Shown here: piece by piece, positions 1-41,337 of the stretch
Position numbering within the stretch: position 1 is the first letter of the stretch
Layout of the letters: the number at the start of each line of letters is the position of its first letter
Assembly (NCBI GenBank): GCA_003222675.1
Contig: QHWT01000062.1
Coordinates: 65,447-106,783, forward strand
DNA from: Acidobacteriota bacterium
GTDB lineage: Bacteria > Acidobacteriota > Vicinamibacteria > Vicinamibacterales > 2-12-FULL-66-21
Direction: 5' to 3'
DNA length: 41,337 nt
Made by a program: the position numbers and the translations under genes
Notes under the pieces: generated by a model
The model's input: the letters and a program-made list of their open reading frames with translations, nothing else
What the model was told of the DNA's origin: nothing
The model's database searches: none

Positions 1-2409
1 TCCGCCGCGCTCGACTTCCGTCCGAATGGCGCGGCGGATCACCTCCTGGTCGAACTTGACCACGTTGGTCTGAATCGAGAGGCGGTCCTTTGGCGGCGTC
101 TCGATGATCGACATGTCGCGAATGCCGGCGAGCGACATGTTGAGCGTGCGCGGAATCGGCGTCGCCGTCATCGTCAGCACGTCGACGCGCTTCCGCAGCT
201 GCTTGACGCGCTCCTTGTGCGCGACGCCGAAGCGCTGTTCCTCGTCGACGACGAGGAGGCCGAGATCGCGGAACTGCACGTCCTTCGAGAGCAGTCGATG
301 CGTCCCGACGATGATCTCGACCTTGCCGGCCGCGAGATCGTCGAGGATCTGTTGCTGTTCAGCCTTCGATCTGAAGCGGCTCACCATATCGATCCGCACC
401 GGGAACGCGGCGAACCGGTTGGTCAATGTCTTGAGGTGCTGGAACGCGAGCACCGTCGTCGGCGCGAGGAGCGCGACCTGTTTGCCGTCCATGACGGCTT
501 TGAAGGCGGCGCGCATCGCGACCTCCGTCTTGCCATAACCGACATCGCCGCAGAGCAGGCGATCCATCGGCGTGGGGGTTTCCATGTCGCGCTTGATGTC
601 GCTGACCGCGTTCATCTGATCGACCGTGAGGTCCCACTCGAACGCGTCCTCGAACTCCTGCTGCCAGTGGCTGTCGACGCTGAAAGCGTGCCCAGGAACC
701 GCGCGGCGCAAGGCGTAGAGCTTCAACAGCTCCTCCGCCATATCGCGCATCGCTTTCTTGACGCGCGTCTTCGCCTTCTCCCACGTGGTGCCGCCGAGGC
801 GATCGAGCGACGGCCGCGTCGCGCCGGTATATTTCTGCACGAGATCGAGCCGCTCGACGGGTACGAACAGCTTGTCCTCGCCGGCGTAGTGGAGCTCCAT
901 GAACTCCTGCGGTTCGAGGCCGACGTCGATTCGCTTGAGGCCGACGAATACACCGATGCCGTGATCGACGTGCACGACAAGATCACCGATCTTGAGGTCG
1001 CGGAAGTCTGACAGGAACGTGCGAGCGGCGGAGCGCCGGCGTTCGTGAGTCCGCTTCTCCTCGTCGAAGACGTCCGTCTCGGCCCAGAGCTGCAGCGCCG
1101 CGTCCGGAAGACGGAATCCTTTCGACAGGTGCCCGACCGCGACGAGCACCGCGGCAGAATGGGCGTCCTCGCCGCGCTCGATCGGCGCGGCAGGAACCCC
1201 GTAGTCGGCCAGGAGTTCGATGACGCGCTCGGCGCGGCCGTGCGAGTTCGCGACGAATACGGCAGTCTCGCCTCGCTCGCGCGACTGCCGCAGCTCTCCA
1301 ACCCAGTCTGGAATGCGCCCGGCGAATTCCATGGCCGGTTGACATGCGATGTGCCGCACCTCTTCTTCGGTGCCGAGCGCCAGCGTCTGCAGTGCGGTGC
1401 CGTGATCGATGAGGGCGACGAGATCGTTCCACCCGACGACCAGCGTGTCGGGAGCTGGCGTGCCTTCGTTCTTGCGCACGGCTTCGCCGTAACTCGCCTC
1501 GATGTGTTCGCGCTGCTTGACGATCGCGCTCTTCACTTCATCGGGCTCGGAGACGAGGAGAACGGGATGACCGGCCGACAGATAATCGAGAACGGTCGCC
1601 GAACGATCGGGAACGCTTGCCGCGCCGAAGCCCCCGGGTGACGGCGGGCCGGCCTCGCCGGAGCCCTCGGGCGACGGCGGGGCGTTTGATGTCAGCTCCT
1701 GAAGCGGAACGATATGTGCCTGATCGATGGGCTCGATCGATCGCTGTGTTGCCGGATCGTATGTGCGAAGCGACTCAATCGTGTCGCCGATGAACTCCGC
1801 GCGGATCGGCTGCGCGGCGCCTGCAGGGTAGAAGTCCACGACCCCGCCACGGACGGAAAACTCTCCCGATTCGTCCGTGGGGTCCTGCCGCGTGTAGCCG
1901 GCCTCCGCGAGCCGATCACCGAGATCGGTGGGAGAGATGTCGTCGTTCGGACGGAGCGTCATGCCGATCGTCCGCAGACGCGCCGGAGGGCTGAGGCGAG
2001 GCAGCAGCGCAGGACCGGACGCGACGATGATCCGCGCCGTGCCGTGGCTCAGGGCATACAACGCGCGGGCGCGGGCAGACGCAATGTCGAAATGCGGCGA
2101 CAAGCCACGATACGGATCGACTTCGTGTGAAGGCAACGGCAGCACGACCTGCGCCGCGTCGGCGTCAGACAACCCGTCGACCGCGGAAAGAAAGAAGCGC
2201 GCATCGGACGTGAGTTGCTCGGCGTCCGCATCGGTCGGCACGATCAGGACGACGGTCTCACGCGCGGCCGCGGCTGCGGCAAAGAGCGCCTTCGCCGCGC
2301 TCGTCAACCCGCTCACGGACCGGCCGGGCGCACCAAGACCGAGGCGGCCCCCGGCCGTTTTCAGCAGCGCTCGGAGCGTAAGCGACGTCGAGGTCGAGGA
2401 AGAGCCCAT
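1..2409 (-). CDS. mfd: Transcription-repair coupling factor Mfd, C-terminus cut by window edge
   Basis: Mfd is a DNA translocase that removes RNA polymerase stalled at lesions and recruits UvrA. The frame is open from an ATG at 2409 to base 1 (803 codons, no stop), so the end of the gene lies outside the window. The N-terminal UvrB-like region is followed by the RNA polymerase-interacting (CarD-like) domain containing [12 protein letters not shown], then the helicase part with Walker [10 protein letters not shown], the motif GTHRLLSRDV and a DEEQ box ([10 protein letters not shown]). Motif [13 protein letters not shown] is present; the later motor motifs and the regulatory C-terminus are missing. 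Two imperfect 20-bp direct repeats (1629-1648 and 1662-1681) encode a Gly/Pro/Ser-rich insert near residues 240-260, unlike the rest of the protein. Mfd is last in a run of minus-strand genes and is separated from the next by a palindromic repeat. Confidence 0.95.
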
Positions 2410-2436
2410 TTGACGAGCACGGTCTGCAGCACCGAT

Positions 2437-2490
2437 GTAGCGCAGGGCTTCAGCCCTGCTCGTGACGGCAGCCCTGAAGGGCTGCGCTAC
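2437..2490. repeat. Nested palindromic repeat (REP/BIME-like) between mfd and rfaE2
   Basis: The outer arms GTAGCGCAG and CTGCGCTAC are perfect complements. Inside, each half is its own hairpin: CAGGGCTTCAGCCCTG and CAGCCCTGAAGGGCTG. The element could fold as one long stem or as two hairpins. It fills the mfd leader. The minus-strand hairpin between atpA and atpH (10815-10837) has the same design: GTAG, then a palindrome centred on CTTTCAG. Confidence 0.75.
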
Positions 2491-2537
2491 GACCGGATTC
2501 CGCGAGTGCCGGAACCTTTCATTTTAACCCGAACGAC

Positions 2538-3011
2538 TCACGCGCCGCGGACCCGCTCGACGATCGCGCTTGTCGAGTAGCCATGCTCGACGGGCTCGCG
2601 GATCACCACGCCGCCGCGCGCCTCGACGGTATCGCGTCCCACGATCTGGTCGGCGGGCCAGTCCGCTCCCTTGACGAGCACGTCCGGCTGCACGCGCGCG
2701 ATGATGTCGGCCGGTGTGTCCTCGTCGAAGATGGAGACGGCGTCGACACACGATAGCGACGCGAGCACTTCGGCGCGCTCGAGCTCCGGATTGATAGGAC
2801 GCCCGGACCCCTTGTTCCGCCGCACCGAACCATCCGAGTTCAGGCCGACGATTAGCACGTCGCCGTGCGATCGCGCCGCCTGGAGATACCGCACGTGACC
2901 CGGATGCAGCAGGTCGAAAACGCCGTTCGTGAACACGATCTTCCGACCGGCGCTGCGCATCTCCCGCACGAAGCGCTCCAGCCCCGCTTCATCGAAGATT
3001 CGCTCGATCAT
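2538..3011 (-). CDS. rfaE2: D-glycero-beta-D-manno-heptose 1-phosphate adenylyltransferase (RfaE2/HldE C-terminal type)
   Basis: This enzyme transfers AMP to heptose-1-phosphate to give ADP-heptose for the LPS inner core, in the cytoplasm. The 157-residue protein is a stand-alone nucleotidyltransferase domain: [12 protein letters not shown] near residues 28-39 carries the HxGH nucleotide-binding motif, followed by [13 protein letters not shown], the KGADW segment and the C-terminal [11 protein letters not shown] motif. The ribokinase-like HldE kinase half is absent, as in organisms with separate hldA and hldC genes. Its ATG overlaps the TGA of wzt (ATGA), so the two are probably translationally coupled. 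The link with an O-antigen exporter supports a role in surface glycan synthesis. A related sugar-phosphate cytidylyl- or adenylyltransferase is a less likely reading. Confidence 0.88.
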
Positions 3012-4534
3012 TCGTCGTCGCGCTCAGGAGACTTGAACCGCACGTCGCCGTCGAACCGCCACGTGTGGCGCGGGCGATAGATTCCGACGTCCTTCGCGCG
3101 CGATTTCACTCGAAACGTGTAGAGCAGCCGGTGATAGTCGTATGGGTAGCCATCGATCTTGTGAACGGCAACGTCCAGCTTGTAAGTCCCTTCGACAAGA
3201 TCGAGCGATGCGATCGAAAAGATGACCTGCGCGTCGCCCGACAGGTATTCGGGCGCAAGGTCTTCGATCGCGGTATTGGTCCCGTAGCAGCAGACGCCCT
3301 GGGCATTGAAGACACCGATGCCGATGACGAAGTCGGTGATCGGGAGCGGCGCGCGCAGGGTGATCCGCACGTCGAGCGGATCGCCGGAACGAAATACATG
3401 CCCCGCCCCGTCGGAACCGGTCAGCATGACCTCGGTGATTTCAACTTCACGCGAACCCCATCGCCCTTCGGACGCCTGGAACATGTCGCCCGGGGCGATC
3501 GCGGTCTCGACGGGACTGTCGGGCAGCACGGCGGACGCCGGTTCGTCCGGCGAGACGATTGTTGCCGCAGCCGACTGACGCGCCTTCGCGTCATTCGCAG
3601 CGAGCTCGCGCTCTTCACGGTGTTGAACATCGGTGATATAGGCGTCCACGATCCGCTTCGGATCGCCCGAGCCGTGGATGCGTCCGCCGTCGAGCCACAG
3701 CGCCTCGTCGCAGAACCGATCGACGAGACCGAGCGAGTGCGTCACCAGCAGGATTGTCTTGCCGCGGCGTTTGAAGTCGGCGAACTTATTGAGGCACTTG
3801 TGCGTGAATCCCTCGTCACCGACAGCGAGGACTTCGTCCACGAGCAGTACGTCGGGATCGACGTGAATCGCGACGGCAAACCCGAGCCGCATGTACATGC
3901 CTGAGGAGTACGTCTTGACAGGTGCGTCGATGAACTCCCGCAGCTCGGCGAACTCCACGATCTCGTCGAACCGGCGGGCGATCTCACGCTTCGTGAGACC
4001 GAGCATGATCCCGTTGATGAACACGTTCTCGCGGCCGGAGATCTCGGGGTGAAAACCGGCTCCCAGTTCAATCAACGCGGAGATCCGTCCGTCCACCTGC
4101 ACCGTTCCGCTCGACGGCTTGGTAATTCCCGCGATCAGCTTCAACAATGTGCTCTTGCCGGATCCGTTCCGTCCAATCACGCCGAGCGTCCGTCCCTTCG
4201 GAACGGTCAGCGTGACGTCGTTCAGCGCCGTGAACGTCTCGTCGGGCTTGAGGTTCTTGATGAGGCTGCGCGACAGCAGCGCGCTCTTCAACGTCGCGAA
4301 CTGCTTGCGGTGGGCGAAGCGGCGATAGATCTTGGAAACTCGCAAGACTTCGATCGCTGCTCGCTGCGCTGTCGAGGTCCGAGGTTCGAGGCCCGAGGTC
4401 CGAGGTTGCATGTTCGAGGACCGAGGTCCGAGGTTCGAGGTCCGGTCCTCGATCATCGATTCTCGGTCTTCGGCGTGCGTCCGCTCCCCGGTCGGTCCTC
4501 GGTCCTCGGCCCTCGGTCCTCGGTACTCCGTCAT
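3008..4534 (-). CDS. wzt: O-antigen/polysaccharide ABC exporter ATP-binding subunit (Wzt-like)
   Basis: This ATPase powers export of an undecaprenyl-linked polysaccharide across the inner membrane with the adjacent permease. Walker [10 protein letters not shown] is at about residues 121-129, the signature YSSGMYMRL at about 209-217, and Walker B VLLVDE at about 229-234. Residues from about 365 to the end form a beta-rich domain like the Wzt C-terminal carbohydrate-recognition domain ([15 protein letters not shown] onward). The start at 4534 is supported by a TAATG overlap with the wzm stop and a GGAGGAAG Shine-Dalgarno at 4540-4547. This makes the first 57 or so residues a low-complexity tail rich in R, P, S, E and T, translated from a heptamer repeat array. 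Family members usually start close to the residue-60 position. In-frame ATGs also exist at residues 27 and 42. Confidence 0.9.
4374..4526. repeat. Heptamer stutter array with inverted arms inside the 5' end of wzt
   Basis: On the plus strand the left arm repeats 7-bp words such as GAGGTCC and GAGGTTC about ten times. The right arm repeats CCTCGGT-type words, the reverse complement. CGAGGACCGAGG (4415-4426) matches CCTCGGTCCTCG perfectly at 4497-4508 and again at 4511-4522. Because 7 bp times 3 equals 7 codons, the encoded peptide also has a 7-residue rhythm ([21 protein letters not shown]). Confidence 0.85.
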
Positions 4535-5325
4535 TACACTTCCTCCGCAAACGAGTCACGCAGGCGATCGAACAGCCAATAGCCCACCAGAAACCATGCG
4601 ACCGACACGGCGCCGAGCGCAACCAGCCACTTCCAGTGTCCGAAGGGGCCGGGGAAGAACAGAATCTCCTGGTACGAGATCGCGAGGTGCGCGAACGGGT
4701 TCAGGTTCATGAACCGCCGCGCGAGCGTGGGCGCGTACTGATACGAGTAGATGATCGGCGTCGCGAAGAACCACAGCGTGAGGAGGTTCGACAGAATATC
4801 GCGGATGTCCCGGAAATGCACCGTGAGCGCCGACAGGATCAGCGCACAGCCAAGCGTGAAGATGAACTGCACGGCGACAACGAGCGGGAAACACAGAAGC
4901 TCCGGCACGGTCAGCGGCGCTGAAAACCAGACTAGAAAGAACACCAGGATCGGAAGCGCCAGGAAGAAGTGAATCATGTTGGCGGTAACGGTGACGATCG
5001 GCAGGATCTCCGCCGGGAAGAGCACCTTCTTGATCAGGTTGCCCCCTGAAATCAGCACCCCGGACGATTCCATCAGCGACGAGGCGAACCACGTCCACGG
5101 AAGCAGCCCGCAGAACATGAACAACGGGTACGGATCCGTGCCCTGCGGCGCGGCCGGCATCACGTACTTGAAGACGAACGTGTAAATCAGCAGCAGCGTG
5201 AGCGGATTGATGAACGACCAGAAGAACCCGAGCACGGAGCCGCGGTAGCGGGCTTTCAGCTCACGCGCCACGAGGCTCTGAATCAGGCCGCGATAGCGCG
5301 CGAGCCGCGCGAGATTATCAAGCAT
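4534..5325 (-). CDS. wzm: O-antigen/polysaccharide ABC exporter permease (Wzm-like, ABC-2 family)
   Basis: Inner-membrane permease of the exporter whose ATPase is the next gene. The start is ATG 5325, 14 bp after the preceding stop, giving 263 residues, the usual Wzm length. An earlier in-frame ATG at 5424 would run into the upstream gene and add an Arg-rich tail not typical of the family. The N-terminal RELKARYRGSVLGFFWSFINPL is the conserved ABC-2 amphipathic entry motif, followed by six hydrophobic segments, including LLLIYTFVF, MIHFFLALPILVFFLVW, FIFTLGCALILSAL and a C-terminal VSVAWFLVGYWLF. The motif DIRDILSNLLTLWFFATPIIY is typical of Wzm/TagG permeases. With rfaE2 it suggests export of LPS O-antigen or a related glycan. 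Confidence 0.9.
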   Translation of the reverse strand: MLDNLARLARYRGLIQSLVARELKARYRGSVLGFFWSFINPLTLLLIYTFVFKYVMPAAPQGTDPYPLFMFCGLLPWTWFASSLMESSGVLISGGNLIKKVLFPAEILPIVTVTANMIHFFLALPILVFFLVWFSAPLTVPELLCFPLVVAVQFIFTLGCALILSALTVHFRDIRDILSNLLTLWFFATPIIYSYQYAPTLARRFMNLNPFAHLAISYQEILFFPGPFGHWKWLVALGAVSVAWFLVGYWLFDRLRDSFAEEV

Positions 5326-5339
5326 GGACCTGCCCGAGG

Positions 5340-6116
5340 TTACCGGGCATCGAAGTCGAGCACGAGCGTGGTGATGTTGTCCGGACCGCCGGCCTCGTTC
5401 GCGGCTGCCACGAGGCGATCGCAAATCGTCTGCAGCGGGACGCCCGACGCGGCCATGATGCCGGCGATTGTGTCGTGCGGCACGACGGTGAAGAGACCAT
5501 CGGAACAGAGCAGGAAGCGTTCGGCGCGAGTGGGCGTCAGCTCGAGCACGTCGACTTCCGGATCATCGCCGCCGGCGAGCGCGCGCGTGACAACGTTGCG
5601 CCATGGGTGCTGGCGCGCGGCGCTCGGCGTCATCGCGCCGGCGCGCACCTGCTCTTCGACCCACGAATGATCGCTGGTGATCTGCTCGAGCGCACCCTCA
5701 CGCAGGACGTACACGCGGCTGTCGCCGACATGCGCGACGCTCGCCCGCGCACGATCTGGCGAGGCCAGCAGCGCCGACGCTGTCGTCGCCATCCCGCGGA
5801 GGTCCGCCGCGTCGGCAATCGCGTTGGCGATCTGATGGTTGGCGAGGCGGAACGCCGCCTTGAGCCGATTCGATTCGAAGCTCAACGTCGGTTCGAACGG
5901 GAACGGCCAGGTGCGGTTCTTGTCCGCGCCCGCGGTCTCGTGAATGAATTTCTGAATGGTGTCTACCGCAATGCGCGAGGCGACTTCACCGGCGACGTGA
6001 CCGCCCATGCCGTCGGCGACGACGAACAAGCCGAGGTCTTCGCGAGTGCAGTAGCTGTCTTCGTTGCTGCTGCGGCGGAGGCCGGGGTCCGTGCTGACGG
6101 CCCAGGACAACTGCAT
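5340..6116 (-). CDS. PP2C-family protein serine/threonine phosphatase
   Basis: A soluble metal-dependent phosphatase of the bacterial PrpC/Stp type that reverses Hanks-type kinase phosphorylation. Diagnostic motifs are in order: RRSSNEDS at about residues 15-21, the metal site VADGMGGHVAGE at about 33-44, AHVGDSRVY near the middle, LLCSDGL, and GGPDNITTLVLDF near the C-terminus. The 258-residue length matches the family and there is no membrane segment. It begins 12 bp after the atpC stop and ends 14 bp before wzm, so it may be transcribed with the ATP synthase genes. No partner kinase is in the window, and no good Shine-Dalgarno precedes its ATG. Confidence 0.93.
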   Translation of the reverse strand: MQLSWAVSTDPGLRRSSNEDSYCTREDLGLFVVADGMGGHVAGEVASRIAVDTIQKFIHETAGADKNRTWPFPFEPTLSFESNRLKAAFRLANHQIANAIADAADLRGMATTASALLASPDRARASVAHVGDSRVYVLREGALEQITSDHSWVEEQVRAGAMTPSAARQHPWRNVVTRALAGGDDPEVDVLELTPTRAERFLLCSDGLFTVVPHDTIAGIMAASGVPLQTICDRLVAAANEAGGPDNITTLVLDFDAR

Positions 6117-6128
6117 GGAGGAATCGTA

Positions 6129-6587
6129 TCAGCCTTGCGGCGGTGGCATGCGCTGGCGTCCGACCCGGCCCGCGAACTGACCGCGCGAGGCCACCTGCAG
6201 GCGCGCGAGCGACTTCGTCAGAGCGGCGCGCGCACGCTCGTAGTCGACGTCCGACTTTGGCTGGGTCAGCCGGTTCTCGGCGCGTTTTCTTGCTTCTTCG
6301 GCCCGAGTGACGTCGATGTCTTCCGCACGCTCGGCGAGCTGCGCGAGAATCGTCACGCGATCCGGGAGCACCTCGGCAAACCCGAAGGCGATCGCAAGAT
6401 AGGTTTTCTCCTGTCCTTTGCGGTACCAGAGCTCCCCGACGGCAAGCGACGCCAGCATCGGCGTGTGTCCCGGGAGCACGCCGAAGTAGCCCTCGCTGCC
6501 GGGGATCTCGATTTCGTCAACCGGCTCGCGCACGAGCAGCTTGTCGGGAGTCACGATCTGCAGCTCGATGGATGTCGGGAGGGACAT
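6129..6587 (-). CDS. atpC: ATP synthase F1 epsilon subunit
   Basis: Epsilon subunit of F1, part of the central stalk and a brake on ATP hydrolysis. The N-terminal beta-sandwich shows the family pattern: LQIVTPDKLLV, then IEIPGSEGYFGVLPGHTPMLASL, then AIAFGFAEVLPDRVTILAQLAERAEDID. A two-helix C-terminal domain follows (ARKRAENRL and YERARAALTKSLARLQVA). At 152 residues it is slightly longer than usual, with a basic Gln/Pro-rich tail. It is the last F1 gene of the operon. Confidence 0.95.
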   Translation of the reverse strand: MSLPTSIELQIVTPDKLLVREPVDEIEIPGSEGYFGVLPGHTPMLASLAVGELWYRKGQEKTYLAIAFGFAEVLPDRVTILAQLAERAEDIDVTRAEEARKRAENRLTQPKSDVDYERARAALTKSLARLQVASRGQFAGRVGRQRMPPPQG

Positions 6588-6637
6588 GCGTTTTATTCCA
6601 AGGAACCAGGAACCCCGAGAACCCTCTCTCTAGACTG

Positions 6638-8236
<1,599 letters not shown>

Positions 8237-8242
8237 ACCGGC

Positions 8243-9178
8243 TTACAGAGCCTCTGCCCCGGATACAACCTCGATAATCTCTCGCGTGATGGCCGCCTGC
8301 CGAACCTTATTCATGTATAGCGTCAGCTGATCGATCATCTCTGCCGAATTGCGCGTCGCGGCATCCATCGCCGTCATCTGCGCGGCATAGAACGCGGCAT
8401 TCGATTCGAGCAGCGCGCGGAACGCCTGCACCTCGACGTGACGAGGAATCAGCGTCGTGAACAACTCCTCCGGCGTGGGCTCATACAGATAGTCAATCTG
8501 CGGGGTTATCGCGACGCCAGGCCGCCCGCCTTCGCCTTCCGGCTTCGGCCCGCCTCCGCCATCCTGCGTCGGCCCGCTCGCGTCGATGTCGAGCCTCGGA
8601 ATCGGCAGCAGCCGTTCGACCACGATCCGCTGCTGCATGACCGACTTGAACTCGTTGTACACCAGGTACACGCTGTCGACCCGGCCTTCTGTGAACTCTT
8701 CGATCGCCGCGCGCGCGATGTCCTGTGCGTGGCTGTACTGCAGCGCTTGAAACAAGTTCACCTGTTCGTAGCGGACCTCGAATCCACGCCGCGCGAAGAA
8801 GTCGCGGCCGCGCCGGCCGATCAGTCCGAGCGCCACCTCGCGCGCCGGGTCTTCAACGATGAACGTGCTCGCGGCCTTGATCGCGTTCGTATTGAAGCTG
8901 CCGCACAGGCCGCGATCGGCGGTGATCACGAACAGCAGCGATTTGCCCCCGGCCCGGGGCGCCTTGCGCTCGTCGAGGAGCGCGTGCGACGAGGGATCGA
9001 CGCGCGACGCGAGGCTGTTCAATACGCGCAGCATCTCGGTCGCAAACGGCCGCGCGTGCTGAATCCGCTCCTGTGCACGCCGCAGCCGCGACGCCGCGAC
9101 CATCTTCATCGCCTTCGTGATCTGCTGCGTCGACTTGACCGCACGAATCCTGCGCCGGATATCCAGGAGAGAAGGCAT
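8243..9178 (-). CDS. atpG: ATP synthase F1 gamma subunit
   Basis: Rotor shaft of F1. The N-terminal IRRRIRAVKSTQQITKAMKMVAASRLRRAQ and the C-terminal AFYAAQMTAMDAATRNSAEMIDQL form the conserved coiled-coil pair; the central VITADRGLCGSFN is the signature. At 311 residues it is about 20 longer than usual. The extra length is a Gly-rich loop (TQDGGGGPKPEGEGGRPG, near residues 210-227, bases about 8510-8580) placed before IDYLYEPTPEELF. The DNA of this loop is an imperfect GC-rich palindrome and may be a repeat inserted in frame. Confidence 0.96.
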   Translation of the reverse strand: MPSLLDIRRRIRAVKSTQQITKAMKMVAASRLRRAQERIQHARPFATEMLRVLNSLASRVDPSSHALLDERKAPRAGGKSLLFVITADRGLCGSFNTNAIKAASTFIVEDPAREVALGLIGRRGRDFFARRGFEVRYEQVNLFQALQYSHAQDIARAAIEEFTEGRVDSVYLVYNEFKSVMQQRIVVERLLPIPRLDIDASGPTQDGGGGPKPEGEGGRPGVAITPQIDYLYEPTPEELFTTLIPRHVEVQAFRALLESNAAFYAAQMTAMDAATRNSAEMIDQLTLYMNKVRQAAITREIIEVVSGAEAL

Positions 9179-9197
9179 CTATCGTTCGTTCCGTGTC

Positions 9198-9266
9198 AAT
9201 GCTGAATGCTCCATGTCGAATGCCGAACACCGTCCGTCAGCGCTTGAGGCTTCACCATTCAGCATT
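9198..9266. repeat. Heptamer stutter repeat with inverted arms, atpG leader
   Basis: The left part reads as 7-bp words of the type TGAATGC (TCAATGC, TGAATGC, CGAATGC). AATGCTGAATG at 9198-9208 is perfectly complementary to CATTCAGCATT at 9256-9266. The repeat fills the gap between the atpA stop and the atpG start. Confidence 0.75.
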
Positions 9267-9271
9267 CCGCC

Positions 9272-10798
9272 TTACGCTGCAGTCTTCGTCGCGGCCGCGA
9301 AGTCCTTCCCGAATTCCTCCAGCGCCCCATTCAGGTCTTTCTTGATGGCGTCGTCGATCTGCTTCTTCTCGGCGAGCGAGGAGAGCAGCTGCGCCTTGCG
9401 CGTATCGAGGAAGCGGTTCAGCTCCGATTCGTAGGCGCGCACCGCTTCGACCGCCACTCGGTCGAGATAGCCGTTGGTGGCCGCGTAAATGATGATGACC
9501 TGCTTCTCAACTGCCACCGGCTCATACTGCGGCTGCTTCAACACCTCGACGAGCCGGCGGCCGCGATTGAGCTGATTGAGCGTCGCCTTGTCGAGGTCCG
9601 ATCCGAACTGCGCGAACGCCGCGAGCTCGCGGTACTGCGCGAGGTCCAGCCGCAGCGTGCCCGCGACCTGCCGCATGGCTTTGACCTGCGCGGACCCGCC
9701 GACACGTGATACCGAGTTGCCGACATTGATCGCCGGCCGCACCCCCTGGTGGAACAGATCCGACTCGAGAAAAATCTGCCCGTCGGTGATCGAGATCACG
9801 TTTGTCGGAATGTAGGCCGACAGGTCGCCCGCCTGCGTCTCGATGATTGGCAGCGCCGTCAGCGATCCGCCGCCGTTCTCCTTGCGCAGCTTCGCCGCGC
9901 GCTCGAGCAGGCGCGAGTGCAGGTAGAAGACGTCGCCAGGGTAGGCCTCGCGGCCCGGCGGGCGCCGGAGCAGCAAAGAAATCTCCCGGTACGCCTGTGC
10001 GTGCTTCGAAAGGTCGTCGTAGATGCACAGCGCGTGACCGCCGCTGTCGCGGAAGTACTCGCCCATCGTGCATGCGGAGTAGGGGCTGATGTAGAGCAGC
10101 GGCGCCGGATCCGATGCGCCCGCGGCGACGACGATCGTATATTCCATCGCGCCGGCCTCTTCGAGCGTCCGCACCACCTGCGCGACCGTCGACTGCTTCT
10201 GACCGATCGCGTTGTAGATGCAGATGACGTTCTGCCCCTTCTGGTTGATGATCGTATCGACGGCGACCGCGGTCTTCCCCGTCTGGCGATCGCCGATGAT
10301 CAACTCGCGCTGCCCGCGGCCGATCGGCACCATCGCGTCGATCGCCTTGAGGCCCGTCTGCAGCGGCTCTTTCACCGGCTGCCGATCCACGACGCCTGGC
10401 GCAAGGCGCTCGATGGGCATGACCTGCTTCGACACGACCGGCCCCTTGCCGTCGATCGGTTGGCCGAGCGCGTTGACGACGCGACCGATCAGCTCCTGGC
10501 CGACAGGCACCGAGATGATGCGGCCGGTGCGTTTGACCGTATCCCCCTCGCGAATCTCGGTGAAGTCGCCGAGCAGCACCGCACCGACGCTTTCTTCTTC
10601 CAGGTTGAGCGCAATGCCAAAGATGCCGTGCGGGAACTCGAGCATCTCGCCGGCCATCGTGTTTTCGACGCCGTGGACACGGGCGATGCCGTCGCCGACC
10701 GACACGATGGTCCCGACTTCGGCGACGTCGACGTCCACGGCATAGCTGCCGATCTGGTCGCGGATGATTTTCGAGATTTCTTCGGCTTTGATGTCCAT
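9272..10798 (-). CDS. atpA: ATP synthase F1 alpha subunit
   Basis: Regulatory nucleotide-binding subunit of the F1 hexamer. It has P-loop [15 protein letters not shown] near residues 170-184, the segment [24 protein letters not shown], and the family signature around [14 protein letters not shown]. At 508 residues it is the standard length, starting [16 protein letters not shown]. No strong Shine-Dalgarno is seen before the ATG; the leader carries a small hairpin instead. Confidence 0.98.
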
Positions 10799-10814
10799 AT
10801 GTGGCTGGCTGCAC

Positions 10815-10834
10815 GCCCGACCTGAAAGTCGGGC
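10815..10834. repeat. Short hairpin repeat in the atpA leader
   Basis: GCCCGAC (10815-10821) and GTCGGGC (10828-10834) form a perfect 7-bp stem around CTGAAA, abutting the atpH stop codon. Read on the minus strand, GTAG precedes the palindrome, the same arrangement as in the element at 2437-2490, so both may belong to one family. Confidence 0.55.
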
Positions 10835-11386
10835 CTACTGTGCTGACTCGGTCAGCGCCTGTTTCATCTTCTGCAGTTGCGTCGTCACGCTGCCGTCGTA
10901 CACCGTGCTGCCGATGCGCGTGATGACGCCGCCGATGATCGACGGATCGACGCGCGGCTCGAGCACGACTCTCCGTCCCGTGGCCTGCCCGAGACCCTGC
11001 TCCAGCGCGTGCACCTTCTCAGCTGTGATCGGTATCGCGGTCGTCACCTCGCCGCGAATCACTTTCTGATGATCCATGAGCCGATCGCGGTACGCCGCAG
11101 CGACCTCCGGCAGCAACACCAGGCGATCGCGCTCGGCGAGCAGCAGAATCAATTTCGAGACGACGGGCGTCATCCCCCCGGCGCGATCGATCAACGCCTT
11201 GGCGAGGGTTCGTTTCTTCGCCGCAGGGACCGCAGGGTTGGCGAGCGTGTGCGACAGCACCTCGTGCATGCTGACGAGATCGGCAAACTGCTCCAGGTCG
11301 TCCTGCGCCTTGTCGACGTTCGCTTCCTTGAGCGCGACATCGAATAGCGCGCGCGCGTAGCGCTTGGCCGCCGCGCGGCTCGTCAT
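10835..11386 (-). CDS. atpH: ATP synthase F1 delta subunit
   Basis: Delta subunit (OSCP homologue) tying the peripheral stalk to the top of F1. The start is ATG 11386, which overlaps the atpF stop (ATGA) and gives 183 residues beginning MTSRAAAKRYARALFDVALKE. This matches the family, whereas a longer frame reaching 11860 would overlap most of atpF. The N-terminal helical domain (LEQFADLVSMHEVLSHTL, NPAVPAAKKRTLAKAL) and the C-terminal signature (VVLEPRVDPSIIGGVITRIG) are both clear. Confidence 0.95.
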   Translation of the reverse strand: MTSRAAAKRYARALFDVALKEANVDKAQDDLEQFADLVSMHEVLSHTLANPAVPAAKKRTLAKALIDRAGGMTPVVSKLILLLAERDRLVLLPEVAAAYRDRLMDHQKVIRGEVTTAIPITAEKVHALEQGLGQATGRRVVLEPRVDPSIIGGVITRIGSTVYDGSVTTQLQKMKQALTESAQ

Positions 11387-12054
11387 GCCCGCACCTGTTT
11401 CAACTGCGAGGTGTAGCGCTCCACGAGACGCGCCTGGTCGTCCGATGTAATCGACTTCCTGATGCGCTCGGACGCGACGGCGACCGCGAGCGTCGCGGCG
11501 TGCTCGACGAGCTCGCGCCGCGCGACACGCAGCCGCATGTCGATCTCGCGGCGCGTATGTTCCAGAAGCCGCTGCCGCTCCGCTGCCGCCGCCTGCCGGA
11601 TCCGCACGCGTTCCGCGGCAATCTCCTCGCCGCCCCGCACCTTGAGCGCTTCGAGCTCGCCGGGGAGCGCCGCCAGCTTCGTCTGGATTTCGGCCAGCTG
11701 ACGTGTCGCCGCCTCGCGGGTCTCCGCGGCGGTCACGAGATCCCGCCGTACCTTCACAATCCGCGAGGACAAGTATTCCGTGAGGGGCGTTTTGAGGAAG
11801 TACACGAGCACGCCGGCGAGAATCGCGAAGTTGACTGTCTTCGCGATCACAGGCATCCATCCTTCTTCGTGCGCCTGTTCTCCTTGCTCCGCTTCGCGTG
11901 CGGCTTGAGCGGCGGGTTTCGCGGCGTCGGCGTGTTGTGCGGCGACGTGCACAGGGAGACCGAACGGAACCGCAACGACCACAATCAGAAAGAGGAGTGC
12001 CGCGGCGAGGTGCGCGTGCACGAAAATCATGGAGCAGGAACGTTCGACGGTCAT
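11383..12054 (-). CDS. atpF: ATP synthase F0 b subunit with N-terminal signal-like helix
   Basis: Peripheral-stalk subunit. From ATG 12054 the protein has 223 residues; ATG 12030 (MIFVHAHLAAALLFLIVVV) is an equally good start. A hydrophobic signal-like segment (LAAALLFLIVVVAVPFGL) is followed by an Ala/Glu/Gln-rich linker (AKPAAQAAREAEQGEQA). Next comes the canonical membrane helix TVNFAILAGVLVYFLKTPL and the long charged coiled coil. An extra N-terminal helix like this also occurs in Geobacter-type b subunits. It lies 7 bp after the paired b' gene and overlaps atpH by 4 bp. A further upstream ATG (12204) would only add translation of the b' gene in another frame. Confidence 0.88.
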   Translation of the reverse strand: MTVERSCSMIFVHAHLAAALLFLIVVVAVPFGLPVHVAAQHADAAKPAAQAAREAEQGEQAHEEGWMPVIAKTVNFAILAGVLVYFLKTPLTEYLSSRIVKVRRDLVTAAETREAATRQLAEIQTKLAALPGELEALKVRGGEEIAAERVRIRQAAAAERQRLLEHTRREIDMRLRVARRELVEHAATLAVAVASERIRKSITSDDQARLVERYTSQLKQVRA

Positions 12055-12061
12055 GGACGGG

Positions 12062-12487
12062 TCAGGATGCCTTGCGCCCGAGGATCCGTTCGGCGGCGGC
12101 GGCGCCGAGCGCCTGCGCCTCCGCGTCGAGCCTGCGGCGGGCGTCTTCGGCTTCCGCCTGGAGTTGCCGTGCCGCACTGGCGACGGCCGCCTCCGCCTCC
12201 GCACGCGTCTCTGCGACGATCTCGGCGCGCTGGCCGAGCGCTGCGCGACGCATCTCGTCCATCTCGCGGTAGATCTCCGCGCGCGCCGCGGACATCTTGC
12301 GCTCGAACTCCGCGGTGGCCGCCTGCGCCTCGGTCGCCGAGCGCCGAGCGAGCTCGCCGGCCGATTCGATCGCTTCCTCGCGCTTGCGGATCACGTCGAG
12401 GACCGGGCGCAGCAGCAGCCGATCCACGACGAACGTGAGCAGCAGCACGAAAAAGATGACCCAGAGCACCGATAGATTCGGGAGCAC
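12062..12487 (-). CDS. atpX: ATP synthase F0 b' subunit
   Basis: Second peripheral-stalk subunit, pairing with AtpF. The likely start is GTG 12487, with GAGG about 6 bp before it; it places LPNLSVLWVIFFVLLLTFVVDRLLLRPVLDVI directly at the N-terminus, as in other b/b' subunits, giving 141 residues. ATG 12550 would add 21 residues read from a repeat array. One membrane helix is followed by an Ala/Glu/Arg-rich coiled coil, ending AAAERILGRKAS. This is the first gene of the visible atp operon; genes for subunits a (atpB) and c (atpE) are not in the window, as in bacteria with a split operon. Confidence 0.9.
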   Translation of the reverse strand: MLPNLSVLWVIFFVLLLTFVVDRLLLRPVLDVIRKREEAIESAGELARRSATEAQAATAEFERKMSAARAEIYREMDEMRRAALGQRAEIVAETRAEAEAAVASAARQLQAEAEDARRRLDAEAQALGAAAAERILGRKAS

Positions 12488-12526
12488 ACAACCTCGTTCA
12501 AGAAGAGACGAAGAAAAAACGGTCTC

Positions 12527-12620
12527 ACTCAGAGGCCACGGAGGCCACAAGTCAAGACACCAAAGTTTCTTGCTCCGCGCCCTCGGTGGCCTCTGAGTAA
12601 ATCGTCTCCGTGGCCTCCAA
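12527..12620. repeat. Stutter repeat with inverted arms in the atp operon leader
   Basis: Nine-bp words of the type GAGGCCACG repeat on the left and GTGGCCTCC-type words on the right. ACTCAGAGGCCAC (12527-12539) is perfectly complementary to GTGGCCTCTGAGT (12586-12598), 13 bp. It lies just upstream of atpX and could form a strong mRNA hairpin. Confidence 0.8.
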
Positions 12621-12690
12621 TCGTGACCGCCACGGCCGAGACAAACAACGATTTATACCACGGATTTCACGGCTCACACGGGTCTGATCG

Positions 12691-12786
12691 GTGCCGCGCG
12701 TGCGATCCGTATGATCCGTGCTATCCGTGGCTGTGGTCGTGCCGCGCGTGCGATCCGTATGATCCGTGCTATCCGTGGCTGTGGTC
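12691..12786. repeat. Perfect 48-bp tandem duplication after selD
   Basis: Bases 12691-12738 and 12739-12786 are identical 48-bp units. Each is made of shorter ATCCGTG-type words with roughly 9-bp spacing. A reverse-complement word (CCACGGAT) occurs just upstream at about 12659. The last bases overlap the selD stop codon. Confidence 0.85.
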
Positions 12787-13819
12787 AGTGGAGCCGGATG
12801 GCTTCGGGGCGTTCGATCATGACAGTACCGATGAGATGTGCTCTCACACCTGCGCTCCTGAGCGCTCGAATCGCGCCGGCCACCGCGTCTTCTGAGATTG
12901 CGACCAGCAGGCCGCCCGACGTCTGCGGATCGTAGAGCACTTGAATACGTAACGGATCCAAGTCGCTGTCGATGACCACGCCTGACTCGAAATGTTTCTG
13001 GTTCGTTCTTCCGCCGCCCGGCGTGTTCTCTTCGACGAGATCGAGCGCGGCTTCGAACAGCGGCACCGAGCGCACGTCGATGTCTAGCGTGCGCCTGCTC
13101 GCGCGTGCCATTTCGGTCGCGTGACCGATCAGGCCAAAGCCCGTGATGTCCGTGCACGCGTGCACCGAGCCGTCTGGCAGCGCGCGCAACGCCTCCGCCG
13201 CACCGCGGTTCACGGTCGTCATCGACGCGATGGCCGCTGCCGCCGCTGACACTGGCGCGCGGTCGAACTTGATCGCCGTCGCGATAATACCGGTGCCGAG
13301 CGGCTTGGTCAGCAGCAGTCGATCGCCAACCTGCGCGCCGCCGTTCGTCCACATTCGTTTCGGATCGACTTCTCCGGTGACGGCATATCCGAACTTGATT
13401 TCCGGATCCTGGACGGTGTGGCCCCCCAGCAGCGCGACGCCCGCGGACTGCAACGTCTCCAGGCCGCCCTTGAAAATATCGATCAGCCGTTCGCGCTCCA
13501 GCTCTTTCGGAAAGCCTGCGATCGCCAGCGCAGTGAGCGGGCGCCCGCCCATCGCGTAGACATCGGACAACGCGTTCGCCGCGGCAATGCGCCCGTACGC
13601 AATCGGATCGTCGACGATGGGCGTGAAGAAATCGACGGTCTGCACCAGCGCCCGGCCGTTTTCAAACCGGTACACACCCGCATCATCCGCGGTCCTCCAG
13701 TCGACGAGGACCCGCGCGTCAGACGACACGGGCAGAACACCCAGCACCTGGGCAAGCTCGCCAGCGGCGAGTTTGCTCGCTCAACCGGCGCAGGCAGCAA
13801 AATCTGTCAGTTTTTTCAT
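12785..13819 (-). CDS. selD: Selenide, water dikinase SelD, containing selenocysteine (in-frame TGA)
   Basis: SelD makes selenophosphate from selenide and ATP, the selenium donor for Sec-tRNA. The gene starts at ATG 13819 after an AGAAGGA Shine-Dalgarno and reads MKKLTDFAACAG, then TGA at 13783-13781, then ASKLAAGELAQVLG, continuing in the same frame to the stop at 12785 (344 residues). The TGA replaces the catalytic Cys (E. coli Cys17) and the catalytic Lys follows three residues later. A downstream GTG at 13747 would remove the active site, so the longer reading is preferred. Later motifs are intact: DFFTPIVDDP, ANALSDVYAMGG, GGHTVQDPE, DITGFGLIGHA and YDPQTSGGLL. Sec insertion would need selA, selB and selC elsewhere in the genome. 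It precedes the atp genes on the same strand. Confidence 0.92.
13752..13776 (-). promoter_or_regulatory. Candidate bacterial SECIS element in selD
   Basis: Downstream of the TGA the message has CTCGCC-GCT-GGCGAG, a perfect 6-bp stem with a 3-nt loop starting with G, extended by a lower GCAA/TTGC stem across one A/C mismatch. The loop begins 16 nt after the TGA. This agrees with the bacterial SECIS pattern as I know it: hairpin close to the UGA, small loop, G in the first loop positions. Confidence 0.7.
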
Positions 13820-13831
13820 TCGTCCTTCTCC

Positions 13832-13990
13832 GTTCACGGTGCACGGTGCATAGTGCACGGTTCTTGGTTCTGACCAGGGTGATTTGGGACGACTCGGTCG
13901 AAGCCGCCGAACCCATGAACCTGAACCGTGAACCCTGAACGGTGAACCGTGAACCGTGAACCGTGAACCCTGAACCGTGAACCGTGAACC
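13832..13990. repeat. Heptamer stutter array with inverted arm between parB and selD
   Basis: From about 13920 the plus strand holds roughly ten consecutive heptamers of the type GAACCGT, with GAACCCT and GAACGGT variants. The facing arm at 13832-13870 carries the reverse-complement words; GTTCACGGT (13832-13840) pairs with ACCGTGAAC (13925-13933 and later copies). The array fills the whole parB-selD gap and ends at the selD Shine-Dalgarno. Confidence 0.88.
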
Positions 13991-13991
13991 G

Positions 13992-14840
13992 CTAACGTTC
14001 AGTCAGATATTCGTAGATCCGCTGCAACTCGTCCTCATTCGCGAAGTCGACTTCCACCTTGCCCCCCTTGCCGCGACGGATGATGCGCACGCGCGTGCCG
14101 AGAGCAAGGCGCAGCTTGTCTTCCGCGGCGCGGGTGTGGACGTCCTTTTGCGGCTCGGGCTTGGCGGCGGGAGGACTCTGCGTCTTACGAATCAGCGTTT
14201 CGGTTTCGCGAACGGAGAGGTTGCCTGCGACGATATCCCGCGCGAGTTGAAGTTGAGCCACTTCATCGGACAGCGCGAGCAGTGCGCGCGCGTGCCCCAT
14301 CGACAGCGCACCGGACGCGAGATTTGATCTCACCTCCTGCGGCAGCCGCAGAAGCCGCAGGAAATTCGCAACCGATGACCGATCCCTTCCGACCGCATCG
14401 GCGATCTGCTCCTGCGTCAGGTGAAATTCGTCCGCAAGTCGTCGATATGCGTGCGCTTCTTCGATGGGGTTCAAGTCTTCGCGCTGAATGTTTTCGATCA
14501 GCGCAATGGCCAGCAGCCGGTCTTCGGGAACATCGCGAACGACGACCGGCACCTTCAGCAGGCCGGCGCGCTGTGCGGCGCGCCAGCGGCGCTCGCCCGC
14601 GATGATCTCGTAGCCGCTGTCCACCTTCCGCACGATGATCGGCTGGATCATGCCGTTCGCGCGGATCGACCGCGAGAGTTCGTCGATCCGCTCGTCGTCC
14701 ATATGCGTGCGGGGCTGAAATTTGTTCGGTCGCAGCAGGTCGCTGTCGACATCGAGCGCGCGCTCGCTGGACGGGGGTGCCGGCGTGTCGGGAATCAGCG
14801 CGCTCAGGCCCCGGCCCAGCGCGGGACGCTTCTCAGCCAT
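13992..14840 (-). CDS. parB: Chromosome-partitioning protein ParB (Spo0J)
   Basis: ParB binds parS and spreads as a CTP-dependent clamp, marking the origin region for segregation by ParA. The start is ATG 14840 (MAEKRPALGRGLSALIP), the family's usual beginning; it overlaps the parA end by 8 bp. An upstream in-frame ATG at 14876 adds 12 Arg/Pro-rich residues. The ParB/Srx domain contains LRPNKFQPR, IRANGMIQPIIVR and the CTP-binding GERRWRAAQ motif. ALIENIQREDLNPIEEA is followed by a helix-turn-helix (LTQEQIADAVGRDRSSVANFLRLL). The C-terminal dimerisation domain ends VDFANEDELQRIYEYL. 282 residues, normal length. Confidence 0.97.
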   Translation of the reverse strand: MAEKRPALGRGLSALIPDTPAPPSSERALDVDSDLLRPNKFQPRTHMDDERIDELSRSIRANGMIQPIIVRKVDSGYEIIAGERRWRAAQRAGLLKVPVVVRDVPEDRLLAIALIENIQREDLNPIEEAHAYRRLADEFHLTQEQIADAVGRDRSSVANFLRLLRLPQEVRSNLASGALSMGHARALLALSDEVAQLQLARDIVAGNLSVRETETLIRKTQSPPAAKPEPQKDVHTRAAEDKLRLALGTRVRIIRRGKGGKVEVDFANEDELQRIYEYLTER

Positions 14841-15642
14841 GATGCGGCTCCGGCGCGGCGGCAGCGGCCGCTTCACGCGCGAGCAGCTCGCGCGCGAGCG
14901 CGAGATACGCTTCGGCGCCGCGCGATTTGACGTCGTACAGGATGACAGGCAGTCCGTGGCTCGGCGCCTCGCCGAGCCGTATGTTCCGCGGAATGACCGT
15001 CGAGAACACGCGGTCCTGGAAGAACTCTCGAATGTCGCGCGCGACCTGCTGGCCGAGATTCGTGCGCTCGTCGTACATCGTCATCAGGACGCCGGCGATG
15101 TCGAGGGACGGATTCAGCGCGGCGCGCACGCGACGAAGCGTCGCCACGAGGTCGGCGAGGCCTTCGAGCGCGAAGTACTCGCAATTGAGGGGGATCAACA
15201 CCGCGTCCGCCGCGACCAGCGCGTTCAATGTGAGGAGGCCGAGCGAGGGGGGAGAATCGACAAGAACGAAATCGTACCGATCGCGCAGCCGCTCGAGAAA
15301 ATCGCGCAGCCGCCGTTCGCGGTTGGGCAGCGACACGAGCTCGAGCTCCGCGCCCGTGAGGTTGCGGTCGGCAGGAATGAGCCAAAGACCCTTGATGCGC
15401 GTCTCCAGAACGAAGGCCGACGGCTCGGGCACCGGCGTGACGGCCATCAGCGCCTGGTAGACCGTCCCGGCGGCTGCCGCCTGTCCCTTGAGACCCACCC
15501 CGCTCGTCAGGTTTCCCTGGGGATCCATATCGACGACGAGCACACGCTGCTCCGCGATGGCCAGCGCTGTCGCGAGATTGATGGCTGTTGTGGTTTTGCC
15601 GACCCCCCCTTTCTGGTTGGCGATGGCAAGAATGCGGGTCAT
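14833..15642 (-). CDS. parA: Chromosome-partitioning ATPase ParA (Soj)
   Basis: Deviant Walker ATPase that moves ParB-parS complexes. The N-terminus MTRILAIANQKGGVGKTT has the deviant Walker A KGGVGKTT at residues 11-18; A' VVDMDPQGNLTSG and the Walker B-like FVLVDSPPSLGLLTLNAL are present. There is no N-terminal helix-turn-helix, so it is the small chromosomal type (269 residues). The C-terminus ends in an Ala-rich tail. It is cotranscribed with parB, with a parS site about 75 bp upstream. Confidence 0.97.
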   Translation of the reverse strand: MTRILAIANQKGGVGKTTTAINLATALAIAEQRVLVVDMDPQGNLTSGVGLKGQAAAAGTVYQALMAVTPVPEPSAFVLETRIKGLWLIPADRNLTGAELELVSLPNRERRLRDFLERLRDRYDFVLVDSPPSLGLLTLNALVAADAVLIPLNCEYFALEGLADLVATLRRVRAALNPSLDIAGVLMTMYDERTNLGQQVARDIREFFQDRVFSTVIPRNIRLGEAPSHGLPVILYDVKSRGAEAYLALARELLAREAAAAAAPEPHHG

Positions 15643-15716
15643 TTAGGTTAATCGACCAAATATCTGCGTCTGATCAGCAGACAGGATAAGCGTGCGACCG
15701 CAGTCGATCAAGCCAC

Positions 15717-15732
15717 TGTTCCACGTGGAACA
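15717..15732. promoter_or_regulatory. parS centromere site
   Basis: TGTTCCACGTGGAACA is a perfect 16-bp palindrome matching the widespread parS consensus (tGTTnCACGTGnAACa). It lies directly after the rsmG stop codon and upstream of parAB, about 7 kb from the origin, the expected place. No second copy was noticed in the window. Confidence 0.9.
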
Positions 15733-15733
15733 C

Positions 15734-16354
15734 TTACTTCATTTTCAGGAAAACTGCGCGGCTCCCCAGTGTCGGCAAGAGCATGATCGTGCGGTCGACC
15801 TTCAGGCCTCCAGTGGCATTCAATTCCACCGGACTTGAGACGAAGAGCAGGGCTTCCCCTCCGGCTGCTAATGCCGGACGAACGAGGGTCAAAACGCCTT
15901 CATCCACTCGAACCGCTCGGATGGACACGAGGTCCGCCGACTTCCGCATCTTAGGGAGCACGTCCTCAAATCTGGCGCACTCGACAGTTCCGGCCAGTCC
16001 GACGTGTCGAATCGCCTCGCGCAGGAAGGCGGCCTTCCGCGCCTTTGACTCGATCATGACGAGCGAGCGCGCTCCGCACGCCAACGCGAGAGGAATGGCG
16101 GGCGAGCCCCCGCCTGACCCGAGATCGACCACCGCGCGGCCGGCTGGTACGCTCTGCCCTGCCTTGATCGGCTCGAGCAACAAACGGTCGATCGCCTGTT
16201 GTGGATCGCTCAAAGATGTGAGGTTCATACGCGCGTTCCAGCGGGCGAGCAGGGAGTAGTAGGCCAGGAGCCGGGGAATGAGCAGATCCGGCACCAGAAC
16301 GCCATGGTTCCGGGCGCGATCCCGAAGCATTTGCTCGAGGGCGAGTGATTCCAT
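15734..16354 (-). CDS. rsmG: 16S rRNA (guanine527-N7)-methyltransferase RsmG
   Basis: RsmG (GidB) methylates G527 of 16S rRNA using SAM. The SAM-binding motif VVDLGSGGGSPAIPLAL is near residues 74-90, preceded by RWNARMNLTSLSDPQQAIDRLLLEPI, both typical of the family, and followed by VMIESKARKAAFLREA and FEDVLPKMRKSADLVSIRAV. 206 residues, standard. The ATG overlaps the mnmG TGA (ATGA), the classical gidA-gidB arrangement next to parAB and the origin. Confidence 0.94.
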   Translation of the reverse strand: MESLALEQMLRDRARNHGVLVPDLLIPRLLAYYSLLARWNARMNLTSLSDPQQAIDRLLLEPIKAGQSVPAGRAVVDLGSGGGSPAIPLALACGARSLVMIESKARKAAFLREAIRHVGLAGTVECARFEDVLPKMRKSADLVSIRAVRVDEGVLTLVRPALAAGGEALLFVSSPVELNATGGLKVDRTIMLLPTLGSRAVFLKMK

Positions 16355-18177
16355 CAGCGACCGAGACGTCCGGATACGTGCGCTGCTACCAGAGCTACCG
16401 CTGCCGGGGTGACGCCCGGGATGCGCGAGGCCTGGCCCAGCGTCGCCGGGCGCACCGCAGTCAGCCGCTCGACCATCTCGCGCGACAGCCCTGCAATCCC
16501 TTCGAATGTGAAGTCCGCGGGAATCATCCGTTCCTCCTGCCGGCGGAGTCGATCGACGGCTTCGGCCTGGCGCCGCAGATATCCTTCGTATCGGAACTCG
16601 GTCTCAACGCTCGCGAGATCGACGAGTGGATCCCTGATATCCAATGGCAGCTGGCCGCAACGAACCAACTCTGAAATGTCGACCTCCGGTTGACGCAATG
16701 CTCGCGCCGCCGGCATCCGCTGGCCGTCCACGGACACGGACGTATGCCGTACACGGGCCACGTTGCGCTCGAAGCGCTCGCGCCGCTCGAAAAATGCGGC
16801 CCACCTGAGATCGTCGACAAGTCCAACGCGCCGACCGCTCGGCGTCATGCGCAGATCAGCGTTGTCGATTCGAAGAAGCAGCCGATGCTCCGCGCGTGAG
16901 GTGAACATCCGATACGGCTCGAGGCATCCGCGTATCGTGAGATCGTCGATCAGAACACCGATGTACGCCTCATCCCGACCCAACACCAGCGCGGGGTCCT
17001 TCGTCACTTGCAATGCTGCATTGATGCCGGCGATGAGGCCCTGCGCGCCCGCTTCCTCGTAGCCCGACGTTCCGTTGATCTGGCCGGCGAGGAACAGCCC
17101 CGGTACTCGGCGGGTCTGGAGCGTTCGATCGAGTTCCGTTGGTTGAATGAAATCGTACTCCACGGCGTATCCGGGGCGAATGATCTCTGCATCTTCGAGA
17201 CCGGGCAGCGCGTGGACAATTGCCGCCTGAGTAGCTGCAGGCAGACTCATCGAGTAGCCGTTCACATAGATTTCGTCTGCGTCGAGCCCCTCCGGCTCGA
17301 GGAAGATCTGGTGACGCTCCCGCTGCGGAAAGCGCATCACTTTGTCTTCGAGCGATGGGCAGTAGCGCGGCCCGATTCCGCGAATCTGCCCGTTATAGAG
17401 CGGCGATTCGTGAATGTGCTCTCGCACGAGCGCATGCACGCGATCCGTCGTGTGCACCACATGACAGGCGATCTGCCGCCGCTCGATCGCGCCGGTGAGA
17501 AAAGAGAATGGCACCGGAGGATCGTCGCCGTGTGCTTCCTGAAAGCGCGTGAAGTCGATACTGCGGCGATGGAGGCGGGGCGGCGTGCCGGTCTTCAGCC
17601 GTCCCCACGAGAAGTCGTACGACTTGAGCGATTCCGCGAGATCGTTCGAAGGCGGTTCACCGGCGCGGCCTGACGGTCGTTGCTCCAGCCCGACGTGAAC
17701 CAGGCCATTGAGAAACGTACCGGTGGTCACCACGAGCGCATCGCACCTGTACGTATCGCCGTCTTCGAGCGCGAGACCGGCGATCCTGCCGTTCTCGAGG
17801 ACGAGCCGTCCGGCCCTGCCGATGATCCACGAGATGCGCGGCTCCGATTCGAGCGTCTTCCGGACCCACGCCGAGTAGTCCCGCTTGTCCGCTTGAGCGC
17901 GCGGCGACCAGACCGCGGGCCCTCGGCTCCGATTGAGCAGCTTGAACTGAATTCCGGTGGCATCGATCGCGCGGCCCATCAGCCCGCCCAGCGCGTCGAT
18001 TTCACGAACGAGATGTCCCTTTGCCGTGCCGCCGATCGCGGGATTACACGGCATGTGCGCCACGGTGTCCCTCGACAGCGTGCAGATCGCGACGTCGCGT
18101 CCCATGCGCGCTGCGGCCCACGCCGCCTCCACGCCGGCGTGGCCCGCTCCGATGACGATGATTTCGTGGCCTCGCAC
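16354..18177 (-). CDS. mnmG: tRNA uridine-5-carboxymethylaminomethyl modification enzyme MnmG (GidA)
   Basis: FAD enzyme that, with MnmE, installs cmnm5 at wobble U34 of certain tRNAs. The N-terminus IIVIGAGHAGVEAAWAAARMG is the FAD-binding fold; MPCNPAIGGTAKGHLVREIDALGG and GTFLNGLVHVG are family signatures, as are YCPSLEDKVMRFPQRERHQIFLEPEG and INGTSGYEEAGAQGLIAGINAA. The start is GTG 18177, because an in-frame stop lies five codons upstream; AAGG precedes it. 607 residues, full length. It lies 16 bp after mnmE. Confidence 0.96.
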   Translation of the reverse strand: MRGHEIIVIGAGHAGVEAAWAAARMGRDVAICTLSRDTVAHMPCNPAIGGTAKGHLVREIDALGGLMGRAIDATGIQFKLLNRSRGPAVWSPRAQADKRDYSAWVRKTLESEPRISWIIGRAGRLVLENGRIAGLALEDGDTYRCDALVVTTGTFLNGLVHVGLEQRPSGRAGEPPSNDLAESLKSYDFSWGRLKTGTPPRLHRRSIDFTRFQEAHGDDPPVPFSFLTGAIERRQIACHVVHTTDRVHALVREHIHESPLYNGQIRGIGPRYCPSLEDKVMRFPQRERHQIFLEPEGLDADEIYVNGYSMSLPAATQAAIVHALPGLEDAEIIRPGYAVEYDFIQPTELDRTLQTRRVPGLFLAGQINGTSGYEEAGAQGLIAGINAALQVTKDPALVLGRDEAYIGVLIDDLTIRGCLEPYRMFTSRAEHRLLLRIDNADLRMTPSGRRVGLVDDLRWAAFFERRERFERNVARVRHTSVSVDGQRMPAARALRQPEVDISELVRCGQLPLDIRDPLVDLASVETEFRYEGYLRRQAEAVDRLRRQEERMIPADFTFEGIAGLSREMVERLTAVRPATLGQASRIPGVTPAAVALVAAHVSGRLGR

Positions 18178-18193
18178 GCCTTTGATGCCTTAT

Positions 18194-19508
18194 TTATTTC
18201 CCTATACAGAATCGTTCAAATATCAATCGCAGCACATCGTCCGGCGTACGCGCGCCCGTGACCTCGTCGAAGCACGCGCGAGCCTCGTGCAAATCCGCCA
18301 GCAGGAATTCTTCCGCGACTCCTTCGAGCGCAGCGTCGCGACCGCGAGCCGCCGCATCGCGCGCACGACCGACCAATGCTGTATGGCGGATGTTCAGAGT
18401 CGCGATCGCGTCGCGGTGCGGTTCGGCGTCCGCGGCGCGGATCATCTCGCTGCGGAGTCGATCGATGCCGGCATCGGTCAGCGACGAGACCGGCAACGCG
18501 TCGAATTCGCGCGCGTTCCATCGCGCTGGCAGGTCCGCCTTGCTGGCAACGACTACGCGCGGCCGCCCCGCAGTTGCTGCGAGAAGTTCGCGATCCGATT
18601 CCACGAGAGCGGCGGATCCATCGAGCACGACAACGAGCACGTCGGCGACCTCGCGCGCTTGACGTGCGCGCGCGATCCCTTCCTCCTCGATCGCATCAGC
18701 CGCCTCGCGGTGCACGCCCGCGGTGTCGACTACGGTGAATGGCACACCGCCGATGTCGACGCGCTCGGTCAGCAGATCGCGGGTCGTTCCTGCAATCTCC
18801 GTCACGATCGCGCGCTCGCTGCCGGCGAGCCGGTTGAACAGGCTCGACTTGCCCACGTTGGGACGACCCACGACGACCGCCGTCAGGCCCTCGCGGATCA
18901 TGCGCCCGCGCTTCGCGTCCGCGAGCAACGCATCGAGCGCGGAGACGATCGCGCCCATCTCCCGCGACGACTCGTCACGGGTGATGAAGTGGTAGCCCTC
19001 GTCCGGGAAATCCAGCGACGCCTCGAGCCGTGCGATCAGATCGAGCAGCCTCGCTTCCATCGACGCGAGGCGGGCGGTCAACGTACCCTGGAGTTGATCG
19101 AACGCGACACGCGCCTGCAGCGGCGTCACCGCATCAATCAAATCCCTCACCGCTTCCGCCTGCACGAGATTGATCCGGCCATTCAGGTACGCGCGCAACG
19201 TGAACTCGCCGGGGTTGGCGACGCGTGCTCCCGCACCGAGCCCGGCTCGAACGATCGCATCGAGGACGAGGGGACTTCCATGCATAAGAGTGGGGGGCCG
19301 GGAAGAAGGTGACGATCGTCTCGTCGATTCCATCACCATGCTCGTCCACCATGCGCGCCAACGTCGCATGTCGCGGCGCGAACGAGTTGCGCCGCGCGAG
19401 ACAGGACGCGATGGAGGCGGCCGCGGATCCGCTGATCCTGACGACCCCGAGACCGCCGCGCCCGGGCGGCGTGGCAATCGCGACGATGGTGTCTTCTGTG
19501 GAGAACAA
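18194..19508 (-). pseudogene. mnmE: tRNA modification GTPase MnmE, frame broken by an apparent 29-nt deletion
   Basis: MnmE is the GTPase partner of MnmG. The N-terminal part reads FSTEDTIVAIATPPGRGGLGVVRISG to FFPAPHSY at 19284. A single base (19283) follows, then HGSPLVLDAIVRAG begins in a different frame. The family has about ten residues between these points (tGEDvvEl.. type), so about 29 nt are missing. Read straight on, the N-terminal frame stops at 19134. From the junction the second frame is intact to the end: GRPNVGKSSLFNRLAG, GTTRDLL, DTAG, and the C-terminal FCIGK with its catalytic Cys. The junction creates a new ATG at 19285 (363 residues). The start is uncertain: TTG 19508 gives MFSTEDTIV, while ATG 19568 adds repeat-encoded residues. 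The intact remainder points to sequence error or a very recent lesion. Confidence 0.85.
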
Positions 19509-19580
19509 GGCTTCAGGCTCCAGGCTCCAGGCTTCAGGGTTAGGATCCCCGCACCCCGCACCCCGCACTCCGCACCCCGA
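19508..19580. repeat. Two heptamer stutter words in the mnmE leader
   Basis: On the plus strand about five copies of CAGGCTC/CAGGCTT (about 19510-19541) are followed by about four copies of CCGCACC/CCGCACT (about 19549-19580). Two different words sit side by side between the jag stop and mnmE. No strong complementary arm is visible here. Confidence 0.75.
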
Positions 19581-19581
19581 T

Positions 19582-20031
19582 TCAGCGTTTCGTCGAAATA
19601 ATCACCGTCTTGAGAAATGCATCGCCGATGCTCTCGGAGGTGACCTCCGGATCCTCGGCAACAGTCAGGTGCACGAGGCGCCGCGCGTACGGGTTGAGCG
19701 GGCCCATTTCCTGCGGCGTGCCCGACGTCTTCGCCTTCTGCATCATGAAGCGCGCCATCTCACGAAGCTCGCCGTCCTTCGCGCGCCGATAGCCCATGCA
19801 GTCAATGACGAAACTGCGGTCGTCTTTCAGGTCGCGGCGGAAACCGGTGTTCACGATCTGCTGCAGCGCTTCGAGTGCTTCCGCCTTGCGCCGGAGCAGC
19901 ATTTCGCCGCCTTCTCCGGACAGATCGATCCGAATGCCGTCTGGCGTGTCATGAACCTGCACGGCCAGCGGCAGGCCCATCGCCGCGAGCACGTCCTTCA
20001 GAAACCCGGAGACACGCGCCTGCACGTCCAT
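19582..20031 (-). CDS. jag: RNA-binding protein KhpB (Jag), KH plus R3H domains
   Basis: RNA-binding protein of the KhpB/Jag family, normally next to yidC. The start is ATG 20031, overlapping the yidC TGA; the longer frame upstream only reads yidC out of frame. The 149-residue protein has a KH-like domain (VSGFLKDVLAAMGLPLAVQVHDTPDGIRIDLSG, then GEMLLRRKAEALEALQQIVN). A C-terminal R3H domain follows (MGPLNPYARRLVHLTVAEDPEV). The N-terminal Jag_N domain of Firmicute proteins is absent, as is common outside that phylum. Confidence 0.9.
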   Translation of the reverse strand: MDVQARVSGFLKDVLAAMGLPLAVQVHDTPDGIRIDLSGEGGEMLLRRKAEALEALQQIVNTGFRRDLKDDRSFVIDCMGYRRAKDGELREMARFMMQKAKTSGTPQEMGPLNPYARRLVHLTVAEDPEVTSESIGDAFLKTVIISTKR

Positions 20032-21761
20032 CAGCGATTTCCTTTCGCCTGGTCGGTGCGGCCGCCGCCGACGCGCTTCACGCGCCGCTCTGCCGGAGGA
20101 CGCACCGTCCGCTGCGGCGCCGGGCCGATCAAGCGGTTCGTAATCATCTGCTGGCCGATGCCCCAGATGTTGCTCACCGTCCAGTAAATCACCAGGCCGC
20201 TGGCGGCCCAGAGGAACATGGTCGTCATCACGACCGGCATGACCATCATCATCTTCTGCTGCACCGGATCCGCCGTCGATGGCGTCATCCTCTGCTGAAT
20301 CATCATCGTCACACCCATGAGCACGGGGGTGATGAAAAGCGGATCGTGTGCGGAGAGATCGTGGATCCAGCCGATGAACGGCGCGCCACGCAGCTCGATC
20401 GCAACCGACAGCATCGCGTAGAACGCGAAGAGCACGGGCAGCGTCAGGAGCATCGGCACGCATCCGCTCGCGGGGTTCACGCCCCGCTCGCGATAAAGAT
20501 TCATCAGCTCGACGTTCATCTTCGAGCGGGCGGGATCGCTCATCTTGAGCTTCGCGTAGCGATCCTGGATTGCTTTTACTTCCGGCTGCACTTCCTGCAT
20601 CTTGCGCATCGACACGACACTCTTATGGCGCAGCGGGAACATCACCATATTGATCAGGACCGTCAGGATGATGAGCGACCAGCCGTAGTTGCCGACGTAG
20701 CCGTTGATCCACTTGAGCGAGCGAAGGAGCGGCACCACCAGCCAGTCGAACCTGCCGAAGTCGATGGCCTTACTGAGGTCGTGATTGACCGCGATGAGGT
20801 TGTCGATGTCTTTCGGACCGAAGAAATACGTCTCGTCCCGCGGAGGCGACGGAAACCGCGCGGACCACGAGACGTAATGTGCGCCCTCGGGGACGCCCGC
20901 CACGGCAACCGTGAGCGACTGGTATGTGACGCGCAGCGGCTGTTGCTTGGGCGCGACCAGCGCCGCCAGAAAATAGTGGTCGTCGACCCCCGCGAACCCG
21001 AACGTGCCTTCCTGCACCGGCTGCGCGGGAATCTTATCGACTCCGAGGCGCGACACTTTTCCGTCCCGGTAGAAGACTGGCTGTGGCGCCGGGTTATAAG
21101 TGCGGGACTTCTGCACGATCCCGCTGCCGATCGCCGGTCCCCACGCAACCGTGATTGGCAGGGCCTGACCGGCGCGCTTCAGGTCGGCCGTGACTCCAAT
21201 CGAATACGGGCGATCGGCGGTGAAGGTGAAGATTTTCCGCGCCTCGATCTCGCTTCCATCCTTCAGATCGAATTGCAGCGTGCGCGTGCCCGAGTCAATC
21301 GACAAGGCGTCGGCGCTCGGTATGAACACCGCGGACTCCAGCGTATTGGTGACCGCGGGGTCATCTGTGGTGAGCGTTAATGGCAAGGGCGTCGCCGGAG
21401 GGGCATGCGTGGCCACGAGCTCGAGAGGCTCGCCACCCGCATCACGATACTTCTTGAGCCGCCAACTCTTCAGCGCTGCGCCGCGAGTCGTAAATACGGC
21501 CCGGATCGCCGCGTTCTCAACCACGATGTCCCGCGCGTTGACGTCCGCCGTGTTCGCAGCCGTAGCCGGGGGAACCTGCCCGGAGACGGCTTCAGCGGGA
21601 AGCGCCGGCGTGGGCTGCTGCGCTCCGCCCGCCGAGGGGTTCGTGGCTCCCGGCTGGCCCGTTGCCGCGGGTTTCGGTTCAGGCGGAGGCGGAAAGAGCA
21701 GCTGGTATCCGTACAGGACCACGAAAGACAGCAACACAGCGAGGAGGACGCGTCGTTCCAT
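20031..21761 (-). CDS. yidC: Membrane protein insertase YidC
   Basis: YidC inserts and folds inner-membrane proteins, such as F0 subunits. The N-terminal membrane anchor MERRVLLAVLLSFVVLYGYQLLF is followed by a Pro/Ala/Gly-rich linker, then a large periplasmic beta domain (about residues 70-330). The conserved five-helix core follows (YGWSLIILTVLINMVMFPLRHKSVVSMRKMQ, LMNLYRERGVNPASGCVPMLLTLPVLFAFYAML, FLWAASGLVIYWTVSNIWGIGQQ). At 576 residues it is the Gram-negative type. The C-terminus is basic. It is separated by 8 bp from yidD and overlaps jag by 1 bp. Confidence 0.96.
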   Translation of the reverse strand: MERRVLLAVLLSFVVLYGYQLLFPPPPEPKPAATGQPGATNPSAGGAQQPTPALPAEAVSGQVPPATAANTADVNARDIVVENAAIRAVFTTRGAALKSWRLKKYRDAGGEPLELVATHAPPATPLPLTLTTDDPAVTNTLESAVFIPSADALSIDSGTRTLQFDLKDGSEIEARKIFTFTADRPYSIGVTADLKRAGQALPITVAWGPAIGSGIVQKSRTYNPAPQPVFYRDGKVSRLGVDKIPAQPVQEGTFGFAGVDDHYFLAALVAPKQQPLRVTYQSLTVAVAGVPEGAHYVSWSARFPSPPRDETYFFGPKDIDNLIAVNHDLSKAIDFGRFDWLVVPLLRSLKWINGYVGNYGWSLIILTVLINMVMFPLRHKSVVSMRKMQEVQPEVKAIQDRYAKLKMSDPARSKMNVELMNLYRERGVNPASGCVPMLLTLPVLFAFYAMLSVAIELRGAPFIGWIHDLSAHDPLFITPVLMGVTMMIQQRMTPSTADPVQQKMMMVMPVVMTTMFLWAASGLVIYWTVSNIWGIGQQMITNRLIGPAPQRTVRPPAERRVKRVGGGRTDQAKGNR

Positions 21762-21769
21762 CGAAGTCG

Positions 21770-22006
21770 TCAGCGCGATTTGTCAGGCGTCGGAACAGGA
21801 TCGAGCCCGGATTGGGCAAGCGGATGGCACCGTGCGAGCCGTCCGACTGCGAGCGCCATCCCGCGCACCGCACCGTGTACATGAATGGCCTCTCTCGCGT
21901 ATGCAGAGCACGAAGGGACGAATCGGCATGACCCTCCGAGGAACGGCGAGAGCAGCAGTTGATAGAGCCGGATGAGGGCGAGCGCGAGACGAGCGCCTGG
22001 TGTCAT
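21770..22006 (-). CDS. yidD: Membrane protein insertion efficiency factor YidD
   Basis: Small membrane-associated protein that assists YidC-dependent insertion. The 78 residues show the invariant pattern: LIRLYQLLLSPFLGGSCRFVPSCSAYAREAI, then the HG and RG positions, then RLARCHPLAQSGLDPVP, with its conserved Cys residues. The ATG overlaps the rnpA stop (ATGA). The order rpmH-rnpA-yidD-yidC-jag-mnmE is the classical origin cluster. Confidence 0.93.
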   Translation of the reverse strand: MTPGARLALALIRLYQLLLSPFLGGSCRFVPSCSAYAREAIHVHGAVRGMALAVGRLARCHPLAQSGLDPVPTPDKSR

Positions 22007-22353
22007 TGCTTTGACGGGACGCGAAAACGCTTGAGGGCTGATTCGAAATCCTGCTCGAGCGCTGGCCTGGACGCCTCCAGCAGCGCCGTTTTCGGAATAA
22101 CGACCAGATCGACGGGGCCAGCGTCGCTTGACGTGCGAAACATCTCTCGAATCAGGCGTTTAGCCCTATTCCTCACGACCGCGCCGCCAAGTTTCCGCGA
22201 GGCGACGACCCCGAGCCGGGCCGTCGGCCCCTGGCCCGGTGCCGCTATGACTGTGAGAAAACGGCCGTGAGAACGCCGCCCCGCATCGAAAACGCGCTGG
22301 AACTCCCCGCGCCGTCGCAGCCGCCGGGCCGGTGGAAGAGTGTGGGACGGCAT
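22003..22353 (-). CDS. rnpA: Ribonuclease P protein component
   Basis: Protein subunit of RNase P, needed for tRNA 5' maturation. The start is ATG 22353 (MPSHTLPPARRLRRRGEFQRVFDAG), giving 116 residues. The same frame stays open upstream across rpmH and beyond dnaA's start, but that extension is an artefact of high GC. The RNA-binding signature RNRAKRLIREMFR is intact, with GRFLTVIAAPG and ARLGVVASRKLGGAVVRN before it. Confidence 0.94.
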   Translation of the reverse strand: MPSHTLPPARRLRRRGEFQRVFDAGRRSHGRFLTVIAAPGQGPTARLGVVASRKLGGAVVRNRAKRLIREMFRTSSDAGPVDLVVIPKTALLEASRPALEQDFESALKRFRVPSKQ

Positions 22354-22388
22354 AAAGACACTTACGCGGCCGGCCTCGCGGCCGATCT

Positions 22389-22541
22389 TCAGCGGGACGC
22401 AGTGACGGCCAGGCGCTTGCGACCTTTCGCCCGCCGGCGCTTCAGCACATGCCGCCCGTTCTTCGTGGCCATCCGCACGAGGAATCCATGAGTCTTCTTG
22501 CGATGGCGACGGTTCGGCTGAAATGTACGTTTGCCCTTCAT
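22389..22541 (-). CDS. rpmH: 50S ribosomal protein L34
   Basis: A 50-residue basic ribosomal protein. It reads [20 protein letters not shown] and then [20 protein letters not shown], followed by [10 protein letters not shown] and a TGA at 22391-22389. The KRTFQPN...RKKTHGFR-type core is the L34 signature. It lies 35 bp upstream of rnpA on the same strand, and a consensus-like promoter precedes it. Confidence 0.97.
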
Positions 22542-22590
22542 GACTTTTGGAATCCCCTGCAGTGGTTCTGAACAGAGCGGAGAAACTGAA

Positions 22591-22620
22591 ATAGTAGCGA
22601 ACCGCCGACGTGAGTGTCAA
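22591..22620 (-). promoter_or_regulatory. Promoter of rpmH-rnpA-yidD-yidC cluster
   Basis: On the minus strand TTGACA (22620-22615) is followed after 18 bp by TACTAT (22596-22591), about 50 bp before the rpmH ATG. The -35 is a perfect consensus and the -10 matches 4 of 6. Confidence 0.6.
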
Positions 22621-22714
22621 TTGCGGGCGGTGCCGGGTGGTCCGGTTTGTGCGGGGTGCGAGCCCTATGGTACTGTCCGTTCCCCGCAGCGGACGTTGGG
22701 TCAGCCCCCGAAGT

Positions 22715-22746
22715 TTTCCACAACTGTGGAAAAAATTGTGGAAAAG
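22715..22746. promoter_or_regulatory. oriC: Origin part 1: DnaA-box cluster upstream of dnaA
   Basis: Three DnaA-box-like 9-mers in 32 bp: TTTTCCACA at 22715-22723, and its inverse TGTGGAAAA at 22726-22734 and at 22738-22746. Each differs from TTATCCACA at one position. They lie in the 307-bp rpmH-dnaA gap, which otherwise shows only the rpmH promoter on the minus strand and a small inverted repeat (GTGAAA/TTTCAC, 22782-22801). They may also serve dnaA autoregulation. Confidence 0.75.
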
Positions 22747-22848
22747 CGAGGGCGAAGGTCCAGAGAACCGTGTGTCGTCCGTGAAAATGTCTGATTTCAC
22801 CGAACAATAGCTGCGAAAAGTGAATTCCTTGGGGCGAAAGTCGGGCAC

Positions 22849-24186
22849 GTGAATATGACGGGCACCAATCTCTGGGACCAGGTCCTGTCCCGCATTGAAA
22901 CCAAGGTCAACCGGCACAGTTTTTACACCTGGTTCAAACCGACGCTGTATGTCGATGAGCGGGAGGGGGCACTCCGTGTGCGGGTGCCGAACACCCTTTT
23001 TCGCGATTGGCTGACAAAACACTATTCCGCCGTCATCGACGAGGCGCTCACCGAAATCCAGCGGCCAGGCACTGAGATCGCCTTTGTAACGGAAGACTTT
23101 GCGGTGCCACCGCCCGTTCCCGAGGCGACGGTGCGGGAGATAGAACCCGAAGACGACGCGGAGGGCGAAGCGGCACGTCTGAGCCCGCGTTATTCGTTCG
23201 ACACGTTCGTCGTCGGTTCCTCCAACCAGTTCGCACATGCGGCGTGTCGCGCCGTCGCGGAGGCGCCGTCGCGCTCCTATAACCCGCTGTTCATCTACGG
23301 CGGCGTCGGCCTGGGCAAAACCCACTTGATGCATGCGATCGGCCATTACGTGGTCACGCACCTGAAGAACTTGCAGCTCACCTACATCTCGTCAGAACGC
23401 TTCATGAACGAGATGATCAATGCGGTTCGTTACGATCGCGTCCTTGATTTTCGCGAGCGATACCGCAGCGTTGACGTGCTGCTGGTTGACGACATCCAGT
23501 TCCTTGCCGGCAAGGAAGGAACGCAGACCGAGTTCTTTCACACCTTCAACGCGCTCTACGATTCACAGAAGCAGATCGTCATCAGCAGCGACTGCCCGCC
23601 GCACGAGATCCCGCAGCTCGAAGAACGACTGCGCTCGCGGTTCGAGTGGGGACTCATCGCCGACATCCAGTCGCCGGATCTCGAGACAAAGGTCGCGATT
23701 CTCAAAAAGAAGGCGGAAACCGAGGGCATTCCGCTGCCCGACAACGTTGCCATCTACATCGCCGGCAAGATCAAATCGAACATCCGCGAGCTCGAGGGAT
23801 CGCTCATCCGCCTGATTGCCTATGCGTCGCTCACCGGCCGGGAGATTTCTCTCCCGCTCGCCCAGGACGTGCTGCGCAACATCCTGCAGAACGACGAGCG
23901 CGCCGTCACAATCGAGGGCGTGCAGAAAGCGGTCGCCGACCACTACTCGCTGAAGCTCGTCGAGCTCAAGTCGAAGAACAATTCGAAGTCTGTGGCGATG
24001 CCGCGGCAGATAGCGATGTATCTTTGCAAGGCGCTGACGAGCGCTTCGCTGCCGGAGATCGGCAGGAGCTTCGGCGGCAAGCATCATTCGACTGTCATTC
24101 ACTCGATCCGCAAGATTGAGGATCTCCGTCAGAAGGATGGAGATTTCAACACACTTATCAACAGCTTGATGGAGTCGTTCCGCTGA
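22849..24186 (+). CDS. dnaA: Chromosomal replication initiator DnaA
   Basis: AAA+ initiator that binds DnaA boxes and opens oriC. Domain I ([25 protein letters not shown]) occupies about residues 8-32. A short acidic linker ([13 protein letters not shown]) follows. The AAA+ core has Walker [10 protein letters not shown] near 151-159, Walker [13 protein letters not shown], and sensor region [28 protein letters not shown]. The C-terminal DNA-binding domain carries [29 protein letters not shown]. The start is GTG 22849; an ATG two codons later is possible. 445 residues. No clear Shine-Dalgarno. It is the first plus-strand gene and marks the divergence point of transcription. Confidence 0.98.
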
Positions 24187-24198
24187 GCAGCGGGGAAG

Positions 24199-24420
24199 TT
24201 TTCCACACCTCGCTGTGGGAAGACCTGTTGATGGGCTGCGGTCATGGACGGGCCCGGAAATTTGCACAAAAGCGCCTCGAGAAATCAGCTGTCGCCGTTG
24301 AGATTTCTCCACAGCGTAAATGTCACATTCTGAAGGACTAATCGACGAAATTTAGCTTTTCAACAGGACCTCTTTCTTGTTATAATTCTTCGTTTCTGAT
24401 TTCTCTCTCCTAAATTACTG
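24199..24420. promoter_or_regulatory. oriC: Origin part 2: DnaA boxes and AT-rich unwinding region between dnaA and dnaN
   Basis: The box TTTTCCACA is at 24199-24207, with weaker matches TGTGGGAAG at about 24214, TTCTCCACA at 24305-24313 and TTTTCAACA at about 24357-24365. From about 24330 to 24420 the sequence is strikingly AT- and pyrimidine-rich for this genome, a good candidate DNA unwinding element. With the cluster upstream of dnaA this gives a bipartite origin like that of Bacillus. Confidence 0.65.
24358..24386 (+). promoter_or_regulatory. Probable dnaN promoter with extended -10
   Basis: TATAAT at 24381-24386 is preceded by TGT (extended -10, TGNTATAAT). A weak -35 (TTTCAA, 24358-24363) stands 17 bp upstream. 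It is about 45 bp before the dnaN ATG and lies inside the AT-rich origin tract. Confidence 0.55.
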
Positions 24421-24430
24421 AGAACACACC

Positions 24431-25546
24431 ATGGAATTGGTCGTCCGGAAGACCGATCTGCTGCGCGAACTGCAACTCTTCCAAGGCATCGTTGAACGCA
24501 AGAACACGATCCCGATCTTGGCGAACGTGTTGCTCGAAGCCAACGGCGCTGAAGTGAAGATGCTCGCGACCGACCTCGAGGTGGGGCTCCGCAGCAAATG
24601 CACCGCGACCGTCTCCAAGGGAGGATCGCTCACGCTTCCGGCGAAGAAACTCTACGAGATCATCAAGGCTCTGCCTGAAACGGACGTCCGCATCGAGGAA
24701 GACAAGGGGGGCGTCAAGGTTGCCGCGGACCGGTTCGACTCGAGGATGCAGACGCTCCCGCGCGAAGATTTTCCGACGCTTCCGGAAGCGAGCGGCAGTT
24801 ACAGCGTCACGCTGTCGCGCGACGTGCTGCGGCAGATGGTGTCGAAGACACAGTTTGCCATTACCGGGGAAGACACGCGCTACTTCCTGAACGGCGCGCT
24901 GTTCATCCAGCGTCCCGAGTCAATGAGCCTGGTCTCGACGGACGGTCACCGGCTCGCGCTGATCACGGTGTCGCGTGAGAAGGGCAACAACAAGCTCAAG
25001 GTCGACGAGGATCGCGTCATTCTGCCACGCAAGACGCTGCTGGAACTCGGGCGCCTGCTGGCGGAAACCGACGGCGACATCCAGTACGAGCGCGGCGAGA
25101 ACCACCTGTTCTTCGAGCTGGGCGGCCGCCTCCTGATTTCGCGGATGATCGACGGCCAGTTTCCGGCCTTCGAGCGCGTCATCCCCAAGGGCCACGACAA
25201 GCGGGTCGAGTTCGATCGCGATCGGCTGACGAGCGCGGTCAAACGCGTCGCGCTGCTCTCGAACGAGCGTTCGCGCGCGGTGAAATTTCAAATGGACAAT
25301 GGCAAGGTGGAGATCGCATCCAGCAGCCCCGAGTTCGGCGAGGCGAAGGAGATCCTCATGGTCGATTACGCCGCCGCGCCGGTCACGATTTGTTTCAACG
25401 CGCAGTACGTCCTCGATTTTCTCGGCGTGGTCGAAACCGACACGGTCTCTCTCGAATTCAAGGACGAGATGAGTCAGGCCGTTTTGAAGCCGATCGGCGC
25501 GGACGGCTACGACTACACGTATGTGATCATGCCGATGCGAATCTGA
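24431..25546 (+). CDS. dnaN: DNA polymerase III beta subunit (sliding clamp)
   Basis: Ring-shaped processivity clamp. The 371-residue protein starts MELVVRKTDLLRELQLFQGIVERKNTIPILANVLLEA and has the three-domain pattern: ALPETDVRIEEDKGGVKV, FAITGEDTRYFLNGALF, STDGHRLALITV and ISRMIDGQFPAFERVIPK. It ends YDYTYVIMPMRI, the typical P-M-R C-terminus. No sign of damage. Confidence 0.97.
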   Translation: MELVVRKTDLLRELQLFQGIVERKNTIPILANVLLEANGAEVKMLATDLEVGLRSKCTATVSKGGSLTLPAKKLYEIIKALPETDVRIEEDKGGVKVAADRFDSRMQTLPREDFPTLPEASGSYSVTLSRDVLRQMVSKTQFAITGEDTRYFLNGALFIQRPESMSLVSTDGHRLALITVSREKGNNKLKVDEDRVILPRKTLLELGRLLAETDGDIQYERGENHLFFELGGRLLISRMIDGQFPAFERVIPKGHDKRVEFDRDRLTSAVKRVALLSNERSRAVKFQMDNGKVEIASSSPEFGEAKEILMVDYAAAPVTICFNAQYVLDFLGVVETDTVSLEFKDEMSQAVLKPIGADGYDYTYVIMPMRI

Positions 25547-25551
25547 CGGAT

Positions 25552-25637
25552 GTGGTGATTGCGGGATTTCGTGATCTGGTGATTCACAAATCAACCATCA
25601 CCAAATCAGCGAATTGCCAAATCACAAAATCTATTGA
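25552..25637. repeat. Stutter repeat with inverted arms, gyrB leader
   Basis: Eight- to nine-bp words of the type TGGTGATT on the left face AATCACCA-type words on the right. TGGTGAT (25577-25583) pairs perfectly with ATCACCA (25597-25603). It occupies the whole dnaN-gyrB gap and ends at the gyrB ATG, so gyrB has no recognisable Shine-Dalgarno. Confidence 0.72.
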
Positions 25638-28248
<2,611 letters not shown>

Positions 28249-28252
28249 ACAG

Positions 28253-28394
28253 GTGCTCGGTGCAAGGCGCTCCGGGTGCCCTTTGGGCCGCACACGGCGG
28301 CGAGGCTCCACCTCCAGAGGTGCGGCCATCTGGCATCAGACACCTTCGCAGCCCGTGGCACGCGGCGCACCAAATCGCACGTAGCACCGAGCAC
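28253..28394. repeat. Stutter repeat with inverted arms and hairpin, gyrA leader
   Basis: GTGCTCGGTGC (28253-28263) is a perfect 11-bp complement of GCACCGAGCAC (28384-28394); the word GTAGCACCGA is repeated on the right. Between them is a separate hairpin, CACCTC-CA-GAGGTG (28309-28322). The array fills the gyrB-gyrA gap. Confidence 0.75.
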
Positions 28395-28414
28395 GTAGCA
28401 CCGACACAATTCAC

Positions 28415-30898
28415 ATGTCCGATATCGCAGCGTCCAAAGTCCCAGTCAACATCGAAGACGAGATGAAGCGCTCGTACATGGATTACGCGATGAGCGTAAT
28501 CATTGGACGAGCGCTGCCCGACGTGCGCGACGGCCTGAAGCCCGCGCACCGCCGCGTGCTCTACGGCATGCGGACGATGGGCCTTGCGTCGAACCGCGCG
28601 TATCGCAAGTGCGCGAAGATCGTGGGCGAGGTGATGGGGAACTTCCATCCCCACGGCGACGCGTCGATCTACGACACGCTCGTCCGCCTAGCACAGGAAT
28701 TCAACATGCGCTATCCCGTGGTCGATGGCCAGGGCAACTTCGGCTCAATAGACGGCGATCCGCCGGCGGCGATGCGATACACCGAATCGCGCCCGGAAGC
28801 CCTCGCCGAAGCGATGATGACCGACCTCGATAAGGAGACCGTCGACTTCGTCCCGAACTACGACGAGACCACCGAAGAGCCGACAGTACTTCCGACGACG
28901 TTCCCGAACCTGCTGGTGAACGGATCGGCCGGCATTGCGGTCGGCATGGCGACGAACATCCCGCCGCACAACATGCGCGAGGTCATCGATGGCGTGATAG
29001 GCGCGATCGAGCAGCGTGGTCAGTCTCGCGAGGCGCGGCTGAAGGCAGTGCTGCGCGCGGTGGCCGGTCCCGATTTCCCGACCGGTGGGTTCATCGTCGG
29101 CCGCCAGGGCATCTTCCAGGCGTATACGACCGGCCGGGGCGCGATTACGGTCCGCGCGAGGGCCACGACGGAAGAATCGAAGAAGGGCGATCGCGTCTCG
29201 ATCGTCATCACCGAGATCCCGTATCAGGTCAACAAGAAGCGCCTGATCGAAAACATCGCCGAGCTCGTACGCGAGAAGACGATCGAAGGCATTTCGGATC
29301 TGCGCGACGAATCCGATCGCGATGGCATGCGCATGGTCATCGAGCTGCGCCGCGGAGAGGTGCCCGATGTGGTGCTCAATAACCTCTACAAGCACACGCA
29401 GCTCCAGACGACGTTCGGCATCATCATGCTGGCGATCGCCGGCGGCAGGCCGAAGGTGCTGCCGCTGCTCGAGGTCATCGAGAACTTCATTGAATTCAGA
29501 CGCGAGGTCGTCCGGCGCCGGACCGAGTTCGAGCTGCGCAAAGCCGAAGCGCGTGCTCATATTCTCGAAGGATTGAGGATCGCGCTCGATCATCTCGACG
29601 CGGTGATCAAGCTGATTCGCGGATCGAAGAGCCCGGTCGAGGCGCGCGGCGGGCTGATGACCGAGTTCACGCTGAGCCAGCTCCAGGCGCAGGCCATTCT
29701 CGACATGCAGCTCCAGCGCCTCACCGGCCTCGAGCGCCAGAAGATTCTCGACGAGCTCGTCGAATTGATGAAGACCGTCGAGCGACTGCGGGCGATCCTG
29801 TCGAGCGACGAGCTGCTGATGCAGGTCGTCCTGAACGAGCTCAAGGACGTCCGCTCGAAGTTCGGCGACGAGCGCCGGACCGAGATCATCGACGAGAGCG
29901 GCGAGTTCCGGATCGAAGACCTGATCGCCGATGAGGACATGGCGATCACGGTGACGAACACCGGCTATATCAAGCGCACGCCAATCTCCACCTACCGGGC
30001 GCAGCGGCGCGGAGGAAAGGGCCGTATCGGGATGCGAACGCGCGAAGAGGACTACGTGAGTCATCTCTTCATCGCGTCTACGCACGCCTACATCATGATC
30101 TTCACGGATCGCGGCCGCGCCTACTGGCTGCGTGTCCACGAAATCCCGGACGTGGGTCCCGGCGGGAAAGGCAAGGCGATCGCGAATCTGGTGCAGTTTG
30201 TAGGAGAGGAAAAGATTGCCGCGCTGGTCGCGGTGAAGGAGTTCCCCGAGCAGGACGAGCAGCAGTTCGTCGTCATGGGCACACGCAAGGGCACCATCAA
30301 GAAGACCGATCTGACCGCGTTCAGCAACCCGCGCCCGAGCGGCATCATCGCGATGGGCGTAGAGGAGGGGGATTCCGTCATCGCCGTGGAGCTCTCGGAC
30401 GGCAAGGAGCAGATCTTCCTCGGCACCCGCGACGGCATGGCCATCCGGTTCGACGAGACGGATGTGCGCGCGATGGGCCGCAGCGCCTACGGCGTCCGCG
30501 GCATCAGCCTGCGCGACGACGACGAGGTCGTCGCGATGGAAGTCGTCCGCGAAGGCGGCACGCTGCTGAGCGTCGCGCAGAATGGTTACGGCAAGCGCAC
30601 CGAGCTCGAGGAGTACCGGCTCCAGTCACGCGGCGGCGTCGGCATCATCAACATTCAGACCACCGATCGCAACGGCAAGGTCGTCGGCATCTCGTTCGTT
30701 CAGGACGACGACGAGGTGCTGCTGATCAGCCAGCAGGGCATGATCCTGCGTACGAAGGCGGGGGATATCCGGACCATCGGCCGCGCGACGCAAGGCGTCA
30801 GGTTGATCGAGATGGAAGAAGGCGACGCGGTCGTCGCGATTGCAAAGCTGGCGGAAAGGGACGAGGAGGGTGAGGCGCCCGACGTCAATCCCGCATGA
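28415..30898 (+). CDS. gyrA: DNA gyrase subunit A
   Basis: Breakage-reunion subunit of gyrase. The 827-residue protein is complete. The catalytic Tyr is in AAMRYTESR (about residue 122), the GyrA signature [14 protein letters not shown] is near 34-47, and the C-terminal beta-pinwheel has several repeats including [10 protein letters not shown], a GyrA-box-type motif. The quinolone-resistance region reads [11 protein letters not shown]: Ala stands where E. coli has Ser83, as in Mycobacterium, a residue linked to lower intrinsic quinolone susceptibility. It ends 36 bp from a convergent methyltransferase gene. Confidence 0.98.
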
Positions 30899-30926
30899 TG
30901 AACGGCCATGCCGAACGTTGAGCACC

Positions 30927-30958
30927 CCGCTGGCTATAGATCTCGGGCTAGCCGGCGG
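30927..30958. terminator. Hairpin between convergent gyrA and methyltransferase genes
   Basis: CCGCTGGCTA (30927-30936) faces TAGCCGGCGG (30949-30958), a 10-bp stem with one mismatch and a 12-nt loop. It lies between two convergent genes and overlaps the methyltransferase stop. There is no T-tract, so its role as a bidirectional terminator is inferred from position. Confidence 0.4.
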
Positions 30959-32040
30959 ACCGCTGCTGAGTAGAACTCCGGGATTACCTCCGCACTAAAC
31001 GACGTACGCCTGGATACCCGAGCGCAAACGGCAGCAGGACACAGACCGCCAAAAGGTTCCCAGACGACGTCAGCGGGATCGGTCGATGCGTGAATCGCGA
31101 TGTCGACCAGTTTCAGCGGCTTCTGGCTGCCGTGCAGGCTGCTGTACTTCCATTTCATACGCTCCCGCCTGCCGCCAATGCGCTCAGCTCCGCTCACTTG
31201 CGGATGCTTCCAGACATTCGTGATACCAGCGGCACAGGCAAACTTCGCGCGCAATCTGCCCCACTCGTCCGCCGATATGGGCTTGCTGCCATCCACGCTG
31301 AAGTAAGGACGGCCCTCAGGTCTTCCATGTGAGTTTGCGTATTCCGCCAGCTTTTCAAAGGCATCAGGCGGGGGGTAGTACCATAAGTGATCTGCTGTAA
31401 GGTACTTACGCGTTGCGGCATTCAGCACACCGCAGGCCTGATTGGACAGACGTAGCGGAAGGCCAGAGCGCTGCCACTCAGATCGAAGCCATTCCTGCAT
31501 CGAGAGGCTTCGAGCGCCACCGAGGAACCGCGCGGGCTTGAGGTACTGCACGCATACTTCTGTAATGACGGGAAATTTACGCAGCGTCGCGGTGTTCGAA
31601 TTGCCCGCGATATGGCCGATGCCTTTGTCCCACACGTGACAGCAGCGGTACTCCCAACCGTGTTCGATCAGCAGCGGATGAACCGTCGCCCAGCCCAACT
31701 CGGAATTCCAGAACCATAGGGTTGTCTGCGGCGTTGAACGTTCGGACCAGGCAGCAACGTGCGGCCGGTACCACTCAATCAGCTCTGCCGGAGTAGGGGG
31801 ATCGCCAGGAAATCCGCTCAGCCCGTATGGTCCATCGGAGATGATGCACGTCGGAGTTGGCCAGTGTGCATAGAGCTCCTCGGCTGGTTGAAAATGAATC
31901 GTCGCGGAGTCTCTATGGAACATCTCGCCCCGCTGCGGGAGGGGCGCGTCGGTCTCGTCGTGAGAAGGACGGTCCCGCCGCAACGGCCGCTGTGCTCGGC
32001 GCGTCGCGAAGGGCAGCGTCTGATTACTGACATTCTCCAC
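30934..32040 (-). CDS. Site-specific DNA methyltransferase (beta-class amino methyltransferase)
   Basis: Probable N6-adenine or N4-cytosine methyltransferase. Catalytic motif IV appears as ISDGPYG (residues 67-73 from GTG 32040), a DPPY variant. The C-terminal part has the QKP-L element (SQKPLKLVDIAIHAS) followed by the SAM-binding motif DVVWEPFGGLCPAA, so the order is catalytic motif first, SAM motif last, as in the beta class. The middle (LWFWNSELGWATVHPLL, CHVWDKGIGHIAGN, ADHLWYYPPP) is probably target recognition. GTG 32040 has a GGAAAGG Shine-Dalgarno and overlaps the upstream small gene; ATG 31923 (MFHRDSATIHF) is an alternative. No restriction endonuclease is adjacent. Base composition looks less GC-rich than its neighbours, suggesting acquisition. 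Specificity cannot be read from the sequence. Confidence 0.8.
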   Translation of the reverse strand: MENVSNQTLPFATRRAQRPLRRDRPSHDETDAPLPQRGEMFHRDSATIHFQPAEELYAHWPTPTCIISDGPYGLSGFPGDPPTPAELIEWYRPHVAAWSERSTPQTTLWFWNSELGWATVHPLLIEHGWEYRCCHVWDKGIGHIAGNSNTATLRKFPVITEVCVQYLKPARFLGGARSLSMQEWLRSEWQRSGLPLRLSNQACGVLNAATRKYLTADHLWYYPPPDAFEKLAEYANSHGRPEGRPYFSVDGSKPISADEWGRLRAKFACAAGITNVWKHPQVSGAERIGGRRERMKWKYSSLHGSQKPLKLVDIAIHASTDPADVVWEPFGGLCPAAVCARVSRRTSFSAEVIPEFYSAAVRRLARDL

Positions 32041-32179
32041 GAGACACCTTTCCTGCCTTCGAGAGGTAGTGCTCCAGTGCGTCAGCGGTAAGTTCCTGCA
32101 GGTCCCGCTCCTCCTCGATCGCACGAATGTTCACTCGGTTTAGTCGCTCGTGAGGCAGTCGAGGCGTAGTCTTCAACAC
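32024..32179 (-). CDS. Small ribbon-helix-helix-like protein
   Basis: Short frame of about 51 residues from GTG 32179 (TTG 32188 is possible) to TAA at 32024. The pattern LKTTPRLPHERLNRVNIRAIEEERD then LQELTADALEHYLSKAGK resembles a CopG/Arc-type fold: a short strand, helix A, helix B. Such proteins are DNA-binding regulators or antitoxins. It overlaps the start of the methyltransferase by 17 bp and would be translated just before it, so it may regulate that gene. The start lacks a clear Shine-Dalgarno, and the call rests on pattern only. Confidence 0.5.
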   Translation of the reverse strand: MLKTTPRLPHERLNRVNIRAIEEERDLQELTADALEHYLSKAGKVSRGECQ

Positions 32180-32226
32180 GTCGCTCAAGCAGCTATTGCT
32201 GATTCGAACACGCCCGACCGACAGGT

Positions 32227-34506
32227 TTACGCAGGCTCCAGCTTCGCGAACTTAGCCAGCAGCTTCTTCTGGCCGACGGAAATGAAGCGCACGGTGATCT
32301 TCAAATCGTCGTTGTGTTCTTCGACCGACAGCACCGTCCCCACGCCGAACTGGGCGTGGCGGACGCGCATCCCAGAGCGCAGGCCGGCGCCGGGCGTCTG
32401 ATCCTCAGCCTCGTACGCGTAGCTCGCGGCTTCTTCGCGGAACCTGGCGCCCTTGCCTTTGCGGCCGTAGGGGTTCGTCTTGAATTCGTAATGGGCGTGC
32501 GAGAAATTTCCCTGGTAAGGCGACGAATAGACGGGCGTAATCCGCTCGAGCAGCTCGTCCGGAATTTCATTCAGAAAACGTGACGGCTGCGTCGACTGGT
32601 ATTCGCCGAACACCCGGCGCCGCGCGGCGCTCGTGAGGATCAGCCGGGATTCCGCGCGCGTCATCCCGACGTAACACAGGCGCCGCTCTTCCTCGAGCTC
32701 GTCCTCGTCCTCCGCGGATCGGGAGTGCGGGAACAGGCCTTCTTCCATCCCGGCGATGATGACGATGGGGAACTCGAGGCCCTTCGCTGCGTGCATGGTC
32801 ATCATCCAGACCTTGGCCTCGCGTGTCCCCGACTCTTCGTCCGCTTCCGACAGCAGCGACAACCGATCCACGAAACCACCGATAGATGCTTCAGCCTCGC
32901 GTGTTTCGTACTCCTTCGCGGCAGACGCGAGTTCCATCAGGTTCTCGATCCGCTCGTTCGCCTCTTCGCTGTTCTCTTCCCGCAGATCGTTCAGATAGCC
33001 GCTCCGATCGAGCATCTTGCCGATCGTCGTGTAAACGGATTCCCTGCGCGCGATTTCGGCGAGGCCGACGATGAGATCGCGGAATGCACGCAGGGACGCG
33101 ACGGCGCGGTTCGGAAGCTTTCCCTCGTCGACGGCATAGACCAGGCGGGCCCAGAGCGAGCGGGCGGAGCTGACTTCCGCCAGTCCCGCGGCCAGCAGTG
33201 GCGGCGCATCCGCAACGACCGCCTCTGGATCGATCGCCTGCAGCGCATCCATGACGCCCTTGCCGATGCCGCGCGCCGGCACGTTGATCACACGGCGCAG
33301 GCTCACATCGTCATGCGGATTGATGATCAGTTTGAGGTAAGCAAGCGCATCCTTGATTTCCTTGCGCTCGTAGAACCGGACGCCGCCGATGATCTTGTAC
33401 GGGATGCTCTCGCGCATCAGCGAATCTTCGATCGCGCGCGACTGCGCGTTGGTCCGGTACAGGACCGCGATCATCGTGTCGATGTCTTCCGCGCGTGCCT
33501 GCTTGATCGATCGGGTGATGAAGTCGGCCTCTTCGAGCTCGTCGCCTCCGCGGAAGTACACGATCTTCTGGCCACCCTTCCGGTCCGTCCAGAGACGCTT
33601 GTCCTTCCGATTGCGATTCTGCTGGATGACGGCCGTTGCGGCGTCGAGGATCACCTGCGTCGAGCGGTAGTTCTGCTCGAGGCGCACGATCTTCGCCTCG
33701 CCGAAATCGCTTTCGAAGTCGAGGATGTTGCGCAGGTCGGCGCCGCGCCACTTGTAAATGGACTGATCCGGGTCGCCGACGACCGCGAGATTGCGATGAA
33801 TCTCCGCGAGCCGTTTGATCAACATGTACTGCGGCCGGTTCGTGTCCTGGTACTCGTCGACCATCACGTACTTGAACTTGCGCGCGTAGCGCTCGCGCAC
33901 CTGCTGCGAGGTTTCGAACAACTCCACCGTCTTGAGCAGCAGATCGTCGAAATCGAGCGCGTTGCTGTCGACCAGTGCGCGGCGGTACTTCTCGTAGATC
34001 TTCGCGATCTGCTCGTCGCGCAGGTTCCACGCGCCGCGCAGCGCGTCGGGCCCTTCCATGCGGTTCTTGCAATGGCTGATGCGCGACAACGCCGCGCGCG
34101 GCGGCACGAGCTTGTCGTCCATGCCGAGCTCGCGCTGTGCCTGTTTCACGACGGCAACCTGATCGGAGGAGTCGTAGATGACGAAGTCGCGCGACAATCC
34201 GATATGCGGCGCCTCACGCCTGAGCAGCCGAGCGCACAGCGAGTGAAACGTCGAGAGCCACACTCCATTGCACGCTTCGCCGAGCACCGACTCGACGCGC
34301 TCACGCATTTCTCCCGCAGCCTTGTTCGTGAACGTGACGGCGAGCACCTCATCCGGCTCCGCATGGCCGTCGCCGATGAGATATGCGATACGGTACGTAA
34401 TGACGCGCGTCTTTCCGGATCCCGCACCTGCGAGGATCAGCAGTGGGCCATCGATTTGCAATACAGCTTCACGCTGTTCGGGATTGAGCTTTTCGAGGAA
34501 ATTCAT
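32227..34506 (-). CDS. pcrA: ATP-dependent DNA helicase PcrA/UvrD
   Basis: SF1A 3'-5' helicase for nucleotide-excision and mismatch repair and for clearing recombination intermediates. Motifs in order: Q-motif LNPEQREAVLQ; Walker A AGAGSGKTRVITYR at residues 26-39; TFTNKAAGEM; VDEYQDTN (motif II); GDPDQSIYKWRGAD (III); LEQNYRST (IV); MTMHAAKGLEFPIV (V); CYVGMTRAESRL (VI). The C-terminus has the Tudor-like segment (GMRVRHAQFGVGTVLSVEEH) that in PcrA/UvrD contacts RNA polymerase. 759 residues, complete. Confidence 0.96.
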   Translation of the reverse strand: MNFLEKLNPEQREAVLQIDGPLLILAGAGSGKTRVITYRIAYLIGDGHAEPDEVLAVTFTNKAAGEMRERVESVLGEACNGVWLSTFHSLCARLLRREAPHIGLSRDFVIYDSSDQVAVVKQAQRELGMDDKLVPPRAALSRISHCKNRMEGPDALRGAWNLRDEQIAKIYEKYRRALVDSNALDFDDLLLKTVELFETSQQVRERYARKFKYVMVDEYQDTNRPQYMLIKRLAEIHRNLAVVGDPDQSIYKWRGADLRNILDFESDFGEAKIVRLEQNYRSTQVILDAATAVIQQNRNRKDKRLWTDRKGGQKIVYFRGGDELEEADFITRSIKQARAEDIDTMIAVLYRTNAQSRAIEDSLMRESIPYKIIGGVRFYERKEIKDALAYLKLIINPHDDVSLRRVINVPARGIGKGVMDALQAIDPEAVVADAPPLLAAGLAEVSSARSLWARLVYAVDEGKLPNRAVASLRAFRDLIVGLAEIARRESVYTTIGKMLDRSGYLNDLREENSEEANERIENLMELASAAKEYETREAEASIGGFVDRLSLLSEADEESGTREAKVWMMTMHAAKGLEFPIVIIAGMEEGLFPHSRSAEDEDELEEERRLCYVGMTRAESRLILTSAARRRVFGEYQSTQPSRFLNEIPDELLERITPVYSSPYQGNFSHAHYEFKTNPYGRKGKGARFREEAASYAYEAEDQTPGAGLRSGMRVRHAQFGVGTVLSVEEHNDDLKITVRFISVGQKKLLAKFAKLEPA

Positions 34507-34531
34507 TGGCGGGAGAGTCGATTATACCAAG

Positions 34532-34625
34532 CAGTTCGGGGTGCGGGCTGCGGGATGGGGGGTGCGGGGTGCGGACGCGGGGCGCGGGGTGCGAGGCGCG
34601 GGGCGCGGAGTGCGGACGCGGGTGC
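34532..34625. repeat. GC-rich heptamer stutter array between pcrA and a small gene
   Basis: About twelve 7-bp words of the type GGGGTGC / GGGCGCG occur on the plus strand in the divergent pcrA leader. The C-rich array at 35340-35525 carries the complementary words, so the two arrays face each other across a 0.7-kb two-gene segment. Confidence 0.85.
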
Positions 34626-34666
34626 GTTGGCAGCGTGTTTGTAACGTCGGAGTTCAAGGAGAGCAT

Positions 34667-34843
34667 ATGAGTAAGAACAACAACGTAAATCCTGGGCAGT
34701 ACAAAGTGGCTGGGCGCGAGCGTCCCGGTCAAGACATCACGCCCCAGCGACACAAAGCGGTGGAGTCGGTGAAGGCGCACGAGCTAAAACAACAACGCAA
34801 ACGACAAGGTAAGGATCGCGAGAGCGGTTCCACCGACAAGTAG
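34667..34843 (+). CDS. Small hydrophilic protein of unknown function
   Basis: A 58-residue frame with a strong Shine-Dalgarno (AAGGAG, 7 bp before ATG 34667). It begins MSKNNNVNPGQYKVAGRERP and continues with GQDITPQRHKAVESVKAHEL and a Lys/Gln/Arg-rich tail. It is charged, with no membrane segment and no Cys. I do not recognise a characterised family. Its last 60 bp overlap the 3' end of the convergent four-helix-bundle gene. The good ribosome site and distinctive composition make it a likely real gene. Confidence 0.7.
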   Translation: MSKNNNVNPGQYKVAGRERPGQDITPQRHKAVESVKAHELKQQRKRQGKDRESGSTDK

Positions 34844-35212
34844 TCCGCACCTGCGTTCGAGCGATCTGCGGAGCCCGTGCAATGTCTGGCGAGTCCGATC
34901 GATGCGCTCTCTCAACGGCGCAGTCACTTTGGTGCTGACATAACCCAGTCGTTCGGCGACTTCGAGTTCGGTATCGAGCTCGCCGACCGAACCAAGCGCG
35001 ATCCGAACGTGTTTCAGATAGACGCGTGGCATTCGCGGTGTGTGCCCTTCAGCGATGTTGGACGGTACTGAGACGGCGGCGCGCCGCATTTGTGAGGTGA
35101 GGCCGAACCGCTCACTGTCGGGGAAATCGGCAGTCAATCGGTATGTCAGCTCCGCCGTGGCCATCGCGAGCTGCCATGCCTCGAGGTCACGAAACGACAG
35201 AATCTCTCTCAT
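34784..35212 (-). CDS. Four-helix-bundle (23S rRNA IVS-type) protein
   Basis: Family of small four-helix proteins often encoded in 23S rRNA intervening sequences, but also free in the genomes of many environmental bacteria; function unknown. The typical beginning FRDLEAWQLAMATAELTYRLT and the signature RFGLTSQMRRAAVSVPSNIAEG are clear, then YLKHVRIALGSVGELDTELEVAERLGY and a final basic helix (GLRRSLERR). The last 20 or so residues (LLVGGTALAILTLSFALLF) are hydrophobic and unusual for the family; they overlap the convergent small gene and may be read-through past the ancestral end. No rRNA is nearby. Confidence 0.85.
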   Translation of the reverse strand: MREILSFRDLEAWQLAMATAELTYRLTADFPDSERFGLTSQMRRAAVSVPSNIAEGHTPRMPRVYLKHVRIALGSVGELDTELEVAERLGYVSTKVTAPLRERIDRTRQTLHGLRRSLERRCGLLVGGTALAILTLSFALLF

Positions 35213-35339
35213 GACTGGCTTTCACTTTCTGCCGACGAGGGCTCGCCCCTAATTGGCGGAAATTGCGATTTAGTGCTCTAAGTTCTTGGGCGGAGTGTCG
35301 GTGCCCTTCGGTGAGGCAAGAACTCGGCCGCGCGTACGA

Positions 35340-35525
35340 TCGCAGCCCTGCGCTCCGCGCCCCGCGTCCCGCACCCGCGTCCGCGCCCCGCGTCCCGCAC
35401 CCCGCGTCCGCACCCCGCACCCCGCCTCCGGCACCCCGCACCCCGCGTCCCGCACCCCGCGCCCTGCGTCCCGCGCCCCGCGTCCCGCACCCCGCGCCCC
35501 GCACCCCGCGTCCCGCACCCCGACA
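35340..35525. repeat. Long C-rich heptamer stutter array in the leuC leader
   Basis: About 25 consecutive 7-bp words, mainly CACCCCG, CGTCCCG and CGCCCCG, fill about 185 bp of the 352-bp gap between the four-helix-bundle gene and leuC. It is the longest such array in the window. The rest of the gap shows nothing recognisable beyond the short leader before leuC. Confidence 0.9.
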
Positions 35526-35564
35526 CTCCGGCAGCCGCGCCCGTGCTACGATCCCCCTTTCACC

Positions 35565-36916
35565 ATGGGCAAGACACTGGTCAGACGCAGCTGTTCATCG
35601 GGCTGCACCTGATTCACGAAGTCACGAGTCCCCAGGCGTTCGATATGTTGCGAGCCCGCGGGGCGCGCGTGGCGTTTCCGCAACGGACGGTCGCAACGGT
35701 CGATCACATCGTCCCCACGCGCGATCAGCGGCGGCCGTTTCTCGACGTGATGGCGGAGGAGATGCTCTCGTCGCTCGAGCGTAACTGCCGTGAGCACGGC
35801 ATTCCGCTGCTGGATCTGTCGAGCGGACATCAGGGCATCGTGCACGTGATCGGGCCCGAGCTGGGGCTCACGCAGCCGGGCATGACGATCGCCTGCGGCG
35901 ACAGTCATACATCCACGCACGGCGCGTTTGGCGCAATTGCGTTCGGCATCGGGACGTCGCAGGTCCGCGACGTGCTCGCGTCGCAGTCGCTCGCGATTGA
36001 TCCGTTGAAGGTTCGCCGGATTGTCGTGCGCGGGAGGCTGTCGCACGGGGTCTACGCGAAGGACGTGATCCTCGAGATCATTCGTCGGTTGGGTGTGAAC
36101 GGCGGCGCCGGCTACGCGTACGAGTACGGCGGGGATACCATCGACCGAATGTCGATGGACGAGCGCATGACGATCTGCAACATGTCGATCGAGGGGGGCG
36201 CGCGCGTCGGCTACGTGAACCCTGATGCAACGACGTTCGAATACATCCGTGGACGGCAGTTCGCGCCGGTCGGGGACGACTTCGAGCGCGCCTGCCGCTG
36301 GTGGACCTCGATGGGCTCGGATCGCGAGGCGGTTTACGACGACGAGGTGATCCTCGACGCCGCGGCCATTCAACCGACCGTGACGTGGGGTATCAATCCC
36401 GGCCAGTCCATTTCCATCGGTGAACGCATTCCCGCGTCCGGTGATCAGGACGCGCTGGCGTTCATGGGCTTCCGCTCCGGACAACCGCTCAAGGGAACGA
36501 AGATCGACGTGGCGTTCGTGGGCTCGTGCACGAACGGACGGTTGTCAGATCTCCGGGAAGCCGCGCGCATCATTCGCGGACGTCATGTTGCGCCGCACGT
36601 GAAGGCGCTCGTTGTTCCCGGCTCGCAGTCCGTGCGCGCCGCCGCTGAACGCGAAGGGCTTGACCGCGTCTTCACCGAGGCGGGCTTCGAGTGGCGGGGC
36701 GCCGGCTGCTCGATGTGCCTCGCGATGAATCCCGATCGACTCGAAGGACGCGAGCTCTGCGCGTCCTCGTCGAATCGCAATTTCAAGGGACGGCAGGGGA
36801 GTCCCACCGGACGGACGCTGTTGATGAGCCCCGCGATGGTCGCGGCAGCGGCGGTTGCCGGAGAGGTGGTGGACGTGCGCGAGTTTGCCACGACGGAGGC
36901 GGCGCTTGGCCGTTGA
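35565..36916 (+). CDS. leuC: 3-isopropylmalate dehydratase large subunit, 5' end broken
   Basis: LeuC with LeuD isomerises 2- to 3-isopropylmalate with a 4Fe-4S cluster. ATG 35565 gives MGKTL, the usual LeuC start, but the next homologous residues ([23 protein letters not shown]) lie in another frame from 35576. About 13-15 residues (the xEKVWDAHxV region) are not encoded, a loss of about 40-46 nt. The same short word (ACTG) lies at the junction. From there the frame is intact to 36916: [16 protein letters not shown] and the cluster region [11 protein letters not shown] are present. In the second frame an ATG at 35543 could serve as start but gives an atypical N-terminus. Confidence 0.92.
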
Positions 36917-37517
36917 ACCCGTCCGGCAGATCAGCGGCACCGCGCTGCCGCTGCGCGGGGACGACATCGACACGGATCGCATCATTCCGGCGCGATTCCT
37001 GAAGTCGGTTTCGTTCGAGGGGCTCGAGCGGCATCTGTTCGAGGACGATCGCCGCGAGGCAGACACGCAGGGCAAGGCGACGCATCCGGCGTCCAATCCG
37101 GCGTACGCGCGCGCATCGATCATGCTGGTGAATGCAAACTTCGGCTGCGGATCGTCGCGCGAGCACGCGCCGCAGGCAATCCGTCGCCGCGGCATTCGCG
37201 CCGTCCTCGGTCAGTCATTCTCGGAAATCTTCTTCGGTAATTCGGTCGCGCTGGGGATGCCGTGTCCGACGGCCTCACGCGAGACGCTGCATGCGTTGAT
37301 GCAGACGGTGGAAGCGGATCCATCCACGCTGCTGTCGATCGATCTCGAGAAGATGCGGGTTCGTGCTCCCGGGCGTGAGTACGAAATCTCGCTGCCCGCT
37401 GGCGCGCGCGAGGCCTTTCTCGTCGGAAGCTGGGACGCGACGGGACTGCTGCTCGAGCAATTCGAGCAGGTCGAGGCGGTTGCGGGCCGGCTGCCGTACG
37501 TCACGGCGAACTGGTGA
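36906..37517 (+). CDS. leuD: 3-isopropylmalate dehydratase small subunit
   Basis: Small subunit partner of LeuC. The likely start is TTG 36906, overlapping the leuC end by 11 bp, with GGAGG at 36895-36899, giving 203 residues from [32 protein letters not shown] is the LeuD signature; [18 protein letters not shown] and [17 protein letters not shown] complete it. An ATG further upstream only translates leuC in another frame. The overlap suggests coupled translation and equal subunit supply. Confidence 0.93.
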
Positions 37518-37567
37518 CCTCGGATACGAACGCTCGCTATCTCTGGTGCTGGCCACAGAACAACGAA

Positions 37568-37591
37568 GAGCGCCGCTCAGCGCTCGCTTTT
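37568..37591 (+). terminator. Probable intrinsic terminator after leuD
   Basis: GAGCGC-CGCTCA-GCGCTC is a perfect 6-bp stem followed, after GC, by TTTT. It lies about 50 bp after the leuD stop and overlaps the end of the convergent LysR gene. Confidence 0.5.
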
Positions 37592-38455
37592 CACCACTTC
37601 CAGAAACGCGTCGGCGGCACGACTTCTTTCGCCGGTTTTCCTGAAGACGAGTCGAACCTGGCGCGTGGCGCCGAGTTCCGGGACTCTCACGGCCGCCAGG
37701 CTGCCGCGGGCGATCTCCGTCAACGCGCAGCGCCGCGGAAGAAGCGCCACACCGATCCCCATTTCCACCGCGCGCTTGATGCCATCGAGGCTCGGGAGCG
37801 AAATCTGGATGTTGATGGAGGTCCGGCGGCGCTCATACGCGCGCAGCACACGATCGCGCGTCGGCGATGGATCGTTGTGGGCAATCACCGGCTCGCGGCC
37901 GACTTCTTCGAGCGTCACGCGACGCTTGGCCGCGAGCGCATGCGCGGGAGCGGTGAGCAGCACGATTTCGTCGGTCCCGAGATGGACCGTCTGTATGCCG
38001 CGGTCCGCCGGCTGAAACGTCAGCACGCCGAAGTCGATCGAACGGTCCAGCACCGCGGAAGACATCAGCCGCGAGGACACGCGCCGGACTTCGATCGCGA
38101 CACCCGGGTGGGCCGCGGAAAACCGCTCGATGTGCGGCAGCAGTGTGTGCACCGCCGCTTCGTTTGCGCCAACGATCACGCGTCCCTTCCGCACTTCCTG
38201 CAGCTCGCGGACGGCGACCTGGGCTTCGGCCGCGAGACCCAAGAGACGCTGCGCATAGTCCTGCAGGAGGCGGCCGGCCTCGGTCAGTGTTCCATCTCGA
38301 GACGATCGGTCGAACAGCCGCTCCCCGAGCTCGTCCTCGACCCGGCGCACGGCCTGGCTGATGGCGGGCTGCGTTCGATGGAGCCGCCGCGCGGCGGCCG
38401 AAAAGCTCCGTTCCGACGCCACGGCGAGAAAGGCTGCCAAATCGGGGAGCTGCAT
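37577..38455 (-). CDS. LysR-family transcriptional regulator
   Basis: A 292-residue DNA-binding regulator. The N-terminal helix-turn-helix is typical: LAAFLAVASERSFSAAARRLHRTQPAISQAVRRVEDELGERLF, followed by TEAGRLLQDYAQRLL. The effector domain has KGRVIVGANEAAVHTLLP and GVALLPRRCAL. It lies between leuCD and leuAB and is divergent from leuA, so it probably controls leucine synthesis, perhaps with 2-isopropylmalate as co-inducer like LeuO/IlvY-type regulators; the ligand is not readable from sequence. Confidence 0.92.
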   Translation of the reverse strand: MQLPDLAAFLAVASERSFSAAARRLHRTQPAISQAVRRVEDELGERLFDRSSRDGTLTEAGRLLQDYAQRLLGLAAEAQVAVRELQEVRKGRVIVGANEAAVHTLLPHIERFSAAHPGVAIEVRRVSSRLMSSAVLDRSIDFGVLTFQPADRGIQTVHLGTDEIVLLTAPAHALAAKRRVTLEEVGREPVIAHNDPSPTRDRVLRAYERRRTSINIQISLPSLDGIKRAVEMGIGVALLPRRCALTEIARGSLAAVRVPELGATRQVRLVFRKTGERSRAADAFLEVVKSER

Positions 38456-38464
38456 AAGCAGATC

Positions 38465-38500
38465 TAATATAATCCAAATAAATATAAATTGGACTTAGCC
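38465..38500. promoter_or_regulatory. AT-rich divergent promoter/operator between lysR and leuA
   Basis: A 79-bp divergent gap has an AT-rich island. TCCAA (38473-38477) and TTGGA (38489-38493) form an inverted repeat with 11-bp spacing, fitting a LysR-type operator. TATAAT occurs at 38468-38473. leuA has a strong GGAGG at 38526-38530. Confidence 0.55.
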
Positions 38501-38534
38501 CCCTCCGCCAGGTACAAGGGATCCAGGAGGCCCC

Positions 38535-39785
38535 ATGTCTGCTGACAGGCTCACGGTATTCGACACGACATTGCGCGACGGCGAGCAGGCGCCTGGCTTT
38601 TCGCTGCGCATCGACGAGAAGTTGAAGCTGGCCCATCAGTTGACAGCCCTTGGGGTCGACGTGATCGAAGCCGGATTCCCGATTGCATCCGACGCGGATG
38701 CGGAAGCTGTACGCATGGTGTCGACGCACGTCCACGGTCCCGTCGTGGCGGCGCTCGCGCGCTGCAATCCCAAGGACATCGAACGCGCGGCGTGGGCGCT
38801 CTCTCCGGCGCCGCGACGCCGGATTCACGTGTTCCTTGCGACCTCGGACCTGCACCTCGAACGCAAGCTGCGGATGACCCGCGAGGACTGTCTCCGCGCG
38901 GCGATGGCAGCCGTCCGTCTCGCGCGCCAGTTCACCGACGACGTGCAGTTTTCGGCGGAGGATGCGACGCGCAGCGATCCCGACTTTCTCTGGCGGATCA
39001 TCGAGGCGGTCATCCAGTCCGGCGCGAAGACGATCAACCTGCCGGATACCGTGGGCTATTCGACGCCCGACGAAATCAAGGACTTCTTCACCGCGATCAT
39101 CAACCGCGTGCCGAGCTCGGACCAGGTGACGTTCAGCACGCACTGCCACGACGATCTGGGCCTGGCGGTTGCGAATTCGCTGGCGGCGGTGACCGCCGGC
39201 GTCCGCCAGGTGGAGTGCACGATCAATGGCATCGGCGAACGCGCGGGGAACGCCTCGCTCGAGGAGATCGTGATGGCGACGCGTGTGCGGGAGGATCGCC
39301 TGCCGTATCGCACCAGCATCAACACGCGGGAGATTTACGCGGCAAGCCAGCTGCTGACGGCGCTCACCGGCGAAGGGGTGCAGGCGAACAAGGCGATCGT
39401 CGGCCGCAACGCGTTCGCGCACGAAGCGGGCATCCACCAGGACGGCATGCTCAAGGATCGCCGCACCTACGAGATCATGCGTCCCGAGGAAGTCGGCGTG
39501 CCTCAGGCCACGCTCGTCCTCGGAAAACACTCCGGCCGGCACGCGGTCCAGCGCCGGTGCGAGCAGATCGGCTACGCGCTCGAACGCCGGGATCTGGATC
39601 AGGTCTATCGCGCCGTCATCGCGCATGCGGATCGCGAGAAGGTCGTCAGCGACCGCGACCTCGCGCAGATCGTCGCCCGCACGCTCGGAACGACTGCTCC
39701 GGCGCCTGCGGCTCCGGCCCCTGCTGCGCCCGCGCAGGACTTTGGCGCGACGCCGGCCGAATTCGGTTACGGGCACGGCGTCTAG
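38535..39785 (+). CDS. leuA: 2-isopropylmalate synthase, short form without C-terminal regulatory domain
   Basis: Condenses acetyl-CoA with 2-ketoisovalerate, the first leucine step. [16 protein letters not shown] at residues 9-24 holds metal- and substrate-binding residues; [19 protein letters not shown] and [18 protein letters not shown] are LeuA/NifV signatures, as is [17 protein letters not shown]. The protein is 416 residues; typical allosteric LeuA is about 510-520. Residues after about 385 are an Ala/Pro linker and a short tail ([14 protein letters not shown]), so the leucine-binding domain is absent. A homocitrate synthase is possible but the leu context favours LeuA. Confidence 0.92.
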
Positions 39786-39790
39786 AAGCA

Positions 39791-39957
39791 GGTTCTCGGG
39801 TTCTCAGCTTCTACAGGTTCTACGGTTCTGAAGTCCAAACCGCCGGGAAGCGCGCACCAGCGCTGGAGCCACACACGCGAACCTCGGTCTGAGAACCGCG
39901 ACAATCAGGAAATACGACCCCCAGAAAGCGGAGAACCTGAAGAACCCGAGAACCCGA
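39791..39957. repeat. Stutter repeat with 14-bp perfect inverted arms, leuB leader
   Basis: GGTTCTCGGGTTCT (39791-39804) is perfectly complementary to AGAACCCGAGAACC (39941-39954). The words GGTTCT/GAACCC repeat several times on each arm. The right arm ends at the leuB ATG, so its GAGAA is the only Shine-Dalgarno-like sequence there. Confidence 0.85.
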
Positions 39958-41025
39958 ATGATCGCCAGGATCGTCGTGTTGCCCGGCGATGGCGTCGGGC
40001 CAGAGGTCACCGGTGCGGCGCAGGCCGCGCTTGTGGCGGTAGCTGACGCGTTTGGCCACCAGTTCACCTTCGAGACTCACCTGATCGGGGGAGCGGCGAT
40101 TCGCCGCGACCTGCCGCCGCTGCCTCAGGAAACGATCGCGGCGTGCGTATCGGCTGACGCCATTCTGCTCGGTGCCGTCGGTGCGCCGGAATTCGACAGT
40201 CGTCCACCGGGACAGCGGCCCGAATCCGCCTTGCTCCAGATCCGACAGCGACTCGGGTTGTATGCGAACCTTCGCCCCGCGCGCGTGTGGCCTGGACTGG
40301 AAAGCGCCGGGCCGTTGAAGCCGCAGGTTCTCGGACGCACCGACCTGCTCGTCGTCCGCGAGTTGACCGGCGGGTTGTATTACGGCGAGCCGCGTGGGAT
40401 CAGCGCCGAAGGAGACGCCGCGTGGAACACGATGCGGTACTCGCGGCAGGAGATCGAGCGCATCGCTCGCGTGGCGTTCACAGCGGCGCGCGCGCGACAG
40501 CGACGCGTCACGTCCGTCGACAAGATGAACGTGCTCGAGACCTCACGCTTGTGGAGATCGGTGGTGACGGAGGTTGCCGCCGACTACCCGGACGTGCGTC
40601 TGGATCACATGCTGGTGGATTCCTGCGCGATGCGCATCACGCTTGCGCCGGCGTCGTTCGACGTGATCGTCACCGAGAACCTCTTCGGCGACATCCTGTC
40701 TGATGAAGCGGGCGCCGTGGTCGGATCGCTTGGCCTGTTGCCATCGGCGAGCCTCGGCGACGGGCCGGGTTTGTTCGAGCCGGTGCACGGGTCCGCGCCG
40801 GATATCGCGGGACTCGACGTCGCCAATCCGATCGGCGCCGTCCTGTCGGCGGCGATGCTGCTCCGCCATGCATTGAAATTGGAGAAGGAAGCGTCAGCGA
40901 TTGAATCGGCGGTCGCGGGCGTCACGGCCGGCGGCGAGCTGACGCGGGACCTTGGCGGTCCCGCGTCCTGCAGTGCGGTTGCGCGCGCGATTGCTGCGCG
41001 CGTCGTATCCCGAGCGGTTACGTAG
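39958..41025 (+). CDS. leuB: 3-isopropylmalate dehydrogenase
   Basis: NAD-dependent oxidative decarboxylation of 3-isopropylmalate, the third leucine step. It has the N-terminal VVLPGDGVGPEVT, the ligand segment SALLQIRQRLGLYANLRP, TGGLYYGEPRG, and the signature MLVDSCAMRITLAPASFDVIVTENLFGDILSDEAG. EPVHGSAPDIAG near the C-terminus binds NAD. 355 residues, normal. Its stop overlaps the convergent SPFH gene by 8 bp. Confidence 0.96.
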   Translation: MIARIVVLPGDGVGPEVTGAAQAALVAVADAFGHQFTFETHLIGGAAIRRDLPPLPQETIAACVSADAILLGAVGAPEFDSRPPGQRPESALLQIRQRLGLYANLRPARVWPGLESAGPLKPQVLGRTDLLVVRELTGGLYYGEPRGISAEGDAAWNTMRYSRQEIERIARVAFTAARARQRRVTSVDKMNVLETSRLWRSVVTEVAADYPDVRLDHMLVDSCAMRITLAPASFDVIVTENLFGDILSDEAGAVVGSLGLLPSASLGDGPGLFEPVHGSAPDIAGLDVANPIGAVLSAAMLLRHALKLEKEASAIESAVAGVTAGGELTRDLGGPASCSAVARAIAARVVSRAVT

Positions 41026-41337
41026 TCGGCTTTCTGTTGTGCGGCGGCGTCTCGGCGAGCGCTTCCTGCCGGAGCGCAGCGGCGCCGAGCAACCCGCCCA
41101 TGCCCATCGATTCGACGGCGGTGCTCGGCACGAGCATCAGCGCTCCCTTTTCCTTCAGCCCTTCATACAGCATGTTCATCGCGCGCAGGTGAAGCGCCGT
41201 CGGATTGTCGCGATACGACTCCGAGGCCTTGTTGAACAGGTGCGCGATCTCGACCTCCGCCTGGCCCAGGATGATGCGCGCCTGTTTCTCGCGCGCCGCC
41301 TGCGCTTCACGCGACATCGCATCCTGCAGCGACTCCG
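41018..41337 (-). CDS. SPFH/band 7 (stomatin-like) protein, N-terminus cut by window edge
   Basis: C-terminal part of a membrane-microdomain protein of the slipin/stomatin type. ESLQDAMSREAQAAREKQARIILGQAEVEIA is the conserved helical end of the SPFH domain (PxxLQ-AM-R-A-A-RE pattern). Next come NPTALHLRAMNMLYEGLKEKGALMLVPSTAVESMGMGG and a short basic tail ending at TAA 41020-41018. The frame is open to the window edge, so the start and membrane anchor are outside. An ATG at 41317 is internal. Confidence 0.85.
   Translation of the reverse strand, partial: ESLQDAMSREAQAAREKQARIILGQAEVEIAHLFNKASESYRDNPTALHLRAMNMLYEGLKEKGALMLVPSTAVESMGMGGLLGAAALRQEALAETPPHNRKPTT

Follow-up and report, generated by a model that had tools for sequence, protein, structure and literature searches.

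An intact solitary DNA methyltransferase, probably acquired horizontally and related to Type II restriction-modification systems, in the gyrA-pcrA gap of an Acidobacteriota bacterium

The window, that is, the whole 41,337-nucleotide stretch of Acidobacteriota DNA that was analysed, carries gyrA (plus strand) and pcrA (minus strand) in convergent orientation, and between them lie two minus-strand frames, a DNA methyltransferase gene and a small ribbon-helix-helix (RHH)-like frame (Table 1). The methyltransferase frame ends with a stop at 30934, and the longest ATG/GTG/TTG frame begins at 32124. Translation probably begins at the GTG at 32040, since by eye a start at about this distance before motif IV was seen in several of 19 relatives; residue 41 of the predicted protein (P0001) is an internal ATG that offers a possible alternative. 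Taking the GTG start, the two frames overlap by 17 nt, which confirms the overlapping two-gene unit reported in a preliminary description of this DNA. To the left of gyrA lie dnaA, dnaN, and gyrB, and we take the dnaA-dnaN-gyrB-gyrA neighbourhood to be the replication-origin gene cluster. The stretch at 23201-24946, which takes in the last part of dnaA (22849-24186) together with the gap between dnaA and dnaN, has the lowest GC of the window (0.55) and may contain the replication origin. Upstream of pcrA, positions 34784-35212 encode a 23S_rRNA_IVP family protein.

Table 1. Features of the gyrA-pcrA region (positions in the window).
Feature	Positions	Strand	Length	Remarks
gyrA, left flank	28415-30898	+		Pfam DNA_topoisoIV
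Gap, gyrA stop to methyltransferase stop	30899-30933		35 nt	No match to partner
Beta-class DNA methyltransferase, solitary	30934-32040	-	368 aa	From GTG at 32040; Pfam N6_N4_Mtase E 8e-6
RHH-like (VapB/CopG-like) frame	32024-32179	-	50-51 aa	GTG 32179 or TTG 32176; weak matches
Gap, pcrA stop to small frame	32180-32226		47 nt	pcrA and small frame co-directional
pcrA/uvrD helicase, right flank	32227-34506	-		Pfam UvrD-helicase

The insert was described earlier as lower in GC, which is true but mild: its GC is 0.596 compared with 0.637 for the window, and 6.4% of equal-sized stretches of the window are as low, the lowest at 23.2-24.9 kb. The contrast with gyrA and pcrA was clearer at third codon positions, where the GC is 0.656 in the methyltransferase and 0.596 in the small frame compared with 0.849 in gyrA and 0.813 in pcrA, and this contrast suggests a foreign origin of the insert. 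Synteny in relatives had been named as a check on the arrangement, and 12 genomes of the same taxonomic family, including the window's own, were compared. We found pcrA in 11 of these, and gyrA and pcrA on one stretch in nine genomes besides the window's own; in eight of the nine, the gap was short, the aligned ends lying 19-287 nt apart, with no methyltransferase match in it. The gap in one genome (G007; L149:2703-3957) contains ~1.25 kb of other frames without a methyltransferase, one of which has, by eye, a signal-peptide-like start. A search for repeats at the insert gave no clear insertion boundary, only two-copy repeats of a chance-like kind, and tandem repeats at a score of 30 or more were not found.

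The methyltransferase was present in one of the 12 family genomes, the window's own, where it is a single copy. Among 60 genomes including the window's own, three matched at E<=1e-5, namely the window's genome, G050, and G052, the last with a weak match confined to the final quarter of the methyltransferase. In G050, an order-mate, the ends of the methyltransferase are fused by a large internal deletion (L002:1282-1917), and no match to the partner gene considered below was found in the 3.3 kb around it. Five of 396 genomes of the phylum, again including the window's own, carry the methyltransferase at E<=1e-20. Relatives, mostly 43-71% identical, occur on plasmids, mycobacteriophages, viral contigs, and the chromosomes of many phyla. 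Our comparisons rest on 125 related loci, comprising 80 in the chromosomal set, 38 in the viral set, and seven on plasmids. Since the chromosomal set consists of the best 80 of 456 chromosomal relatives, the partner rates given below hold for the closest chromosomal relatives. Five doubly represented viral contigs (L004-L008, identical to L109, L117, L121, L130, and L133) were counted once, in the second set; the chromosomal loci L039 and L048 lie on one contig.

In beta-class methyltransferases, motif IV precedes motif I and the recognition region lies between them. The window enzyme has this order, running from motif IV (DGPYG, 70-74) through the recognition region to H..QKP (304-309) and WEPFGGL (328-334; P0001 numbering), and relatives share it; in a 14-row alignment the three motifs are invariant except for the third residue of DG.YG. 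The match to Pfam N6_N4_Mtase (PF01555) reached 26.4 bits against a gathering cut-off of 26.7 (E 8.1e-6; 23 bits in a six-frame search), and the PHROGs and PADLOC methyltransferase profiles matched at E 7e-10 and 5e-10. The canonical beta-class motif IV is (D/N/S)PP(Y/F/W), in place of which the window enzyme has DGPYG. Among 118 rows including the window, picked by the looser pattern DG.[YF]G, motif IV reads DGPYG in 77, DGAYG in 37, and DGGYG in 4. DG[P/A/G]YG is accordingly a family-wide variant of motif IV and not decay; no description of this family was noticed among the papers listed by literature searches or in parts of PMC4176335 and PMC3874152. Because the first residue of motif IV is D (DGPY), adenine N6 is predicted as a more likely target base than cytosine N4; this prediction is tentative, as the best PDB match by sequence, though weak (E 0.01), is the cytosine-N4 enzyme PvuII. 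Elsewhere in the same genome, three more matches to N6_N4 methyltransferases exceed the Pfam cut-off (G000:C51, C126, and C108).

What stands next to the methyltransferase in its relatives? In eight of 10 plasmid and phage loci (L009-L015 and L018), the next gene encodes a 'hypothetical protein' of ~310 aa, and several of these genes overlap the methyltransferase stop; of the other two loci, L016 has the gene in broken form and the record of L017 is truncated at its start. PADLOC REase_II matched all seven partners scanned, weakly (E 8e-9 to 2e-3), and Pfam gave no significant match for the seven scanned. A partner profile built from 43 members has E65, FPD97-99, E115, and K117 (L021 numbering) invariant in 43/43, and E, FPD, and ExK residues are those expected of a PD-(D/E)XK nuclease. 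These conserved residues, the gene position, and the weak PADLOC hits together suggest that the partner is a candidate PD-(D/E)XK nuclease and a putative restriction enzyme. A PDB search with the nuclease profile returned three matches at E 0.3-0.4, all to designed proteins; the partner fold predicted from 11 sequences was poor (pLDDT 51) and was not used for a fold search.

An intact partner, defined as one frame over at least 80% of the 304-position profile, is adjacent to the methyltransferase in 75 of the 125 loci (51/80 in the chromosomal set, 18/38 in the viral set, and 6/7 on plasmids), as counted with a profile whose 43 training sequences came from these loci themselves. Given room on the contig (900 nt or more after the methyltransferase match), the partner was broken in 13 loci (10 chromosomal-set, 2 viral-set, 1 plasmid) and absent in 27 (12 chromosomal-set, 15 viral-set, 0 plasmid); in the remaining 10, the contig ends too soon. 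The partner either follows on the same strand or faces the methyltransferase (L086, L095, L096, L098, L105, L107, L109, L110, L112-L114, L116, L119, L130, and L132), and the facing loci are the same gene pair in a second gene order. Nine of 10 plasmid records with the partner also carry the methyltransferase, and all four other holders of the methyltransferase in the 396-genome phylum sample have the partner adjacent.

In the window, on the other hand, a profile search for the partner family found neither a gene nor a remnant of one at E<=1, in agreement with the earlier statement that the locus has no endonuclease. In the window's own genome, the best match to a single partner sequence was a chance one (E 0.76), and an 11-row profile found nothing at E<=1 while recovering the partner in 4/4 control genomes. 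A complete Type II restriction-modification (R-M) system includes a cognate endonuclease, and none of the family's own partner type was found. The earlier label of orphan methyltransferase is therefore upheld, in the sense of an intact gene whose usual partner nuclease was found neither in the window nor in the genome. That the gene is intact is judged from 104 near-invariant columns, conserved to at least 95% in 77 chromosomal-set loci, at none of which the window enzyme departs (0/104). This comparison dropped eight of the 125 loci (motif missing or short), leaving 77/80 of the chromosomal set, and full agreement was seen equally in 31 of the 77. With contig-end loci kept apart, the mean number of departures was 0.8 in 49 loci with an intact partner, 0.6 in 10 with a broken one, and 1.2 in 11 with none.

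The solitary state appears repeatedly in the family. A quick tree of 90 rows was built from the window, 77 chromosomal-set loci, the four other loci of the phylum sample, and 8 of the 45 plasmid and viral loci. It places the window with two intact-partner members and one broken-partner member in a group of four that has a support of 93 (not starred), nested in a set of 42 rows with a support of 98 (starred). Leaving out contig-end loci, the partner state changes at least 11 times on this tree; therefore, partner loss or gain is recurrent. In a solitary clade of five Sorangium loci (L065, L067, L074, L079, and L085), dN/dS is 0.10-0.22 over 10 pairs, and by this measure the Sorangium solitary methyltransferases are under purifying selection. 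A 332-aa gene beside three of the five was considered as an alternative partner and rejected, the copy tested (L074) being CofD. According to passages of PMC4176335, decay within species seldom gives rise to solitary methyltransferases, which more often arrive as such. For the window, the sequence data fit both loss of the nuclease in place and arrival of the methyltransferase alone. The locus can be called a defence remnant, as had been proposed, if a solitary R-M component is meant; in the sense of loss in place, the term would describe one of two possible histories.

Could the small frame control the methyltransferase, as part of the 'cassette' and possible epigenetic switch envisaged in the preliminary description? 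From the TTG at 32176 it would begin MKTTPRLP, as in VapB-like proteins, and it shares with VapB/CopG antitoxins the pattern KTT.RLP...IRA.EE..DL..L..DALE.YL. The Pfam Antitox_RHH match (E 0.14) is below the cut-off. In the PDB, a designed repeat protein (8fje) ranks first with E 0.0022, followed by a CopG protein matched in register (9kkd, E 0.69). Three matches in 59 other genomes, VapB-like by eye, are 35-44% identical (E 0.005-0.007); Pfam named none of them at E<=0.05, and the one at L140 shares an overlap with a PIN-domain gene in the manner of VapB. The small frame outscored 5000 shuffles against each of these three, a test biased in their favour because they had themselves been found with it. 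Structure prediction, proposed earlier for this 51-residue protein, could be carried out and was uninformative: folded alone as a single sequence, without a dimer or alignment, it gave one long helix (pLDDT 78), whereas RHH proteins are dimers with a beta strand followed by two helices. The RHH label thus survives as a weak resemblance to VapB-type antitoxins, and not as a domain match above the cut-off. In antitoxin loci, moreover, the next gene is a toxin, whereas here it is the methyltransferase.

Searches for homologues of the small frame found none in the 125 related loci (three of which have <250 nt upstream) and, at E<=1e-4, none in 395 other genomes of the phylum. As far as these searches reach, the small frame is not conserved while the methyltransferase is, the outcome that the preliminary description had named as refuting its two-gene cassette; control of the methyltransferase, or an epigenetic switch, is possible but unsupported. 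A single plasmid hit (E 0.2), an RHH-like Paracoccus gene before a CHAD gene, was rejected as a homologue, as were 105 phage records at E ~4, of which the 20 listed are all annotated as DNA polymerase. The position upstream of the methyltransferase is not always empty of regulators. Among the matches listed (25 of 77 matched families) for 149 of 153 upstream frames, exact or near duplicates having been dropped, there were four HTH_26 frames, one HTH_17, and one of an addiction-module family, and the upstream frames of L012 and L015 matched RHH families weakly. Small HTH frames, candidate control proteins of the methyltransferase by their position, lie up to ~180 nt upstream (L119:3591-3821, L132:3591-3821, L113:3661-3876, L093:1412-1789, and L114:3829-4011); those of L093, L114, and L119 were confirmed singly and those of L113 and L132 by eye. 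The overlapping case is the HTH_17 frame, which ends 10 nt inside the L114 methyltransferase match. Because a few relatives have small DNA-binding frames within a few hundred nt, a regulator in this slot is not far-fetched; such regulators are occasional, and no fixed partnership with the methyltransferase was seen.

Taken together, it is probable that the intact methyltransferase in the gyrA-pcrA gap is a solitary member of a Type II R-M family that came by horizontal transfer, accompanied by an RHH-type frame and probably transcribed by read-through from pcrA. Because the nuclease-like partner usual in relatives was not found here, we read the locus as half of a defence system rather than a new switch. 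The methyltransferase would have been acquired horizontally and inserted with the small frame between gyrA and pcrA. No sigma-70-like promoter was found in the region, and because of this and the 47-nt gap, read-through from pcrA is the likely source of the transcript; terminator-like sites numbered 2, compared with 1.4 in shuffles. The enzyme would then methylate one short sequence, more likely at adenine N6, and might shield the host from same-family nucleases on incoming plasmids and phages. This proposal is in line with the antidote role of solitary methyltransferases discussed in parts of PMC4176335 and with the attenuation of host killing discussed in parts of PMC3874152. The RHH protein is most likely the product of a stray antitoxin-type gene, a repressor brought along with the insert that would at most damp its own operon.

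It is also conceivable, though unlikely, that the methyltransferase is a recently acquired passenger with no selected role, whose decay is yet to come. The patchy distribution (the window's own genome is the sole holder among the 12 of the family), the third-codon GC unlike that of the neighbours, and the deleted copy in the order-mate would all fit such a passenger. The absence of departures at the 104 columns argues against it, though a very recent arrival would look alike, and so does the purifying selection in the solitary Sorangium clade. A regulated two-gene unit, in which the RHH protein represses its own transcription, the overlap couples translation, and methylation is kept low or bistable, is quite improbable in our view. 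The 17-nt overlap on a shared strand, the RHH-like pattern with its CopG match, and the small DNA-binding frames (HTH_26, HTH_17, and weak RHH) upstream of the methyltransferase in a few relatives speak for it. On the other hand, such a unit would sit with just 47 nt upstream and no sigma-70-like site found there, its RHH homologue was not detected in the 125 related loci, and the repeats seen are chance-like two-copy ones, with no tandem repeat at a score of 30 or more. A more speculative version is that, without the nuclease, the antitoxin-type repressor was recruited via the overlap, giving a self-damped methyltransferase beside the dnaA-gyrase cluster that tracks the pcrA level, an early stage in the conversion of a defence remnant to a host epigenetic regulator; to this we attach very little probability. 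Least credible is a working R-M system with a non-homologous nuclease elsewhere in the genome, for although the methyltransferase is fully conserved (0/104) and, according to parts of PMC3874152, the genes of one system may be unlinked, 75 of the 125 related loci have the family partner next to the methyltransferase and searches of this genome did not find it, and parts of PMC4176335 state that hardly any systems with genes far apart have been found to work.

Returning to the solitary methyltransferase, the closest known systems are those Type II R-M systems whose methyltransferase is of the beta class (PADLOC MTase_II / REase_II PDLC03583). The window enzyme shares homology with partner-bearing members of its family along most of its sequence. 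It differs in the DG[P/A/G]YG type of motif IV, set against the (D/N/S)PP(Y/F/W) of the class, and in the nuclease, which in relatives is adjacent, often with an overlap of a few nt, and was not found here. Dam and CcrM are conserved core genes in their groups, whereas the window methyltransferase occurs in a single one of the 12 family genomes searched, the window's own. Like Dam, CcrM, and the solitary methyltransferases of phages and plasmids, it stands without a cognate nuclease found, and its family lies on mobile elements (parts of PMC4176335). In Type II systems controlled by C proteins, as treated in parts of PMC3874152, a small putative DNA-binding frame likewise lies just upstream on the same strand. 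The C protein, however, is an HTH protein conserved with the R-M genes, whereas the window frame is RHH-like and not conserved, and there is no nuclease to delay.

For the window itself the significance is modest, as it adds one more solitary methyltransferase, a known kind of thing. The family, on the other hand, spans loci that are complete, broken, or lack the nuclease. With this natural series one can test the debated question of whether solitary methyltransferases originate from complete systems by decay or by separate transfer. The family is widespread and R-M-like, its motif IV is unusual, and the plasmid and phage records examined label its likely nuclease hypothetical. On Cutibacterium pTZC1, the plasmid locus L014 is close to tet(W). 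Plasmids of human skin bacteria are among the carriers of this likely nuclease.
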